Positions 1 to 64,000 of a DNA stretch of 64,000 nucleotides are shown piece by piece. The stretch lies in contig CANGYH010000001.1 of assembly GCA_947458545.1 (NCBI GenBank), positions 682,001-746,000 on the forward strand, in the 5' to 3' direction. The notes beneath the pieces were generated by a model that worked only from the letters and a program-made list of their open reading frames with translations, searched no databases and had not been told where the DNA came from. Source of the stretch: Cytophagaceae bacterium (GTDB lineage: Bacteria > Bacteroidota > Bacteroidia > Cytophagales > Flexibacteraceae). The first letter of the stretch is position 1. Each line of letters begins with the position of its first letter. The position numbers were made by a program, and so were the translations under genes.

Positions 1-1623
1 GTCATCCGCAATCCGAACTGTTACAACGACACCCTGCTGCTGCGCTTCAACACAGAGATTCTCTGTAATCAGGTCAATACGCAAACGTTCGAGATCCGCA
101 ACAGCGAGCCTCGTCTGGCCGGGCAGTTGTTCCCGATACGCTACATCGCACCTGCTACGCCCTGCGGCTCAAATGCAAGCGGCGCAAACCTTTGGAAGGT
201 TGTCTTCGGCAACATGGTAGCTTCAGACAGCTTTACCATAGGTCTACGCGGAACGATTCAAAACCTCTGCGGCCGCTCTCAAGACCGTGGCCGGGTACCG
301 TTCAAACTCCCCTTCCTCTCGTCTGAGGCACGGGTAGGCTCTGTGCTTAGCTCTCAAATACTGCAAGACTCTGTCTGCGTGGGCAATCGCATCTCGGTAC
401 GCGCTGTGCTCGATGATTCTGTACGCCGCTTTGGCGAGGGTGTTTTTGCTTATGCCTTTTATGAGCGAGACCCCATTACCGGAGCGCTCGTCGCCATGCC
501 TGCCAACGGATTTAACCGAGACAGCCTGCGCATTATAAGCTCATTCCCTCAGGCACCCGTCAAAACCATCCGCAACTTCGTCATCATCGGCACGCCCAAC
601 GGCCCCAACCCCAACGGTTGCGTAGATACCGCATACCAGGCCATCCGGGTGTTGCCCATACCTGAGCCTCCTACGCTGGGCGTGCCGCCGCTCTGCTTCG
701 GTGAGAGCTTCACGCTCAACGTCCACGCGCCCGAAGAGCAAAGCAAATACGCCTACACCTGGACAACATCTGTACCCAACACCGGCGCTACTGACGTTAC
801 CCCCAGGCTGTCGTTGTCTGGTACAATCACCTTCATCGGAGATACGACGAACGCCGTCAATACAGAAGGCACAGAAGTGCGCCGTGGCGAGACGGACGGC
901 ATCACCTTCGAGGTGCAATACAAGCGGCAGTTTGGTGGCTGCCGTTACTACAGGCAGGTTGGTACCACACGGCAGTTCGTTTTCCCAGACACTATCCGTG
1001 TTGGTGCCTACGCCAGGCCACAGTTCAGCTACGACTCCATCATACGCCCAGGCAAGGCTAGGCCAACCTTCATCTTGCCGCTGCTGAGCTTCTACGACGA
1101 GTCTGTCGTCCGCACTGTAAACAACGGCAACCGCGTGGCAGGCACCCTGCCCCAAACCTGGACGTTCTTCAGCAATACCAATAACCAGTTGGTCAACACG
1201 GCGTTCTTCCCCCGGGCGCCTCGTCAGCAAGATTCCGTTGTGCAAGACTTCCGCCGGCCGTTTGGCGAAGGGAACTACACCGTTACCCAGATCTACCGCG
1301 ACACCGTGACCAATGCCAAGGTATGCGAGTACCGTTATGCCGCCTCTTTCGAGATGGTGCTGCCAGACGTGCCCAACGTCATGTCTCGCAACAACGACAA
1401 CCTGAACGACTACTTCGAAATACCTGATATCATCAAGGTGTACCAGTATCGCCTGACGGTTTTCAACCGCTGGGGACGCAAGGTGTACGAGCAGGCCAAC
1501 TACGACAACACCTTCAACGGTACGGATCTGGAAGATGGCGTGTACTTCTACAACCTGAAGCCAGAAAACGGCCCTGGCCGCGAGTACCGTGGATGGTTGG
1601 AGCTCCGCAACCAAAGCAAATAG
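1..1623 (+). CDS. T9SS cargo protein with type B sorting domain (5'-truncated)
   Basis: The reading frame is open from base 1, so the true start lies outside the window; 540 residues are visible. The last ~90 residues form a gliding-motility-associated (CHU_C, type B) C-terminal domain, with the hallmarks VFNRWGRKVYE and DGVYFYNLKP, which in this family directs secretion through the type IX system. The visible part aligns along its length with the downstream paralog at 2346-4667: an SbsA-like Ig segment (CYNDTLLLRF), a long beta-rich central region and the sorting domain. The sorting-domain DNA is nearly identical between the two genes, which suggests recent duplication or gene conversion. 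The ligand or activity of the secreted part cannot be read from sequence. Confidence 0.9.
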   Translation, partial: VIRNPNCYNDTLLLRFNTEILCNQVNTQTFEIRNSEPRLAGQLFPIRYIAPATPCGSNASGANLWKVVFGNMVASDSFTIGLRGTIQNLCGRSQDRGRVPFKLPFLSSEARVGSVLSSQILQDSVCVGNRISVRAVLDDSVRRFGEGVFAYAFYERDPITGALVAMPANGFNRDSLRIISSFPQAPVKTIRNFVIIGTPNGPNPNGCVDTAYQAIRVLPIPEPPTLGVPPLCFGESFTLNVHAPEEQSKYAYTWTTSVPNTGATDVTPRLSLSGTITFIGDTTNAVNTEGTEVRRGETDGITFEVQYKRQFGGCRYYRQVGTTRQFVFPDTIRVGAYARPQFSYDSIIRPGKARPTFILPLLSFYDESVVRTVNNGNRVAGTLPQTWTFFSNTNNQLVNTAFFPRAPRQQDSVVQDFRRPFGEGNYTVTQIYRDTVTNAKVCEYRYAASFEMVLPDVPNVMSRNNDNLNDYFEIPDIIKVYQYRLTVFNRWGRKVYEQANYDNTFNGTDLEDGVYFYNLKPENGPGREYRGWLELRNQSK

Positions 1624-1643
1624 CTGCCCAAGCTCTATTTGGC

Positions 1644-1684
1644 AGCACAAAAGCCAGGCACATTGCCTGGCTTTTGTGCTTTAT
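1644..1684 (+). terminator. Intrinsic terminator after the first T9SS cargo gene
   Basis: A perfect 17-bp stem (1644-1660 with 1664-1680) closes a 3-base CAT loop and is followed by TTAT. It lies 21 bases past the stop codon and separates the cargo gene from the YceI-like gene. Confidence 0.9.
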
Positions 1685-1807
1685 CAAGGTAAGAGCTAGC
1701 GATAAACAAAGAAAATTTCTTACATCTATTAGGCATCTGTTACCTTTAGAGCCATTCTAACATGCCTGCAGAAGGCAACACCTACCTCCCTTTACTTTTT
1801 CGCGTTC

Positions 1808-2335
1808 ATGTCTAAGCTTTGGACCGTGGCCTTATCCCTGCTTTGCTTGGGGCTGGCCGCTTTTTCGGGGCCAGAAAAGAATCTGGCAAAATTCACGCTT
1901 TCATCGGCTGCGGGTACTGCCCTCTACAAAACAGATGCCGTGGCCGTCTTTTATGAGCCAGCAAATGGCAAAACGGTATTTTACTTTAAGCTAGACATTG
2001 TAGAGGCAGAGGCCGGGGCAGATCTGGCCGCCTTCAGAAGCATGATGCAGCCCAACGCCTACCGAGAGGTACGCTTTGATGGTACCCTGGCAGACGACGC
2101 CAGCAAGCTGGGTATGGGCAAGTCTATGACAACAACGGCAAACGGTACCCTACGGTATCTGGGCGTACAGCGCCCGCAAAACATCCCTGTGCGTGTTACA
2201 CGCCTAAGTGCCGATCAGTTTGCGCTGAGCTATACGGCCCTGATAGACTGGACGAGCAACAAAACCAGCTTGGCCGCCGGTCAAAAGCTGAAGCTCCAAG
2301 GCCCCATCAACCTCAAAGTAACGCACAATCTGTAA
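1808..2335 (+). CDS. Small secreted YceI-like protein
   Basis: 175 residues with an N-terminal signal peptide (hydrophobic residues ~5-20). The body is beta-rich and resembles YceI-family lipocalin-like proteins: an F-D-G-T-L strand, then GTLRYLGVQRPQNIPV, which matches the YceI pattern of a short strand followed by a GV-x-(K/R)-P turn. YceI proteins bind isoprenoids or other lipids in the periplasm; no ligand can be inferred here. The gene ends only 10 bases before the next T9SS cargo gene, so the two are probably cotranscribed. A weak promoter-like TACCTTTA lies upstream near 1750. Family assignment is moderate because the match is diverged. Confidence 0.65.
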   Translation: MSKLWTVALSLLCLGLAAFSGPEKNLAKFTLSSAAGTALYKTDAVAVFYEPANGKTVFYFKLDIVEAEAGADLAAFRSMMQPNAYREVRFDGTLADDASKLGMGKSMTTTANGTLRYLGVQRPQNIPVRVTRLSADQFALSYTALIDWTSNKTSLAAGQKLKLQGPINLKVTHNL

Positions 2336-2345
2336 GCCATTCTCT

Positions 2346-4667
2346 ATGCGTCAGCTCTTTACTCTCTGCATTTGGTTGTTTGCAGTGGCCGCGGCCTTTG
2401 GCCAAACCACCTGCCCGCCTAACTACGTGCCCCGCGCCGAGCAGAACTGCCCCGGTGCCATCCGCCTTTGCCGGATAGACAACTCTTTCCCCGACAACGG
2501 GCTATGCGGCCGCGGTACCGTGCAAGACTCTTTCCGTGGTTCTTGCGGTACGTCTGAGCACATTACCTCTTTTTACCAGTTTACGGCACGCCGCCGGGGC
2601 GATCTGCGCTTTCTGATTATTCCCAACGACATTACCGGCGGGCCCAATGCCTGGGGCCGCTGTGGAGACCTTACCCAAACCTGCGCCTCTACAACAGACT
2701 ACGACTGGGTACTGTACAAACTGCCCGCTGGCTCTGATACAGCCAACGGCTTTACCTGCTCCCTCATCAACGTACCTGGCGGCTTTGGCGCCCCCAACCC
2801 ATATGAGGTTGCTTGCGACTTCTCAGGTACTGGAGGCGTAACTGGCATGTACGACTCGCTGGGTGCTGCCACAGGTGGCGTAGCAGGCAATAAGTTTGAC
2901 TTGCCCATCTCTGTAGATTCGGGCGACTTTTTCATCCTCGTCGTAGATAACTTCCGGGCAACCACCACGGGCTACAAAATCCTATTTGGAGATCCTACCC
3001 GCAACTCTGCGCTGACGGATGTGCGTAACCCTGACGGCGTCCTGCCCTCTCTGACGCAAATCCGCCAGAACCCGAACTGCTACAACGATACGCTCATTTT
3101 CACCTTCGACAAGGGCATCTCTTGCGCACGTGTCAATCCAAGCACGTTCCGCATTACCAACGCCAACTTCCCCGCCGAACAGTTCCCTATCACCTCTATC
3201 ACCCCTGCTGATCCTTGCATCGATGGAGTGTCTAAGCGGTGGAAGGTAACCTTCAGCAACATCCGGCTAGACACTGCCTACCGCCTCAACATTGCCAACA
3301 ACGTAGAGGATGCCTGTGGCAACGTACAGACGGTGGGCCAACTGCGGTTTAAATACGTAAAGTATCTGCAAGGCATATCAAAAGTGGGTGCGCAACTAGC
3401 TACGCAGGTGCTTCAAGACTCTGTCTGCTCTGGAGACAGAATCTCTATCAGAGCCAAGCTAGACACAGCCCTGCGTAATGCCACGCTGTCAGCATTTACA
3501 TATCGCTTCTTCGAGCGCGAGGCCAATGGCCAACTGACACCTATACCAGGCAATGGCTTTGCGCAAGACTCGGCCTACCTCATCTCGGGCAACCCAGCCA
3601 CGACGCCCGACAACCCCATCTTCCGGACCTTCCGCATTGCAGGCACCCGGGCCGACGGACGCGGCTGCAACGACACGACCGATGTCCGCATCAAAGTAAA
3701 CCCCACGCCCCAGCCTCCCACCAAAGGCATACCAGCACTCTGCTTTGGCGAGACGGCCAACATTGCCCTCCATAGCCCTACAGACACCGGTAAGTATGTT
3801 TATACCTGGACGTCGTCTGTGCCGCTGACGGGCTCTACCGACGTGGCTGCCAGGCTTACGCGCGCAGGCAACTTCACGCTACGTGCCGATACGGTGAACG
3901 CCATTAGCACCGATGGGCTGACCGTATCGCGTGGCGAGACCGATGCCGTATCGTGGGCGGTGGCCTACAAGCGCCGTCTGGGCGGCTGCCGCTACTCAGA
4001 GCCTGCCGGCAATAACCGCCGCCAGTTCGTGTTCGACGATACGATCCGGGTAGGCGCCTACATTCAGCCGCTGTTTGCCTTCGACACGATCATACGCCCT
4101 GGCAAGAGCCGCCCCACCTTCATCTTGCCCCTGCGCAGTTTCTACGACGAGTCTGTAGTGCGCTATGTGACGACAGGCCGCACCGTGGCCGCTAAGCGCC
4201 CCCAAGCCTGGACGGTGGCAGATAACCGCACACAGCAAAATGTGGCTGCATTCAACGTGCCTGCGGCACCCGATACGGCCATCTACTACGACTTCCGCCA
4301 AATGAACGGCGAGAGCAACTACACGGTAACACAGACCTACACCGACACGGTAGCCAATGGCAAAATCTGCACCTACTCGTATGCGCGCAGCTTCGAGGTT
4401 GTGCTGCCAGACGTCCCCAACGTCCTCTCACGTAACGACGACGGCCAGAACGACTACTTTGAGATACCAGACATCATCAAGGTGTACCAGTATCGCTTGA
4501 CGGTTTTCAACCGCTGGGGCCGCAAGGTGTACGAGCAAGGCAACTACGACAACAGCTTTAATGGCATCGGCCTGGAAGATGGTGTGTACTTCTACAACTT
4601 GAAGCCAGAAAACGGCCCCGGCCGCGAGTACCGCGGATGGCTGGAGCTGCGCAACAAAGGCAAATAA
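2346..4667 (+). CDS. T9SS cargo protein with type B (CHU_C) sorting domain
   Basis: 773 residues. Residues 1-19 are a Sec signal peptide ending near AFGQ. Residues ~25-215 form a cysteine-rich N-terminal domain of the kind common in large Bacteroidota surface proteins (DYDWVLYKL). Residues ~240-340 look like an SbsA Ig-like domain, followed by a long beta-rich region. The last ~90 residues are the type B T9SS sorting domain with VFNRWGRKVYE. It is a full-length paralog of the truncated gene at the left edge, so its signal peptide and N-terminal domain indicate what the other gene probably contains. Likely surface-anchored or released; function unknown. It follows the YceI-like gene by 10 bases and ends before a strong terminator. 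Confidence 0.92.
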   Translation: MRQLFTLCIWLFAVAAAFGQTTCPPNYVPRAEQNCPGAIRLCRIDNSFPDNGLCGRGTVQDSFRGSCGTSEHITSFYQFTARRRGDLRFLIIPNDITGGPNAWGRCGDLTQTCASTTDYDWVLYKLPAGSDTANGFTCSLINVPGGFGAPNPYEVACDFSGTGGVTGMYDSLGAATGGVAGNKFDLPISVDSGDFFILVVDNFRATTTGYKILFGDPTRNSALTDVRNPDGVLPSLTQIRQNPNCYNDTLIFTFDKGISCARVNPSTFRITNANFPAEQFPITSITPADPCIDGVSKRWKVTFSNIRLDTAYRLNIANNVEDACGNVQTVGQLRFKYVKYLQGISKVGAQLATQVLQDSVCSGDRISIRAKLDTALRNATLSAFTYRFFEREANGQLTPIPGNGFAQDSAYLISGNPATTPDNPIFRTFRIAGTRADGRGCNDTTDVRIKVNPTPQPPTKGIPALCFGETANIALHSPTDTGKYVYTWTSSVPLTGSTDVAARLTRAGNFTLRADTVNAISTDGLTVSRGETDAVSWAVAYKRRLGGCRYSEPAGNNRRQFVFDDTIRVGAYIQPLFAFDTIIRPGKSRPTFILPLRSFYDESVVRYVTTGRTVAAKRPQAWTVADNRTQQNVAAFNVPAAPDTAIYYDFRQMNGESNYTVTQTYTDTVANGKICTYSYARSFEVVLPDVPNVLSRNDDGQNDYFEIPDIIKVYQYRLTVFNRWGRKVYEQGNYDNSFNGIGLEDGVYFYNLKPENGPGREYRGWLELRNKGK

Positions 4668-4692
4668 ACGCTGCCATAACCTGCACATACGC

Positions 4693-4730
4693 AAACACCC
4701 CGTTGCCTAGCAGCGGGGTGTTTCTTTTTT
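4693..4730 (+). terminator. Intrinsic terminator after second T9SS cargo gene
   Basis: A perfect 10-bp stem, AAACACCCCG (4693-4702) with CGGGGTGTTT (4714-4723), has an 11-base loop and runs into TTTCTTTTTT. An upstream TTG start for pyrD would fall inside this T-run, which argues for the ATG at 4759 instead. Confidence 0.9.
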
Positions 4731-4758
4731 GGGCCGTATAGTTTCTTTGCCCTACGCT

Positions 4759-5787
4759 ATGGACCTTTATCCGATCCTGAAGAAAGGGCTCTTCTTGCTA
4801 GATGCCGAGCAAGCTCACCACCTCACCTTTGCCGCCATGGGCTGGGCAGGAGGGGCATTTTTGGCTCCTTTTACCCCTGCAGAGCGGCTGGTTAGCAACA
4901 ACCCTGTTGCTGTGGCGGGCCTGCGGTTCAAAAACCGCATCGGGCTGGCTGCCGGGCTAGACAAGAACGCGCTAAGGCTACCCGCCTGGGAGCGGCTGGG
5001 TTTCGGCCACGTAGAGATCGGCACCGTAACGCCGTTGCCGCAGGTTGGTAATCCCAAGCCTAGGCTTTTCCGCCTCCCGGCAGATGAGGCCCTGGTCAAT
5101 CGCATGGGTTTCAACAACGACGGGGCAGACGCCATCCGAAACAGGCTCGAGGCCAGACCCTCTGCCGACTGCTTAATCGTAGGGGGCAACATCGGCAAAA
5201 GCAAGGCTACGCCAGATGCAGACGCACCGGCCGACTATGTCCGCTGCCTGCACCGACTGCACGACGCCGTCGATTACTTTACCATCAACGTGAGTAGCCC
5301 GAACACGCCTGGCCTGCGCGGGCTGCAAAGCCGCGAGCCGCTGCTACAACTTTTAGGGGCCGTGCAACAGGCCAACCAGGGGGTCGCAAGGCCCCGACCG
5401 CTCTTCGTTAAAATTGCCCCAGACCTTACCGAGGCTGAGGTAACAGACATTGTGGCCGTGGCTGAGGCGTGCGGCCTGGCTGGGATTGTGGCCACCAATA
5501 CGACCATTGCGCGCCAGGGCCTGCAGACGCCCGTTGCCCAGGTAGATGCGCTGGGCGCTGGTGGCCTCTCTGGCCAGCCGCTATCGGTACGCGCCCAAGC
5601 CTTTGCAGAGCAGCTTCGTAGCATGATGCCTGCCACGCTGGCCTTGATTGGCTGCGGGGGTATCATGACTGGCCAGGCCGCGGCAAACCGCCTGGCGGCC
5701 GGTGCCGAGCTTGTGCAGCTTTACACCGGCTTGGTGTACAAAGGCCCAAGTCTGGTAGCGTCGTGCCTTCGAGCTACGCACGGCTGA
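4759..5787 (+). CDS. pyrD: Dihydroorotate dehydrogenase (quinone), class 2
   Basis: 342 residues. It oxidises dihydroorotate to orotate in pyrimidine synthesis and passes electrons to membrane quinone. Seen: an N-terminal amphipathic segment (YPILKKGLFLLDAEQAHH) typical of class 2 membrane-associated enzymes, the FMN-barrel motif GLAAGLDKNA, and NVSSPNTPGLRGLQ with the serine that acts as base in class 2. The C-terminal phosphate-binding region is GCGGIMTGQAA. The ATG at 4759 is preferred because the upstream TTG at 4729 lies in the preceding terminator. TTTCTTTG at 4742-4749, one base off the Bacteroidota -7 element, ends 9 bases before this ATG. Single-gene unit, closed by a hairpin shared with the converging gene. 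Confidence 0.96.
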   Translation: MDLYPILKKGLFLLDAEQAHHLTFAAMGWAGGAFLAPFTPAERLVSNNPVAVAGLRFKNRIGLAAGLDKNALRLPAWERLGFGHVEIGTVTPLPQVGNPKPRLFRLPADEALVNRMGFNNDGADAIRNRLEARPSADCLIVGGNIGKSKATPDADAPADYVRCLHRLHDAVDYFTINVSSPNTPGLRGLQSREPLLQLLGAVQQANQGVARPRPLFVKIAPDLTEAEVTDIVAVAEACGLAGIVATNTTIARQGLQTPVAQVDALGAGGLSGQPLSVRAQAFAEQLRSMMPATLALIGCGGIMTGQAAANRLAAGAELVQLYTGLVYKGPSLVASCLRATHG

Positions 5788-5812
5788 TAATCATGTAGTA
5801 TCCGTAAAAGCC

Positions 5813-5845
5813 AAAGCCCCTCGCACAATGGAGGGGCTTTGTCTT
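5813..5845. terminator. Hairpin terminator between pyrD and the converging unknown gene
   Basis: A perfect 10-bp stem, AAAGCCCCTC (5813-5822) with GAGGGGCTTT (5831-5840), has an 8-base loop and is followed by GTCTTTT. It lies between two converging genes and probably serves both, best for pyrD. Confidence 0.8.
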
Positions 5846-5866
5846 TTACGTTGGTAAACTAAGGCC

Positions 5867-6583
5867 TTAGGCTAGCTCGTTGGCTTCAACGGGCGCTTCT
5901 TCCAGGCGATCTATGACCTTTGAGAAGATGAACAGCTTGCGCACTTCCTCAAGGTCGTTGGCGCGCCGGGCACCGTCGCGGGCCATGCGCATGGCCTTTT
6001 CGTAAAGGTTGTTGTTGGCGGCTACCTTGGTTTTGCGGCCCTCGCTGGCGTTGTTGAGGGCAGCATTCATCTTGCGCAGGTTATCCTCAAACCTGTCAGC
6101 CGACACGTTGAAGGTTTTTACGAAGCCCGCGGGCATGTTGTCGTCAGCCGTCAGCTCGCTGGTGTGGGCTGCCAAAAAGCTTTTGCCGGCCTGCATCAGG
6201 GCCTGCATAGAGGTCCAGTCTTCTTTGCTGGCCTTGCGGTAGTGCAAGGCACCTGCCGTCTCCAGCATCTGCTTGCGCAGCAGATCATCTGGATAGGCAT
6301 CCCAGATGTAGGCTTTCAGGTCTTGCCAGGCCGTCAGGCAGAGCTGGGCCTGCTTGGCAAGCTGTGTACGCAGATTCTCGGCCTCTTGGCCGCGGGTTTG
6401 CATATCGGGTAGCGCTTCGGCTGTTTTGATCTCGTTGAGGGCTTCTACCGCATAGGCCGGGGTGTAATACGCGCGGAAATCTTTAAACAGGTCGTCGTAG
6501 TGTTGTTTGTATGCCTCCCACAGTAGGCGGGCAGCTGCATACAGGGCCGCCTCAGAGCAGGGATATTTAGCAATTACTTCCAT
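5867..6583 (-). CDS. Unrecognised all-helical cytoplasmic protein
   Basis: 238 residues, no signal peptide and no transmembrane segment. The sequence is rich in Ala, Leu, Lys and Glu with heptad-like spacing and should fold as a helical bundle. Its second half (residues ~120-215: KSFLAAHTSEL, then RKMNAALNNAS) resembles unassigned Bacteroidota proteins of similar length, but I cannot name a family. It stands alone between pyrD (convergent) and a divergent flippase gene. No catalytic motif is visible and no function is proposed. Confidence 0.8.
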   Translation of the reverse strand: MEVIAKYPCSEAALYAAARLLWEAYKQHYDDLFKDFRAYYTPAYAVEALNEIKTAEALPDMQTRGQEAENLRTQLAKQAQLCLTAWQDLKAYIWDAYPDDLLRKQMLETAGALHYRKASKEDWTSMQALMQAGKSFLAAHTSELTADDNMPAGFVKTFNVSADRFEDNLRKMNAALNNASEGRKTKVAANNNLYEKAMRMARDGARRANDLEEVRKLFIFSKVIDRLEEAPVEANELA

Positions 6584-6860
6584 GTAAGGTTAGTTACCGT
6601 TCTTGTACGGACGGCAGTAGAGTTTGAAAAGAAAAAAGGCGCGCCGGGTTGTCCGTTTCTCTTGCAAATATGCCGAATCTGCTTCGGAAAAAGCCGAAGA
6701 AATTTCAGAAAACTTCCGCACCCTTTCTAAAAGGCCAACGCACTGGCCCTGCAATTAGTGTTATGGTACACGTAATAATGAGCCCAGGCGTTACAGTTTT
6801 GCAGTGGCAACTTCGCCTGCCGGCCGGGCACCCAGCCCTGCCAAAAGCGCCAATGCTTTG
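6584..6860. other. Divergent intergenic region, no gene seen
   Basis: 277 bases between the helical-protein gene and the flippase gene. It should hold promoters for both directions. The clearest promoter-like element is CAGTTTTG at 6794-6801 (plus strand, one mismatch to TAnnTTTG). A short open frame across it lacks coding character. No RNA gene or repeat is apparent. Confidence 0.5.
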
Positions 6861-8342
6861 ATGCTCAAGAAACTGCTGTCAGACACGGCCTGGTATGGCC
6901 TCAGCTCCATCGTGGGCAGGCTTATCAACTATGCCATGGTGCCGCTTTTTACGGCGGTGTTGCCCGTGGCCAGCAACGGCGTAATTACCACGCTTTATGC
7001 CTATGCGGCCTTCTTGAACGTGGTGCTCACCTTCGGCATGGAGACGGCCTACTTCCGGTTTGGCCGCGGGCCAGCCGCAGACGAGCAACTACAAGCGGCC
7101 CGGGGCCAGACACTGATTGCAGGCACCAGCTTGGTTTTTTTGGTGCTGCTCTGGCTTGCCATGCCCTGGTTGCAAGAGGCCATTGCGTACCCGGCCTTGC
7201 CCACCATGGCCTACCTGATGGCCACCTTTCTGATAACTGACGCCTTGGCTGCCATTCCACTGGCGCGGCTGCGCCTGCAGGGCAAGGCAAAGCTGTATGC
7301 AACTTACAAGCTGGTGCCCATCCTTTTGTACGTCGGCCTTAGCAGTCTTTTCTTATTGGCGCCTGGTATGCTCCCTGGCTTGCCTACCCTGGGCAGGGCC
7401 TTGGGGGTTGCCGAGCAACCTGTTATCTGGGTGCTGCTGGCCAACCTGCTTGCCAATGCGCCGCTGCTGGCCCTTGTGGGCTGGCGCCACTTTAAGCCAG
7501 GCCTTTTGGCCACCCCCGCCGGCTACCAGATGGTGCGCTATGCCTGGCCTATCGTCGTTATGGGTTTGGCAGGTATGGCCAACCAACTGCTGGGTATCTT
7601 ACAGTTGGAACGGTTGCTACCGGCAGGATTCTACCCTGGCCTAAGCAATACAGAGGCCGTAGGGGTCTATGGGCAGTGTTACAAGCTGTCCATCTTTATG
7701 GCTCTGGTGGTGCAGGCCTTTAGGCTGGGGGCAGAGCCTTTCTTCTTTTCGCTGGCAGACAAAGCCCATAAAGAGCAAGGGTTTGCCTTGGTAATGCGCT
7801 GGTTCGTCTTGGCTTGTATTGGGGTACTCGTGCTGGTCTGCATCAACCTAGACTGGATTGCCCCCCTGGTATTGCGACGCCCCATTTACTTGACGGGCCT
7901 CGGCGTGGTACCTACCCTGCTGACGGCCAATCTTTTTCTGGGCGTGTATTACAACCTATCGGTTTGGTTTAAGCTCACAGACCAGACGGCCTGGGGCACC
8001 TGGCTTAGCCTTGGAGGCCTGGTGGCTACGGTTTCGCTCAATTATCTGCTGATACCAGCCTGGGGCTACCAGGGGGCAGCTGCGGCTACCTTGATTTGTT
8101 ATCTGGCCATGGCAATTGCCAGCTATGGGGTGGGCCAGCGATATATGCCCGTGCCCTACCCCACCGTTTGGATTCTGGCGGGGGTTGGGGTTGCCTATAC
8201 AGCTTCGGCTTTGTTTCCTTGGCTGGTGCGCGGCTTGCCTGCCTGGCAGGTTTGGGCCTTCCGCATGGCCTACGCCGGGGCCTATTTGGCCTGGGTCGCA
8301 ACAGAATTCTTAAAACTGCGCCGGCGCCCGGCGGTTGTGTAA
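6861..8342 (+). CDS. Polysaccharide flippase, Wzx/MATE-like (MOP superfamily)
   Basis: 493 residues with 12-14 predicted membrane helices spread through the protein. The start (MLKKLLSDTAWYGLSSIVGR) is typical of the lipopolysaccharide or capsule flippase branch of the MOP superfamily, which moves lipid-linked oligosaccharides across the inner membrane. The ATG at 6861 is chosen; an upstream in-frame GTG at 6804 would add 19 Pro/Ala-rich residues with no family match. A lipoprotein prolyl isomerase gene follows after 3 bases, so the two are probably cotranscribed. No glycosyltransferases are nearby, so the substrate cannot be inferred. Confidence 0.88.
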   Translation: MLKKLLSDTAWYGLSSIVGRLINYAMVPLFTAVLPVASNGVITTLYAYAAFLNVVLTFGMETAYFRFGRGPAADEQLQAARGQTLIAGTSLVFLVLLWLAMPWLQEAIAYPALPTMAYLMATFLITDALAAIPLARLRLQGKAKLYATYKLVPILLYVGLSSLFLLAPGMLPGLPTLGRALGVAEQPVIWVLLANLLANAPLLALVGWRHFKPGLLATPAGYQMVRYAWPIVVMGLAGMANQLLGILQLERLLPAGFYPGLSNTEAVGVYGQCYKLSIFMALVVQAFRLGAEPFFFSLADKAHKEQGFALVMRWFVLACIGVLVLVCINLDWIAPLVLRRPIYLTGLGVVPTLLTANLFLGVYYNLSVWFKLTDQTAWGTWLSLGGLVATVSLNYLLIPAWGYQGAAAATLICYLAMAIASYGVGQRYMPVPYPTVWILAGVGVAYTASALFPWLVRGLPAWQVWAFRMAYAGAYLAWVATEFLKLRRRPAVV

Positions 8343-8345
8343 GCT

Positions 8346-9011
8346 ATGCAAATGGTAAGGTCTGCACTCCTCTTAATCCTGCTATCCGCCGGTGTGGCTT
8401 TGGCCGGCTGCTCTGAGTTTACCATACCCGATGCCATGGTGGCCAAAGAGCTCAGCGCCTTTGGCATGGCCAACACAGAGCGGCATCTGCGCATAAGTAC
8501 TCACCTGGGCGTGGTAGAGATAGAGCTCTACGACGATACGCCCCTGCACCGCGGCAACATCCTGCGGTTGGTAAAAAGCGGCTTCTACACATCGGAGTCT
8601 TGCTTTTACAGGGTGAAAGAAAACTTCATGGCCCAGGGTGGAGACCCGTCTCGGCGGGAGCCTGACTTTCTGGTACCTGCCGAATTTGCCTCCGGGCACT
8701 TTCATCGCAAAGGGGCACTTGCTGCCGCCCGCAGAGACGACAACCCCGGTATGGCCAGCAATCCGGCAGACTTTTACATCGTAACGGGCGAAGGTTGGGA
8801 TTCGGCAAGCCTTGCCGACCTTGGCATCGGGCCAACAGATCCCCGCTACGCCGTTTACCTCAAAGAGGGCGGATACCCCTACCTAGACGGCAAGTACACC
8901 GTTTTTGGCCAGGTTACCAAGGGCATAGAGGTAGTAGAGGCTATTACCCGCCAGCGCACAAGAGAAGAAAAGCCACTTGCGCCCATCCTTTTCACCATAG
9001 AAGCCTACTAG
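8346..9011 (+). CDS. Cyclophilin-type peptidyl-prolyl isomerase, lipoprotein
   Basis: 221 residues. Residues 1-21 are a lipoprotein signal peptide with lipobox LAGC (Cys22), placing the enzyme in the envelope. The cyclophilin domain occupies ~45-220, with FYRVKENFMAQGGD carrying the Arg, Phe and Gln of the active site. The region between ~95 and 165 is longer and more diverged than in minimal cyclophilins, as is common for Bacteroidota lipoprotein versions. Likely role: folding of exported proteins. It follows the flippase gene by 3 bases and converges on the S41 protease gene. Confidence 0.92.
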   Translation: MQMVRSALLLILLSAGVALAGCSEFTIPDAMVAKELSAFGMANTERHLRISTHLGVVEIELYDDTPLHRGNILRLVKSGFYTSESCFYRVKENFMAQGGDPSRREPDFLVPAEFASGHFHRKGALAAARRDDNPGMASNPADFYIVTGEGWDSASLADLGIGPTDPRYAVYLKEGGYPYLDGKYTVFGQVTKGIEVVEAITRQRTREEKPLAPILFTIEAY

Positions 9012-9024
9012 CCCTGCCCAAACC

Positions 9025-10650
9025 CTAAGGCTGCCGAGCCAGTGGAGCGGCAAATGCGGCACGGGCGCGGGCGATGTCGGTGTCTTGTTCGGTGGCAATA
9101 GCATAGTAGCCCGCCTCGCCAAAAATGGCCCTGGCAGCGGCTGCCTTGTAGGCATGTGCCATAGCAGGCAAAACGGCCGCCCATTGCGCCTCAGAGGCCC
9201 TTATGCCTTCTGCCGCGGCCCGTGCCTTTATAGAGGCAACCGTAGCCTGCTCCATCTGAAACCTGGCCTTAAACGCAGGGAAGCCAGCCTTTTGCCATAT
9301 CGCCTTATGCAGGGCGGCATAGGCCGAAGCATGGCCTGCCAGGATATAGCGACCTTCTACCCGGGCCAATAGCGCAGGGTTGGCAGCCGTATCTACAGGT
9401 ACAAATACGTCTGGCCTGATGCCCCCACCACCGTGGACGGTACGCCCGCGGGCCGTTTGATAGCGGACGGTATCCTGCCCGCGGATGCTGTCTTCAAAAA
9501 AGAGCTCGCCGTGGCGCAGGCGCTCATCCAAGTCGTCATCGTACTGGGCAAGGTCGTGGCTGTCGTAGGGCTTTTGGATGCACCGCCCGCTAGGCGTGTA
9601 ATAGCGCGAGATCGTCAGGCGCAGCTCGGCTCCGTCAGATAGTGTAATGGGCATCTGCACCAGCCCCTTACCAAAGCTGCGACGGCCAATTACCGAGGCC
9701 CGGTCGTTGTCTTGCAACGCCCCAGCCAGGATCTCGGCCGCAGAGGCAGAGCCTTCATTGATTAAGACAGCCAATGCGCCATCTTGAAAGCTGCCTTTGG
9801 CGCTTGCCTTATAGGTTTGACTATATTTAGCCGCCTGGCCTTTGGTATAGGTAATGGTTGCGCCCTCTGGCAAGAAATGGTCGGCAATGGAGATGGCTTT
9901 CTCTAAATAGCCGCCTGGGTTGTCTCTTAAGTCTAGCACCAGGCGGTTGGCACCCTTGCGCAAGAGTTGGTCGAGCATGGCCTCAAACTCTTTGTCGGTC
10001 CCGCCTGCAAATCGGGTGATTTTGATGTAGCCCGTACGTTTGTCGAGCATCACGCCACCCTCCACCGATTTGGTTGGGATGCGGTCTCGCTTCAGGTTAA
10101 AGACGAGCCCTTGGGCCACGCCGGGCCGGGCTACCTCCAGCTTTACACTGCTCTGCCGGGGGCCGCGCAGCTTGTCGAACACGGCCGCATTGCTGATGCG
10201 TACGCCTGCCACAGCATCACCGTCCACGCGCAAAATACGGTCTCCGGCCAAAATACCTACCTTGTCAGAGGGGCCACCTGCAATGGGGGTTACAACCTGA
10301 ATGGTATCATGCAACAGTACGAACTCGATACCTATACCATCGAAATTTTCCTCCAGGGGCGCATTGGCCATCTTAAGGTCTTGCGGCAGGATGTAGGCAC
10401 TGTGGGGGTCAAGCCTGTCTAGCATGCCCTCTATGGCGCTTTGGCCCAGCGCATCCACATCTACGGCATCGGCATAGTCGTGCCGAATGTAGGCCAACAC
10501 CTCTTGGATGCGGCTGATATTCTGGGCAACCTTATCTTGCCCGGTGGGATGCCCAAACAGCGTGGCCCCCAACAAGACACCCAGAGAAAGCGTACCTGCC
10601 AAGGTCAGCGGCCAGTGCAGAAACGTATGGCTTGAACGTTTTGGAGCCAA
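9025..10650 (-). CDS. S41 family C-terminal processing protease with PDZ domain
   Basis: 541 residues with the TTG start used here. An N-terminal membrane anchor or signal (HWPLTLAGTLSLGVLLGATL) is followed by a CtpA-like helical segment, a PDZ domain (~75-165) and the S41 peptidase domain. The catalytic Ser is in NEGSASAAEI and the Lys in RRSFGKGLVQ. The family cleaves envelope proteins from their C-terminal ends. The start is uncertain: no ATG is in frame upstream of the signal, and the frame allows TTG at 10719 or TTG at 10650. I prefer 10650 because the signal anchor then begins ~10 residues in. It converges with the isomerase gene and diverges from rpiB. Confidence 0.9.
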   Translation of the reverse strand: MAPKRSSHTFLHWPLTLAGTLSLGVLLGATLFGHPTGQDKVAQNISRIQEVLAYIRHDYADAVDVDALGQSAIEGMLDRLDPHSAYILPQDLKMANAPLEENFDGIGIEFVLLHDTIQVVTPIAGGPSDKVGILAGDRILRVDGDAVAGVRISNAAVFDKLRGPRQSSVKLEVARPGVAQGLVFNLKRDRIPTKSVEGGVMLDKRTGYIKITRFAGGTDKEFEAMLDQLLRKGANRLVLDLRDNPGGYLEKAISIADHFLPEGATITYTKGQAAKYSQTYKASAKGSFQDGALAVLINEGSASAAEILAGALQDNDRASVIGRRSFGKGLVQMPITLSDGAELRLTISRYYTPSGRCIQKPYDSHDLAQYDDDLDERLRHGELFFEDSIRGQDTVRYQTARGRTVHGGGGIRPDVFVPVDTAANPALLARVEGRYILAGHASAYAALHKAIWQKAGFPAFKARFQMEQATVASIKARAAAEGIRASEAQWAAVLPAMAHAYKAAAARAIFGEAGYYAIATEQDTDIARARAAFAAPLARQP

Positions 10651-10890
10651 TGTCGGCTTAAAAAAGGTTAAATTAGAGTGTAGGGAAAATTCATCTATTC
10701 CATTATCTGGACAAATCAAGCCCCTATCAGAACAGCTTCTACAAAGTTAACATGCTTGCAGCTAGCGTATTAGAGCATTTTTCTGGAATTTTTATCTTAT
10801 GTAAAAACATGTGGAATGATAAAGATAATTCGTACAACAATTCTAATGTGTTTACATGGCAGCCTTGACTATTGCATATTTGTGGCCCAA

Positions 10891-11313
10891 ATGAGACTTG
10901 CACTAGGAGCCGACCACGCCGGCTACGACCTGAAGCAAAACCTAGTACACCTGCTCCGTGGGCTCGGGCACGATGTTGCAGACTTCGGCACAAATAGTGC
11001 CGAGCGCGCCGACTATCCTGACTTTGCTCATCCCGTAGCCGCTGCCGTAGAGCAAGGCCAGGCAGAGCTTGGAGTGCTGGTTTGTGGGTCAGGCAATGGA
11101 GTTTGCATCGCCGCCAACCGGCATGTGGGCGTCCGTGCCGTACTGGCATGGTTGCCTGAGGTGGCTGCATTAGGCCGCCAACACAACGATGCCAATGTAC
11201 TCTGCCTACCCGCCCGGTATGTAGATACAGACCAAGCCCACCAGATTGTGGCAGCTTTCTTGGCCGCCTCATTTGAGGGCGGGCGACACCAGGCCCGCGT
11301 AGAAAAAATTTAA
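10891..11313 (+). CDS. rpiB: Ribose-5-phosphate isomerase B
   Basis: 140 residues. It interconverts ribose 5-phosphate and ribulose 5-phosphate in the pentose phosphate pathway. Family motifs are all present: GADHAGYDLK at the N-terminus, the catalytic Cys in VCGSGNGVCIAANR, NDANVLCLPAR, and the C-terminal FEGGRHQARVEKI. The ATG at 10891 gives the canonical RpiB N-terminus; an upstream frame extension has no match. CATATTTG at 10875-10882, one base off the -7 consensus, ends 8 bases before this ATG. Single gene, divergent from the S41 protease. Confidence 0.96.
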   Translation: MRLALGADHAGYDLKQNLVHLLRGLGHDVADFGTNSAERADYPDFAHPVAAAVEQGQAELGVLVCGSGNGVCIAANRHVGVRAVLAWLPEVAALGRQHNDANVLCLPARYVDTDQAHQIVAAFLAASFEGGRHQARVEKI

Positions 11314-11411
11314 AAAACCTAAATCAAACTACCCTTTCGGTAGAGTAACACACGTAAATCTGGTGCACGCCTTTAGCGTCGTAGCCGCTTAAGACCACAC
11401 CCGACTATTTG

Positions 11412-12077
11412 ATGAACTCCCGCATTGTGGTAACCGCAGACGGTAGCAAGACGCTTACTGCCGACGAAGCAGGTACGGAAATCTACCACTCCAGGCATGG
11501 CGCTTTGGCCGAGTCTCGGTATGTATTCATACAGCAGGGCTTACAAATTTTTCTAGACCACGCCGGCCCGGCAAGCATCCGATTGCTTGAGGTTGGCTTC
11601 GGTACTGGCCTCAACGCCATGCTTGGCATGCAATGGGCGCAGGCACACCAAATACCCGTTGATTACACCGGGCTAGAGCCCAACCGCCTCAGTATAGACC
11701 TGTTGATGGCGCTAGACTACCCGCCACTGCTGCAGGTTCCTGAAGCCGATTTTTACAATCTGCATGCCCTAAGCCGCTTAGAGGTACCCTGCTTTGAGGC
11801 TACCGTGGTGACGGCGGCCCTCGAAAGCTACCAAGGCCAGCCCGGCACCTTCGACCTGGTCTGGTTTGATGCATTTTCGCCCCGCTTTCAGGCCCAGATC
11901 TGGTCTGCCGAGGTGTTTCAGCAGCTTTTTGAGCTCTTGCGGCCAGGCGGCAAGCTTGTTACCTACTCGGCCAAGGGAGATGTACAACGGGCGCTGAAAG
12001 CCACCGGTTTTAGCCTGGAGAAGCTGCCTGGCCCTCCGGGCAAGCGCGAGATGCTGCGAGCTACCCGCCCAGCGTAA
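11412..12077 (+). CDS. mnmD: tRNA 5-methylaminomethyl-2-thiouridine methyltransferase
   Basis: 221 residues. SAM-dependent methyltransferase that completes mnm5(s2)U at the wobble position of certain tRNAs; it corresponds to the N-terminal half of the bifunctional MnmC of enterobacteria. Seen: TADGSKTL, EIYHSRHGALAESRYVF, SAM motif I LEVGFGTGLNAML, and VWFDAFSPRFQAQIW. There is no FAD-dependent oxidase half, so this is the stand-alone MnmD form. ATG at 11412 is used; the TTG immediately before it is less likely. The thioesterase gene follows closely on the same strand. Confidence 0.93.
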   Translation: MNSRIVVTADGSKTLTADEAGTEIYHSRHGALAESRYVFIQQGLQIFLDHAGPASIRLLEVGFGTGLNAMLGMQWAQAHQIPVDYTGLEPNRLSIDLLMALDYPPLLQVPEADFYNLHALSRLEVPCFEATVVTAALESYQGQPGTFDLVWFDAFSPRFQAQIWSAEVFQQLFELLRPGGKLVTYSAKGDVQRALKATGFSLEKLPGPPGKREMLRATRPA

Positions 12078-12091
12078 TCTTGCAGGCTGGT

Positions 12092-12532
12092 ATGCAGCAC
12101 AATCCTGACGCACTGGCCGAAGTCCACACCCGGTTTGCCCAAAACGCCTTTAGCCGCCATTTGGGCATAGAGTTGGTTTCTGCTTCGGCAGAGGCCATTT
12201 TACTTAGGCTAGAGCTCTTGCCCCAGCACCGGCAAAATCTGGGCTTTGCCCATGGAGGCCTGCTGGCCACACTGGCAGACGTCTGCATGGGGTTTGCTGC
12301 CGTAGCCAACGCCCGCCCAGACAGCCACGTGCTAACGGGAGACCTGCGCATCTCTTACCTAAACCCGGCCACAGGGCCCGTAGTGTGGGCCAAGGGCTAT
12401 CCTATCAAGGTAGGCAGCAGACTTGTATTTACAGAAGCAGAAGTGTACCAAGAGGCCGAGGGCAGCCAAAAACTGCTTTGCAAGGCCAGCGCCTCCATGG
12501 TGGTGGTAGCCAAGGCAGACGTCCGCCGCTAG
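12092..12532 (+). CDS. PaaI-like hotdog thioesterase
   Basis: 146 residues, a single hotdog fold. The motif FAHGGLLATLADVCMGFAA matches the PaaI/YdiI acyl-CoA thioesterase family, where the HGG segment and the helix after it carry the active site. The natural acyl substrate is not evident. TAATCTTG at 12075-12082 (one mismatch to TAnnTTTG) lies 9 bases before the ATG. Its TAG stop overlaps the stop of the converging sensor kinase gene in a shared CTAG. Confidence 0.9.
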   Translation: MQHNPDALAEVHTRFAQNAFSRHLGIELVSASAEAILLRLELLPQHRQNLGFAHGGLLATLADVCMGFAAVANARPDSHVLTGDLRISYLNPATGPVVWAKGYPIKVGSRLVFTEAEVYQEAEGSQKLLCKASASMVVVAKADVRR

Positions 12533-15500
12533 GCCTGCTCTGCCAGCTCAATCGAGAAGGTAGTTCCCTCTCCTACCCTGGTTTTAAACCAGATGCGCCC
12601 CTGGGCGTGCTCTACCCCGCGTTTGGCCAGCGCCAGCCCAATACCAGAGCCCGAAAACTTGGTAGAGAAGTTTGGCAAAAAGACTTTGCTCTGCACCTCT
12701 GGGGGGATGCCCTCTCCGTTGTCTGCTACGGTCAGGCATAGCATCCCACCCGGTTGCCGCTCTAGGCGAACATCTATTTGGGCTCGCCGATCTTCGGGTA
12801 CGGCTTGAAGGCCATTCAACACCAGGTTTGTAATGATCCCCTGAAAGATGCTTTCGTCTGCCAAAACGAAGGCCTGATCCGGATCTGTAGGCAGGGTAAG
12901 CGTAACGTCGGCACCCTCGGCATTGCGGTGCAACTCAACGGTACGGCGCACCAGGCGGGCCAGGTCGAAACGCTGCGTTTTGGGCTGCGGCATACGCGCA
13001 AAAGCCGAGAAGCTACCCGCAATGTCTGACAGTGTCTCAATCTGCTCAAGCAGGCTGGTCAGGGGCCGCTCCAACCGGGCCGGGTTTTCTGCCAACTGGC
13101 CCGAGCCCAGCACGCGCTGCATCTGCTGCACAGTGAGCTTCATGGGCGTGAGCGGATTCTTGATCTCGTGAGCAACCTGTTGGGCCATCTCTCGCCAGGC
13201 AGACTCCTTCTCTGTACTGGCCAAGGCAGCCCGGCTGGCCTCCAGCTTGCGGAGCATCTCGTTGTAGCCCTTCACCAGCAGGCCAATCTCATCGTCGCCC
13301 GTCCAGGCAAGCGGCTCGGTTTCCTCTAACGTGGTGCGTTGCAACCGAGACGTGATCAGCTTAAGCGGCACCACAAGAATCTGGCTAGCAAAGTAGCTGA
13401 GCACCATAAAGACGATGAACACGGCCGTAAACGAACTTACTACCGTAGAGATGGCATTGCTCAACTGGGTCTCCAGCTCAGAGCCGGCTTCAAAGAAAGG
13501 CACCGCCAGGATGGCCGATATCTTGCGGCTTTGGGGTGCCTGCACGGCCACGTAGGCCGAGCTGTAGTTGAGCAGGCCCAGGCGCTCGTCTAACAGCGTC
13601 TCGTGCAGGCCTTCGTCGGCCAGTTGGGTCAGGGCCTCTGGGTTGATGTAGGGCGACAAGATGCCCTTGCGGTAAATTAGCGGATGGCTGCTGTGGATTA
13701 GCCTACCGTTAAAGGAGTAAAGGCTGGCATTAAGCCCTGTGAAGCGGGCCATATCGTCTAGCTGTTGCGCAAAGACGGCAGGGCGCACACGGCCGTCGAG
13801 CAACTGGCCCATGAGCGGCTCAATATTTTTGGCGGCTGCACGCGCGCGTTGCAGGTAGCCTGCGTTTAAATCGGCTCGCAGGCTGATTTCTACCAGCGTA
13901 AAGCTCACCAGGCCAAACACCGTTAGCGGCAAAAAGAAGGCAGCGTTCAGGTAGATCTGGATTTTACCGGCAAACGTCAGCCGCTTTAGCGAGCGCTGCT
14001 GCCGCAACGTGGCCGCAATCACAAAAACCAGAATAAAGGCCACTAGCACCAGCAGCAAGAAGCTGAAGTTGGCAAAGTCGTCTCTCAAAAACCTGTCTGG
14101 GGCAGACACCACTACCTTTTGCCCGTCGGCCTGCTGCATGATGGCGTGCAGCCAGCCGTCTTGCTTTACGATCTCTACCGGGGTATGGGTCTGCAACCAG
14201 GCCAAGTGAAAGCCCCGCTCGTAGTTAAAGGGGCCGTCTTGCTGCACAATGCCAGACTTGTCGTACACGGCATAGCTAAACTTCTCTGCCACAGACCTAT
14301 CCTGGCTGGGGCCATTAACCAGCAGCGTCGCAAATACAGACGTTTCTGACAGGCGACGCATCTTCAGGTCTAGCACCAGATAGCCCGCCATAGGTCTGGC
14401 GGCTGTGGCTGGTGTAGAATCTGCCATGGGACTGGGCAGGTCAACCACCGTCAGGTAGCGTTTAAACACGTCATCGGTGGGCAGATGTGCGTAAAAAACG
14501 TGCGGGTTGCGCGTAGCGTCCATAGACTCTGCGCAGAAGCGGCGCAGGGCGGTCATCCGGTCTGCTTCGGCCAGGCCTGCTTTCAACTGGCCATCTGCGC
14601 CGAAGATGCCTACCTCTAGGGCGTACTGATCAAAGGTGGCGTCGTTAAAAGTGCGGCGCACGTAAGCTTCGGCCTCTTCAAACAACTGCGCCTGGCCTAC
14701 CAGTCGCGCCAGGGTAGTATCTGAACCAAACCTTATGGGCGCCTCTGCCAGCAGCATCTCGGCAAGCGGGTCTCCTTGTGCCACCAGGCGGCTGGCAAAG
14801 CGGATACGGTCTGTATAGCCCTTGCGCTCCCGGTATCTGTCGTAGGCCTGGGTAGCCGCGCCAGCTACCAAAATGGCTATGCTGAATAGATAGAAATAAG
14901 TCTGGTACCGCAGCCTGAACAAATACTCTGGCAGCCTGAGCCAGAGCCACGCCAGCAAGAAAGCCAGCCCGGCTGCCTCTAGCCGCCAGGCCCGGCTGCC
15001 AAAGATGAACATAGCCACGGCCACCACCAACGCTCCGATACCAATGCCCAGCTGGGTACGGCGGCGGTCTGTACGCATGAGTCTTGTAAGCAGGCGGGCC
15101 AGTACGTGTACCAAAAAGAACAACGAAAACGCCACCGCAATAAAGACCCCAAGCGCCGCCGATCGCTCCCAGGTAAGGCGGAAGCCCCGGGCTACGTCCA
15201 GCACCGTCTGGCTGTGCAGATACAGCGACCGCATCACCCGGTAAGCCCCCAGCAGCAGCAGCAAGTAGGTCGCCGTGGCGGCGGCTGCCAAAGCCAGCTC
15301 TTGGCCTGCCACTACCCGCAGCCAGGCCGTCTTAAAAATGAGCCTGAAGACTATCCATGCAAAGGCGGCCAACAGCAGGGTGGATATCAGCAGGTCTCCC
15401 AGGCTGGGGGCCAGGGCCGAGCTGGCATACAACCTGGGCGAAAACAGCGGCAGCGCGTCTAGCCCTCCGCGCAGGGCATGCAAGGCCAGGCTCAACTTTA

Positions 15501-16278
15501 CCAGAATCAGGCCTGCGCCCCACACGCCGATACTAAGGCCATAGCGGCCTTGCCTTGCCCAGTAGGCTACAAAGCAGCCTAACGATGCCAACGCCAGTAG
15601 CAACCCGGCAATGGCCGCTGCCAGGCCTCGCGTCTCCCATCGGGCAGAGAGCAGCTCAGAGCCCTCGGCCACCTCTATACCGCAGACGGGCTGGCCCGCC
15701 GGGCCGTAAATACGCGCCATGGCTGGCAGCGTACTGTCTGAGTGGAAACGCACCCCCAGCAGCGCGTCGCCCGCCCAGCCTGGCTTCAGGTAGGCGTTTT
15801 GCATGGGGTAGCGCCGCTGCAGGGTATGGCGTACCAACACATGCCAGGTGCGTCCCTCTAACTCAAACGGCTGGGCATAAGTCAGGGCCAGGCCTGCAGG
15901 GTCGTTTGTCAGGCGAGCGGCAGGGCCCAGCAGGGCAGCCTTGTCGGGCACCCAGTCGAAGTGGCTCCAAAACACCAGGGCAGAGTCTTGGAAAAGATAC
16001 GCCGGGTAATGCGCCACGGCCATAAACGTTGGGAAGCCTGCCTTGGGGTTGTGCAGCAACCGCTGCTGCATGGTATCGGCCTGGGTGGCCATCTGGGCCA
16101 GTTCTTTGCTCAGGGCATGGGCCAGTTGTTCTGCGGCTTGGTGCCGCACCGCCACCGAGGGCACGGCCAGGCGCCGATGCCAACAATAGGTAGCATAGGC
16201 ACCTGCCAGCATGGCCAGCAAAAGCAAATACCCTGCCCCTACGAGCAGCCCTCTGCTACCCCTTGCTAAAATGCCCAT
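12529..16278 (-). CDS. Large NtrY-like membrane sensor histidine kinase
   Basis: 1249 residues, far longer than most sensor kinases. Residues ~10-35 are a membrane segment, ~40-225 an extracytoplasmic region, ~230-500 a block of seven or eight membrane helices, and ~505-735 a second extracytoplasmic region. Two further membrane segments flank a third loop, ending near FMVLSYFASQILVV. Then come a HAMP domain (PLKLITSRLQ), HisKA with VAHEIKNPLTPMKL (phospho-acceptor His1037) and HATPase_c with NLVLNGLQAV, VADNGEGIPP and GSGIGLALAKR. The HEIKNPLTPM form is typical of NtrY-like kinases, often paired with sigma-54 activators. No cognate regulator is adjacent. Its 3' end overlaps the thioesterase gene by four bases. 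Confidence 0.92.
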   Translation of the reverse strand: MGILARGSRGLLVGAGYLLLLAMLAGAYATYCWHRRLAVPSVAVRHQAAEQLAHALSKELAQMATQADTMQQRLLHNPKAGFPTFMAVAHYPAYLFQDSALVFWSHFDWVPDKAALLGPAARLTNDPAGLALTYAQPFELEGRTWHVLVRHTLQRRYPMQNAYLKPGWAGDALLGVRFHSDSTLPAMARIYGPAGQPVCGIEVAEGSELLSARWETRGLAAAIAGLLLALASLGCFVAYWARQGRYGLSIGVWGAGLILVKLSLALHALRGGLDALPLFSPRLYASSALAPSLGDLLISTLLLAAFAWIVFRLIFKTAWLRVVAGQELALAAAATATYLLLLLGAYRVMRSLYLHSQTVLDVARGFRLTWERSAALGVFIAVAFSLFFLVHVLARLLTRLMRTDRRRTQLGIGIGALVVAVAMFIFGSRAWRLEAAGLAFLLAWLWLRLPEYLFRLRYQTYFYLFSIAILVAGAATQAYDRYRERKGYTDRIRFASRLVAQGDPLAEMLLAEAPIRFGSDTTLARLVGQAQLFEEAEAYVRRTFNDATFDQYALEVGIFGADGQLKAGLAEADRMTALRRFCAESMDATRNPHVFYAHLPTDDVFKRYLTVVDLPSPMADSTPATAARPMAGYLVLDLKMRRLSETSVFATLLVNGPSQDRSVAEKFSYAVYDKSGIVQQDGPFNYERGFHLAWLQTHTPVEIVKQDGWLHAIMQQADGQKVVVSAPDRFLRDDFANFSFLLLVLVAFILVFVIAATLRQQRSLKRLTFAGKIQIYLNAAFFLPLTVFGLVSFTLVEISLRADLNAGYLQRARAAAKNIEPLMGQLLDGRVRPAVFAQQLDDMARFTGLNASLYSFNGRLIHSSHPLIYRKGILSPYINPEALTQLADEGLHETLLDERLGLLNYSSAYVAVQAPQSRKISAILAVPFFEAGSELETQLSNAISTVVSSFTAVFIVFMVLSYFASQILVVPLKLITSRLQRTTLEETEPLAWTGDDEIGLLVKGYNEMLRKLEASRAALASTEKESAWREMAQQVAHEIKNPLTPMKLTVQQMQRVLGSGQLAENPARLERPLTSLLEQIETLSDIAGSFSAFARMPQPKTQRFDLARLVRRTVELHRNAEGADVTLTLPTDPDQAFVLADESIFQGIITNLVLNGLQAVPEDRRAQIDVRLERQPGGMLCLTVADNGEGIPPEVQSKVFLPNFSTKFSGSGIGLALAKRGVEHAQGRIWFKTRVGEGTTFSIELAEQA

Positions 16279-16320
16279 GCCGTAAATAAACGCTCCAGCA
16301 GCAAAACTTGAGCCAGCCGC

Positions 16321-17061
16321 CTAAAGCGAGCGGTTCAGCAAAGGCAGGTTCAAGGCCTTGCGCCAATGCTTGCTTTTGGCTAGAGCTTTCATAGCCTCTA
16401 GGTGGCGGGGCTTGTGGCAATCAGAGCCGAGGAAGTGTACCATGCCCGCGTCGGTCAATTGCTCGGCCAGTTTCAACACCGGGGGGGCGTAGTAGTTGGC
16501 AAAGCTCAAGTAATTTACCTGGAAGAGCACCCCCGTGCTGAAGATGTCTTCTACCCTGGCAAAGTTGTCGAAGAAGTACTGGTAACGCTCCGGATGGGCC
16601 AGCACGGGGGTATAGCCGTTTGAGAAAAGCTGAAAGATGACCTCGCGCAGATGTACCGGCTCGTTGATGAAAGCCGTCTCGAACAAGACGTACTTCTTGG
16701 GCCCCATCGAGAGCAGCGACGCGTTTTGATTTACGGCCGCGATAAAGGCATCGTCTAGGTAGTACTCGGCTGCCGCAAATATCTCTATCTCTATGCCGGC
16801 CTGTGCCACGGCTGTACGCACCTGCTCTAGCGCAGGCAAGATAGTCTCAGGCGAGTTCGGAAAGTAGTCTTGCAGGATGTGGGGTGTGGTGTATAGTCGC
16901 CGGTAGCCCCGCTCCTGAAAGGTGCGCAGCATTGCCAGCGTTTCTTCCATATTGGTGGCGCCATCGTCTAACCCCGGCAAAAGGTGGGAGTGGATGTCCG
17001 TGGTAAGCTCCTCGGGCAAGGGCTCGGGCTGGCGACGGCTGAATATCGAAAAAATAGACAC
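16321..17061 (-). CDS. PHP-type tyrosine phosphatase, CpsB/YwqE family
   Basis: 246 residues. The PHP metal-binding motif DIHSHLLPGLDDGA lies near residue 22, with YTTPHI, LAHPERY and GSDCHKPRH supplying the other metal ligands. This family comprises Mn-dependent protein-tyrosine phosphatases (CpsB, YwqE) that act on the tyrosine kinases controlling capsule or exopolysaccharide export. The kinase and export genes are not in the window. The gene lies upstream of and on the same strand as the sensor kinase gene (42-base gap), so joint transcription is possible. It diverges from the epimerase gene. Confidence 0.92.
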   Translation of the reverse strand: MSIFSIFSRRQPEPLPEELTTDIHSHLLPGLDDGATNMEETLAMLRTFQERGYRRLYTTPHILQDYFPNSPETILPALEQVRTAVAQAGIEIEIFAAAEYYLDDAFIAAVNQNASLLSMGPKKYVLFETAFINEPVHLREVIFQLFSNGYTPVLAHPERYQYFFDNFARVEDIFSTGVLFQVNYLSFANYYAPPVLKLAEQLTDAGMVHFLGSDCHKPRHLEAMKALAKSKHWRKALNLPLLNRSL

Positions 17062-17171
17062 GTTACAGGCAAAGTTAAGGTTTGGGGCAATCCTTTGGCT
17101 GCGTGATACTGCAGATACCTACCGTAGGGTTGCAGGCAATAAGCCTGATAAATAACAATAGTTTAATCGTA

Positions 17172-17179
17172 TAATTTTG
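17172..17179 (+). promoter_or_regulatory. Promoter -7 element (TAATTTTG) before the epimerase gene
   Basis: An exact match to TAnnTTTG ends 5 bases before the ATG at 17185. No TTG is found at the usual -33 spacing. If used, the transcript would be leaderless or nearly so. Confidence 0.6.
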
Positions 17180-17184
17180 CATCG

Positions 17185-18105
17185 ATGGCAGAGACGATTG
17201 TAGTAACAGGCGGCACGGGCTTGATCGGCATCCCCTTATGCCGATTGCTGATTGAGGCAGGCCACAACGTCCGTTGCCTGACACGCTCTGGCAAACCCCA
17301 TCCGGTGGCGGGGGTGCAAACCTTTAGGTGGAACGTAGAGGAAGGCCAGATAGACGATGCAGCCCTGCATGAAGCTACCGTAGTGGTACACCTGGCAGGC
17401 GAGAACATAGCCGGCGGCCGGTGGACGCCCGCCCGCAAAGCACAAATCCTGAGCAGCCGCACCGATGCAGCCCACCTGCTGAAGGCAGCCATAGGCCGTG
17501 TCTCAGCCCCGGTGCATACCGTCGTGGGAGCGTCAGCCATAGGATTCTACAACCTAAGCAAGCGGCAAGTAGACGAGGGCGGCAAAGCCGGGGCAGACTT
17601 TCCGGCCGAGGTCTGTATCGCCTGGGAGCAAGCTACCCAGGCCCTGGCCGAGGGGCGCAGGTTGGTAATCTTCCGCATAGGCAACGTGCTGAGCCGGGCA
17701 GGCGGCGTTTTCCAGCGGCTGGCCCAACCTTTTTCTTTTGGTTTAGGTGCCTGGCTCGGCAGCGGCCTGCAGCCCATAAGTTGGATCCACGTCAGAGACA
17801 TGGCCGGTTTGATAGCCTTCGCCATTGGCCGCCCTTCTATGGAAGGGGTTTACAATGGGGTGGCCAACGAGCCTGTCAACCTCAAATTCCTTGTGAAACA
17901 GATGGGCCGGTACTTACACAAACCAGTGATGCCCATAGGCGTACCAGGATTTGTACTGGAGCTTGCCTTTGGCGAGATGGCCCAAATTGTACTTACCGGC
18001 AACACGGTTATCTCTACCCGGCTGCAAGGCACGGGCTACAAATTCAGGTATCCGCACCTGTACGATGCCTTGGCAGAACTAACGCGCAAGAAAAAGGGCT
18101 CTTAA
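17185..18105 (+). CDS. TIGR01777 family SDR epimerase (YfcH/SDR39U1-like)
   Basis: 306 residues. An N-terminal Rossmann motif GGTGLIGIPLCRLL for NADP(H) is followed by the family signature HLAGENIAGGRWTPARK and a C-terminal DUF1731-like segment (YKFRYPHLYDAL). The physiological substrate of this family is not established. ATG at 17185 is supported by the Rossmann strand starting at residue 4 and by the promoter element just upstream. The TlpA-like gene follows after 64 bases on the same strand. Confidence 0.92.
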   Translation: MAETIVVTGGTGLIGIPLCRLLIEAGHNVRCLTRSGKPHPVAGVQTFRWNVEEGQIDDAALHEATVVVHLAGENIAGGRWTPARKAQILSSRTDAAHLLKAAIGRVSAPVHTVVGASAIGFYNLSKRQVDEGGKAGADFPAEVCIAWEQATQALAEGRRLVIFRIGNVLSRAGGVFQRLAQPFSFGLGAWLGSGLQPISWIHVRDMAGLIAFAIGRPSMEGVYNGVANEPVNLKFLVKQMGRYLHKPVMPIGVPGFVLELAFGEMAQIVLTGNTVISTRLQGTGYKFRYPHLYDALAELTRKKKGS

Positions 18106-18169
18106 GCCTGTGCCCCGGCGGGCTTGCCCGCAAGGCTGCAGCCGGGCCCGTATCTTTACCCTCAATACT

Positions 18170-19492
18170 ATGAAAGCAGCGTTGGCCCTGGCCATGGCCC
18201 TGTTAGGCGCAAACAGCCTCTGCGCCCAAGAAAAGGTAAACTTTACCTCTGCCCGGCAAAAGCCAGGCACCACCCTATACCTATTTGGGCCCTCTATCAT
18301 GCGCCAGGTGGTGCTAGACTCTGGCGTGGTAAAAGAAGGTGGTAAGGTGCAGTTTACGCTTCCTAAAGGCAGTGTGCGCGGGGTGTACAAAATTGGCACC
18401 AAGCGCGAGCAACCCACCGAACTAGTGCTGGCTGCCGGCGAACGCGCCAACCTTTCTGAAGACGGCGGCCTGGGTAAGGGCTCTAAGGAGCAAGAGGCTT
18501 TCCGCGCCCTAAAAGAGGTAGAGGCAGCCACCAGCCGCGCCTTCAACCTGCTGCAAAGCCAGTACAACCGCGTGGCACAAGAGGGTATGACGCCGCCCGA
18601 GCAAGTCAAAATCACTACGCTGTACCGCAAACGCTCCGACAGCGTCTATCAGGTGCAAGACGGTGCGCTGGCAAAGCTGGCCAGTAGCTACAAAGGCACC
18701 CACGCAGCCAAAATTGCGGCCTATCTGGTGCCCGCTGCCAGCGAGCAAGAGAAGACCTACTTCCCCGGCAAGGCAGCAGACATGGCAGACGCCGAGTTGG
18801 CCTGGCCCAACGTTATCCAGCAAAAAATGGTGGTTTGGCTACAACGCTACCTGCCACAAGACCTAGAGACCTGGGAGCGGGCCTCGCTTGAGGCCATTGA
18901 CAGGGCACCGGCCAACAGCCTCTACCAAGAGAACCTCTTCGGCGTTACGGCCATGATTTTTGCCGGGATGGATCAGGAGTTTCTGCGCCCTGTGGCCAGC
19001 CAGTGGCTAAAGCGCTACCCCAACAACGCCCAGGCCAAAGACCTGCTGGCACAACTACCCCCGCCCCAACCCCAGGTCGGAGATGAGGCACCAGAGATCA
19101 TCCTCAAAGACACCGCCGGGAAGGACGTCCCCCTCAGCAGTCTTCGGGGCAAGGTCGTACTGTTAGACTTTTGGGCCAGTTGGTGCGGCCCCTGCCGCCA
19201 AGAGAACCCCAACGTGGTGCGCACCTACACCCAGTACAAAGACAAAGGCTTTACGGTGTACTCCGTATCGCTAGACCGCGACCGTACGGCCTGGATCAAT
19301 GCCATTAAAAAAGACCAGCTTGCCTGGCCCAGCCATGTATCAGACCTTAAGTTTTGGCAATCGGCTGGGGCGCAACTCTACCGAGTCAATTCTATACCAG
19401 CCACGTTTTTGCTAGACAAAACCGGTAAAATAGTAGCTAAAAACCTGAGGGGGCCGAAATTGGAGCAAGAACTTCAAAAATTGTTAAACTAG
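18170..19492 (+). CDS. TlpA-like thiol-disulfide protein with N-terminal beta domain
   Basis: 440 residues. Residues 1-20 are a Sec signal peptide ending ANSLCAQ. Residues ~22-115 form a beta-rich N-terminal domain of the DUF4369 type often fused to thioredoxins in Bacteroidota, and ~120-290 are helical. The thioredoxin domain (~305-440) has WASWCGPCRQENP with the redox pair CGPC, and IPATFLLDKTG with the cis-proline. Likely a periplasmic thiol oxidoreductase; the partner is unknown. ATG at 18170 is chosen because it begins the signal peptide. TATCTTTA at 18151-18158 (one mismatch to the -7 element) lies 11 bases upstream. Confidence 0.92.
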   Translation: MKAALALAMALLGANSLCAQEKVNFTSARQKPGTTLYLFGPSIMRQVVLDSGVVKEGGKVQFTLPKGSVRGVYKIGTKREQPTELVLAAGERANLSEDGGLGKGSKEQEAFRALKEVEAATSRAFNLLQSQYNRVAQEGMTPPEQVKITTLYRKRSDSVYQVQDGALAKLASSYKGTHAAKIAAYLVPAASEQEKTYFPGKAADMADAELAWPNVIQQKMVVWLQRYLPQDLETWERASLEAIDRAPANSLYQENLFGVTAMIFAGMDQEFLRPVASQWLKRYPNNAQAKDLLAQLPPPQPQVGDEAPEIILKDTAGKDVPLSSLRGKVVLLDFWASWCGPCRQENPNVVRTYTQYKDKGFTVYSVSLDRDRTAWINAIKKDQLAWPSHVSDLKFWQSAGAQLYRVNSIPATFLLDKTGKIVAKNLRGPKLEQELQKLLN

Positions 19493-19503
19493 AACGTTAG
19501 ATT

Positions 19504-19525
19504 AGGGGGCCTTGCCCCCTTTTTC
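19504..19525 (+). terminator. Intrinsic terminator after the TlpA-like gene
   Basis: A short stem, GGGGGC (19505-19510) with GCCCCC (19514-19519), extended by an A-T pair, has a CTT loop and is followed by TTTTTC. It starts 12 bases after the stop codon. Confidence 0.8.
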
Positions 19526-19619
19526 TTTGCACAAGCGTAACGACCACTTCACCCGGATTAGCTAGGATATTTCCGTCGCCACAAAGCACCGGCATCCTGG
19601 CCCACGTTAGGCACAACTT

Positions 19620-20324
19620 ATGAGTACGAGGCCCTCGCAACGCATCTTAATCGTAGACGACGAGCAGGACATCCTGGAGCTGCTGCAGTACAACCTTTCT
19701 AAGGAGGGGTACGAGGTCAGGGTAGCCAACGACGGCCGCAAAGCCGTGCAAGAAGCCAAGTCTTTCTTGCCCAACCTGATCTTGCTCGACATCATGATGC
19801 CCTACCAGGATGGAGTCGAGACTTGCAGGCAGCTCAGGCAGGTGCCGCAGTTGCAGAGCACGTTCATCCTCTTCTTAACGGCACGCTCAGAGGAGTACTC
19901 AGAGGTGGCCGCCTTCGAGGTCGGGGCAGATGACTTTATCAACAAGCCCATCAAGCCTAGGGCACTTCTTAGCCGCATACAGGCACTTTTCAGGCGCAAT
20001 ACCACGCAACTGTCGGCCGATGATGGCAAAACCTTCGTCAACGACATCGTCATAGATCGCGAGAGCTATACCGTTACGCGGGGCGGGCAAACCATCGCCT
20101 TCCCCAAAAAGGAGTTTGAGCTGCTGGCTTTTTTGGCAGGCCATCCCAACAAGGTCTTCACACGAGACGATCTGCTGCACCACATCTGGGGTACAGACGT
20201 CTATGTGCTGGCCCGCACGGTAGATGTACACGTGCGCAAAGTGCGCGAGAAAATCGGCGAGGGGTACATTACCACCGTCAAAGGCGTTGGCTACAAGTTT
20301 GACCCCAACGGGCAGAGCGAGTAA
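19620..20324 (+). CDS. OmpR/PhoB-family response regulator
   Basis: 234 residues. The receiver domain (~8-125) has the acidic pair in VDDEQD, the phospho-acceptor Asp in LLDIMMP, the switch Thr in LTAR and the Lys in INKPIKPR. The C-terminal winged helix (~140-232) has YTVTRGG, FELLAFLAGHPNKVFTRDDLL and RTVDVHVRKVREKIG. Similarity is closest to PhoB-type regulators. No histidine kinase is adjacent; the large kinase at 12529-16278 lies 3.3 kb away on the other strand and is of a different (NtrY) class, so pairing is not implied. Confidence 0.95.
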   Translation: MSTRPSQRILIVDDEQDILELLQYNLSKEGYEVRVANDGRKAVQEAKSFLPNLILLDIMMPYQDGVETCRQLRQVPQLQSTFILFLTARSEEYSEVAAFEVGADDFINKPIKPRALLSRIQALFRRNTTQLSADDGKTFVNDIVIDRESYTVTRGGQTIAFPKKEFELLAFLAGHPNKVFTRDDLLHHIWGTDVYVLARTVDVHVRKVREKIGEGYITTVKGVGYKFDPNGQSE

Positions 20325-20425
20325 AGCCCCGGAGTAGGGCCAACTCTTCGGCCAAAGTGGTCTTTTATTCCGCGACTTGGTTTGGGCGCGGGGTGCGTCA
20401 AGCCGTTGCTTTGTGGCTACGGCAA

Positions 20426-21391
20426 ATGGGCAAACACGTAATCATAGGCGCTGGCGGCGGCATTGCCAATTCTCTGCAAAAGGCACTCTTGTCGGCCGGG
20501 CACGAGGTTGTCCTTTTCTCTCGCAGAGGTGCGCCTGCCGACGGCTGCTCCACCATCAAAGGCAGCGTGCTAGATGCAGCCCTGGTGCAGGCTGCAATGG
20601 CCGGGGCAGACGTCGCCTACCTGCTGGTTGGCTTTAGCTACAACATCAAAGTCTGGGAGAGAGATTGGCCCCAGGCTATGGCCAACTGCCTGCAAGGGGC
20701 AGAGGCTACTGGCTGCGCCCTCATGTTTTTTGACAATGTGTACGCATATGGCCCCGTGGAGGGCCCCATGACAGAAGACACCCCCTATCGCCCCACAAGC
20801 CGCAAGGGCAAGGTGCGGGCCCAGATTGCCCAAGCTATGCAAGCGCGTATGGCATCAGGCAGCATCCGTGGCATGATCGTGCGCGCGGCAGACTTTTATG
20901 GCCCCGGGGTAGATAAGGTCAGCTTTGCCAACACGCTTGTTTTCGAGCGGCTCCGCAACCGTAAGGCCCCCCAGGCCCTTGTTTCTGCCGACGAGCCCCA
21001 CAGCTACTCTTTTGTGCCAGATATGGGCCCCGCCATGCTGCTTTTGGCCCAAACACATAGCGCCTGGGGCCAGATATGGCACCTGCCTACGGCATCGCCA
21101 CCACTCACCACCCGGGCCTTTGCCAAACTAGCCGGAGACGTAATCGGCTACCAGGCCGCCCCAAGCGTATTGCCCCGGTGGATGATAAGAATAGTTGGAT
21201 ACTTTGTAGGCTTTATGGCCGAGGTAGTAGAGATGCTCTACCAAAATGACCGGCCCTACCATTTCTCGTCAGAGAAGTTTGAGGCTGCCTTTGGCATGCC
21301 ACCCACGGCTTACGAAGAAGGCATCAGGCAGACGGTAATCGCATCGGGCAAGTCGCAAGAGCCTGCCTACAGCCTGAAAGCCTATTTGTAA
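20426..21391 (+). CDS. NAD-dependent epimerase/dehydratase family protein
   Basis: 321 residues. A Rossmann fold begins at residue 2 (KHVIIGAGGGIANSL), with an atypical GAGGGIAN glycine motif. FFDNVYAYG is the region holding the catalytic Tyr, and VRAADFYGPGV follows. This extended-SDR branch acts on sugar nucleotides or small alcohols; the substrate is unknown. The ATG at 20426 starts the Rossmann strand directly; the longer frame upstream is rejected. TTGCTTTG (20406-20413), one base off the -7 consensus, lies 12 bases before the ATG. Confidence 0.88.
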   Translation: MGKHVIIGAGGGIANSLQKALLSAGHEVVLFSRRGAPADGCSTIKGSVLDAALVQAAMAGADVAYLLVGFSYNIKVWERDWPQAMANCLQGAEATGCALMFFDNVYAYGPVEGPMTEDTPYRPTSRKGKVRAQIAQAMQARMASGSIRGMIVRAADFYGPGVDKVSFANTLVFERLRNRKAPQALVSADEPHSYSFVPDMGPAMLLLAQTHSAWGQIWHLPTASPPLTTRAFAKLAGDVIGYQAAPSVLPRWMIRIVGYFVGFMAEVVEMLYQNDRPYHFSSEKFEAAFGMPPTAYEEGIRQTVIASGKSQEPAYSLKAYL

Positions 21392-21443
21392 GGCGGTTTG
21401 GCCTTAATCTTGCACTGTTTTGGGCCCTGCCTCAAAGCCAGCT

Positions 21444-21959
21444 ATGCGACTAAAACCTATCTTTTTAGCCCTGATACTGACCGGCCCGGTTGCCATCATC
21501 GCCTTTCTTTATCTATTCGGCGAGAACAAGTACCAGGTAAAAGGCAACAAGTTGGTTGGCAAGCCAATGCCTACCCTGGCCAGCATAGTGGGTGCATCTG
21601 GGCACCCTATGCTTGTTGCCCTAAGCGGAGACACAACCCTGCGTGTATTGCAAGAGCGTGTGGTGAACCGCGTACGCCGTATCCGCAAAGAGAACGGCCG
21701 GCTCGATTTCGTCTTGCTAAGCGCACAAGCCCCACCCCCTGCCCTGACAGATGGCAAAGTAGTTTATGCCTCTGTGCAGGCTCAGAAGTCAGTTTTGGCG
21801 CAAGACCTTGGCTTTAGCCCAGACAGCGGCCACCTGGGCTGCTGGTATCTATTGATAGATGGAAAGGGCAAAGCCCTTAATGCCTATGATCTAAACCGCG
21901 TCAATCAGATAGATACTTTGGCCATAGAAGCTACTATTGCCACCTTCGGCCAACAATAG
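21444..21959 (+). CDS. Membrane-anchored SCO-like protein lacking the copper motif
   Basis: 171 residues. One N-terminal membrane anchor (residues ~5-25, ALILTGPVAIIAFLYLFG) precedes a thioredoxin-like domain. The C-terminal part, with CWYLLIDGKGKALNAYD, resembles the end of SCO1/SenC proteins, which deliver copper to cytochrome oxidase. The neighbour is a DUF420 protein, and SCO and DUF420 genes are commonly adjacent in oxidase clusters. The CxxxC copper ligands of true SCO proteins are absent: the domain has one Cys, in LGCWYL. It may be a degenerate or regulatory SCO relative. The assignment rests on weak similarity plus context. TAATCTTG at 21405-21412 is a possible promoter element. Confidence 0.6.
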   Translation: MRLKPIFLALILTGPVAIIAFLYLFGENKYQVKGNKLVGKPMPTLASIVGASGHPMLVALSGDTTLRVLQERVVNRVRRIRKENGRLDFVLLSAQAPPPALTDGKVVYASVQAQKSVLAQDLGFSPDSGHLGCWYLLIDGKGKALNAYDLNRVNQIDTLAIEATIATFGQQ

Positions 21960-22016
21960 GCCGATTGCTTTGTTGTTCACTTAGTTTCGTATCTGCTTTA
22001 GCCTGCCTCATCCAAA

Positions 22017-22616
22017 ATGATAGATTCACCTTCGGCACCCCTGTTGGCCCCAAACACCCGTTGGCAAAACGTCATCATCGTGACGAGCGTCCTGATTCCG
22101 ATCGTCGTAGCCATCCTGCTGTATCTACCCTACGATGCTCGTATAGAAGGCCTGGATGTCAGCTTCTTGCCGCATTTGAATGCCATCCTCAATACGGCAA
22201 CCGCGGTCAGCCTAAGCGTGTCGCTCTGGGCCATTTTACGTGGAAACATAGCCACCCACAAGCTGGCCAATACAACGGCATTTTTCCTTAGCTCCATCTT
22301 TTTGGTGAGCTATGTGGTTTACCACTACGCCACCCCACCCACCTACTTTGGCGACGCCGACTTCAACGGCATGCTCACAGATGCAGAAAAAGCTGCCGCA
22401 GGCACGGGCCGCACCGTCTATGTCAGTCTGCTGCTGTTACACATCCTGGCAGCGGCCGTGGTAGTGCCCTTTGTGTTGTTCTCTATGTACTACAGCCTCT
22501 CTGGGCAGTTTGCCAAACACAAAAAGTTGAGTCGCATCACTTGGCCTGTCTGGTTTTTTGTGGCCGTGTCTGGCGTAGTGGTTTATTTGCTCATCCGCCC
22601 TTACTACGGAGCATAG
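22017..22616 (+). CDS. DUF420 membrane protein (CtaM-like oxidase assembly factor)
   Basis: 199 residues with five or six membrane helices. The conserved pattern PHLNAILNTATAVSLS, YHYATPPTYFGD and YVSLLLLHILAAAVVVPF is that of DUF420 proteins. In Firmicutes the relative CtaM is needed to mature haem-copper oxidases; the conserved histidines in the helices fit a haem- or metal-related role. It follows the SCO-like gene by 57 bases. The flavoprotein gene begins 7 bases downstream, so the two share a transcript. Confidence 0.9.
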   Translation: MIDSPSAPLLAPNTRWQNVIIVTSVLIPIVVAILLYLPYDARIEGLDVSFLPHLNAILNTATAVSLSVSLWAILRGNIATHKLANTTAFFLSSIFLVSYVVYHYATPPTYFGDADFNGMLTDAEKAAAGTGRTVYVSLLLLHILAAAVVVPFVLFSMYYSLSGQFAKHKKLSRITWPVWFFVAVSGVVVYLLIRPYYGA

Positions 22617-22623
22617 TACAGGC

Positions 22624-24099
22624 GTGGCCCACATCGTCGTAGTGGGGGCAGGTATGGGGGGGCTGGCCGCCGCCATACGGCTGCGCTTGGCCGGCCACAC
22701 CGTGGCCGTTTACGAAGCCAACGGTTATGTGGGCGGCAAGCTCGCCGTACTGCAAGTAGGCGCCTACCGCTTCGACGCAGGCCCTAGCCTTTTTACCCAG
22801 CCAGACTATCACGCGGAGCTTTTTAAGCTGGCAGGTAAAAACCCTGCCGACTACTTCGCTTACCAGAGGCTGCAGACGGTTTGCCACTATTTCTGGCCCG
22901 ATGGTTCGACGCTGCAGGCACCCGCAGACCCCGCAGCCCTGGCCCGCGCACTGGAAGAAACCTTTGGCGAGGATAGCACCAAGGTGAAAGCCTACCTGGC
23001 CCGCGGACGCAAGAAGTTTGCCCTGGCAGGCGACATCTTCTTAAACAACCCCTTGCAGCGCCTTGGTACCTTTACCAGCGCCAAAGCCGCCAAGGCCATT
23101 ATGCAGATATACAAGCTGCAAATTTTTAAGAGGCTGCATGGCCTGCATGCCGCCACCTTCAGGCATCCGCATACTGTCCAGCTATTCGACAGATATGCCA
23201 CCTACAACGGCAGCAACCCCTACCAGGCCTCGGCGCTATACTCGATGATCCCCAGCTTTGAGCATGGCGAGGGGGCATATTTCCCCACCGAGGGCATGGC
23301 CTCCATCGGGCAGTCGCTCTATAGGTTGGCAACAGAAATTGGGGTGGCGTTCCAATTCAACACCCGTGTAGAGGCCATAGAGCGCACAGGCGGCCGTGTC
23401 AGCGGCATCCGAACCGCAGCCGGCATAGTCTCGGCAGATGCAGTGGTAAGCAATGCCGACGTAACCCACCTATACCGCGACCTGATGCCCGCTGCCCCTG
23501 CCCCAGAGCGGGCGCTTGCACAACCGTTGAGCACCTCGGCCGTGGTGTTCTACTGGGGCATACGCCGCAGCTTCGGGCAACTGGGTCTGCACAACATCTT
23601 TTTCTCTGCTGATTATAAGGCAGAGTTTAAGGCCCTCTTCCAGACGCAGCAATGGCCGGAAGACCCTACCATTTACCTTAACATCAGCGCAAAGTATAAA
23701 CCAGACGACGCCCCTGCAGGGTCAGAAAACTGGTTTGTGATGGTGAACGTGCCTGCCCAGACAGCGCTGGATACACCCGAAGCCCTAGCTACCCTCAGGC
23801 AGACAGTATTGCGCATCCTATCGGCCAGGTTGGGTACAGAGATCGAGCCGCTGATCGAGGCCGAGACGGTACTTACCCCCACCAGTATCCAAAACCGTAC
23901 CAGCGGCTGGCAGGGGGCACTTTATGGTAGCAACAGCAACAGCCTATGGTCGGGCTTTTGGCGGCACCCCAACTTTTCTAAGCGGTATAAGGGCCTGTTC
24001 TTCACGGGGGGTACGGTACATCCGGGTGGGGGCATACCGCTGGCCCTTAAGAGTGGGCAAATTGCTGCCAGGCTAGCACAGGCATACTTACAGAAATAA
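22624..24099 (+). CDS. Phytoene desaturase-like FAD oxidoreductase (CrtI/CrtD family)
   Basis: 491 residues. The N-terminal FAD-binding motif VVVGAGMGGLAAAIRL is followed by EANGYVGGKL. The C-terminal signature FFTGGTVHPGGGIPLAL is typical of carotenoid desaturases and related isomerases. The exact step (phytoene desaturation versus hydroxycarotenoid 3,4-desaturation) cannot be decided: no other carotenoid gene is nearby. GTG is the start; it lies 7 bases after the DUF420 gene. A short gap and polA follow. Confidence 0.88.
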   Translation: MAHIVVVGAGMGGLAAAIRLRLAGHTVAVYEANGYVGGKLAVLQVGAYRFDAGPSLFTQPDYHAELFKLAGKNPADYFAYQRLQTVCHYFWPDGSTLQAPADPAALARALEETFGEDSTKVKAYLARGRKKFALAGDIFLNNPLQRLGTFTSAKAAKAIMQIYKLQIFKRLHGLHAATFRHPHTVQLFDRYATYNGSNPYQASALYSMIPSFEHGEGAYFPTEGMASIGQSLYRLATEIGVAFQFNTRVEAIERTGGRVSGIRTAAGIVSADAVVSNADVTHLYRDLMPAAPAPERALAQPLSTSAVVFYWGIRRSFGQLGLHNIFFSADYKAEFKALFQTQQWPEDPTIYLNISAKYKPDDAPAGSENWFVMVNVPAQTALDTPEALATLRQTVLRILSARLGTEIEPLIEAETVLTPTSIQNRTSGWQGALYGSNSNSLWSGFWRHPNFSKRYKGLFFTGGTVHPGGGIPLALKSGQIAARLAQAYLQK

Positions 24100-24150
24100 G
24101 TATGCCCAGGCCAACGCATGGCCGCAGGGTTGCGTTGTTTCTTTGCAACC

Positions 24151-27045
24151 ATGGCACAAGCTTCAGACGCGCAAGCACCCGAAAAAAAGCTCTTTTTGCT
24201 AGATGCAATGGCCCTAATCTATAGGGCGCACTTTGCCTTCAGCAAGACGCCCCGCATCAACAGCAAGGGCCAGAGCACCGGGGCCACCTTCGGCTTTACC
24301 AATACCTTGTTAGAGGTCATCCAGAAAGAGCGCCCTACCCACCTGGGCGTTGCCTTCGACACAGACAAGCCAACCTTCCGCCACACGCAGTTTGAAGCCT
24401 ACAAAGCCAACCGCCAGGCCCAGCCAGAAGATATACAACTGGCCATACCCTACGTTTACCGCATTCTGGAGGGCTTTGGCATACCCGCGCTGCAGCTAGA
24501 TGGCTACGAGGCCGACGACGTCATCGGCACGCTGGCCTGGCAGGCGGCAGACCAGGGCTTTACCGTCTATATGATGACGCCCGACAAAGACTACGGGCAG
24601 CTTGTGCGCGACAACGTGTTCCTCTACAAGCCAAGCTTTATGGGCAAGGGGGTAGAGGTTCTAGGCCCGGCCGAGATCTGCGCCCGCTGGGACATCGAGA
24701 ACGTAGGCCAGGTGCGCGATGTCCTTGGCCTGATGGGCGATGCCGTTGATAACATCCCCGGCATACCTGGTATCGGAGAAAAGACAGCCATTAAGCTTAT
24801 CAAAGAATATGGCAGCGTAGAAAATCTGCTGGCCAATGCCGATAGCCTAAAGGGCAAACTGGCCGAAAACCTGAAGACCTACGCTGACCAGGGCCGCCTC
24901 TCTAAAGAGCTGGCCTGTATTGAAACGAAGGTGCCGATTCCGTTCGACCCGGAGGGGCTCGCCCTCTCGCCCTGGAACAAACAGGCCTTGGCCGATGTGT
25001 TTGCAGAGCTGGAGTTCCGCCAGATGGCCAGCCGCCTGCTGGGCGAAGAAGCACCACCTGCCCCCCGGCCCCAACCTGCCACCGGCAGCGGCAAGCGGCG
25101 CACCAGAGCTGCCGAACAAACGCGGCAAATGGACATGTTTGGCCCGGCCGTACCCGCCGGAGGAGGTGATGCGCTGCCTTTTGTTGACGACGGTGCCAGC
25201 GTTGATACCTCCCAGGCCCCTGCCCTGCCCCACTTTGCTCACAGAAGCATAGACGTAGCCCCGCACCACTATGTGTTGATTGACGGCCCCCACGCCCGGA
25301 AAGAGCTTGTAAGCTACCTGCTAGAGCAACACGAGTTCTGCTTCGACACCGAAACCGATGGGCTGGATCCTAAAACGGCAGGGTTGGTAGGGCTCTCGTT
25401 CTGCTACCGCAAGGGCGAGGCCTATTACGTCCATGTAGCCGAAGACGAGGCTACTGCTGTTTTAGAAGACCTGCGCCCTGCCCTGGAGCACCCGGGCATC
25501 GTCAAAATAGGCCAGAATATCAAGTTCGACATGGCCGTTTTGTCTGCCCATGGCATAAAGCTGCAAGGGCCGCTCTTCGATACGATGATAGCCCATTACC
25601 TGCTGGAGCCCGAGCAGCGCCACGGTATGGATGTGCTGGCCCAGCAGTATTTGAATTATACCCCCGTACCCATTGAAGACCTCATCGGCAAGAAGGGCAA
25701 GGGCCAGCGTACGATGCGAGACGTACCCTTGGAGCAGCTCAAAGAGTACGCCGCAGAAGATGCAGATATCACCTTCCAGCTTAAGCAAATCCTGGCTCCG
25801 AAGCTGGTAGAGCATGGGCTAGACGAGCTACTCTCTGAGGTTGAGATGCCGCTGGTAGAGGTTCTGTGCGACATGGAAAGCACAGGCGTCTGCATAGACA
25901 CCGAGGCCCTCAAGGAGCTTTCCGTCTTGATGACGCACGAGGCAGGCCTGGCCGAAGAAAAGATTTACCAGGATGCCGGCGAGCGCTTTAACATAGGCTC
26001 GCCCAAGCAGTTGGGCGAGGTGCTGTTTGAGCGGATGCGTCTGGACGACAAGCCGCAGAAAACGCCCAGCGGCCAATACGCCACCGGAGAAGAAGTGCTA
26101 ACGCGCCTGGCCGTTGATCATGCCATAGCCGCCGACATTCTGGAGTACCGCCAAATCGTCAAACTCAAGAGCACTTACGTAGATTCTTTGCCAGAACTGA
26201 TTGCCGCTGACGGCCGCGTACATACCAGCTACAACCAGGCCGTAGCCGCCACCGGCCGCCTGTCGAGCACAAACCCCAACCTGCAGAACATCCCCATCCG
26301 CACCGATCGCGGGCGCGAAATCCGCAAGGCCTTTGTGGCGCGCGATGCAGACCACCGCATCGTGTCGGCAGACTACTCTCAGATTGAGCTGCGCATCATG
26401 GCCAGCTTTTCTGGAGACGAGACCATGATCGAGGCCTTCCGGCAGAACAAAGACATCCACGCCATCACGGCCAGTCGCCTCTACCACATCCCCGTAGAGG
26501 AGGTAAACCGCGAGCAGCGCAACAAAGCCAAGACAGCCAACTTCGGCATCATTTACGGCATTTCGGCATTCGGTCTCTCGCAGCGGCTCAAAATCCCCCG
26601 GGCCGAAGCCTCGGAGCTGATCAAGAACTACTTTCTGGAGTTCCCCGCCGTCAAAAGCTACATGGACGGCTGCATTGCCGAAGCACGCGAGCGCGAGTAT
26701 GTAACAACGCTACTAGGCCGCCGCCGCTACCTGCGAGACATCAATAGCCGCAACAGCACCATGCGGGGCTTTGCCGAGCGTAATGCCGTAAACGCCCCCA
26801 TCCAGGGCACAGCCGCAGACATGATCAAAATCGCCATGGTGCGCATCCACCAATGGCTGGCTGCCGAAAAGTTGCGCACCAAGATGATCCTGCAGGTACA
26901 CGACGAGCTCGTGTTTGACGCACCCGTGGAAGAGCTGGACTACATCAAAGCGCCCATCCTCAAGCACATGGCCGAGGCCCTGGTGCTCAAAGTACCTATC
27001 GAGGTAGGCTTCGGCATAGGCACCAACTGGCTAGATGCCCACTAG
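24151..27045 (+). CDS. polA: DNA polymerase I
   Basis: 964 residues with all three activities visible. The 5'-3' exonuclease (~10-290) has DAMALIYRAHFA, YEADDVIGTLA and GIPGIGEKTA. The 3'-5' exonuclease (~380-550) has DTETDGLD, GQNIKFDMAVL and YAAEDADIT, so proofreading residues are retained, unlike in Thermus or Bacillus Pol I. The polymerase has motif A DYSQIELRIMA, motif B with KTANFGIIYG, and motif C VHDELVFD. A low-complexity linker at ~300-370 follows the exonuclease. ATG at 24151 is preferred over upstream starts; TTTCTTTG (24138-24145) ends 5 bases before it. Its stop overlaps that of uvrA in a shared CTAG. Confidence 0.97.
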   Translation: MAQASDAQAPEKKLFLLDAMALIYRAHFAFSKTPRINSKGQSTGATFGFTNTLLEVIQKERPTHLGVAFDTDKPTFRHTQFEAYKANRQAQPEDIQLAIPYVYRILEGFGIPALQLDGYEADDVIGTLAWQAADQGFTVYMMTPDKDYGQLVRDNVFLYKPSFMGKGVEVLGPAEICARWDIENVGQVRDVLGLMGDAVDNIPGIPGIGEKTAIKLIKEYGSVENLLANADSLKGKLAENLKTYADQGRLSKELACIETKVPIPFDPEGLALSPWNKQALADVFAELEFRQMASRLLGEEAPPAPRPQPATGSGKRRTRAAEQTRQMDMFGPAVPAGGGDALPFVDDGASVDTSQAPALPHFAHRSIDVAPHHYVLIDGPHARKELVSYLLEQHEFCFDTETDGLDPKTAGLVGLSFCYRKGEAYYVHVAEDEATAVLEDLRPALEHPGIVKIGQNIKFDMAVLSAHGIKLQGPLFDTMIAHYLLEPEQRHGMDVLAQQYLNYTPVPIEDLIGKKGKGQRTMRDVPLEQLKEYAAEDADITFQLKQILAPKLVEHGLDELLSEVEMPLVEVLCDMESTGVCIDTEALKELSVLMTHEAGLAEEKIYQDAGERFNIGSPKQLGEVLFERMRLDDKPQKTPSGQYATGEEVLTRLAVDHAIAADILEYRQIVKLKSTYVDSLPELIAADGRVHTSYNQAVAATGRLSSTNPNLQNIPIRTDRGREIRKAFVARDADHRIVSADYSQIELRIMASFSGDETMIEAFRQNKDIHAITASRLYHIPVEEVNREQRNKAKTANFGIIYGISAFGLSQRLKIPRAEASELIKNYFLEFPAVKSYMDGCIAEAREREYVTTLLGRRRYLRDINSRNSTMRGFAERNAVNAPIQGTAADMIKIAMVRIHQWLAAEKLRTKMILQVHDELVFDAPVEELDYIKAPILKHMAEALVLKVPIEVGFGIGTNWLDAH

Positions 27046-29990
27046 GCATGGGCCAGATGCCTCCTCAGATAATCTGCCGTGTGGCCTTTGCCAGCCTGCA
27101 GCATCTGCTCGGGCGTTCCTTCAAAAATGATCTGGCCGCCTGCCGTGCCTCCTTCGGGGCCAAGGTCCACCACGTAGTCGGCGGCCAGCACCATGTCCAG
27201 ATTGTGCTCTATGACGATGACGGTATGGCCCTGATCCACCAGCGCGTTGATGCTGGCCAGCAGTTTCTCGATATCGGCAAAGTGCAGCCCCGTCGTAGGC
27301 TCATCGAAGATGAAGAGTACGCGCCCGGCAGCACCGCCTTTTCCTAAAAAGCTGGCCAGCTTCACCCGTTGTGCCTCGCCGCCAGACAAGGTCGAGCTGC
27401 TCTGGCCCAGGGTGATGTAGCCCAGGCCCACGTCTTGCAAAGGCTTGAGTTTATCGCCCACCTTGGGCAGGTCGGCAAAAAAGGCCATGGCCTGGTCCAC
27501 GGTCATGTTCAGCAGGTCGCTGGCGCTTTTGCCTTTGTACTCTACCTCTAGCACCTCTTGCTTAAAGCGGCGGCCCTGGCAGGCTTCGCAAGGCAGCCAG
27601 AGGTCGGCCATAAACTGCATGGGCACCAATACCTCGCCTTCGCCCTGGCATGCCTCGCAGCGGCCACCATCTACGTTAAAACTGTAGTGGCTGGGTTTGT
27701 AGCCGCGTTGTTTGGCCAGCGGCTGGTCTGCATAGAGCTGGCGTACCACATCCCAGGCCTTCACAAACGTTACCGGGTTAGATCGCGAACTGCGGCCAAT
27801 GGGGTTCTGGTCAACAAACTCCACACTGGTGATGCGCTTCACATCGCCTGCCAGCCGGTCAAACTTGCCGATCTCCTCGGCGCCCTGGCCCAGCTCGCGG
27901 GCCAGGGCCGGGTACAGAATCCGCGTCACCAGGGTAGACTTACCCGACCCAGACACGCCCGTGACGGCCGTAAAAGCTTGCAGCGGAAAGCGGGCCTCTA
28001 CGTTGCGTAGGTTGTGCTCTCGGGCGCCAAGCACTTGCAGGTAGCCATTGGCTGGCCTGCGCGACGGTGGCACCGGCAACCGGCTCTGGCCCGTCAGGTA
28101 GCGGACGGTCGGGCTCTCTGCTGCCAGGGCGGCCATGTGGTGCGCATCGCTCGGCAAGGCCGAGGCCTCTAGCGCCAGGGGCATCAGGGCATCTGGTACA
28201 GCCTTAGCCCCATGCACCTTCCCTTGAAAAACAAGCCTGCCTCCACCCTGCCCCGCCTTGGGTCCAATATCTATCAGTTGGTCTGCGGCGCGCATAATCT
28301 CCTCCTCATGCTCTACCACCAACACGGTATTGCCTACATCTCGCAGGCGCTTAAGCACCTCTACCAGGCGGGTGGTATCACGGGGATGCAAGCCGATGGA
28401 AGGTTCGTCTAACACATACAAAGACCCCACCAGCGCAGACCCCAGCGACGTAGCCAGTTTAATCCGCTGGTACTCGCCGCCAGAGAGCGTGGAGGCCAGG
28501 CGGTTGAGCGTCAGATAGCCCAGGCCTACCTCGTTGAGGTACTGCAACCTACTCTCAATCTCTTGCAAGAGTTGCTTGGCAACCTTGCGCTCGTAATCCG
28601 TCAGGTCTAACGTGCGGAAGTGCGCCAGCAGCTTATCCAGTGGCATCAGCACCAAGTCTTGGATGCTCTTTTCGGCAATTTTCACGTAGCCCGCATCCTT
28701 GCGCAGGCGTGTGCCCCGGCAGTCTGGGCAGTTGGTCTTACCGCGGAAGCGAGAGAGCAGCACCCGGTATTGAATCTTGTGGGTTTGCCGCTCTAGCTCT
28801 GCAAAAAAGTCGTTGAGGCCGGTAAAATGCTTGTTGCCCGTCCAGAGCAGGCGCAACTGCTCGTCGGTAAGCTCCTCTATGGCGCGGTGTATGGGAAAAT
28901 CGAATTTGACGCCGTGTTTAAGTAGGGGTTGCAAAAACTCGGCCCGCATAGCCTCACCCTTCCAGGGAGCAATACCCCCATCATAAACAGAGAGCGACCG
29001 ATCCGGAAAAACCAAATCCGGATCAATGCCCAGCACCTTGCCAAAGCCGTCGCACGTGCGGCAGGCGCCGTAGGGGTTGTTGAAACTGAAAAGGTTTACC
29101 GACGGCTCCTCGAAAAGCATCCCATCCAGCTCAAAACGGTCTGAGTATGTGCGTTCGTCGCCACCTATGGCAGTTACGAAACAAGTACCCTCACCCTCGA
29201 AGAAGGCAGTCTGGACGGAGTCTGAAAGGCGGAACTGGTCTTCTTCCGTTGCCTCGTCTTTGGCAACATACCTATCCACCAGAATCCGGATGTCTGCGGC
29301 CTTGGGCAGCGATTTCTCTGGCAAGCCCTGCATGTCCTCAATCTGGGCCATCTCTCCTTTTACCAACACGCGCGAGAAGCCCCGTTGCAGCAGCAGGTCT
29401 AGCTCGGCGCTAGTTTTGCGGCCCTGGCGCACAAAAAACGGGGCCGAGAGAAGCATCCGAGTACCGGGGGATGCATGCAGCATCTCGTCCACAATGTTAT
29501 CTACGCTATCCTTGCGTACGGGCTGGCCAGATACCGGCGAGAAAGTCTGCCCAATGCGCGCATAAAGCAGCTTAAGGTAGTCGTACACCTCGGTAGTGGT
29601 GCCCACCGTAGAGCGTGGGTTGCGCGTGGTTACCTTTTGCTCTATGGCAATGGCCGGCGATAGCCCCCGGATGTAATCCATGGCAGGCTTCTCCATACGG
29701 CCCAAAAACTGGCGTGCATAGGCAGAGAGGCTCTCAACGTACATGCGCTGGCCCTCGGCATAAATGGTATCAAAAGCAAGGCTAGACTTGCCCGACCCCG
29801 AAACCCCCGTGATACAGACCAACTGGTTGCGCGGGATTGCTACCGACAAACGCTTCAGATTGTGAACCTGCGCTCCCCGCACAAGCACATATTCGCGCGG
29901 GCTTAAGTGGTCAAATGGCGTTTCTTGCAGTTCTTGGGCTTGGTCTGTGGTGTGGTCTTCGGCTGTGGCCAGGGCTTCGGTAGCGTCCAT
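27042..29990 (-). CDS. uvrA: Excinuclease ABC subunit A
   Basis: 982 residues; damage-recognition ATPase of nucleotide excision repair. Two ABC modules are seen: Walker A GVSGSGKSSLAFD and GVSGSGKSTLVTR, with signature motifs TLSGGEYQRIKL and TLSGGEAQRVKL. The C-terminal zinc module is intact (CEACQGEGE, then CEACQGRR). The N-terminal zinc module keeps only CRTCDGFG; the preceding CxxC found in enterobacterial UvrA is replaced by FELDGMLFEEPS. ATG at 29990 is used; a TTG six codons upstream is unlikely. It converges on polA, with a four-base overlap of the stop codons, and diverges from kup. Confidence 0.97.
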   Translation of the reverse strand: MDATEALATAEDHTTDQAQELQETPFDHLSPREYVLVRGAQVHNLKRLSVAIPRNQLVCITGVSGSGKSSLAFDTIYAEGQRMYVESLSAYARQFLGRMEKPAMDYIRGLSPAIAIEQKVTTRNPRSTVGTTTEVYDYLKLLYARIGQTFSPVSGQPVRKDSVDNIVDEMLHASPGTRMLLSAPFFVRQGRKTSAELDLLLQRGFSRVLVKGEMAQIEDMQGLPEKSLPKAADIRILVDRYVAKDEATEEDQFRLSDSVQTAFFEGEGTCFVTAIGGDERTYSDRFELDGMLFEEPSVNLFSFNNPYGACRTCDGFGKVLGIDPDLVFPDRSLSVYDGGIAPWKGEAMRAEFLQPLLKHGVKFDFPIHRAIEELTDEQLRLLWTGNKHFTGLNDFFAELERQTHKIQYRVLLSRFRGKTNCPDCRGTRLRKDAGYVKIAEKSIQDLVLMPLDKLLAHFRTLDLTDYERKVAKQLLQEIESRLQYLNEVGLGYLTLNRLASTLSGGEYQRIKLATSLGSALVGSLYVLDEPSIGLHPRDTTRLVEVLKRLRDVGNTVLVVEHEEEIMRAADQLIDIGPKAGQGGGRLVFQGKVHGAKAVPDALMPLALEASALPSDAHHMAALAAESPTVRYLTGQSRLPVPPSRRPANGYLQVLGAREHNLRNVEARFPLQAFTAVTGVSGSGKSTLVTRILYPALARELGQGAEEIGKFDRLAGDVKRITSVEFVDQNPIGRSSRSNPVTFVKAWDVVRQLYADQPLAKQRGYKPSHYSFNVDGGRCEACQGEGEVLVPMQFMADLWLPCEACQGRRFKQEVLEVEYKGKSASDLLNMTVDQAMAFFADLPKVGDKLKPLQDVGLGYITLGQSSSTLSGGEAQRVKLASFLGKGGAAGRVLFIFDEPTTGLHFADIEKLLASINALVDQGHTVIVIEHNLDMVLAADYVVDLGPEGGTAGGQIIFEGTPEQMLQAGKGHTADYLRRHLAHA

Positions 29991-30098
29991 TCCGACAAAA
30001 AACGGCAATAAAATGCGATTTGTTCCTCCACGGCACTAAATAGCCCTGCTGTAAGGTTGGCCCGAGAGGTTTATGAACCAGACCCGCCTGCATACGTT

Positions 30099-30106
30099 TA
30101 CATTTG
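30099..30106 (+). promoter_or_regulatory. Promoter -7 element (TACATTTG) for kup
   Basis: Exact TAnnTTTG match 67 bases before the kup ATG, inside the uvrA-kup divergent region. No TTG at the standard -33 spacing. Confidence 0.55.
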
Positions 30107-30173
30107 CAACGCCAGGCTGTTGAAAACCACCAGCCCTCGCGGCGTCTTTTCCGGATTTTTTCGATCCAACCTA

Positions 30174-32198
30174 ATGAAGACCAACAGCCACGGCGAGTTA
30201 GACCGCATCAGCGGCGCCGGGTTACTCATTGCCCTTGGCATTATTTACGGAGACATCGGCACCTCGCCACTCTACGTAATGAAGGCCATCGCCGGCGAGC
30301 GTACCATCTCTGAGGCCCTGATTTTGGGTGGCCTCTCTTGCATCATCTGGACGCTCACCCTGCAAACGACCCTCAAGTATGTAGTGCTAACCCTCCGGGC
30401 CGACAACAACGGCGAGGGTGGGATTTTCTCACTCTATGCACTGGTGCGCAGGTACAAAACCTGGCTATACGTACCTGCCATCATTGGCGGGGCCAGCCTT
30501 TTGGCCGATGGCATCATCACCCCGCCCATCTCCGTCAGCTCGGCTGTAGAGGGTTTGCAGCTCATCTATCCAGACATTGAGACGGTACCCATCGTCATCG
30601 GTATCCTGGTGGCGCTGTTTGCCTTGCAGGCGTTGGGTACCAACGTGGTGGGCTTCACCTTCGGGCCGCTCATGTTCATCTGGTTTGCCATGCTGCTGGT
30701 TATCGGCTTGTTCTGGGCCGGGCAGTATCCATCGGTCATCAAGGCGCTTAACCCCATGTACGCCTACGAGCTGCTGGCCCACTATCCGGGTGGTTATTGG
30801 CTGCTTGGGGCCGTGTTTCTGTGTACCACTGGGGCAGAGGCGCTCTATTCAGACCTGGGCCACTGCGGCCGGGGCAACATCCGTGTCAGTTGGGCCTTCG
30901 TCAAAACAGCGCTGATTGTTAACTACCTGGGCCAGTCTGCCTGGCTCTTGAGCCAGAAGCAAGGCCAGGTTATCACGGGCAATCCCTTTTATGGGCTTAT
31001 GCCTCAATGGTTTTTGCTGCCCAGCATCATTATTGCCACGGTGGCTGCCGTCATCGCCTCGCAGGCATTAATATCAGGTTCGTTTACGCTTGTGGCAGAG
31101 GCCATCCGGCTCAACTTCTGGCCCAAGGTGCGGCTCAACTTCCCCAGCAACAACCGGGGGCAGTTGTATGTAAGCTCCGTAAACTGGCTGCTGATGCTGG
31201 GGTGCATCGGCATTGTGCTCTACTTCCGCGAGTCGAGCAACATGGAGGCCGCCTATGGGCTGGCCATCACGGTAACCATGCTGGCCACCACCATCTTGCT
31301 TAGCTTCTACCTATATGCCCACCTATGGCGGCGCTACCGCCTGCTGGTGCTAGGCTTTTTAATGGTTTATCTGGCCATCGAAGGCAGCTTCTTGGTAGCT
31401 AACCTAGATAAGTTTCCGCACGGAGGCTATGTCTCGCTCATCATCGGGGCGTTGCTGCTGGTGATTATGTACGTCTGGCGCCGCGCCAACCAGATCAAGG
31501 CCCGCCTCACAGAGTTCGTCAAGATTGAAGATTACATCGGCCTGCTAAAAGACCTCTCGGACGACACTTCCATCCCCAAGTATGCCACGCACCTGGTCTT
31601 TATGACCAATGCCCGCCAAGAAGACGAGATCGAGACCAAAACGATTTACTCCATCTTCCAGAAGCGGCCCAAGCGTGCAGACATCTACTGGTTCGTCCAC
31701 GTTGAGACCACTGACGACCCCTATACCCAAAGCTATAAAGTCGACACCATCGTGAAGAACGACCTCTACAAGGTCACCTTTTTCCTGGGCTTTCGGGTAG
31801 AGCAGCGCATCAACCTCTTTTTCCGCCGCGTGATAGAAGACATGGTGCGCAACAAAGAGGTGGACATCACCTCCCGCTACGAGTCGCTCAAGTCCAACAA
31901 CGTCATCGGAGACTTCCGCTTCGTCGTCCTGGAGCGCTTCCTAAGCTTCGAGAACGAGCTCCCAAGAGACGAGCGCATGATCATGCAGCTCTATTTCTGG
32001 ATAAAGGGCTTCACCACCACAGAAGACAAGTGGTTCGGCCTGGATACCAGCTCTGTTAAAGTAGAGAAGGTGCCGCTTGTCATACGGTCGGCCATGAGCG
32101 TCAACCTCAAACGCATCTCCGAGGCCGAGGTGCCCATCAGGTGGGACCAAGACCGCGACACGCCCCTACCGGCCTCCGTCGGTACAGAGGCCCATTAA
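30174..32198 (+). CDS. kup: KUP-family potassium uptake permease
   Basis: 674 residues. About 12 membrane helices (to ~residue 450) are followed by a cytoplasmic C-terminal domain. Family motifs include GIIYGDIGTSPLYV at the start, NNGEGGIFSLYAL and GTNVVGFTFGP. Kup carries out proton-coupled K+ uptake. ATG at 30174 is chosen because the first family motif begins ~20 residues later; the longer upstream frame overlaps the promoter. It converges on the acetyltransferase gene with a 1-base gap. Confidence 0.95.
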   Translation: MKTNSHGELDRISGAGLLIALGIIYGDIGTSPLYVMKAIAGERTISEALILGGLSCIIWTLTLQTTLKYVVLTLRADNNGEGGIFSLYALVRRYKTWLYVPAIIGGASLLADGIITPPISVSSAVEGLQLIYPDIETVPIVIGILVALFALQALGTNVVGFTFGPLMFIWFAMLLVIGLFWAGQYPSVIKALNPMYAYELLAHYPGGYWLLGAVFLCTTGAEALYSDLGHCGRGNIRVSWAFVKTALIVNYLGQSAWLLSQKQGQVITGNPFYGLMPQWFLLPSIIIATVAAVIASQALISGSFTLVAEAIRLNFWPKVRLNFPSNNRGQLYVSSVNWLLMLGCIGIVLYFRESSNMEAAYGLAITVTMLATTILLSFYLYAHLWRRYRLLVLGFLMVYLAIEGSFLVANLDKFPHGGYVSLIIGALLLVIMYVWRRANQIKARLTEFVKIEDYIGLLKDLSDDTSIPKYATHLVFMTNARQEDEIETKTIYSIFQKRPKRADIYWFVHVETTDDPYTQSYKVDTIVKNDLYKVTFFLGFRVEQRINLFFRRVIEDMVRNKEVDITSRYESLKSNNVIGDFRFVVLERFLSFENELPRDERMIMQLYFWIKGFTTTEDKWFGLDTSSVKVEKVPLVIRSAMSVNLKRISEAEVPIRWDQDRDTPLPASVGTEAH

Positions 32199-32199
32199 G

Positions 32200-32754
32200 C
32201 TAGACCTTGCCAGGTACAAACTCGCGGGCCAGCAGCCCATACATCTCTAGCGAGATAAGTTTATCGGCATCTTCCTTCACTTCGCACTCCCGCAAAGTGC
32301 CTTCTTTTTTAAAGCCCGCTTGCAGCAACAGCCGCTCGGCGCGCGTGTTGCCATGCTCAACCAAGGCTTCTACCCGGTTCAGCTCCATGGTGCCGAAGGC
32401 GTAGCGCAAGGCAGCCGCAAGAGCCTCTTGCATGTAGCCTTTGCCCCAGGCAGCGGGCAACAGCCAAAAGCTCAGCTCTGCCTTTCGGTTGGGGTGCATC
32501 CAATTAAAGAAGCCTACCGTGCCTAGAAAAGCACCGCTTTCTTTGTCGGCAATTACCCAATAGAGGCCCTCCTCGTTGGTCCAAACGTACTCGTACCAGT
32601 CCATTTGGGCGCGGGCCTCGTCTTTAGAGCGGTAGGCAATGCCATAATGCTCGATCACGGCCGGGTCAGACAATCCCTTAAAGACGTGGTCTAAGTCTTT
32701 AGGTACAGGATGGCGCAGGGCCAGGCGGGCTGTGGTCTGGTTGGGGAAGAGCAT
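32200..32754 (-). CDS. GNAT N-acetyltransferase, RimJ/RimL type
   Basis: 184 residues. A RimJ/RimL-like GNAT fold: TARLALRHPVPKDLD at the N-terminus, GTVGFFNWMHPNRKAELSFW, the acetyl-CoA loop LPAAWGKGYMQEAL, and ELNRVEALVEHGNTRAERLL near the end. Such enzymes acetylate ribosomal-protein N-termini, antibiotics or small molecules; the target here is unknown. It is followed on the minus-strand side by nothing cotranscribed and converges with kup. Confidence 0.92.
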   Translation of the reverse strand: MLFPNQTTARLALRHPVPKDLDHVFKGLSDPAVIEHYGIAYRSKDEARAQMDWYEYVWTNEEGLYWVIADKESGAFLGTVGFFNWMHPNRKAELSFWLLPAAWGKGYMQEALAAALRYAFGTMELNRVEALVEHGNTRAERLLLQAGFKKEGTLRECEVKEDADKLISLEMYGLLAREFVPGKV

Positions 32755-32791
32755 GGTGCAAAAGTGCGCATCTGCCGTGCAAAACGCCGCC

Positions 32792-33382
32792 TTACGGCTT
32801 GACGGGAGCCTCGGCGGGCTCTTGTTCTTCTAAAATGGCGGCTACATTGTCGCGCACTTGTTGGGCAAAGGCAGCCAGCGGCTCTGGACAGTTTACGGCA
32901 CTGAAGATGAAAGTACGCCGCTTACCATCCACCATCAGAAAGAGCGTGTCCATAGGCGCATCTGGCGGGCCGGCCGGTGGCTCGGGCAGGGCCATCAACT
33001 TGCGCTTTTTGGCATCAAGCAGCATGTTCTTGATTAAGGCGTCCTGCAATTGGTAAACGTGCCGGCCCATTTTAGGCGAGTAGCGATGGCCCGTAAACAC
33101 CAGCCGCGGCGGCTGATAGAATTCGGCCGTAAACTGGTGAATCTTGCCATAGCCAGGCCCCGTGCCGAGCCTGCAGACCACCACAGGCCGGGCGGGTACC
33201 GCAACCACGGGGGCTGGCTTCTGCTTGCCGCGCCGGCGCTGGGCCTGGCAACTGCCCCCCGATGCCAGCATGGCCAGCAAAAGCAGCGCGCCTAGCCAGC
33301 CCACCTTAGGTTGGCCCAAACGTTGCACTTTGGGGGTGGCGGGGTCAATTTTACAGAGCCAATTGGCGTTGGTGGCTTGCAT
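32792..33382 (-). CDS. Unrecognised envelope protein with signal anchor
   Basis: 196 residues from the ATG at 33382, or 170 from a GTG at 33304. The later start would put the hydrophobic signal (GWLGALLLLAMLASGGSC) at the extreme N-terminus, which is more typical, with Cys in a weak lipobox. The mature part has a basic stretch (RRRGKQK), then a compact domain (residues ~85-185) with VVCRLGTGPGYGKIHQF and VDGKRRTFIFSAVNC. I do not recognise the family. The ATG start overlaps the start codon of the divergent gene in the tetranucleotide CATG at 33380-33383. Confidence 0.7.
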   Translation of the reverse strand: MQATNANWLCKIDPATPKVQRLGQPKVGWLGALLLLAMLASGGSCQAQRRRGKQKPAPVVAVPARPVVVCRLGTGPGYGKIHQFTAEFYQPPRLVFTGHRYSPKMGRHVYQLQDALIKNMLLDAKKRKLMALPEPPAGPPDAPMDTLFLMVDGKRRTFIFSAVNCPEPLAAFAQQVRDNVAAILEEQEPAEAPVKP

Positions 33383-34316
33383 GGTCAATCGAGAAGGTAA
33401 ATCTGGAGGCGGGAGCGCCGCCAAGGGGTGGATGTTGGCGGCCCTGCTGCTTGCTTTGGCAAATGTGGCGCAGATGCTCTACATCTTGTCGCTGTCTGCC
33501 CGCCACGAGCAGCAAAGTACGCTGGCCGAGTCTCGCTCTGTAGAGCTGGAGCAGGCCACCACCTCGCTAGACTCGCTCCAGCGCGAGCTTTACGTGAAGC
33601 TGGAGCAGGTTCGCAAACTCGGTGGCGACACAACAGCCCTGGCGCAAGCCCGGCGCGCGCTTGCCGCAGACCTGGCAGAAGTAAAAGGCCTGCGAACCGC
33701 CGACAAACGCAAACTGGCCCGCCTGCGCAACAAAGTAGAAGCCTACAGCTACCTTCTAACGACCAAAGACAAAGAAATTGCCCAGCTCCGCAGCGAGCGC
33801 GACAGGCTCTACACCTATACCAAAGAGCTTAAGGGAAACCTGGTCAAACAGTCTGACAGCCTGAGCAAGGTTAGTACCCAATCGGCAGAACTTGCCAGCA
33901 AGGTGGCCATCGCCTCTGTGCTGCGGGCAGAGGGCCTGGCCGTAACCTACCAAGACAAACGCGGCAACGAGCGCGAAGACGACATCATCCGTGCCCGGCG
34001 GCTAGATAAGTTCAAGGTCGTTTTCCATATAGCCGAAAATAAGGTAGCCCAGGTAGGGGCCAAAGACATCTATCTCCGTGCGCTAGACCCTGCCGGCAGC
34101 CCGCTTGCCTCAGATCAAGGCCAGGGCGGCACCCTGCTTACGGCTGCTGGCGCAGAGCTGCCCTACACCCTGCGCCAGACGTTCATCTTCGACAATCAGC
34201 GCCCGCGCATCACCTTCCTCTTCGGCACCGGCCGCGAGTACACAACCGGCACATACCGCTTCGAGCTTTGGTGCGAGGGGCATCTCATCGGCGAGGAGCA
34301 GGCCATCGTGCAGTAA
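33381..34316 (+). CDS. Membrane-anchored coiled-coil protein of unknown function
   Basis: 311 residues. A short basic N-terminus (MVNREGKSGGGSAAKGW), one membrane helix (~residues 18-38), a long coiled coil (~45-175) rich in heptads with alternating Glu/Arg, and a C-terminal beta-rich domain (~185-311: FKVVFHIAENKVAQVGAKD, then TYRFELWCEGHLIGEEQ). The plan suggests a cell-envelope protein with a periplasmic sensing or binding domain held away from the membrane. I know of similar Bacteroidota proteins but no assigned function. The ATG overlaps that of the divergent gene. Confidence 0.82.
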   Translation: MVNREGKSGGGSAAKGWMLAALLLALANVAQMLYILSLSARHEQQSTLAESRSVELEQATTSLDSLQRELYVKLEQVRKLGGDTTALAQARRALAADLAEVKGLRTADKRKLARLRNKVEAYSYLLTTKDKEIAQLRSERDRLYTYTKELKGNLVKQSDSLSKVSTQSAELASKVAIASVLRAEGLAVTYQDKRGNEREDDIIRARRLDKFKVVFHIAENKVAQVGAKDIYLRALDPAGSPLASDQGQGGTLLTAAGAELPYTLRQTFIFDNQRPRITFLFGTGREYTTGTYRFELWCEGHLIGEEQAIVQ

Positions 34317-34321
34317 TAAAA

Positions 34322-34347
34322 TTAGAGCTACTTTAGACAAGCTCTAA
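34322..34347 (+). other. Inverted repeat downstream of the coiled-coil gene
   Basis: TTAGAGCT (34322-34329) and AGCTCTAA (34340-34347) form an 8-bp stem with a 10-base loop directly after the stop codon. No T-run follows, so it may be a weak terminator or an RNA-stabilising hairpin. Confidence 0.45.
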
Positions 34348-34381
34348 ATTAGCCCAAACTGATGCACTACAGGCGCTTAAA

Positions 34382-34393
34382 TGACAATTATCA
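34382..34393 (+). promoter_or_regulatory. Crp/Fnr-type operator upstream of hemA
   Basis: TGACAATTATCA fits TGAY-N4-RTCA, the core of Fnr-type sites (TTGAT-N4-ATCAA). Its centre lies 29.5 bases before the first base of the hemA -7 element, near -41.5 if that base is at -12. That is the class II activator position. The same 12 bases occur, in the same orientation relative to the gene, upstream of ccoNO. Confidence 0.6.
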
Positions 34394-34416
34394 GCAGCTG
34401 GCGTTTTGCCATAAAG

Positions 34417-34424
34417 TAATTTTG
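34417..34424 (+). promoter_or_regulatory. hemA promoter -7 element (TAATTTTG)
   Basis: Exact TAnnTTTG match. No TTG is present at the -33 position, as expected of an activator-dependent promoter. The leader to the hemA ATG would be about 115 bases. Confidence 0.6.
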
Positions 34425-34544
34425 TAGCTGTACGGCAGGCCATGCAGCATGGTTTACCTCCTTGCCATAATGGCTAGAGCAAACCACCGAACAACCCGGA
34501 CTCCATCCGTGTTAAACTAAGGCCCGCCGGTAGGTAAGCAGCGC

Positions 34545-35816
34545 ATGAACGCAGGTTTTAAAGCCCTCATCCTTAACCACAAGCACGCAGGCATCCAAGT
34601 GCGCGAGGCTATCGCGCTGACGGCCGACCAGTGTAAGGGCCTATTGTTTGAGCTTAAAGAGATATCGCAGGCTACAGACCTGCTAATCCTCTCTACCTGC
34701 AACCGCACCGAGTTCTATTACTCCAGCACAGACGACCTGACGCCGGTCATCATAACGCTGCTGCAAACCCACAAAGCTCTCTCTGCAGACGCAGCCGCCC
34801 TTGGTGCCTTTAAGCCCTTGCTAGACCAGGCCGCCGTAGTAGAGCATCTGTTCCGCGTATCGTTTGGGCTAGAAAGCCAGGTACCAGGCGATATGCAAAT
34901 CATCAGCCAGGTAAAAGAGGCCTACCAGTGGAGCGCCGATGCCCAAGCGGCAGGGCCCTTTTTGCACAGGCTGCTGCACACCATCTTTTTTGCCAACAAG
35001 CGCGTTGTACAAGAGACATCTTTTCGCACCGGGGCAGCCTCTGTGGCATACGCCGCACAGGCACTGGCAGAAGAGATGCTGCCACGCGCCACCGAGAGCC
35101 GCATCGTGGTGCTCGGCGTAGGCGAGATGGGCGCAAACCTCTGCCGCAACCTTGCCAGCGAAGGCTACAAAAACGTGGTGGTGCTCAACCGCACCCTGGC
35201 CAAAGCCGAGGCCCTGGCCCAAGAATGCGGCATCGACGCCGGCAGCCTGGATCAATTGGCTACGGAAGTGGCCATGGCCGATGCCGTCATCAGCTGCGTC
35301 GCCGTGGCAGAGCCTGCCCTGCGCCCCGAGCATTTCGATGCCTTGCCGCTGGGCCGCCGGGTGCTAGTCTTCGACCTGTCTGTACCACGCAGTGTTGCCC
35401 CTGCTGTAGAAGACAACCACAACGTACTACTCTACAACATAGACGAGCTTGAGCAGCGTGCATCTGCCGCTGTGCAAGCCCGCCTGGCAGAGGTGCCCAA
35501 AGTAGAGGCCATCTTGGCAGAGGCCCTGGCCGAGTTTAACGACTGGAGCAAAGAAATGCTCGTATCGCCGGCCATCAATGCCTTCAAAGCCGCGCTGGAG
35601 CAGATCCGCCAAGAGGAACTGGCCCGCTACCTGAAAGGCCTTACCCCAGCCGAGGCCGAAGTCGTAGAGAAAGTAACAGGCTCGCTGGTGCAGCGCATCG
35701 TTAAGCTGCCCGTGCTAGAGCTAAAGGCTGCATGCCGCCGCGGCGATGCGGAAGAAATGATCGAGAGCCTGAGCAGCCTCTTCAACCTGGAGGCCATGCA
35801 AAAGATGCGTTCCTAA
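34545..35816 (+). CDS. hemA: Glutamyl-tRNA reductase
   Basis: 423 residues. It reduces glutamyl-tRNA to glutamate-1-semialdehyde, the first committed step of haem synthesis by the C5 route. Seen: LNHKHAGIQVREAIAL at the N-terminus, catalytic Cys52 in LSTCNRTEFYY, the NADPH-binding VVLGVGEMGANLCRNL, and a C-terminal dimerisation helix region. It is monocistronic: the next gene is convergent. The putative Fnr-type operator and -7 element upstream suggest that haem synthesis rises with the cbb3 oxidase at low oxygen. Confidence 0.96.
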   Translation: MNAGFKALILNHKHAGIQVREAIALTADQCKGLLFELKEISQATDLLILSTCNRTEFYYSSTDDLTPVIITLLQTHKALSADAAALGAFKPLLDQAAVVEHLFRVSFGLESQVPGDMQIISQVKEAYQWSADAQAAGPFLHRLLHTIFFANKRVVQETSFRTGAASVAYAAQALAEEMLPRATESRIVVLGVGEMGANLCRNLASEGYKNVVVLNRTLAKAEALAQECGIDAGSLDQLATEVAMADAVISCVAVAEPALRPEHFDALPLGRRVLVFDLSVPRSVAPAVEDNHNVLLYNIDELEQRASAAVQARLAEVPKVEAILAEALAEFNDWSKEMLVSPAINAFKAALEQIRQEELARYLKGLTPAEAEVVEKVTGSLVQRIVKLPVLELKAACRRGDAEEMIESLSSLFNLEAMQKMRS

Positions 35817-35835
35817 GGCCTAGGCAAGGGTAGGC

Positions 35836-36501
35836 TTAGATATCCAAGAACCGCAATAGCGAGTTTAGGCGTTCCTGGTCTAAGTCTGGCGAGGTAGCCT
35901 GGTGGAATTTGGCCTGCACCACATAGCCAAACCGCTCCAACGTAGCAACGATGCGCGTCAGATCTGTTTGGTTAATGCGCAAAACCACCCTCAGATACTG
36001 GTAATCGCCTTCATCAGCCTCTATGTAGCTGTTGAGCACCTTGGCTTCGTTGCTCTCGATAAGCCGGGCAATCTCAGCCATAGAATAGTCTCGCTCGCGG
36101 ACATGTAGCACCACCACACCGCCCGGTAACTGTAGAGACAATCCTGCGCCGAGCACTTGGGCAAGCTCTGCCGTCAGGATACTCCCCTCGTATTGGCCGT
36201 CTTGGTTTACGACACCCACCAAATGGGTTTTGGCATCAGATGCCGCCTTTAGCACATCGTAATAGTGCTGGTCTGTATGTACTACGGCCGATAGGCCCGT
36301 AGGCGGCAATTGCCCCACAAACACATCGTCCGACGGCAGGGCCGACAGCGCCGCCTCAGAGAGGACCCCCGCAAAGCGGCCTTCGTTAACCAGTGGCAGC
36401 TCGGCTTGTACCGTCTCGGCCATCAACTCTAAAACGTCGCCCACAACATCTTGCGGCGACACACGCGGCAAGGTGTGGTTTATAAACGTTTCAGCCTTCA
36501 T
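35836..36501 (-). CDS. CBS-domain protein with C-terminal ACT-like region
   Basis: 221 residues. Two CBS motifs fill ~5-130 (ELPLVNEGRFAGVLSE; THLVGVVNQDGQYEGSI). An ACT-like segment follows (~135-205: GVVVLHVRERDYSMAEIARL), as in AcuB-type proteins. CBS pairs bind adenine nucleotides and ACT domains bind amino acids, so a regulatory role is likely but the target is unknown. Its ATG overlaps the TGA of the upstream hydrolase gene (ATGA at 36498-36501), which implies translational coupling. Confidence 0.88.
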   Translation of the reverse strand: MKAETFINHTLPRVSPQDVVGDVLELMAETVQAELPLVNEGRFAGVLSEAALSALPSDDVFVGQLPPTGLSAVVHTDQHYYDVLKAASDAKTHLVGVVNQDGQYEGSILTAELAQVLGAGLSLQLPGGVVVLHVRERDYSMAEIARLIESNEAKVLNSYIEADEGDYQYLRVVLRINQTDLTRIVATLERFGYVVQAKFHQATSPDLDQERLNSLLRFLDI

Positions 36502-37277
36502 GAGGGTATTAACGCCGTTTGCTCCAAAAACTGTTCCGTAATCAGGTTAAACTTCTCTGGATGCTCCATCATGGGCGCATGGCAGCACTTGTCTAGAAAG
36601 CGCAGTTGGCTGTTGGGCATCAGCCGGTTAAACTCATGCGCTACGATGGGCGGCGTAATCGTATCATTCAGGCCCCACACAAGCAAGGTGGGTATGGTGA
36701 TCTTGTGCAGGTCGTGGGCCAGGTTGTGGCGCTGTGCGCTTTTGGCAATGGCCACAATGCGCAGGCACTTAGGGATAGACTTGGTGATGTCGAACACCTC
36801 GTCCACCAGCTCTTTACTGGCCGTCTTTGGGTCGTAAAAAGTGTAGGCCACCCGCTCCTGAATGTAGTCGTAACTACCGCGCTTGGGGTAACTGCCGCCC
36901 AGGCTGTTCTCAAACAGGCCAGAGCTGCCCGTCAGCACAAGGCGCTTTACCATGTCTGGGTGGCGGAGGGTGTACACGAGGCCTACGTGGCCTCCCAGGC
37001 TGTTGCCTATAAGTGTAAAGTCTGCCAGGCCCTTCCAGGCAATAAAACCTTCCAGAAAGTCAACCAGGCCATCTATACCTGCCGTGTCTAGCGGCATTTC
37101 GTAAATGGGCATCACCGGGATGATCACACGGTACTTGGGCGAGAAGTACTTAACGACGTCGCCCCAGTTGCTGAGCGCACCAAACAGGCCATGGAGTAGC
37201 AGCAGTACATCGCCTTGCCCTTCATCTATAAAGGTGTAGCCGTTTTCTTGCTTGCGGAGGGCCGGGTCGAATGCCAT
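36498..37277 (-). CDS. Alpha/beta hydrolase
   Basis: 259 residues, one alpha/beta-hydrolase fold. The oxyanion motif is LLLLHGLFG, the nucleophile elbow GNSLGG (Ser93), the acid in WGLNDTITPP and the histidine in KCCHAPMMEHPEKF. The fold covers esterases, C-C hydrolases and haloperoxidases; the substrate cannot be told. It is first in a two-gene operon with the CBS protein, by four-base overlap. That pairing is often seen in Bacteroidota. Confidence 0.92.
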   Translation of the reverse strand: MAFDPALRKQENGYTFIDEGQGDVLLLLHGLFGALSNWGDVVKYFSPKYRVIIPVMPIYEMPLDTAGIDGLVDFLEGFIAWKGLADFTLIGNSLGGHVGLVYTLRHPDMVKRLVLTGSSGLFENSLGGSYPKRGSYDYIQERVAYTFYDPKTASKELVDEVFDITKSIPKCLRIVAIAKSAQRHNLAHDLHKITIPTLLVWGLNDTITPPIVAHEFNRLMPNSQLRFLDKCCHAPMMEHPEKFNLITEQFLEQTALIPS

Positions 37278-37324
37278 GCTTAGAGGAGAGAAGAGAGCCA
37301 GAAGCCGTCTGCCAGCGCAGAGCC

Positions 37325-37981
37325 CTAACGAATTACCTGCGGCGGCAGGCTAAAAATTGCTTGCTTGCGCAGGGGCAAAGCGGGCAGACGAGCATCCAAA
37401 GGTAGCGGCAGGCTACCAACGTGGGCAAACCGGAGCCACCGGTGCAAAAACGAAATACCCCCTGCCGTGCAGGCTGCCTCTGGGTGATACTGCACCGCCC
37501 AAATGGGTAATGTACTATGGCGCAAGGCCATACAGACGCCATCTGGCCCGTAGGCCTCTGCCACCAGGCAGGGCGGCAAATCTGCCAAGGCCAGGCTGTG
37601 GTAGCGCACCACCTCTTCTGGCCCATCTGGGTAGAGGCGCGATCCTTCTACCGGCACCAGCGGCCGCACCTTACCGTGGATGGGCACAGGGGCCTGCACC
37701 AGTTTGGCTCCAAAGTAGGTGCCCAGCGCCTGCATGCCCAGGCAAATACCCAGCAGCGGTATGCCAGCCGCCACGGCATCGGCCACGTACTGCATCAGAT
37801 GGGGGCTACTTCGCTCGGTGCCCGGCCCGGGCCCAATTACCACACCAGCCCAGCCATTTGCCAGCAGGCCGGGCTGGTAGGGCTCGTAGGTGTCCACAAG
37901 CGTACATGCACCACCCAGGCGGTATAGCCGGTCTGCAAGCAGATGAGAGAAGCTGTCTCTGTTTTCTAAAAAAAGCAGCAC
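37325..37981 (-). CDS. pabA: Glutamine amidotransferase, PabA/TrpG type
   Basis: 218 residues, class I glutamine amidotransferase domain: GPGPGTE, the nucleophile Cys80 in GICLGMQAL, and the His/Glu of VQYHPEAACT. It supplies ammonia for aminodeoxychorismate or anthranilate synthase. Without trp neighbours, and being single, pabA (folate) or a dual role is likelier than trpG alone. The start is GTG at 37981; no in-frame ATG lies upstream. It has ~20 extra residues after the usual family end (LPALPLRKQAIF). Divergent from dnaX. Confidence 0.88.
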   Translation of the reverse strand: MLLFLENRDSFSHLLADRLYRLGGACTLVDTYEPYQPGLLANGWAGVVIGPGPGTERSSPHLMQYVADAVAAGIPLLGICLGMQALGTYFGAKLVQAPVPIHGKVRPLVPVEGSRLYPDGPEEVVRYHSLALADLPPCLVAEAYGPDGVCMALRHSTLPIWAVQYHPEAACTAGGISFLHRWLRFAHVGSLPLPLDARLPALPLRKQAIFSLPPQVIR

Positions 37982-38089
37982 GGCAGGCTGCCGGGCCTTT
38001 AGGGGCCGGCATATACAAAGATGGCCGCCTTGGCAGGCAAGCGCGCAATCTCATGGCCTGCCGCAGCCCGATAGCGGCGGTGCGCCTGG

Positions 38090-38097
38090 TATCTTTG
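38090..38097 (+). promoter_or_regulatory. dnaX promoter -7 element (TATCTTTG)
   Basis: Exact TAnnTTTG match 18 bases before the dnaX ATG; the same octamer precedes miaB. No TTG at -33 spacing. Confidence 0.6.
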
Positions 38098-38115
38098 TGC
38101 TTCCCTCCAGAGCAG

Positions 38116-39861
38116 ATGGCAAGCCAGGCAGCGTCTTCCGCATTTGTCGTGTCGGCACGTAAGTACCGGCCCAGCACCTTTTCTACGGTGGTGGGGCAGA
38201 GCCACATCACCACCACGCTCAAAAACGCCATCAGCAAGGGGCAGCTGGCCCAGGCCTTTCTGTTTTGCGGGCCCCGCGGCGTAGGCAAAACCACCTGCGC
38301 CCGCATCCTGGCCAAAGCCATAAACTGCACGGCCCGCCAGGCCGATGCCGAGCCCTGCAATACCTGCGAAAGCTGCGCCCGCTTCAACTCCGGCTCATCG
38401 CTGGATATCTTTGAGCTCGACGCTGCCTCCAACAACAGCGTAGACGACATCCGCCAGCTTGTAGAGCAGGTGCGCGTACCACCTGTGTATGCCGGAGGCC
38501 GCAAGGTCTATATTATAGACGAGGTGCACATGCTCTCTACGGCCGCCTTCAATGCGTTTCTGAAAACGTTGGAGGAGCCCCCTGCCTACGCCATCTTCAT
38601 CCTGGCCACTACGGAGAAGCATAAAATCTTGCCGACGATCCTGTCTCGGTGCCAGATTTTTGACTTTAGCCGCATCAAGATTGACGATATCGTCTATCAA
38701 CTGCGCACAGTGGCCACCCAAGAAGCCATTCCGGCAGAAGAAGAGGCCCTTCACGTCATAGCCCAGAAGGCCGACGGCGGCATGCGAGACGCCCTCTCGA
38801 TGTTTGACCTCGTCAGCACCTTCTCTGCCGAGCGTGCCCTCACCTATGGCGGGGCCATCGAGCACCTCAACGTCCTCGACTACGACTATTACTTCCGCCT
38901 TACAGACGCCCTTTATGCCGGGCAGATGGATGAGGCCTTGCTCATTTTTGACCAGGTACTGCGCAAGGGGTTCGACGGCCACTTATTCATCTCTGGCTTC
39001 TCAGAGCATCTGCGCAACCTTATCGTCAGCCGGAACGAGAAAACGGTAGAACTGCTAGAAGTACCCGAGAGCGCTCGCAAACGATACCTGCTGCAAGCCA
39101 AAACGGTACCGGCCAGCTTTCAGCTCTCGGCCCTGAACCTGGCCGGCCAGGCCGACGGGCAGTACAAGCAAACACGCAACCAGCGCCTGCTTATAGAGCT
39201 GACGCTGATGAAAATCGCCCACGTGCGATCGGCCATAGACCTGGCCACCTTGCCCCGCAGCACCCAACCTGCCGACCCATCGGCCGGGCAAAAAAAAAAT
39301 GAACCCGGCCTAGAGGCACCCGCCGCTGCATCTACGGCAGCAACAGCCGCCGCACCAACACCTGGCGCACTGCCCAATGCCCTGCCGAGCATGCGCGCCT
39401 TGCTGGCCACCTCTGCCCCAACCCCGGCGCCAGCCACCAAGCCATCCGTTGTGGAGGCCTCCACACCGATGGGGCCCATAGAGCTGGTGAATATGCCATT
39501 AACCACGGAGCTTGTGCGCCAGGCCTGGGAGGCAGAGGCCACACGCCTAGAGGGCAAAGAGATGATGCGCGAGGTAGCCGCCATGCGCAATACACGCGTA
39601 GCCGCCGAGGCAGGCAACCTGGTGCTGACCCTACCCAGCGACCACCACAAGCGCGAGCTGGAGCGGATCATCAACCGCCTGCGGCCCTCGCTGGTCGGGC
39701 TGCTCAACAACAACGCCTTTGCCTTTGACTGGCGTGTAGAGCTACCCGAGGGCCCTACCGAAGCAGCCCTCTACACCGATACCGATAAGCTCAACTACCT
39801 GCTTACCTCCTACCCCGAGCTGCAGCGCTGGCGGCAAGACTTAGGCCTCGATCTGCTATAA
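38116..39861 (+). CDS. dnaX: DNA polymerase III subunit gamma/tau
   Basis: 581 residues; clamp-loader ATPase of the replisome. The AAA+ domain has Walker A GPRGVGKTT, a four-Cys zinc module (CTARQADAEPCNTCESC), DEVHMLS and the arginine-finger region ILSRCQIFDF. Domains I-III end near residue 360. After a low-complexity Ala/Pro segment (~375-450), a C-terminal tau-like domain follows (~455-581). ATG at 38116 is chosen: it fits the family start (SARKYRPSTF) and lies 18 bases after a -7 element, although the frame is open upstream. At codons 392-395 (Gln-Lys-Lys-Asn) a run of ten A residues would end translation after residue 395 on a -1 slip, suggesting a second, gamma-like product. Confidence 0.96.
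   Translation: MASQAASSAFVVSARKYRPSTFSTVVGQSHITTTLKNAISKGQLAQAFLFCGPRGVGKTTCARILAKAINCTARQADAEPCNTCESCARFNSGSSLDIFELDAASNNSVDDIRQLVEQVRVPPVYAGGRKVYIIDEVHMLSTAAFNAFLKTLEEPPAYAIFILATTEKHKILPTILSRCQIFDFSRIKIDDIVYQLRTVATQEAIPAEEEALHVIAQKADGGMRDALSMFDLVSTFSAERALTYGGAIEHLNVLDYDYYFRLTDALYAGQMDEALLIFDQVLRKGFDGHLFISGFSEHLRNLIVSRNEKTVELLEVPESARKRYLLQAKTVPASFQLSALNLAGQADGQYKQTRNQRLLIELTLMKIAHVRSAIDLATLPRSTQPADPSAGQKKNEPGLEAPAAASTAATAAAPTPGALPNALPSMRALLATSAPTPAPATKPSVVEASTPMGPIELVNMPLTTELVRQAWEAEATRLEGKEMMREVAAMRNTRVAAEAGNLVLTLPSDHHKRELERIINRLRPSLVGLLNNNAFAFDWRVELPEGPTEAALYTDTDKLNYLLTSYPELQRWRQDLGLDLL
39282..39310 (+). other. Putative programmed slippage/frameshift site in dnaX
   Basis: GGCCGGG (39282-39288) and CCCGGCC (39304-39310) are perfect complements around a 15-base loop that holds ten A residues (39290-39299) followed by TGAA. 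One added A, or a -1 ribosomal slip, reads AAA TGA and stops at once. One lost A reads ATG AAC CCG GCC TAG and stops five codons on. Known relatives: the A-run transcriptional slippage of Thermus dnaX and the A-AAA-AAG frameshift of E. coli dnaX. Confidence 0.75.
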
Positions 39862-39917
39862 CCCAAACCCCATTGGGCACCCTTACGATCGATTGTAAAC
39901 CCAACCACCTGAAAATC

Positions 39918-39947
39918 AAAAAAGCCAACCTTGCGGTTGGCTTTTTT
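39918..39947. terminator. Bidirectional terminator between dnaX and tRNA-Asn
   Basis: A perfect 13-bp stem, 39918-39930 with 39935-39947, has a TTGC loop, six A on the left and six T on the right. It can end dnaX transcripts rightward and the tRNA transcript leftward, and lies 3 bases from the tRNA 3' end. Confidence 0.9.
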
Positions 39948-39949
39948 AG

Positions 39950-40026
39950 TGGCTCCTCCTCTTGGGCTTGAACCAAGGACCCCCTGATTAACAGTCAGGT
40001 GCTCTAACCAGCTGAGCTAAGGAGGA
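39950..40026 (-). tRNA. tRNA-Asn (anticodon GTT)
   Basis: Full cloverleaf on the minus strand. The acceptor is TCCTCCT with AGGAGGA, the D stem GCTC/GAGC, and the anticodon stem CCTGA/TCAGG with loop CTGTTAA (anticodon GTT). The variable loop is GGGTC, and the T stem CTTGG/CCAAG has loop TTCAAGC. The discriminator is G, and CCA is encoded at 39952-39950. The mature body without CCA is 74 bases (39953-40026). Confidence 0.97.
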
Positions 40027-40043
40027 GTGCGCTTTTGGGACTG

Positions 40044-40073
40044 CAAATATAGGCTACAAGGCCTTTTCTGCAA
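40044..40073 (-). promoter_or_regulatory. tRNA-Asn promoter: TTG-N19-TATATTTG
   Basis: On the minus strand TTG (40073-40071) is followed after 19 bases by TATATTTG (40051-40044), the full two-part Bacteroidota housekeeping promoter. The tRNA 5' end lies 17 bases downstream. It is the only candidate here with both elements at standard spacing. Confidence 0.75.
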
Positions 40074-40090
40074 TGCTGAGGGCTAATTTT

Positions 40091-40441
40091 TTATTTACCA
40101 GCCTTGCCGGCCGTATCTGCCTGAGGTGCAGGGGCGGCAGCTTCTACCGTGGTTTCGGCTGAATTGGCTACAGCAGCCTTGGCCTTCATCTCGCGGTTGT
40201 AGGCAGGGTTGTCTTCGGTAAAGAGCTGCTTCTTGATGGCATCGGCTTTGGCAGCCTGCTCAGGGTCAGCCTCGTATTTGTTAAGAGACTGCTCGGCCGG
40301 GCCATCTACCTCTCCATAGATCTGGGGCTGCTTTTTCATAGACTCCTTATCTTCTGGCGGGGTGGGATAGCTGTAGGTATCGCATCCGGTGGCCGAGAGG
40401 GTAAAAGCCAAGGCGCAGGCAGCAAAAAGCAGACGTGTCAT
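40091..40441 (-). CDS. Small lipoprotein of unknown function
   Basis: 116 residues. The signal peptide ends in lipobox SATGC (Cys20), so the protein is lipid-anchored. The mature part is hydrophilic, rich in Ala, Lys, Glu and Gln, with a Pro-rich start (SYPTPPEDKES) and an Ala/Pro-rich tail; it is probably largely disordered. I do not recognise a family. It lies upstream of the tRNA gene on the same strand, with the tRNA's own promoter between them. Confidence 0.8.
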   Translation of the reverse strand: MTRLLFAACALAFTLSATGCDTYSYPTPPEDKESMKKQPQIYGEVDGPAEQSLNKYEADPEQAAKADAIKKQLFTEDNPAYNREMKAKAAVANSAETTVEAAAPAPQADTAGKAGK

Positions 40442-40501
40442 TGGGCGCGGGGTTCTTTACTGAAGGGGGTGGCAAGCAAGCCATAGCGGCGCTAGCGGCT
40501 G

Positions 40502-40509
40502 CAAATATA
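40502..40509 (-). promoter_or_regulatory. -7 element (TATATTTG) for the small lipoprotein gene
   Basis: Exact match on the minus strand, 60 bases before the lipoprotein ATG. It lies in a 14-base block (CTGCAAATATAGGC on the plus strand) that is repeated exactly at the tRNA-Asn promoter. Confidence 0.6.
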
Positions 40510-40645
40510 GGCCAGCAATGCCTTGTGGCCGTAGCCGCGTAACAATTCTAAGAACAACAATCGCCCGCACCAACGTGCCGCAGGCAAGGCAAGCGCAAGG
40601 CAGGCCATCGGCTGCCATTCTGTCACCAAGGGCCGGGGTACTGTG

Positions 40646-40653
40646 TATCTTTG
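40646..40653 (+). promoter_or_regulatory. miaB promoter -7 element (TATCTTTG)
   Basis: Exact TAnnTTTG match 20 bases before the miaB ATG, identical to the octamer before dnaX. Confidence 0.6.
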
Positions 40654-40673
40654 TGTGGCCGCAGCCCACATCC

Positions 40674-42083
40674 ATGAGCAATCTTATAGAACTACCCATC
40701 TTAGACAGCAACGCTGCCCCCGAGCCTGCCACCGCTGTGGCCCCGGCCCCTGCGGGCCGCAGACTCTACATTGAGAGCTATGGCTGCCAGATGAATTTTT
40801 CTGACTCGGAGATTGTCTCCTCCATCCTGGCAGAAGAAGGCTACCAAGCCACCCAAGACGCCGACGACGCCGACGTTATCCTCCTCAATACCTGCGCCAT
40901 TCGCGACAACGCCGAGCAAAAGATCCGCCACCGCCTCCAGCACCTCAATGCCCTCAAGCGCCAGCGGCCCGACATGGTCATCGGGGTGCTGGGCTGTATG
41001 GCAGAGCGCCTCAAGGCCAAGCTCATAGAAGAAGAGAAGATGGTGGATCTCGTGGTGGGGCCAGATGCCTACCGCAGCCTGCCCGACCTGATCGGCCAGG
41101 CAGAGAGCGGCCAAAAGGCTATCAACGTCTTTTTGAGCCGGGAAGAGACCTATGCCGACATCGAGCCCGTGCGCTTGGGCGGCAATGGCGTGTCGGCCTT
41201 CATAAGCATCATGCGGGGGTGCGACAACATGTGTTCCTTCTGCGTGGTACCCTTCACCCGCGGGCGCGAGCGTAGCCGCGATGCTCATTCCATCGTCAAC
41301 GAGGCCAACACACTTTATCATAAGGGCTACCGCGAGGTTACCCTGCTGGGCCAAAACGTTGACAGCTACAAATGGGTAGATGAGACTGGCCACCGCGTAA
41401 CCTTTGCCGAGCTGCTGGCCATGGTGGCAGAGGTGAGCCCAGAGCTGCGCGTTCGCTTCTCTACCAGCCACCCCAAAGACATGACCGACGATGTGCTGCA
41501 TACCATGGCGCGCTACGCCAACATCTGCAACTACATCCACCTGCCGGCCCAGAGCGGCAACAGCCGCATCCTGGAGCGCATGAACCGCACCTACGACCGG
41601 GCCTGGTACCTAGACCGGATCGCAGCCATCAAGCGCATCCTCGGCCCCGATGCAGGCATTTCTACCGACATCATCACCGGTTTTTGTGGCGAGACGGAAG
41701 AAGAGCACCTGGAGACCCTCTCGCTGATGGAAATGGTCCAATACGACTATGCCTACATGTTTGCCTACTCTGAGCGGCCCAATACCCCGGCAGCCAAGAA
41801 GTATGCCGACGACGTGCCCGAAGACGTAAAGAAGCGCCGCCTAAGCGAGGTAATCGCCCTGCAAAACCAGCATAGCCTGGCGCGCAACCGCCGTCGCATA
41901 GGCCAAGTAGTGCAGGTGTTGGTAGAGGGCCCCGCCAAGCGCGGCGAAGGCATGATGTGCGGCCGGGCAGACCAAAACAATATGACCGTCTTTGCCGACC
42001 ATGGCTTTGCCCCCGGCCAGTACGTCAACGTCCGCATCACAGACTGTACAAGCGCTACCCTGCTGGGTGAGGCCGTTGCGTAA
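40674..42083 (+). CDS. miaB: tRNA-2-methylthio-N6-dimethylallyladenosine synthase
   Basis: 469 residues. Radical-SAM methylthiotransferase acting on i6A37 of tRNAs. The N-terminal MTTase domain has the three cluster cysteines ([31 protein letters not shown]). The radical-SAM core has [19 protein letters not shown] (C-x3-C-x2-C), and a TRAM domain closes the C-terminus. The ATG at 40674 is supported by the -7 element 20 bases upstream, although the frame stays open further. Residues 1-30 are a variable Ala/Pro-rich leader. Confidence 0.96.
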
Positions 42084-42140
42084 CCTCTATAATTACTGTC
42101 CTATCTATCGGTCCACATTCGTTCCAAGGCCCACCTGACT

Positions 42141-42731
42141 ATGTTCCGTAAGCTGTTCTTGTTTTTCTTTCTTGTTGCCGTCCTAACTGCCCTGCCGTTT
42201 TTGCCCCGTGGCTCTCAGGCAGACAGAGACTCAGCAGGCCTATTGGGGGGCGAGGTTTTCCCTGAGCTGAAGGGGAAATCGCTGGCCGGTGCCGAGGTCT
42301 CCATCCCCTCGGGCACCAAGGGCAAGCCTGTGGTGCTGGGCATCGCCTTCAGCCCTAAAGCCGAAGGCGACCTTAAGGGTTGGCTACAACCCCTTTACGA
42401 CACCTTCTTGGCCAAGCACGAGGGCGTATTTGCCGCTGGCAACTTCGACGGCCACGTGTATATGGTAGCCCTGTTGTCTGGTGCGGCCTCGCTGGCAGGC
42501 AAAAGCCTGGAAGACAAAGCTGCCAAAGGCACAGACGCCGAGCTGCGGCCCCATATCCTCCTCAGCCGCCAAGAGGCTACCCCCATCCTGAAAGCCCTCA
42601 ATGCCACTGATAAAAACAAGCCCTACTTCGCCATATTAGATGCAGAGGGCAGGCTCAAGGCCGTCGTATCAGGCGCATTCAATGAGGCCAAGCTAGACGA
42701 ACTGACCGAAAAGGCCGAGGAGGCCGAGTAA
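42141..42731 (+). CDS. Secreted thioredoxin-fold protein, redox cysteines absent
   Basis: 196 residues. The N-terminal signal or anchor is FLFFFLVAVLTALPFL. The domain that follows has the peroxiredoxin/Atp10-like layout: FPELKGKSLAGAEVSIPSG, then KPVVLGIAFSPKAEGDLKGW, and PYFAILDAEGRLKAVVSG near the end. No cysteine remains in the mature part, so redox catalysis is unlikely; a chaperone or scaffold role is possible. Family identity is tentative. It lies 57 bases after miaB and 64 before the sigma-54 activator gene on the same strand. Confidence 0.7.
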   Translation: MFRKLFLFFFLVAVLTALPFLPRGSQADRDSAGLLGGEVFPELKGKSLAGAEVSIPSGTKGKPVVLGIAFSPKAEGDLKGWLQPLYDTFLAKHEGVFAAGNFDGHVYMVALLSGAASLAGKSLEDKAAKGTDAELRPHILLSRQEATPILKALNATDKNKPYFAILDAEGRLKAVVSGAFNEAKLDELTEKAEEAE

Positions 42732-42795
42732 TTGCTCCAAAACTTTTCTGGGTAGTGGTGGTGCCGCCTTGGGCCCGCCAAAAGCCCGACCTTGT

Positions 42796-44097
42796 ATGAC
42801 ACCCCAAGAGCTACAGAGCGTTAAGCAGCGGTTTGGCATTATCGGCAACTCGCCGCACCTCAACTATGCCATACAGGTGGCCGTTCAGGTAGCCCCAACC
42901 GACATGACGGTGATGATCACCGGCGAGTCGGGCTCGGGCAAAGAGTCTTTCAGCAAGATCATCCACGCGCTTTCTGCCCGCAAGCACAACACCTTTATCG
43001 CTATAAACTGTGGGGCAATACCAGAGGGCACCATAGACAGCGAGCTATTCGGCCACGAGAAAGGCTCCTTTACCGGAGCCGTAGATGCCCGTAAGGGCTA
43101 CTTTGAGGTAACCAACGGCGGCACCATCTTCTTAGACGAGATAGGCGAGATGCCCCTAGGCACCCAGGCCCGCCTGCTGCGCGTGCTAGAGAATGGCGAG
43201 TTCATCCGTGTAGGCTCTAGCAAGGTGCAGAAGACAGACGTGCGTGTGGTAGCCGCCACCAACGTCAACCTGCTAGATGCCGTTGCCAAAGGCCGTTTCC
43301 GCGAAGACCTCTACTATCGCCTCAGCACGGTGCCCATTACGGTGCCCGCCCTGCGCGAGCGGGGGCAAGACATAGAGCTGCTCTTCCGCAAGTTTGCTGT
43401 TGACTTTGCCGAGAAGTACCGCGTCCGTCCGGTCCAGCTACATCCAGACGCCGTGCAAGTGTTGCTGGGCTACCCTTGGCCGGGCAACATCCGCCAGCTT
43501 AAGAACGTGGCCGAGCAGGTTAGCATTCTGGAGCTTGAACGAGACATTGCCGGCGAGGCCCTGCGCAAGTACTTACCCGCCCAGCGCTCGTCGTTGCCGC
43601 TGGCCCTGCCCACTGAGGCGGAGCGTAACCTGGGCGGCCGCGCAGAGCCCTTCTCTGACCGAGACCTGCTCTACAAGGTACTCTTCGACATGCGCCGGGA
43701 CATGACCGAGCTCAAGCAGATGGTACTACAGTTGGCCCACGGCGCCACAGACGGTGCCACCGTGCTGGAGAGCCACAAGGCCCTCTTTGAGGACGTTACC
43801 GCCCTGCCTGCCCAACCCGCACCGGTGGCACATCAGGCTGCCTTCCACCCCGCCGCTGCCCCCAGGCCAGAGCCGCTACTGCTCAGCGGCCCACCCCCCA
43901 AGCCAGACGACGACGATACGACGCAAGACATTGAGCACGACGTAGAAGAAGAAAACCTGAGCCTGGAGCGGAAAGAAAAGGAGCTTATCATCAAGGCGTT
44001 GGCCCGCAACAGCAACAAGCGCAAACAAGCCGCCCGAGAGCTGGGCATCTCTGAGCGCACTCTCTACCGCAAAATCAAGCAATATGCCATCGACTAG
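42796..44097 (+). CDS. Sigma-54-dependent transcriptional activator, no receiver domain
   Basis: 433 residues. The AAA+ domain starts near residue 15 (GESGSGKESFSK Walker A, FGHEKGSFTGA, GGTIFLDEIGEMP Walker B). The sigma-54 contact loop reads GSFTGA instead of the usual GAFTGA. A low-complexity linker (~280-385) precedes a Fis-type HTH at the end (QAARELGISERTLYRKIKQY). There is no N-terminal receiver, GAF or PAS domain, so activity is probably set by level or partner proteins. It overlaps lptE by 14 bases and heads an envelope-biogenesis operon. Confidence 0.94.
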   Translation: MTPQELQSVKQRFGIIGNSPHLNYAIQVAVQVAPTDMTVMITGESGSGKESFSKIIHALSARKHNTFIAINCGAIPEGTIDSELFGHEKGSFTGAVDARKGYFEVTNGGTIFLDEIGEMPLGTQARLLRVLENGEFIRVGSSKVQKTDVRVVAATNVNLLDAVAKGRFREDLYYRLSTVPITVPALRERGQDIELLFRKFAVDFAEKYRVRPVQLHPDAVQVLLGYPWPGNIRQLKNVAEQVSILELERDIAGEALRKYLPAQRSSLPLALPTEAERNLGGRAEPFSDRDLLYKVLFDMRRDMTELKQMVLQLAHGATDGATVLESHKALFEDVTALPAQPAPVAHQAAFHPAAAPRPEPLLLSGPPPKPDDDDTTQDIEHDVEEENLSLERKEKELIIKALARNSNKRKQAARELGISERTLYRKIKQYAID

Positions 44098-44611
44098 CCT
44101 GCGCCGGGCCCGCTTGCCGCTTTGGCTGGGGTGCTGGCTGGCGCTTTGGCTGCTACCCGGCTGCGGTATTTACTCTTTCACGGGCACAAGCCTGGCACCG
44201 GACATTAAGACCCTATCCATCCAGAACTTCATAAACGTATCGGGCGGTGGCCCCGCCAACCTGCAGCAGGTCTTCTCAGAAAAAGCCCGAGACTACTTTC
44301 AACGCAACACCAACCTGTCGCTGGTGCGGCAAGGGGGAGACTTGCAGATACAGGGTAGCATCGTAGGCTACGAGCTGACGCCCCTGCCCCCCAGCAGCAA
44401 CGACGTCGCCAGCCAAACCCGCCTCACGATGCGCGTCAAGGTCAATTACGTCCACACCAAAGACGAAGATCAAAGCTTCGACGAGACGTTCTCCTTTTTT
44501 GCCGACTTCCCCAGCAATCAGAACATCACCGCCGTCGAGCCTGGGCTGATTGAAACCATCAGCGACCAGATTATACTCCAAATCTTTAACCGAACGGTGG
44601 CCAATTGGTAA
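44084..44611 (+). CDS. lptE: LptE-family LPS-assembly lipoprotein
   Basis: 175 residues. The signal peptide has lipobox LPGC (Cys23), followed directly by GIYSFTGTSLAPDIKTLSI, the conserved start of Bacteroidota LptE. LptE plugs the LptD barrel that inserts lipopolysaccharide in the outer membrane. The ATG lies 14 bases inside the end of the sigma-54 activator gene, so the two are cotranscribed and may be translationally coupled. A small unknown gene and secG follow. Confidence 0.9.
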   Translation: MPSTSLRRARLPLWLGCWLALWLLPGCGIYSFTGTSLAPDIKTLSIQNFINVSGGGPANLQQVFSEKARDYFQRNTNLSLVRQGGDLQIQGSIVGYELTPLPPSSNDVASQTRLTMRVKVNYVHTKDEDQSFDETFSFFADFPSNQNITAVEPGLIETISDQIILQIFNRTVANW

Positions 44612-44642
44612 AGACTACCAGTTGAACCCAACCCCGCTACGC

Positions 44643-44954
44643 ATGGAAGGCCCCGCCGAGAATACCAGCCAGAATGCCCAGGCACAACTGTTAGACCGCT
44701 TTCTGGCCCTCGCCCCTACCCTGAAGCCTATCCGCCCGGAGGCTGAGCCTGCCACGCCTGCTACCTCTACAGAGCCAGAAGCAGAGCTACCCGCCGACCC
44801 AGCCTTGGCAGAAAACTGGGCCAAAGCACTGCTGGCCCAAGGCAAACGCAAAGAGGCTGCCACACTTTTATTGAAGCTGGCTGCACAAATACCCGCCAAA
44901 AGTGCTTATTTTGCAGACCTTTTAGACGGCAAAGCCCCCACCCAAAACTGGTAA
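44643..44954 (+). CDS. Small unknown protein between lptE and secG
   Basis: 103 residues, no signal peptide. The first half is low-complexity (Pro, Ala, Thr, Glu). The second half has a single helical hairpin like one TPR unit: ALAENWAKALLAQGKRKEAA, then LLLKLAAQIPAKSAYFADLL. ATG at 44643 is chosen over an upstream start that would overlap lptE. Its place between lptE and secG suggests a role in the envelope operon, but no function can be assigned. Confidence 0.78.
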   Translation: MEGPAENTSQNAQAQLLDRFLALAPTLKPIRPEAEPATPATSTEPEAELPADPALAENWAKALLAQGKRKEAATLLLKLAAQIPAKSAYFADLLDGKAPTQNW

Positions 44955-44980
44955 CGGCCTATTGCCTCAAGCGTTTTTTT

Positions 44981-45358
44981 ATGACCATCGCCATCGTTAC
45001 CCTCATCGTTCTGGCATCGTTGCTGCTCATCTTGCTCGTTTTGGCACAAGATCCCAAGAGCGGTGGCTTTAATTCGGGCTTCTCGCCGGGGCAGTTCATG
45101 GGCGTGCAGAAAACCACTGACCTGCTCGAGAAGATCACCTGGGGCCTGGCCGCTGCCGTGTTCGTCTTCAGCATCAGCACCAACTTCATGGTAGATAAGG
45201 GCGACGGCACCCAAGGCATCAACTCCGTCAACATAGAGCGCGCCCGCCAGAGCGGCGGTGCGGCTCCGGCCACGCCTGCACCTGCGCAACAACCCGCTCA
45301 AGGGCAGCCTGCACCTGCTGGCCAACCGGCACCTGCCGGGCAGCCAGCTGCTCAGTAA
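44981..45358 (+). CDS. secG: Preprotein translocase subunit SecG
   Basis: 125 residues. Two membrane helices: ~2-22 (VTLIVLASLLLILLVLAQD) and ~58-75 (WGLAAAVFVFSIST). Between them comes the Bacteroidota SecG loop PKSGGFNSGFSPGQFMGVQK. The last ~40 residues are a Gln/Pro/Ala repeat tail (QPAPAGQPAPAGQ). SecG joins SecYE and aids SecA-driven export. It is last in the sigma-54 activator-lptE-unknown-secG operon, and a terminator follows. Confidence 0.95.
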   Translation: MTIAIVTLIVLASLLLILLVLAQDPKSGGFNSGFSPGQFMGVQKTTDLLEKITWGLAAAVFVFSISTNFMVDKGDGTQGINSVNIERARQSGGAAPATPAPAQQPAQGQPAPAGQPAPAGQPAAQ

Positions 45359-45383
45359 GCACAAGCCGCAGCCACTCGCACCG

Positions 45384-45420
45384 AAAGCCATCCTCTACCG
45401 GGGATGGCTTTCGTACTTTT
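45384..45420 (+). terminator. Intrinsic terminator after secG
   Basis: A perfect 10-bp stem, AAAGCCATCC (45384-45393) with GGATGGCTTT (45402-45411), has an 8-base loop and is followed by CGTACTTTT. Confidence 0.85.
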
Positions 45421-45441
45421 AGCCCCAACACCCTTGTGCCC

Positions 45442-47064
45442 ATGTTTTCCCTTCTAGCCTACCTGGTAGATGCCCGCCACGCAGAGCTGGTGCGCCCTGC
45501 CCGCATATACTTCGAGCATGGCCGCATCACCGCTATCGAACCTGCAGATGCCAAGCCGCAGGTGTACCTCGTGCCCGGCTTGGTAGATGCGCACGTTCAC
45601 ATTGAAAGCTCTATGCTGCCCCCGGCCGAGTTTGGGCGCTGGGCCGCTGCCCAGGGCACCCTAGCCACCGTGAGCGACCCGCACGAGATTGCCAACGTTC
45701 TTGGGCTAGAGGGCGTACGGTATATGCTGGATCAGGCCGCACACTCGCCCATCTACCACCACCTGGGCGCCCCAAGCTGCGTGCCCGCCACCGATGCCGA
45801 AACTGCCGGTGCCCTTTTGACGGTAGCCGACACACAGACCATGCTCGCAGACTGGGGCATGCCCTACCTGTCTGAAATGATGAACTGGCCCGGCGTGCTT
45901 TACAAAGACGAGACCGTCATGGCCAAAATCGCCTTGGCTCAGGCGCTGGGCAAACCCATCGATGGCCATGCCCCCGGCCTGCGAGGCGCACAGGCAGCCA
46001 TTTACGCCCAGGCAGGCATCAGCACCGACCACGAGTGCGTAGCCGCCGACGAGGCACGCGAGAAGCTGGCCGCCGGCATGAAAATCCTCATTCGCCAGGG
46101 CTCTGCGGCCCGCAATCTGGAGGCCCTGCATCCCTTGGTGGCAGAGGCCCCAGGCCGCATCATGCTATGCACCGACGACTGCCACCCCGATACGCTCCTG
46201 CATGGGCACATCAACCGGCTGGTAGAGCAGCTACTGGCCCTCGGGCACGACCTGGCCGATATTTTGGAAGCCTCCCACTACGCTCCCAAGGCCCACTACG
46301 GCCTGCCCCTCGGCAGCCTGCAGGTAGGAGACACAGCCGACTTTGTGGTGCTGCCTTCTCTGCAAGACTGGTCTCCGCTGGCCGTATACCGCCAAGGCGT
46401 GCTGATTGCCGAGCAGGGCAAGCCTCTGGAAGCCTACCGGCAAGCCCCGGCCCCAAATCGCTTTGCGGCCATACCCTTGCATGCTGCCGACTTTATACTG
46501 CCCACCTACCAAGACGCCAGCCGCTACCCCGTCATCGTGGCAGAAGACGGGCAGCTCATCACCCAGGTGGCTTACCAGGACACACTATTGGGGCCACCGG
46601 CGCCTGATCTTGATACGGATACGCTATTGCTGGCCGTCGTGAACCGCTACCACGCCGGGGCCAAGCCCGCCACGGCCCTCATCCGAGGCTTCGGGCTTAA
46701 AGAAGGAGCTGCGGCCAGCTCCGTCGCGCACGACAGCCACAACATCGTTGCTGTGGGCACCTCGGCTTCGGCCGTGGCGGCGGCCGTCAATGCCGTGATC
46801 GGCACCCAGGGCGGGCTGGCTTTGGTGGATGGGCAAGGGCAGGCCACTACCCTACCCTTGCCCATCGCAGGCCTGATGTCAGACCAGCCTGGCCCAGAGG
46901 TATCGGCCCGTTACCAGGCGCTGGAGGCACAGGCCCGGGCGCAAGGTGCCAGCCCCAAGGCTACCTTCATGCTGCTAAGTTTTATGGCGCTGCTGGTCAT
47001 CCCCAAGCTCAAACTGTCTGACATGGGCCTTTTCGACGGCGAGCAGTTTACCTTCTATGCATAG
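45442..47064 (+). CDS. ade: Adenine deaminase
   Basis: 540 residues; amidohydrolase-superfamily enzyme converting adenine to hypoxanthine in purine salvage. Seen: the metal motif DAHVHIESSM, VSDPHEIANV, DGHAPGL, CTDDCHPDTLL, and the C-terminal family segment SVAHDSHNIVAVG. ATG at 45442 is used; a GTG two codons upstream is less likely. TACTTTTA at 45414-45421 (one mismatch to the -7 element) lies 20 bases upstream. Confidence 0.95.
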   Translation: MFSLLAYLVDARHAELVRPARIYFEHGRITAIEPADAKPQVYLVPGLVDAHVHIESSMLPPAEFGRWAAAQGTLATVSDPHEIANVLGLEGVRYMLDQAAHSPIYHHLGAPSCVPATDAETAGALLTVADTQTMLADWGMPYLSEMMNWPGVLYKDETVMAKIALAQALGKPIDGHAPGLRGAQAAIYAQAGISTDHECVAADEAREKLAAGMKILIRQGSAARNLEALHPLVAEAPGRIMLCTDDCHPDTLLHGHINRLVEQLLALGHDLADILEASHYAPKAHYGLPLGSLQVGDTADFVVLPSLQDWSPLAVYRQGVLIAEQGKPLEAYRQAPAPNRFAAIPLHAADFILPTYQDASRYPVIVAEDGQLITQVAYQDTLLGPPAPDLDTDTLLLAVVNRYHAGAKPATALIRGFGLKEGAAASSVAHDSHNIVAVGTSASAVAAAVNAVIGTQGGLALVDGQGQATTLPLPIAGLMSDQPGPEVSARYQALEAQARAQGASPKATFMLLSFMALLVIPKLKLSDMGLFDGEQFTFYA

Positions 47065-47106
47065 CCAAACGCCAGCCATAAACTGGCAACCAAAGGCCAC
47101 AAGGCT

Positions 47107-47114
47107 TAGTTTTG
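47107..47114 (+). promoter_or_regulatory. Promoter -7 element (TAGTTTTG) before the DUF1573 gene
   Basis: Exact TAnnTTTG match ending 8 bases before ATG 47123. It lies within a longer possible reading frame from 47057, and supports the downstream start. Confidence 0.6.
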
Positions 47115-47122
47115 CCCTTCAG

Positions 47123-47581
47123 ATGGCACGCTTACTGCTTTGCATACTGGGCCTGGGGCTGCTGGCCGCCTGCAACCCACCCAAAGACGAAAAGGCTCTC
47201 TCGGCCACAGAGCTAATCGAGGCCCCTACGGAAGACGGGCAGGTGCCCGTATTGAGCCTGCAAGACTCTGTGTACGACTTTGGCGAGGTTACCGCGGGCA
47301 CCATCGTTAAACACAAATTTTCCTTTGTCAACACGGGCAAGCGAGACCTGCTCATTACCAACGCACAGGCCAGCTGTGGCTGCACGGTACCCACCTACCC
47401 CAAAGAGCCTATACCGCCTGGCGGTAAAGGCAACATAGAAGTAGAGTTTAACTCTACCAGCCGGGTAGGCAATCAAAACAAAACCGTCACCGTGTTTGCC
47501 AACACCCAACCGCCCACAACCGAGCTACAAATCGTAGGCAAGGTGCGGGCCAACGGCGACGAAGGCCCCGTAGCCGAGTAA
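47123..47581 (+). CDS. DUF1573 lipoprotein
   Basis: 152 residues from ATG 47123. The signal peptide has lipobox LAAC (Cys17). The DUF1573 domain (~45-140) contains YDFGEVTAGTIVKHKFSF and the hallmark ASCGCTVP, followed by an Ig-like strand series. Such proteins are abundant in Bacteroidota envelopes; function is unknown. A longer start at 47057 would overlap ade by 8 bases and bury the signal peptide, so the shorter form is preferred. murF follows after 34 bases. Confidence 0.88.
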   Translation: MARLLLCILGLGLLAACNPPKDEKALSATELIEAPTEDGQVPVLSLQDSVYDFGEVTAGTIVKHKFSFVNTGKRDLLITNAQASCGCTVPTYPKEPIPPGGKGNIEVEFNSTSRVGNQNKTVTVFANTQPPTTELQIVGKVRANGDEGPVAE

Positions 47582-47615
47582 GCGCGCCCTCCTACCCATT
47601 ACTGAAAACGTCATT

Positions 47616-48902
47616 GTGGAAACACAAGAATTATACAACGAATACCTGGCCTCGGCCGGCGTAACGACGGACTCTCGAGCCGACCTGACCGATAAAATCT
47701 TCTTTGCCCTCCGCGGAGAGCGGTTCGACGGCAACACCTTTGCCCTAGAGGCCTTGCAAAAAGGTGCCCGCCTGGCCGTAGTAGATAACCAAGACCTACC
47801 TGAGGCTGAGGGGCTGTATTTTGTAGAAGATGCCCTGCAGGCTCTGCAAGAGCTGGCCTTTCACCACCGCAGGCAACTATCCATACCCGTAATTGCCATC
47901 TGCGGCAGCAATGGCAAAACCACCACCAAAGAGCTTACGGGCCGGGTGCTGGCCCAACGCTACAAAACCTTTGTAACGCCAGGCAACCTCAACAACCACA
48001 TCGGGGTGCCGCTGTCTATCCTGCAGATCACGCCCGAGCATGAGATGGCCGTCATCGAGATCGGGGCCAACCACATCGGCGAGACGGCCGAGCTCTGCCG
48101 CCTGGCCGACCCGGACTTTGGCCTTATCACCAACATCGGCAAAGACCATCTGGAAGGCTTCGGCTCGCTGGAGGGGGTAGCCCAGGCCAATGGAGAACTC
48201 TTTGTCCATTTGGCAGCCAACAAAGGGCTGGCCTTCGTAAACACACACCAACCTCATGTGGTGGAGCTGGCCAAAAGCCTCACCCGCCGCGTAACCTACC
48301 CCAGCAACGGCGACTTTCTGCACACCGAAGGCCATTTAAGCGGGGCCTACTTGTCGGTGACGGCGGGGGGCTATACTGCGCAGACCCAACTGCCCGGACT
48401 CTATAACCTAGAGAACGTGGCCGCCGCCCTATGCATCGGGCGCTACTTCGACGTAGCCCTGCCCGCTGCTTTGGAGGCTGTGGCCGACTATAAGCCCACC
48501 AATAACCGCAGCCAGTGGGCAGAGACGGGCCGCAACAGCATCCTTGTAGATTGCTACAACGCTAACCCCAGCTCTATGCTGGCGGCGCTAGAAAACTTCA
48601 AGGCCATACCCGCCGCAGGCAAGCCCAAGGTGGCCATCCTGGCAGATATGGCCGAACTGGGTGCCGATGCCCAACACGAGCACGAAGAGCTGGGCAAATA
48701 CCTGGCCCAGGCCGGTCTAGACCAGGTATGGCTGGCTGGGCAGGATATGGCCCATGCCAAGGCCCATTGCCCCCAGGCCCAATACTGCCCCACCGTAGAG
48801 GCCCTGGTGCAGGCACTGACAGAGGCTCAACCCTCAGGCAACCTGTTTTTGCTCAAAGCCAGCCGCTCTGCCCGGCTAGAGCGTCTTCTCCCGCTGTTGT
48901 AA
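47616..48902 (+). CDS. murF: UDP-MurNAc-tripeptide:D-Ala-D-Ala ligase
   Basis: 428 residues. ATP-dependent ligase adding D-Ala-D-Ala to the peptidoglycan precursor in the cytoplasm. Seen: TTDSR near the start, the ATP loop ICGSNGKTTTKEL, NLNNHIGVPL, IGANHIGETAELCRL, and LVDCYNANPSSM. The start is GTG at 47616. It lies apart from other mur genes and converges on a lipoprotein gene 3 bases away. Confidence 0.95.
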   Translation: METQELYNEYLASAGVTTDSRADLTDKIFFALRGERFDGNTFALEALQKGARLAVVDNQDLPEAEGLYFVEDALQALQELAFHHRRQLSIPVIAICGSNGKTTTKELTGRVLAQRYKTFVTPGNLNNHIGVPLSILQITPEHEMAVIEIGANHIGETAELCRLADPDFGLITNIGKDHLEGFGSLEGVAQANGELFVHLAANKGLAFVNTHQPHVVELAKSLTRRVTYPSNGDFLHTEGHLSGAYLSVTAGGYTAQTQLPGLYNLENVAAALCIGRYFDVALPAALEAVADYKPTNNRSQWAETGRNSILVDCYNANPSSMLAALENFKAIPAAGKPKVAILADMAELGADAQHEHEELGKYLAQAGLDQVWLAGQDMAHAKAHCPQAQYCPTVEALVQALTEAQPSGNLFLLKASRSARLERLLPLL

Positions 48903-48905
48903 GCC

Positions 48906-49895
48906 TTAGTTGGGCAGGTTTTGAAGCCGGGTCAGCAGGTCAGCCTGCGATAGGCTGTCTGGGTACATCTCTACGGCGGCTTCGTCTCTGGCGGTGGTGC
49001 GCACTCGGCCCATGTACCACTGTGTACCGATGCGGCTGATGGCCACCAGCACCACGGGGGCATATTTATTGTAAGGGTAGTTGGCTACAAACTCTACCCG
49101 GTTGGTCTCAGGGTCTAGCATAAAAACCTCTGGACTAATGTCAGAGAGTGCATATACCTGCGTGTTGGAGGGATTGAAGCGCCTGGGCAAACTTACCCGC
49201 ACAAAAGCAATTTCATTGGTAGCCGCAACCGGGCGGGCACAACCAAACACCGGAAATCTATTGCTGAAGGTGCGGAAGGTGAGCCACCCCGTTGCGCCGC
49301 CTAGGCTCACAGTATCAGTTGGCAAATGATACCCTGCCCGCACCCGCCAAGCCGTATCGCTGGGTGTGAGAGGGCCCCATAGGTTGCGGCCTTGGCTGTT
49401 GGTGTAACCCACGTAGGTGCCCAGGCCTGCCGGGCTGGCCCCAGAAGCCCACGGCAATGCCACACGGCATTCTTCTGCCACAAGGGGCCGCCCGTTGGCC
49501 CGCAAGCTCATTTCGACACCTCCTTGCACGCTTAAGACCAACGCTTGCCCCAGCGTAGGCTTGGCCGCCAGTATGTAATCGGCAATCGTGGTCAGCTTGT
49601 GGTACCGTACCGAAATGCTTTCTGTGGCCCGCAGCGGCGCGCCCGTGGCAGAGTCCTTAACCCCGTAGAGCACCATGCGGGGCCCCGTATGCAGCCCAAA
49701 AGCCTGGCCCTGAACAACGGATACTTCCGCAGGCGCTGGTCTTAGCTGGCGTATAGCTGCCGCAATGGGCGTAGCCGTAGGATTGGTCACCAGCCATTCT
49801 TGGGTGACTATGGAGTAGTCTTCACCCTTCTTGCACCCGGCCCAACCCAGGGCCAAAAAAACGAGACAATGAATAAACCGAAACCTAATCATCAT
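48906..49895 (-). CDS. Unrecognised lipoprotein
   Basis: 329 residues. The signal peptide has lipobox GWAGC (Cys21). The mature part is beta-rich with several Gly/Ser turns and repeated aromatic residues (QWYMGRVR; FVANYPYNKYAPVVLVAI). It suggests two or three beta-sandwich domains, but I cannot name a family. Two adjacent ATGs (49895, 49892) are equally possible. It converges on murF and lies 46 bases downstream of the thioesterase gene on the same strand, so it could be last in that transcript. Confidence 0.75.
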   Translation of the reverse strand: MMIRFRFIHCLVFLALGWAGCKKGEDYSIVTQEWLVTNPTATPIAAAIRQLRPAPAEVSVVQGQAFGLHTGPRMVLYGVKDSATGAPLRATESISVRYHKLTTIADYILAAKPTLGQALVLSVQGGVEMSLRANGRPLVAEECRVALPWASGASPAGLGTYVGYTNSQGRNLWGPLTPSDTAWRVRAGYHLPTDTVSLGGATGWLTFRTFSNRFPVFGCARPVAATNEIAFVRVSLPRRFNPSNTQVYALSDISPEVFMLDPETNRVEFVANYPYNKYAPVVLVAISRIGTQWYMGRVRTTARDEAAVEMYPDSLSQADLLTRLQNLPN

Positions 49896-49941
49896 AGCAA
49901 AGGCCTAAAAGTCTGCAAGCAATTTACACAGCCTTGGCACA

Positions 49942-50301
49942 CTACGGCTTTGGCACAATAACTTTTTGCGTGGTGGTGCCTTCTGCAATCAGCTTGCCCG
50001 CCCAGTGGGCGGTTGCTTTTACCACCAGCCAGCCCTTCTCGAACGTCTGCGGTAATGCCTCAATGTCCAGCGTAGCCCCCAATGGGGCAGAGGCTTTGTG
50101 GATGACCTCCACCTGCGTACCGATGGCTTCCGTGCCGGCGGGCCTAGCCGCCAAATAAACCCTTCGGCCTGCCCATTCAAACTCCCGCGCCAAGGCATAG
50201 GTGCTGCAAACGTCGTGAACGACCTGCCCGTCGAAGACGGGGCGGTCGGCCTCTGTTACCTGAAACTGGTGCTGGGCAGCGGCAAACGGTAGCTCGCTCA
50301 T
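49942..50301 (-). CDS. FlK-like hotdog thioesterase
   Basis: 119 residues, a single hotdog fold. The stretch GTQVEVIHKASAPLGATLDI carries the H-x-A-x-x-P-x-G pattern of the fluoroacetyl-CoA thioesterase-like (FlK) family, and AEGTTTQKVIV resembles its end. Similar small proteins are common and their acyl-CoA substrates are mostly unknown. The ATG overlaps the nuoD stop (ATGA, 50298-50301), so the two proteins are made from one transcript. Confidence 0.75.
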   Translation of the reverse strand: MSELPFAAAQHQFQVTEADRPVFDGQVVHDVCSTYALAREFEWAGRRVYLAARPAGTEAIGTQVEVIHKASAPLGATLDIEALPQTFEKGWLVVKATAHWAGKLIAEGTTTQKVIVPKP

Positions 50302-51497
50302 CGGTCCACCTCCCCCATTACGATGTCAATCGAGCCGATGACGGCCACCACGTCTGCCAGCAGATGCCCCCGGCAGAGCTCCGGCAAGATGGCCAGGTTC
50401 ACAAAGCAGCCGCTGCGGGCATGGCAACGCAGGGGTACGTCGCTGCGCCCGTCCGTTGCAATAAAGAAGCCCAGATCTCCCCGTGGCGTCTCGGCCGAGA
50501 AGTAGGCCTGCTGGGCCTCGGGACGGATCTTCTTGGGCACCATAGCCTGCGGATCGTAGGCCGGGGTACGGGCGTGGGCACCGGTGAGCTTGTCGAGGCA
50601 CTGGCGAACGATGCGGACGGACTCGTAGCACTCCATCATACGCACCCAGGCGCGGTCCCAGCAGTCGCCTTGCACGCCCTGCTGGCCCTGGCCTACGGGC
50701 ACGTCAAACTCCAGCTCGGGATAGACGGAGTACCCCTGGGTGCGGCGGCTGTCTATGGCAAACCCGCTGCCGCGCAGCATGGGCCCGCTTGCCGCCCAGA
50801 CCAGGGCGCGGTCTGGAGCCAGCACCCCAACGCCTGCCGTACGGCTTATGAAGATCTTGTTCTCCACCAGCACCTTCCGGGCTTCATCCAACCTGGGCGG
50901 TAGGTACCGGATAAAGTCTGCACACACACGCTCAAAGCCCTGCGGCAGGTCATAAAAAAGCCCGCCGATCCAGATGTAGTTGTAGAGCATCCGCGCCCCG
51001 CAGACCCACTCCAGCATCCGCTGGATATGCTCGCGGTCTCGCATCAGCCACAAGAAGGGGGTAAAGGCCCCTATGTCCAGCCCATAGGTACCCAGGGCCA
51101 GAAAGTGGCTGGCCAGCCGGTTCAGCTCGCACACCAGTACGCGGATGTACTCGGTGCGCGGGTCTAGCTTGCCCTCCAGGCCCAGCATGCGCTCCACGGC
51201 CATGGCATAGACGTGCTCGCTGTTCATGGCGGCCAGGTAGTCGAGCCTGTCCACAAACGGGATGATCTGGTTAAAGGGCAGATGCTCGGCATGGCGGCTG
51301 AAGCACCGATGCAGATAGCCGATGTGGGGCACCACATCTACCACCACCTCGCCTTCCGTAAGTACCTCTAGCCGGAGCACGCCGTGGGTGCTGGGGTGCT
51401 GCGGCCCCATGTTGAGCAAGAACTGCCCGGGCGCCAGAGCCTTGCCCTCGTAGTACGATGGCTCGGATTGCAGCAGGTTCTGGGCAAGGTCTTGCAT
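50298..51497 (-). CDS. nuoD: NADH-quinone oxidoreductase subunit D
   Basis: 399 residues; the 49-kDa quinone-module subunit of complex I. Seen: LLNMGPQHPSTHGVLRL, PHIGYLHRCFSRHAEHL, DRLDYLAAMNSEHVYAMAVE, and PRGDLGFFIATDGRSDVPLR. Unusually, it stands without nuoC or nuoE neighbours: upstream is a phosphatase and downstream a thioesterase. The sequence looks intact. Other complex I genes must be elsewhere, or this is a second copy. Confidence 0.95.
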   Translation of the reverse strand: MQDLAQNLLQSEPSYYEGKALAPGQFLLNMGPQHPSTHGVLRLEVLTEGEVVVDVVPHIGYLHRCFSRHAEHLPFNQIIPFVDRLDYLAAMNSEHVYAMAVERMLGLEGKLDPRTEYIRVLVCELNRLASHFLALGTYGLDIGAFTPFLWLMRDREHIQRMLEWVCGARMLYNYIWIGGLFYDLPQGFERVCADFIRYLPPRLDEARKVLVENKIFISRTAGVGVLAPDRALVWAASGPMLRGSGFAIDSRRTQGYSVYPELEFDVPVGQGQQGVQGDCWDRAWVRMMECYESVRIVRQCLDKLTGAHARTPAYDPQAMVPKKIRPEAQQAYFSAETPRGDLGFFIATDGRSDVPLRCHARSGCFVNLAILPELCRGHLLADVVAVIGSIDIVMGEVDR

Positions 51498-51520
51498 GGC
51501 AGCAGAGGGGCGGCAGGGCC

Positions 51521-52270
51521 TTAGCGGGCAGGCTGAGCCAGTTGTTGGATGCGGGCAGCGGCCGCGTCAGGCTTCAGTTGCCAGCCGCCATACATCGGGT
51601 TCGGAAACATGATAAACTTACGCCCCCATTCTTGCTTCGTCTGTGCTACCAAGGCCAACCGCTGACCTTCATTGGCATCCGAGGGCACTTCTACAAAATC
51701 GGCAAGATTGTCGCCCAGCAGCATTACGATCTCATACCCCTTCCCCCGGATGAGGGTGCGGCGTGGCTCTTTGTTGCTGGTGTTCGTTTTGAGCAGCAGG
51801 TGGGCGGAGTCTGCCTGCGGAAAGCCCAGCGCCTGCAGGTTGCGCAACGTAGCCCCGGCATACACCGCAGACCGGTTGCTCATGTAGTAGATGTGGTAGC
51901 CGAGCATGTCTGCCGTGCTAAAAAAAACAACCGCCCCAGGCAGCGCCGTCGCCGTCCCTTTCTTCTCCCAGGCATCCCAGCGCTCTTGGGCGTAGGCTTT
52001 GCCTTCGGCAATATCGAGCGCGGTGCTTGCTGCGTTGTTGATGACGGTCTCGTCCAGATCCGTAACGATGGCCTTGGTGCCGTCTGACTGGCCCATAGCC
52101 AGCAACCGGGCCTCGGCCAGCGCGTAGCCTTGGGTATAGCAGGCCCATGCCTCGGCAGACGTGGCGTACCATAAAGTGGCAAGCGTTCGGTTATCGCTCA
52201 AAGGCCTATCGGCGGTAAACGAGGCCAAGCACAGCCAAAAGCCTGCCCCCAGTGCCAGATTGCGCAACAT
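51521..52270 (-). CDS. HAD acid phosphatase, lipoprotein e(P4) family
   Basis: 249 residues. DDDD-type HAD phosphatase with VTDLDETVINNA (nucleophile and acid Asp), YYMSNRS, and LLGDNLADF. Relatives act as 5'-nucleotidases or NAD(P) phosphatases that liberate nucleosides in the periplasm. The N-terminus is a Sec signal (LALGAGFWLCLASFTA) without a proper lipobox, so it is probably soluble periplasmic rather than a lipoprotein. TAGCTTTG lies 5 bases before the ATG. It begins the likely transcript phosphatase-nuoD-thioesterase. Confidence 0.92.
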   Translation of the reverse strand: MLRNLALGAGFWLCLASFTADRPLSDNRTLATLWYATSAEAWACYTQGYALAEARLLAMGQSDGTKAIVTDLDETVINNAASTALDIAEGKAYAQERWDAWEKKGTATALPGAVVFFSTADMLGYHIYYMSNRSAVYAGATLRNLQALGFPQADSAHLLLKTNTSNKEPRRTLIRGKGYEIVMLLGDNLADFVEVPSDANEGQRLALVAQTKQEWGRKFIMFPNPMYGGWQLKPDAAAARIQQLAQPAR

Positions 52271-52275
52271 AGAGG

Positions 52276-52283
52276 CAAAGCTA
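52276..52283 (-). promoter_or_regulatory. Promoter -7 element (TAGCTTTG) for the phosphatase-nuoD transcript
   Basis: Exact TAnnTTTG match on the minus strand, 5 bases before ATG 52270; a leaderless or very short leader is implied. Confidence 0.55.
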
Positions 52284-52349
52284 GGGTATGCTGCACCATA
52301 GCCTCCTTAAGCAGGCCCAGCAAGGCTGCCAACGCATCAGACTGCAAAC

Positions 52350-52361
52350 TGATAAATATCA
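52350..52361. promoter_or_regulatory. Crp/Fnr-type operator in the phosphatase/cNMP-protein region
   Basis: TGATAAATATCA has perfect TGAT/ATCA half sites. It is 52.5 bases before the rightward -7-like element CAGTTTTG (52408-52415), about -64, a class I position. It is 72.5 bases from the leftward -7 element. It could serve either gene, more likely the rightward one. Confidence 0.5.
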
Positions 52362-52423
52362 TTTTGCCTTGCGTGCGAACTCATAGCCTAGCCCCCTGCC
52401 TAAGCGCCAGTTTTGTACCATCT

Positions 52424-52813
52424 ATGATTCCGAAAACAGCCACCACGGCCCGGGGTACACCCACCCCCCAACTGCGGGACCTCGTGGCTGCCGAGGGTAC
52501 ACAGCTCTACCTAAAGAAGGGCGCCTTCCTCTTCGAGAAAGGCATGGCACCCAGCCTTTATCTGGTGCAGCGGGGAAACCTCCTGCTTGCGGGGCCTACC
52601 GTCAACCAGATACAGTTTTTGCCCAAGAGCCGCGTACTGGGCTTGCCCGAGTGCATGGCTCAACTGCCGTGGGCTTATGCAGGCTTTGCGGCTACGCCGT
52701 TGGTGGTACACCGCCTTGCGGCCAAAGATTTACAAGCCATCCTGGCCAAGCGGCCAGAGCTACGCAGACATTGCCTGGCCGGGCTCTTGACCCGTGCCCC
52801 AGGCTTCGAGTAG
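52424..52813 (+). CDS. Small cyclic-nucleotide-domain-like protein without HTH
   Basis: 129 residues. The middle (LYLKKGAFLFEKGMAPSLYLVQRGNLLLAG) has the beta-roll spacing of Crp/Fnr effector domains: a strand, the K-G turn, then YLVQRGNLLL. A second half follows (FLPKSRVLGLPE), then a short helix. No DNA-binding HTH follows, and the phosphate-binding cassette is not convincing. It could be a truncated Crp relative or a partner of one. An Fnr-type palindrome lies upstream, and the cbb3 operon converges on it from the right. Start ATG 52424; CAGTTTTG ends 8 bases before. Confidence 0.65.
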   Translation: MIPKTATTARGTPTPQLRDLVAAEGTQLYLKKGAFLFEKGMAPSLYLVQRGNLLLAGPTVNQIQFLPKSRVLGLPECMAQLPWAYAGFAATPLVVHRLAAKDLQAILAKRPELRRHCLAGLLTRAPGFE

Positions 52814-52850
52814 GTATTTGATTTTGAAGATGATGAGGATTTTTGTACTG

Positions 52851-52874
52851 GAGGCCTGCGCTTATGCAGGCCTC
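52851..52874. other. Hairpin spanning the ccoS stop codon
   Basis: GAGGCCTGC (52851-52859) and GCAGGCCTC (52866-52874) form a perfect 9-bp stem with a 6-base loop. It closes the cbb3 operon and overlaps the last ccoS codons. No T-run follows on either strand, so termination strength is uncertain. Confidence 0.5.
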
Positions 52875-53068
52875 TCGTCATTTGCGGGGCTCTCATCATC
52901 TGCCTTGGGCTTTGCCTTTGAGCGGGCCGAGGCGTCGTCGTGCAGCATGCGCATGGCCGGGCCTTCCGTATCGTCGTACTGGCCTGTGCGGACGGCCCAC
53001 CCAAAGAGCCACAAAAAGCCTACGGCCACCGCTAAGGCCACGCCAATCAAAATATAGAGGATATCCAT
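52862..53068 (-). CDS. ccoS: cbb3 oxidase assembly protein CcoS
   Basis: 68 residues. One N-terminal membrane helix (MDILYILIGVALAVAVGFLW) is followed by the CcoS core FGWAVRTGQYDDTEGPAMRM and a charged tail. CcoS is needed for cofactor (copper and haem) insertion into cbb3 oxidase. ATG 53068 is chosen: the family begins directly with the helix. It lies 26 bases after ccoI and is last in the operon. Confidence 0.93.
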   Translation of the reverse strand: MDILYILIGVALAVAVGFLWLFGWAVRTGQYDDTEGPAMRMLHDDASARSKAKPKADDESPANDERPA

Positions 53069-53094
53069 AGCAACGCCTTTGCCTGCACGCAAGG

Positions 53095-55560
53095 CTAAGA
53101 TGCAACCACCATGGCCTTAGCAAGTCTTTTACCTGCCCGGCGTACCAGCCCAAGGCTGGCAAGCACCACCAGCATAGAGCTGGCCGGCATCAGCAAAGCC
53201 GCTACCGGCGGGCTAAGATCTCCGCGCACGGCCAGGGTAAGGGCCACCACATTAAACACCAGCGACAAGCCAAAGGCCCAGCCCACGCCCCGCAATACCT
53301 GCTTGCAAAAACCCAGCACGGCAGGCAGCTTTGCCAGCCGCTCGGCCTCTAAGATGACGTCGCAGGCGGGGGTAAAGTGGTGCAGATGTTCGCGAACGGC
53401 AATGCCGACGTGGGCGGCGGCAAAGGCCCCGGCATCGTTCATCCCATCGCCGATCATAGCCGTGCGACGGCCTTCGGCCACCTGGGCCTGCACATACGCC
53501 AGCTTCTGTAGAGGCGAGGCCTGCATAAGCATTTCGGCTCCAGGCATGTGGGGTATCAGGAGTGCAGCTTGCCCTTGGGCATCGCCGCTCACCAACGCCA
53601 GCTCGTAGCCCTGGGTGCCCAGCGTCTGCAGCATGCTATCTACACCTGCCCGCAGGCGCTGCCCAAAAGAAAACACCCCCAGCAACACCTCGTTGCAGCT
53701 AATGGCCACTTGCGAGCCGGCTGCGTCGCGCTCGGGCTGGTCGGTGGCATAGGCCAGGCTGCCCAGCCGGTAGGTATCACCGCACCATAAGGCTTGTAAT
53801 CCTCGGCCGGGCCGCTCCTCAAAGCCATAAGGCCTTAAGGGCACCGTCGGTGGGCCCAGGTGCCGTTGTAGAGCCTGCGCCAGTGGGTGGGCAGACTGCC
53901 CCACCATCCACGCCGCCACGGCGGCGTCTTGCGTGCGTAGAGGCTGGCCCTGCCAGGTAAGGCGGTTGTCTTCGGTTTGGGTTAGGGTGCCGGTCTTGTC
54001 GAACACCAGGGTCTGTAGCCCCGCCAGCTCCTGCAGGGTTTGGGGCTGCCGCAAAAACACGCCATACCGAGCCAGCTTCTGCATGGCTGCATGGGTGGCA
54101 AAGGGCATGGCCAGGCTCAGGGCGCAAGGGCAGGCCACCAGCAGCACGGCCGTGGTAGCGGGCCATATCTGGGCAGGGTCTAGCCATGCCCAACCAGCGG
54201 CCGTAAGGGCGGCAAGCGCCAGCACAATCAGCGTAAAGTAGCGTGTAAACAGATGCTCTATGGTTGCCACAAGGCCTCCGGCGGGTTTGCGCTCAAAGGC
54301 GGCATGGCTCCAGAGGGTGGTAAACCGGCTGCGCGACATGGGCCGCTCCACCGTAAGCCGTATGGCCGCACCCAGCAATCGCCCTCCTGCAAAAACGGTA
54401 TCGCCGGTGTGCGCCAGCACAGGTTTACTCTCGCCGCTGGCAAAGCTGTAGTCTAGCAATGCAGGGCCCTGCAGCAGCTTGCCGTCGGCAGGCAGCAGCA
54501 TATCGCTCAGCACCTCGATCGTCTGGCCGGGTTGCAGGGTATCAGCCTTTTGGTAGCGGTGCGACTGCCCCTCGATCACCTTGGCAGCCAGCGGAAAGTA
54601 GGCATCCAGCGTCTGCTCGAAGCGGAGGTGGTCAAAGCTGCGCGCCTGCACCCACTTGCCCACCAACAGAAACAAGACTAAGCCCGCCAAGCTGTCCAGA
54701 TACCCAGGGCCCTGTCCCAGACTGATATCTACCAGGCTGCGCACGAATAGAATGCTGATGCCCAGTGCAAGGGCCACATCCAGGCTGGCCTCCTTTCGTA
54801 AAAGCGCCCTGTAGGCACCCTGCAGGTAGTCGCTGGCGCAGTAGAAAAAGACTGGCAGGGCCAGCACCACCTTCAGCACCGTGAAAAGTGGCACAAAAGG
54901 CGCCGCATCCTCGATGCCCAGATACTCCGGGAAGCTGAACAGCATCAGGTTGCCGGCACAAAAACCCGCCACCCCAATGCGGGCCACCAGGCCTTGCAGG
55001 TACTTTTTCTGTGCCGCGGGCCTTTCCGTGCCGGCCGTCTGCAAAACGGGCTCGTAACCCAGGCGGGCCAACAGTACGGCCAGGTCTTGCAGGTTGGTTT
55101 GGGCGGGGTTCCAGTCCAGCGTAAGCTCTTTGCGTACAAAATCAACCCGTGCTTGGCGTACGGCGGGGTTCAGCATGGGTAGCCGCTCCAGCAAATAGAG
55201 GCAGGCCGCGCACTGCATAGCCGGAATGTAAAGCGTAATGGAGGCTGCCTCTGGCCGGTAGAAATGCGCCAGCGGACGCACCAGGGCCTCATCGGCCAGG
55301 TACTCGAACCGGGCCCGTAGCCGGGCTTCATCGCCTGATGGGGCACGCTGTGCGGGGTTTTGGTCGTAGAAGGTGCAGAGGTTGGCCTCTTGCAGCAGGG
55401 CATATACGCTGGCGCAGCCATGGCAGCAAAAGGCAAGCTCTTCTTTGCGGACAGGTTTGGCCGGGCAATGCTGCCCACAGTGGGCACAAACGGCGGCCGA
55501 CGGCTTGTAATCCGAACCCAGGCCCGGCCTATCGGTGGCGGCGGTGGCGGTTACAGACAT
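53095..55560 (-). CDS. ccoI: Copper-transporting P-type ATPase CcoI/FixI
   Basis: 821 residues. The N-terminal region has a cysteine-rich metal module (CAHCGQHC, FCCHGCASVY) and a heavy-metal-associated domain with MQCAACLYLLERL (CxxC). Membrane helices flank the translocation motif ACPCAL. The phosphorylation site is DKTGTLTQ, with GDGMNDAGAF at the hinge. This is the CcoI subgroup that exports Cu(I) for cbb3 oxidase assembly. It follows the SafE-like gene by 9 bases and precedes ccoS. Confidence 0.95.
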   Translation of the reverse strand: MSVTATAATDRPGLGSDYKPSAAVCAHCGQHCPAKPVRKEELAFCCHGCASVYALLQEANLCTFYDQNPAQRAPSGDEARLRARFEYLADEALVRPLAHFYRPEAASITLYIPAMQCAACLYLLERLPMLNPAVRQARVDFVRKELTLDWNPAQTNLQDLAVLLARLGYEPVLQTAGTERPAAQKKYLQGLVARIGVAGFCAGNLMLFSFPEYLGIEDAAPFVPLFTVLKVVLALPVFFYCASDYLQGAYRALLRKEASLDVALALGISILFVRSLVDISLGQGPGYLDSLAGLVLFLLVGKWVQARSFDHLRFEQTLDAYFPLAAKVIEGQSHRYQKADTLQPGQTIEVLSDMLLPADGKLLQGPALLDYSFASGESKPVLAHTGDTVFAGGRLLGAAIRLTVERPMSRSRFTTLWSHAAFERKPAGGLVATIEHLFTRYFTLIVLALAALTAAGWAWLDPAQIWPATTAVLLVACPCALSLAMPFATHAAMQKLARYGVFLRQPQTLQELAGLQTLVFDKTGTLTQTEDNRLTWQGQPLRTQDAAVAAWMVGQSAHPLAQALQRHLGPPTVPLRPYGFEERPGRGLQALWCGDTYRLGSLAYATDQPERDAAGSQVAISCNEVLLGVFSFGQRLRAGVDSMLQTLGTQGYELALVSGDAQGQAALLIPHMPGAEMLMQASPLQKLAYVQAQVAEGRRTAMIGDGMNDAGAFAAAHVGIAVREHLHHFTPACDVILEAERLAKLPAVLGFCKQVLRGVGWAFGLSLVFNVVALTLAVRGDLSPPVAALLMPASSMLVVLASLGLVRRAGKRLAKAMVVAS

Positions 55561-55569
55561 GGGGGCAGG

Positions 55570-56277
55570 CTATTGAGGTTGGGTGGGGCTATGGGGCTTG
55601 ATGCAAAGAATGGGCGCAGGCTGACCAGCCGTAGGCGGGGGCTCAGGCCCTGTTAGCACGGGCGCTAAGCCTCTGAAAACAACGAAGGCCACTACAAGCC
55701 CCGATACGGCTACCCGTGCCAGCGTCCAGCGTTGGCCCCACTGCAACAGCGGCTGGCCTACCACCATCAACCCCAGCAAAAGCGGAAACGTGCCTAGCCC
55801 GAAGCTGGCCATAAAACCCACGCTGCCTTGCCAGCTAGGCATGGCCAGGCTGGCTGCCAGGGCCAGGTAGAGGGTGCCGCATGGCAACAATCCGTTGCAG
55901 GCCCCGGCCAGGCCCTGGCCAGGCAAGCTGGCCCGCCGCACCTGCCTCATCACCCGGGCCACAAGGCGCTGCACCCCATGTGCGGGGCCTGCCGTTGGCA
56001 GTAGGTTGGGTAGCGCAATCATCAGGGCCATGAGGCAGGCAGCGCCCAAGGCCATCCAATGGCGGGGAATCCACCAGGCACCTACTTGGCCCAACAATCC
56101 CACCGCCAGGCCCAGCGCGGCATAGGTAGCCGTGCGCCCAAGGTGGTAGGCCAGTTGCCCCTGCCAAAACCGGGCCTTGGGCCGGGCCGGCTGCGCCAGG
56201 GCCAGATGCAGCGGCCCGCACATCAACACGCAGTGCGCGCTGCTGGCAAGGCCCAGGGCTAGTCCGGCATACCACAT
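55570..56277 (-). CDS. SafE/TauE-like membrane protein of the cbb3 operon
   Basis: 235 residues with six or seven membrane helices. The motif ASSAHCVLMCGPLHLAL near the start and LPCGTLYLALAAS in the middle match the DsbD/SafE-like proteins that sit beside ccoGHIS in many bacteria and are thought to help handle copper or thiols. ATG 56277 is used: the upstream TTG at 56316 adds residues that precede the first helix. The gene follows ccoH by 43 bases. Confidence 0.88.
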   Translation of the reverse strand: MWYAGLALGLASSAHCVLMCGPLHLALAQPARPKARFWQGQLAYHLGRTATYAALGLAVGLLGQVGAWWIPRHWMALGAACLMALMIALPNLLPTAGPAHGVQRLVARVMRQVRRASLPGQGLAGACNGLLPCGTLYLALAASLAMPSWQGSVGFMASFGLGTFPLLLGLMVVGQPLLQWGQRWTLARVAVSGLVVAFVVFRGLAPVLTGPEPPPTAGQPAPILCIKPHSPTQPQ

Positions 56278-56320
56278 AAAAAGATGGAAAAGTGAAGGTG
56301 GATGATGGTCGGCCAACCGC

Positions 56321-56755
56321 TTAGCGCACTACCAGCGCATGCTCGGCATAGTAGGGTTTGCCCTGGCTCTGCCACTGCAGCTTCAGCTTCCAGAGGCCAG
56401 GTTGCAGGCTGCCTAGGTTTACCATCTGCGCACCTTCGGCGTTGGCTTGCACGGCCAGGCGGCGGTCTAGGTTGGCGTTGCTGGGCCTGAAGAGGTGCAG
56501 CGTGCCCTGGCTGGGCATGGCCTCTTGCGGAAAGCCAATGGTGAGCCAGCCTTCGGCTTGCCTGAAATCAACAGGCGTCGACAGCCGCGCCGCGTTGTTC
56601 ATCTGGTCTAGCTGCTGTTGGTACTGCAGCTCTTGTTTGTAGTACTGCTTGTCCACCAGAAAGATGTCGTCTTGCTTGATGCAGAGCGTCACCAGGCCTA
56701 GCATAAAGGCGGCAAAGCCCAGATAGACCGCAAAAACAGATTGTCCCCAGTTCAT
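56321..56755 (-). CDS. ccoH: cbb3 oxidase-associated protein CcoH/FixH
   Basis: 144 residues. One N-terminal membrane helix (VFAVYLGFAAFMLGLVTLCI) is followed by the FixH signature DKQYYKQELQYQQQLDQMNN. The periplasmic beta-rich domain ends GLWKLKLQWQSQGKPYYAEH. FixH/CcoH is a membrane protein needed for cbb3 assembly or stability. It lies 28 bases after ccoG and before the SafE-like gene. Confidence 0.93.
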   Translation of the reverse strand: MNWGQSVFAVYLGFAAFMLGLVTLCIKQDDIFLVDKQYYKQELQYQQQLDQMNNAARLSTPVDFRQAEGWLTIGFPQEAMPSQGTLHLFRPSNANLDRRLAVQANAEGAQMVNLGSLQPGLWKLKLQWQSQGKPYYAEHALVVR

Positions 56756-56783
56756 GGCTTGGTTGGGTTATGAGCGTGAAGGT

Positions 56784-58166
56784 TTAGCTACCCGGCGAAA
56801 AGAAGGTGGTACTGGCCTCAGCCAGCAGCGTCTGGCCCGCGTAAATCCGAATCGGCAGTTTGGTTTTGGCAGGCCGGGCCACCTTACCGGGCAGCTCTAT
56901 GAAAGCCACCAGCTCTGCCTTTGCGGCAGGGGCAGCGGCGGTGCTGCCGCCAACTACCCGCACCTGCGCCCCAGGGTAAGGGCACACCACCCGCAGCGGC
57001 ATGGCCTTAAAGGTCTTGTTCACCAGCTGAATGTTGTAGAGGTTGCTGATGGCCCCATTCGGCTGCGTCTGGTAGAGCATCCCTGGCACCCGGAGCACGG
57101 TGGCATCCACGTCTTTGCGGGTGTAAAACAGAAATCCCTCCAGGCCCACCAGCAGACATAGCACCACCGTGTAAGCCGCTACCCGCCGCGTAAAGCGGAA
57201 GCTCCGGCCTTCGGCCACGCCAGCCATAGAGTCTATGCGGATTAGCCCTGTAGGCCGGGCCAGTTTCAGCATCACGGCATCGCAGGCGTCCATGCAGGCC
57301 GTGCAGTTTATGCACTCCAGCTGGGTGCCGTTGCGGATGTCAATGCCCGTAGGACATACCTGCACGCAGAGGGTACAGTCCACGCAGTCGGCATGGGTGG
57401 TGCCCTTTTTGCCCCGGGGCTCGCCCCGGCGATAGTCGTAGGTTACCTGGGCGGTGTCTTTATCAACCAACACCCCTTGCAGGCGGCCATAGGGGCAAAT
57501 GGCTGTGCACACCTGCTCGCGCAAATAGGCAAAAACAAAGAAGAACACCCCCGTGAAGCCAACCAGCGCACCAAATCCGGCTGGGTTCTGGGCCGGGCTG
57601 TGGGTCATCAGCCTCCAGGCCTCGGCCGGGCCTACCAGGTAGGTCATCACCGTGTGGGCTATCAGCAGCGAGAAAAGCAAGAAGGCACCGTACTTGCCGC
57701 CGCGCCGGGCCAGCTTTTCTGCATTCCAGGGCATGGCATCGAGCTTCTTCTGGGCCGATGGGCCGCCTTCAAAAGCGTATTCAATGGGGCGGAAAATCAG
57801 CTCCATAAACAGCGTCTGCGGGCAGGCCCAGCCACACCAAAGCCGCCCAAACACCACCGTAAACAGAATGATGAAGACAAAGAAGATGATCAGCCCCAGC
57901 GCAAAGAGGTAAAAGTCTGATGGAAAGAATGGCTTGCCCACCAGCACAAACTCCCGCGTAAACACATTGGCCAGCAGCAGCGGATGCCCCCCCACCGTGA
58001 TGAAAGGCACCCCAAAGAGCAGCGCAAAAAGCACCAGCCCTACGGCTATGCGGCGGTTAAAAAAGTAGCCGCCGGGCTTTTTGGCATATACCCAAAGCCG
58101 TTTGCCCTTCTGATCTACCGTCGAGAGCTTCTCTCGGTATTGGTTGGGGGCTGTCAGGGTTTCCAT
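56784..58166 (-). CDS. ccoG: cbb3 oxidase accessory ferredoxin-like protein CcoG
   Basis: 460 residues. Several membrane helices (~45-190) are separated by WCGWACPQTLFMELIFRPIE. The two 4Fe-4S clusters are formed by CVDCTLCVQVCPTGID and CINCTACMDACDAV. The C-terminal FixG beta domain is periplasmic. CcoG reduces Cu(II) for cbb3 assembly in characterised systems. ATG 58166 is chosen: the upstream extension is not conserved-looking. It lies 121 bases after ccoP. Confidence 0.95.
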   Translation of the reverse strand: METLTAPNQYREKLSTVDQKGKRLWVYAKKPGGYFFNRRIAVGLVLFALLFGVPFITVGGHPLLLANVFTREFVLVGKPFFPSDFYLFALGLIIFFVFIILFTVVFGRLWCGWACPQTLFMELIFRPIEYAFEGGPSAQKKLDAMPWNAEKLARRGGKYGAFLLFSLLIAHTVMTYLVGPAEAWRLMTHSPAQNPAGFGALVGFTGVFFFVFAYLREQVCTAICPYGRLQGVLVDKDTAQVTYDYRRGEPRGKKGTTHADCVDCTLCVQVCPTGIDIRNGTQLECINCTACMDACDAVMLKLARPTGLIRIDSMAGVAEGRSFRFTRRVAAYTVVLCLLVGLEGFLFYTRKDVDATVLRVPGMLYQTQPNGAISNLYNIQLVNKTFKAMPLRVVCPYPGAQVRVVGGSTAAAPAAKAELVAFIELPGKVARPAKTKLPIRIYAGQTLLAEASTTFFSPGS

Positions 58167-58287
58167 GGTAATCAGAATAGCTGTGTTGTGATGGGATGAT
58201 GAGGGCCCTGGCAACGGGGCAGCCTTTGCGGGGCTGCCCTATGCCTGGGTGTGGTTCTTGCTTTGCAGGACTCGGCAGCGCAGGAGG

Positions 58288-59196
58288 CTACTCCATCGCC
58301 GTCAAGCCTTTGCCGGCGGTGTCGGCGCTGGCCTCGCGCTCGGCCGGGGCACCTTTGGGGCTGCCAGTTTGGGTGTAGCGCTCGCCCTGGGGCGCTTTGG
58401 CCCCGGGCGGGTTAGAGCCTTGAAGGGTCAGGATATAGCTGGCCACCTGCTTGATCTCCACAGGTTTGAAAGAGGCCTTCCAGGCAATCATTCCCTTTTG
58501 CGGCACGCCGTACTTGATCGTCTTGAACACATCTTGCAGGGCTCCGCCGTGTATCCAGTACTCGTCCGTCAGGTTGGGGCCTACCCCACCCTGGCCTTGG
58601 GCACCGTGGCAAACCTTGCAGTTCTTGTCAAACAAGGCATGGCCGCTCTCCAGCTCCTGGGGGTTGTCGGCCATGGTTACGTTGCGCTCGTCAATGGCGT
58701 CGGCGGCTTTGGCCTGGTAGGCGGCAATGTCTAGCTGGGCCTGCTTCTGCTCCAGGGCTAGCTCTTCGGCCGGCAGCGGGGCGCTCAGCCAAACGTGGAA
58801 GATGAGCATATACACCACCGAGAAGGCCACCGTGCCGTAGAACATACCCGTCCACCAGGGGGGCAGGTGGTTGTCCAGCTCTTTTATGCCATCGTAATTG
58901 TGGTTCAGCTCGATGCGGCGCTCCTCTTCCAAAGGCACGGCTGCGGTGATGTAGCGGCGGTCTAGCCGTTGCCAAAAGCTGAGCTTGGGCCGCGCCGGTA
59001 CGTAGGTCAGTGCCTGGCTGGCGGCTTTGGCTTCGGCCTCGGTGGCCAGGCCCGATAGCACCCGGATGGCCCACACGGCCAGCACCAGCACCATCACCAC
59101 CAGAAACAGGGTAACGGCCAGCAGACTGTATAAGATGGCCTCTTGGCCGGTCATCTCAAATAAGGTACCGGGGGCCAGTACTGTGGTTACTTGCAT
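58288..59196 (-). CDS. ccoP: cbb3 oxidase subunit III (monohaem cytochrome c)
   Basis: 302 residues. Two membrane segments (~16-45 and ~145-165) are followed by one cytochrome c domain with haem site CKVCHG near residue 200 and the axial Met in PQKGMIAW. Proteobacterial CcoP has two haem sites; only one is present here, as in other Bacteroidota. It carries electrons to CcoNO. ATG 59196 overlaps the end of ccoQ by 10 bases. The C-terminal tail (~265-302) is low-complexity. Confidence 0.94.
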   Translation of the reverse strand: MQVTTVLAPGTLFEMTGQEAILYSLLAVTLFLVVMVLVLAVWAIRVLSGLATEAEAKAASQALTYVPARPKLSFWQRLDRRYITAAVPLEEERRIELNHNYDGIKELDNHLPPWWTGMFYGTVAFSVVYMLIFHVWLSAPLPAEELALEQKQAQLDIAAYQAKAADAIDERNVTMADNPQELESGHALFDKNCKVCHGAQGQGGVGPNLTDEYWIHGGALQDVFKTIKYGVPQKGMIAWKASFKPVEIKQVASYILTLQGSNPPGAKAPQGERYTQTGSPKGAPAEREASADTAGKGLTAME

Positions 59197-59384
59197 GGCT
59201 GTGCGTCTGTAGTAGGGTTGGTAGGTTGCTCGTCTAGCGGGAGTTGGCCCATGTGGGCTACGTAGGGCTTGCCCAGGGTGTAGGCCCACAGCCCCACGCC
59301 GATAAAGAAGGTCAGAAAAACCAGCAGCGAGAAGAGCGGATACTGCCCGATGCCCTCTATGCGCTCGAAAATGTGCTTAAACAT
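59187..59384 (-). CDS. ccoQ: CcoQ-like small subunit of cbb3 oxidase
   Basis: 65 residues. A single membrane helix (LFSLLVFLTFFIGVGLWAYT) is followed by a short hydrophilic tail. Its size, single helix and position between ccoNO and ccoP match CcoQ/FixQ, which stabilises the oxidase. Sequence identity to proteobacterial CcoQ is low, as is usual. It starts 24 bases after ccoNO and overlaps ccoP by 10 bases. Confidence 0.8.
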   Translation of the reverse strand: MFKHIFERIEGIGQYPLFSLLVFLTFFIGVGLWAYTLGKPYVAHMGQLPLDEQPTNPTTDAQPCK

Positions 59385-59408
59385 GACTATGCGTTGGCTG
59401 TGAGGTTG

Positions 59409-61607
59409 TTAGGGTTGAACAGTAGCCGTTTGGTCTACCGCTTCGGCTTGGGCCGGATCGGCCTTGATGTCGGTACCCAGGCGCTGCAGGTAGGCAATCA
59501 GCGCCACGATCTCCTTGTCGGGGCTTACGCGGACACCGTTTTGGGCCAGGCCGTCGGCAATGCGCTTGGCTTGGGCATTGGCCTCCGTTACGGCGCGGCT
59601 GGCATAGTCTGCCGGGTAAGGCACCCCGAAGCTGGCCATGGCCGTCACCTTCTTAGGGAGCATGTCCTTGTCCCAGGTCTGCTCTAGCAGCCAGGGGTAG
59701 GCTGGCATGATGGAGCCTGGCGACATAGACTCCGGCTCCAGCATGTGCTGGTAGTGCCAGCTATCGGGGTATTTGCCCCCCAGGCGGTGCAAATCGGGCC
59801 CGGTGCGCTTAGAGCCCCAGAGGAAGGGGTGGTCGTACACGAACTCACCGGCCTTGGAGTAGTCGCCATAGCGCTCAACCTCTGAGCGGAAGGGCCGCAC
59901 CATCTGGCTGTGGCAGTTTACGCAACCTTCGCGCTGGTAAAGGTCGCGGCCCTCCAGCTCTAGGGCTGTGTAGGGCTGCACGCTGGCAATGGTCGGCACG
60001 TTGCTCTTGATCAGGAAGGTCGGCAGCATCTCTACCACGCCGCCGATCAGCACCGCAACCAGCGCCAGCACCGTGAAGATGACCGGCCTACGCTCTAGCG
60101 CGCTGTGCCAGGCACCACCCGTGGGTGCCACCTTGGCCAAGGCTGGCGCCTGGGCGGCCTCGTCGGCCATAAAGGTTCCCTGGGCAGCCGTTTTCACCAG
60201 GTTGTAGGCCATCACGAACACCCCTATCAAAAAGAGCAGACCACCTACGGAGCGCATCATGTAGAGGTACTTGAGGCGCGATACCGTCTCCAAAAAGTTG
60301 GGGTACTGCAAAAAGCCCTCGGCCGTAAACTGCTTCCACATCAGGCTCTGGGTAACGCCGGCCCAATACATAGGCAGCGCATACACGATGATACCCAGCG
60401 TGCCGAGCCAGAAGTGGACGTTGGCCAACCGAACGCTGTAGAGCTGCGTCTTCCACATCCTGGGTACCATCCAATAGAAGATGGAGAAGATCAGGAAGCC
60501 GTTCCAGCCCAGGCCGCCTACGTGTACGTGTGCAATGATCCAGTCGGTGTAGTGGGCGATGGCGTTTACGTTCTTGAGGCTTAGCATGGGCCCTTCGAAC
60601 GTGGCCATGCCGTAGGCCGTCACGGCTACTACCATGAACTTGAGCACGGGGTCCACGCGGACCTTGTCCCAGGCACCGCGCAGGGTTAGCAGGCCGTTGA
60701 GCATACCGCCCCAGCTGGGGGCCAGCAGCATGATAGAGAAGACGGTGCCCAGGCTCTGGGCCCAGTCTGGCAGGCTGGTGTAGATCAGGTGGTGCGGCCC
60801 GGCCCAGATATAGATGAAAATCAGCGACCAGAAGTGGATGATACTCAGCTTATAGCTATACACTGGGCGGCCGGCTGCCTTGGGCAGGTAATAGTACATC
60901 AGGCCCAGAAAGGGCGTCGTCAGAAAGAAAGCCACCGCGTTGTGGCCATACCACCACTGCACCAGCGCATCTTGCACGCCGGCATAGAGGTAGTAGCTCT
61001 TAAAGGCAGATATGGGCAGCTCTACACTGTTGACGATGTGCAGCACGGCCACCGTCACGATGGTGGCTATGTAGAACCAAATGGCCACATACATGTGCCG
61101 CTCGCGCCGCTTCAGGATCGTGCCAATCACATTGATGCCGAACACCACCCAAATCAGTGTGATGGCCAGGTCTATAGGCCACTCCAGCTCAGCGTATTCG
61201 TGGCCCGTCGTCAGGCCCAGAGGCAGGGTAATGGCTGCCGCCAGGATGATCAACTGCCAACCCCAGAAGTGAATGTAAGAGAGGGCATCGCTAAACATCC
61301 GCGCCTTGAGCAAGCGCTGCATGCTGTAGTAAACGCCCGCAAACATGGCATTGCCTACAAAGGCGAAGATGACTGCATTGGTATGCAGAGGCCTTATCCG
61401 CCCGAAGGTGGTATAAGCCGTGTTAAAGTTGAAAATCGGGTAAAACAACTGGACGGCGGCCAGCAACCCGACCATCATCCCGATGATGCCGAAGATGACC
61501 GTGGCAATGATGAAGAGCTTTACGACCCGGTTGTCGTAGGAAAACTGCTCTACCTTACCGACCTGATTATCAGCCGATTTCTCTAGGGGCGAGACTACTA
61601 CGTGCAT
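59409..61607 (-). CDS. ccoNO: Fused cbb3 oxidase subunits I and II (CcoN-CcoO)
   Basis: 732 residues. Residues ~25-480 are CcoN, with 12 membrane helices and the haem b/b3 and CuB histidines in RPLHTNAVIF, WWYGHNAVAFFL and AGPHHLIYT. After a further helix (~505-525), residues ~540-732 are CcoO, with haem site CVNCHSQMVRPF. The usual ccoO gene is fused here as in other Bacteroidota. This is the high-affinity terminal oxidase for low-oxygen respiration. The -7 element TAGTTTTG lies 4 bases before the ATG, and an Fnr-type operator lies upstream. Confidence 0.96.
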   Translation of the reverse strand: MHVVVSPLEKSADNQVGKVEQFSYDNRVVKLFIIATVIFGIIGMMVGLLAAVQLFYPIFNFNTAYTTFGRIRPLHTNAVIFAFVGNAMFAGVYYSMQRLLKARMFSDALSYIHFWGWQLIILAAAITLPLGLTTGHEYAELEWPIDLAITLIWVVFGINVIGTILKRRERHMYVAIWFYIATIVTVAVLHIVNSVELPISAFKSYYLYAGVQDALVQWWYGHNAVAFFLTTPFLGLMYYYLPKAAGRPVYSYKLSIIHFWSLIFIYIWAGPHHLIYTSLPDWAQSLGTVFSIMLLAPSWGGMLNGLLTLRGAWDKVRVDPVLKFMVVAVTAYGMATFEGPMLSLKNVNAIAHYTDWIIAHVHVGGLGWNGFLIFSIFYWMVPRMWKTQLYSVRLANVHFWLGTLGIIVYALPMYWAGVTQSLMWKQFTAEGFLQYPNFLETVSRLKYLYMMRSVGGLLFLIGVFVMAYNLVKTAAQGTFMADEAAQAPALAKVAPTGGAWHSALERRPVIFTVLALVAVLIGGVVEMLPTFLIKSNVPTIASVQPYTALELEGRDLYQREGCVNCHSQMVRPFRSEVERYGDYSKAGEFVYDHPFLWGSKRTGPDLHRLGGKYPDSWHYQHMLEPESMSPGSIMPAYPWLLEQTWDKDMLPKKVTAMASFGVPYPADYASRAVTEANAQAKRIADGLAQNGVRVSPDKEIVALIAYLQRLGTDIKADPAQAEAVDQTATVQP

Positions 61608-61611
61608 GGTT

Positions 61612-61619
61612 CAAAACTA
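61612..61619 (-). promoter_or_regulatory. ccoNO promoter -7 element (TAGTTTTG)
   Basis: Exact TAnnTTTG match on the minus strand, 4 bases before the ccoNO ATG; predicts a leaderless or nearly leaderless operon transcript. Confidence 0.6.
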
Positions 61620-61655
61620 GAAAGCGCCCCCGGCGGCAGAGATTTGCCCAAGCAC

Positions 61656-61667
61656 TGATAATTGTCA
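61656..61667. promoter_or_regulatory. Crp/Fnr-type operator between ccoNO and the Fnr-like gene
   Basis: TGATAATTGTCA is the exact reverse complement of the hemA operator. Its centre is 42.5 bases from the ccoNO -7 element. It could activate ccoNO, autoregulate the divergent regulator gene, or both. The intergenic region is 283 bases and shows no other gene. Confidence 0.6.
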
Positions 61668-61890
61668 GCCTGGCCATTGCCGAATACCCACTCAATGCAC
61701 CAGATGACCGAATTTTTCGGGCCTTCTACCCGTTACCTGAGCATTGCGGCTAGCCTCGGCTATTTGCATATCTAGCAAACGACTTCTTAGCTTTAACCAG
61801 ATTTACCCAGCGCACATACCATCTCTGTGCCAACAGAATAGCGTTTTGCTGCTGGGTTTTACTCTTGGGTGCCACCCCATTTTTTACACT

Positions 61891-62601
61891 ATGACCCACA
61901 AGCAACCGCTCCCTGCTTGCCTCACTTGCGCATCGCGCAACCGCAGCCTTTTTGCCAACGCCACAGAGGCTGAGCTTGCCGAGATTGAAGACGCCAAAAA
62001 CTGCGGGCACTTCAAAACCGGGCAGATCATCTTCAGCGAGGCCCAGCGGCCCTATGGTATATTCTGCGTGCTAGAGGGCAAAATCAAATTGACCAAAGCC
62101 AGCGGCGACGGCAAAGAGCAGATCGTCCGCCTGGCCAAGGCCGGCGATGCCCTGGGCTACCGGGCCGTGCTGGCCGGCGAGCGCTACAGCGCCAGCGCTG
62201 TTGCCTTAGACGACAGCAAGGTGTGCTTCATTCCGCTAGAGGTATTCCGCAAGGTGATGGACGAGAACCCCGCCGTCGCGCACGACCTGTTTATCAGCCT
62301 GAGCCGCGCCCTGACAGAGACTGAGCAACAAATGGCTACCCTGGCCCTCAAGCCTGTGCGCGAGCGTTTGGCAGATGCCCTGCTCCTCCTTAAAAAGGTA
62401 TATGGAGACGACAAGAGTCCTGAACCCTTCTCCATCAACCTGAGCCGCGAGAACCTGGCCAACCTGGTCGGCACCGCCAAAGAGACGGTAATCCGCTTCT
62501 TGTCTGAGTTCAAAGAAGAAGGCATGGTAGAGACCAAAGGCTCAACCATCATCCTGACAGACACCAAACGCTTGCTGGCCCTCAGCAAGCTCTATGATTA
62601 G
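61891..62601 (+). CDS. Crp/Fnr family transcriptional regulator
   Basis: 236 residues. The N-terminus has CLTCASRNRS, then a cNMP-like effector domain (~30-145: GQIIFSEAQRPYGIFCVLEG; DALGYRAVLAGERYSASA). The winged helix is at ~165-230, with recognition helix TAKETVIRFLSEF. The Glu and Arg there match those that read TGA half sites in Fnr/Crp. Only the pair CxxC and an isolated Cys (KNCGHF) lie near the N-terminus, so a four-Cys oxygen-sensing cluster like E. coli Fnr is not clearly present. Its place beside the cbb3 operon suggests it is that operon's regulator. ATG 61891 is chosen over an upstream frame. Confidence 0.92.
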   Translation: MTHKQPLPACLTCASRNRSLFANATEAELAEIEDAKNCGHFKTGQIIFSEAQRPYGIFCVLEGKIKLTKASGDGKEQIVRLAKAGDALGYRAVLAGERYSASAVALDDSKVCFIPLEVFRKVMDENPAVAHDLFISLSRALTETEQQMATLALKPVRERLADALLLLKKVYGDDKSPEPFSINLSRENLANLVGTAKETVIRFLSEFKEEGMVETKGSTIILTDTKRLLALSKLYD

Positions 62602-62625
62602 AACTTAACCTCGCTCAGACCACCC

Positions 62626-62656
62626 AAGGGATGCGGCCACCGCATCCCTTTTTTTT
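62626..62656 (+). terminator. Intrinsic terminator after the Crp/Fnr gene
   Basis: A perfect 11-bp stem, AAGGGATGCGG (62626-62636) with CCGCATCCCTT (62640-62650), has a CCA loop and a run of eight T residues. Confidence 0.93.
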
Positions 62657-62756
62657 ATGCCTATGGCCAGCGCTATTCAACATTTGTATAAAACACAGGC
62701 CACCCTATTATCTTCCTGCCCGTTAGACCAACAATACACCAAACCTGTCTTCATTC

Positions 62757-64000
62757 ATGCAGAAACTCTCCTCACTGCTGTTGGCATGGCTGGCCTTGGC
62801 CGTGGCTTCGGCTTCTGCCCAAAATGCCGACGTGATGCTGCAAGGCTTCAATGCCGTCAGCTATCAGAATCCCAACGGCTGGTACAACGTCGTCACCAGC
62901 AAGGCGGCCGAGCTTAAAGCGGCAGGCTTCAAGGCCGTCTGGATGCCACCGCCCTCCGACAATACCGGGGGAATGGGCTATCTGCCCCGGCAGTACTACA
63001 ACCTCAATACGGCGCATGGATCGGCCGCGCAGCTTCAAAACTGCATCAACGCCCTGCATGGCCAGGGCATCAAAGTGCTGGCCGACATCGTGATCAACCA
63101 CCGCGTAGGTACCAGCAACTGGGCAGACTTTACCAACCCGAGCTGGGGCTGCTGGGCCATCTGCAACGACGATGAGTGGCGCGGCGTAGGCGGCAACCCC
63201 TGCGGCAACAACGACACCGGCATCCCCTACGAGGCAGGCCGAGACCTAGACCATACCAACCCCACCGTGCAGGCCGACATCCGCGCCTGGATGCAGTGGC
63301 TCAAAAACACCGTCGGGTTCGACGGTTGGCGTTACGACTATTGCAAGGGCTTCTCGCCCTACTACGTGGGCCTCTACAACGACGCTACAGCACCCTACAT
63401 CTCCATTGGCGAGTATTGGGACGGCAACCGCCAATTGGTGCAAAACTGGGTAGATGGCACGGCCCAAAAGTCCACCGCGTTCGACTTCCCCCTCAAATAC
63501 CAACTGCACGCTGCCGTCAATGGCAACTATAGCGCGCTTAATGCCGGCGGCGCCATGAACGGCCTGGCTGGCTGGTCTCCCACCAAATCCGTCACCTTTC
63601 TAGACAACCACGACACCTACCGCGATAACAACATCTTCCCCGGCGACAACTTCAAGGTGCTTCAAGGCTATGCCTACATCCTGACACACCCGGGCATCCC
63701 GATGGTGTTCTGGGACCATTACTTCGACTGGGGCACCACCTACCGCGACGCCATTGCGGCCCTCATCAAGCTGCGCTACGATAACCAGATTACGGCCAGC
63801 AGTAGCCTCAATATACAGGTAGCCCAGGGCAATCTGTACGCCGCCGTCATAGACGGCAAACTGGCTATGAAAATCGGCCCGGCAGACTGGCAACCCAGCG
63901 GCACGGGGTGGTTCCTCAAGACCTGGGGCAACAACTACGCCGTGTGGGACCGCATCAACCCCTGCGCCGCCGCCACCCCTACCCTGACGGTGACGCCCGG
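62757..64000 (+). CDS. Secreted GH13 alpha-amylase (3'-truncated)
   Basis: 414 codons are visible; the frame runs off the window end. A Sec signal peptide ends ASASA-Q (residues 1-21). The GH13 catalytic barrel carries all four conserved regions: ADIVINHR, GWRYDYCKGF (nucleophile Asp194), GEYWD (acid Glu219) and FLDNHD (Asp286). The layout, with an early barrel and no inserted B-domain of the bacterial liquefying type, resembles plant-type alpha-amylases. After ~residue 400 the sequence becomes Pro/Thr-rich (AAATPTLTVTP). This suggests a linker to a further domain, perhaps starch-binding or T9SS sorting, beyond the edge. Confidence 0.95.
   Translation, partial: MQKLSSLLLAWLALAVASASAQNADVMLQGFNAVSYQNPNGWYNVVTSKAAELKAAGFKAVWMPPPSDNTGGMGYLPRQYYNLNTAHGSAAQLQNCINALHGQGIKVLADIVINHRVGTSNWADFTNPSWGCWAICNDDEWRGVGGNPCGNNDTGIPYEAGRDLDHTNPTVQADIRAWMQWLKNTVGFDGWRYDYCKGFSPYYVGLYNDATAPYISIGEYWDGNRQLVQNWVDGTAQKSTAFDFPLKYQLHAAVNGNYSALNAGGAMNGLAGWSPTKSVTFLDNHDTYRDNNIFPGDNFKVLQGYAYILTHPGIPMVFWDHYFDWGTTYRDAIAALIKLRYDNQITASSSLNIQVAQGNLYAAVIDGKLAMKIGPADWQPSGTGWFLKTWGNNYAVWDRINPCAAATPTLTVTP

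Follow-up and report, generated by a model that had tools for sequence, protein, structure and literature searches.

The dnaX gene of this Cytophagaceae bacterium carries an uninterrupted run of ten A residues just past the clamp-loader part of the protein, where the tau tail begins, and a run of at least nine A lies near the same junction in 225 of the 285 Bacteroidota dnaX loci that we compared. Sequence comparison indicates that this A10 is very likely a recoding site. It is probably a programmed slippage site of the type known from Thermus, at which RNA polymerase would add or drop A residues so that one gene yields both tau and a gamma-like product.

Within the window (the whole stretch of DNA analysed here, 64,000 nucleotides long), dnaX was recognised by NCBIfam and Pfam matches and occupies positions 38116–39861 of the plus strand, a tau frame of 581 codons plus stop when counted from an inferred start codon (ATG at 38116). 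Clamp-loader domains I–III, residues 1–374, are encoded at 38116–39237 (plus strand). The NCBIfam dnaX_nterm model ends at residue 367 and Pfam domain III at residue 374, and the A10 run (39290–39299, plus strand) therefore lies just past the clamp-loader part, with its first base in codon 392 (Q) and its last in codon 395 (N). The reading phase across it is ...GGG CAA AAA AAA AAT GAA CCC GGC CTA G.... One additional A, or a −1 slip of the ribosome, gives CAA AAA AAA AAA TGA, a 395-residue product that ends at the TGA at 39300–39302 (plus strand) with no sense codon after the run. One A fewer gives ATG AAC CCG GCC TAG, four sense codons and then the TAG at 39311–39313 (plus strand), for a product of 398 residues. 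Given where the two clamp-loader models end, products of 395 and 398 residues would retain domains I–III and be without the tau tail, which is encoded at 39300–39861 (plus strand) in the tau frame only, as judged from the reading frame and a tail profile. A preliminary description of this locus had given these positions and codons for the run, a 395-residue product through AAA TGA on gain of an A or a −1 slip, a TAG within five codons on loss of an A, and a place for the run at the end of the clamp-loader part, and it was right in each respect.

The gene thus has the sequence features of the Thermus type: a sense-strand run of at least nine A, near stops in both non-zero frames, and a position after the clamp-loader domains. 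We also note that a tRNA gene on the minus strand (window positions 39953–40026) lies directly downstream of dnaX in convergent orientation; ARAGORN, applied to L324, reads the tRNA neighbouring dnaX as tRNA-Asn (GUU).

Conservation and polarity of the junction run

We examined 286 dnaX loci; removal of L170, an exact duplicate, leaves 285, among which there are still near-duplicates. Eighty loci are from named genome contigs, 11 are from the window's own family (including its own genome), and 195 more come from the order, class and phylum. The 80 named loci were found with six peptide patterns, one of which, AGQKKNEP, may slightly favour A-runs. The search for runs began at residue 335 and covered about 165 codons.

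By group, a run of at least nine A is present in the window's own gene (1/1), in 8 of 10 others of the same family, 93 of 102 from the order, 34 of 38 from the class and 65 of the 80 named loci; it is also present in 24 of 54 from other classes of the phylum, a hand-picked set that is enriched for short frames and gives no prevalence. With one representative taken per cluster of core identity, the run is present in 217/277 at 98% and 175/234 at 90%. Run length is exactly ten in 178 genes, out of 227 with at least eight A at the junction. Of the 225 runs of nine or more, 217 lie before residue 410 and 8 lie deeper in the tail, and elsewhere in the coding sequence of the 227 genes (401,328 bases) there are just ten such runs. 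A10 runs are found starting in each of the three codon phases, so the conserved thing is not a peptide. The preliminary description had taken related genomes with synonymous codons breaking the run as evidence against its reading; the comparison speaks in favour of that reading, as the run is retained in the 225 loci and only 47 of those 225 would stay uninterrupted if codons were redrawn from each gene's own usage.

In the remaining 60 of the 285 loci no run reaches nine A (two of these 60 contigs end at the junction), and the run is thus not indispensable. In the window's family the two such loci are L086, which has no run, and L093, whose contig ends at the junction. L086 (58% GC) has no A-run of even eight at the junction and encodes a single tau frame of about 654 codons.

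The genes with a run fall into two polarities. In 136 tau-first genes (run of at least nine A) the genome frame encodes tau, and a stop is met on average 2.3 codons into the frame entered with one nucleotide more and 5.8 codons into that entered with one fewer, against means of 18.1 (+1 nt) and 16.8 (−1 nt) codons to a stop from other positions in the same tails. In 5000 draws the observed mean distances were never attained, a figure that is descriptive rather than a probability because the genes are related and not independent. In the window dnaX itself, both wrong frames are closed within four codons at 1.6% of 125 tail positions.

In the other 89 genes, which are gamma-first, the genome frame stops just past the run (median 381 codons). 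A tau-tail profile built from the tau-first tails matches a shifted frame in 87 of these 89 (E<1e-3), and in the two misses, L051 and L060, the contigs end 17 and 65 codons past the run. The tail is reached with one nucleotide more in 85 gamma-first genes and with one fewer (or two more) in four, namely L088, L089, L187 and L244. L088 and L089 are from two genomes of one genus and agree with each other; L187 depends on one extra A and may reflect a homopolymer error.

In a gene tree built from the cores with FastTree, at least 30 switches between tau-first and gamma-first are needed among the 225 genes, and 50 shuffles of the labels on this tree gave a mean of 70.5 and a minimum of 62. Some neighbours of opposite polarity are close: L187 (A11) and L121 (A10) share 92% core identity, and L215 (A9) has up to 89% core identity with A10 genes. 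Because the polarity of a single gene depends on the exact homopolymer length, assembly errors may account for L187 and L215. In L031, a Bacteroidales metagenome-assembled genome, dnaX stops at 383 residues and a tail that stays open for 249 codons is present in the +1 frame, with neither an A-run nor the TAG element described below around codon 383; either recoding or a fault of the assembly may explain this.

Slippage by RNA polymerase and its alternatives

In the mechanism that we favour, the RNA:DNA hybrid of RNA polymerase has about the length of the run, and A residues would be added (or dropped) during transcription; PMC5009743 gives the hybrid as 9–10 bp, which fits the run length. Transcripts with 10 or 10+3n A would encode tau (581 residues), and transcripts with any other number of A would run into TGA or TAG at once and encode a gamma-like subunit of about 395–398 residues with no tau tail. 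We infer that both DnaX proteins are made. Most of the slipping is likely by RNA polymerase rather than by the ribosome, since nine or more A are conserved although seven would satisfy a ribosomal heptamer, since both shift directions occur, since downstream structure is no stronger than upstream and A_AAA_AAG is absent at the window locus, and since the ribosomes of Bacteroidia are reported not to recognise Shine-Dalgarno (SD) sequences (PMC9976891) and low efficiency is reported for prfB frameshifting in Flavobacterium johnsoniae (PMC12421855). Polymerase and ribosome may both contribute.

Two kinds of ribosomal stimulator were considered and not adopted. An SD-like motif occurs within 20 nt upstream of the run in 51 of 225 loci, a count that clearly exceeds the 7.6 of windows further upstream but is closer to the 37.2 given by synonymous resampling; the spacing varies, and the window locus (L082) has no such motif within those 20 nt. 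As Bacteroidia ribosomes reportedly ignore SD sequences, the SD stimulator of E. coli is in any case unlikely here. A 3′ structure common to the group was not found either, the folding z-score being −0.48 downstream of the run and −0.47 upstream. At the window locus the fold of 39270–39330 includes a small downstream stem. A search of 37900–40100 against Rfam (E<=5) listed five matches, with no frameshift element among them and only the neighbouring tRNA above its gathering score.

A −1 ribosomal frameshift on A_AAA_AAA within the run would give gamma (or tau in the gamma-first genes), the length of the run merely raising the rate, and we regard this alternative as unlikely. The heptamer fits A10 in any phase, a −1 slip leads to the same 395-residue product, and 85 of the 89 gamma-first genes need a shift in that direction. 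The 30 tRNA hits scanned, of 36, include one tRNA-Lys (UUU) but no tRNA-Lys with a CUU anticodon (the other six are 84–91 nt long), a state that has been tied to ribosomal shifting in E. coli (PMC5009743). Reporters in E. coli with runs of 7, 9 and 11 A, studied for a different gene family, are reported to shift frame at rates of 10, 40 and 63% (PMC3711429). However, the four gamma-first genes of opposite direction need a change that a −1 shift cannot serve, and seven or eight A would be enough for the ribosome, yet nine or more are kept. Nor does the window locus have A_AAA_AAG, as T follows the run and only A_AAA_AAA is available; there is no common 3′ structure, and stimulation through an SD sequence is improbable in Bacteroidia.

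Could the run be neutral, with its near stops coincidental and tau the sole product? Apart from the dnaX A10, neither strand of the 3.23-Mb (3,233,599-base) assembly has a run of at least ten A. Base composition predicts about 0.8 A10 runs, and runs of at least nine A occur at seven places, dnaX included, against a prediction of about 3.8. The genome total is unremarkable, and it is the position of the A10 that stands out. Given the peptide QKKN, the probability of an uninterrupted A10 is 0.013 with the codon usage of 27 window ORFs and 0.073 with that of the dnaX core itself, so codon usage alone leaves some room for chance, as do the loci that have no run. Against this, the run is kept across most of the loci in all codon phases, near stops are in excess, and the 89 gamma-first genes would lose tau if no shift took place. 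We consider a chance origin very improbable.

The run is also enclosed by a perfect inverted repeat, with GGCCGGG at 39282–39288 and CCCGGCC at 39304–39310 (plus strand) separated by a 15-nt loop, C-A10-TGAA, and the preliminary description pointed out that an A-run within a hairpin loop differs from both classic cases. On a further reading, the hairpin would itself be the working part and would promote slipping by keeping the A-run in its loop. The 7-bp stem is all G+C, and for the window gene alone such a stem has P ~0.009 relative to shuffled flanks. Over the 225 loci, however, the best enclosing stem scores a mean of 8.31 compared with 8.11 with shuffled flanks, and the window's score is reached only by the window locus itself and L047; the enclosing hairpin is thus not conserved in relatives, where the preliminary description had proposed to look for it. 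The RNA fold of 39270–39330 is unremarkable (z −1.48, with 14 of 200 shuffles folding as well). Moreover, the hairpin presumably could not exist at the moment of slipping: with polymerase on the run the 3′ arm would still be untranscribed, and with a ribosome on the run the stem would be melted. That the hairpin is the working part is therefore exceedingly doubtful; it is unlikely to matter, and we judge both arms of the inverted repeat to be incidental. The sequence comparison supports part of the earlier proposal, namely a conserved slip site through which one dnaX could yield tau as well as a gamma-like product, and gives no support to a role for the hairpin in it.

An in-frame TAG at the junction in one Bacteroidales family

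Three related Bacteroidales dnaX genes (L024, L061 and L068) have no A-run and have instead an in-frame TAG at the junction, followed by a tau tail in the same frame. The three tails match the tau profile (E from 3e-16 to 5e-26) and differ most at third codon positions. A dnaX match was found in 144 of 149 genomes drawn from the family, 71 of them with exactly one in-frame TAG by row count. We read 92 loci of this family (two named, 30 best matches, and 60 chosen mostly from those already listed with a TAG), and in this chosen set 73 have the TAG at residue 362–388 with 166–259 same-frame codons after it.

All 73 share the element TAGATWGCAAG, in which W is T or A and the base between GC and AG varies (A in 68). 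Downstream of this a stem-loop begins after two further bases, and three bases separate it from a CA; the element at L407:2218-2274 (minus strand) is an example from the family loci L407–L496, L024 and L061. With the loop length that gives the best pairing, the stem has three or more pairs at this spacing in every one of the 64 distinct elements; redealing the 3′ arms left 32.3 such elements on average and 44 at most. The arms are CGC/GCG in 36 and of a related GYY/GRC type in 28, so this contrast in pairing is largely one between two arm types and reflects few independent compensations. The CA shares the frame of the TAG in 36 elements and lies outside it in 28, which argues that it is conserved as RNA and not as peptide. 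A search of three elements against Rfam returned no credible family, the GNAA-loop form of the stem-loop had no match in viral contigs, and in the literature searched no title or abstract opening describes amber readthrough in dnaX or in Bacteroidales.

The simplest reading is apparently that a leaky amber codon is read through with the aid of the stem-loop, in place of the A-run. Reinitiation that produces a separate tail may also account for these genes, as may a suppressor tRNA, although none was seen in the 30 loci scanned out of 115 tRNA hits (some loci having several tRNAs). Reassignment of TAG was judged unlikely: in 14 of the 73 genes TAG terminates tau itself and is thus a working stop, and TAG is also the stop of 14 among 40 neighbouring ORFs that were called mechanically and have at least 200 codons. 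Counter to this last point, frames stay open for at least 60 codons beyond the stop in 5 of the 14 TAG-ending neighbours, compared with 3 of 12 for TAA and 0 of 14 for TGA.

The other 19 of the 92 loci are diverse. Four (L491, L492, L494 and L496) have A9 or A10, ten encode an uninterrupted tau with no run, L469 has the TAG element on a contig that ends, and L489 is unexplained. Three others of the same family, L473, L485 and L490, retain the stem-loop, but their genome frame is closed by a TAG that lies two bases upstream of the stem. Their tau tail is in the +1 frame and follows GTTAGGC or GTCAGGC, a sequence reminiscent of the CUUAGGC site of yeast Ty1. A class-wide search with a TAG dnaX query matched 381 of 395 genomes, and G625 (419 residues, one TAG), outside the family, is among the matches listed.

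Significance and relation to known dnaX systems

On balance, we lean towards the view that the gamma/tau boundary of Bacteroidota is a dedicated recoding site whose mechanism and polarity are interchangeable, in most cases through polymerase slippage on A10 (in either direction) and in one Bacteroidales family through an amber codon and stem-loop with readthrough to tau. If this is true, the latter would be stop-codon readthrough in a bacterial housekeeping gene. A slip site kept at one joint in most dnaX genes of the phylum, with some 30 swaps of polarity on the gene tree, together with the apparently leaky stop of one family, argues that selection protects having both forms. The role of gamma, long disputed in E. 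coli (PMC5009743), would become testable in cultured Cytophagales and Flavobacteria, and the natural A9, A10 and A11 variants in both polarities would be material for measuring slippage by RNA polymerase.

The idea of slippage on A10 in dnaX is not new. In PMC3711429, Antonov et al. (2013) proposed transcriptional slippage for nine two-ORF dnaX genes with ten A, so some two-ORF A10 genes are already covered there, and among the open papers searched it is the only one that brings dnaX, slippage and Bacteroidetes together. No title or abstract opening in the same open literature concerns the conservation of A10 in Bacteroidota dnaX, which is no proof of absence. As described there, those genes are like the window gene in having A10 in dnaX and a proposed transcriptional slippage. 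They differ in being gamma-first, the −1 frameshift being present in the DNA itself, whereas the window dnaX is tau-first. The present set has both polarities on one conserved run and contains four genes that shift in the opposite direction. Genes with reversed roles are also mentioned in PMC5009743.

In E. coli, gamma is made by an established −1 ribosomal frameshift on A_AAA_AAG with an SD sequence and a stem-loop (PMC5009743, PMC3711429). The outcome is alike, a gamma form ending just past the slip site. Unlike the E. coli gene as given in these sources, the window locus has neither A_AAA_AAG nor an SD-like motif within 20 nt upstream, and no 3′ stem-loop stands out as conserved among its relatives.

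The closest parallel is the dnaX of Thermus thermophilus, a tau-first gene with A9 for which transcriptional slippage is established (PMC1088944, PMC5009743). The Thermus run has nine A and the window's ten, and the former lies seven-eighths of the way through its gene according to PMC1088944, compared with two thirds here (codon 392 of 581). In other respects reported for Thermus the two are alike: a sense-strand run of at least nine A, tau in the genome frame, near stops in both other frames, and gamma from slipped transcripts, the last of which we infer for the window gene from its sequence.
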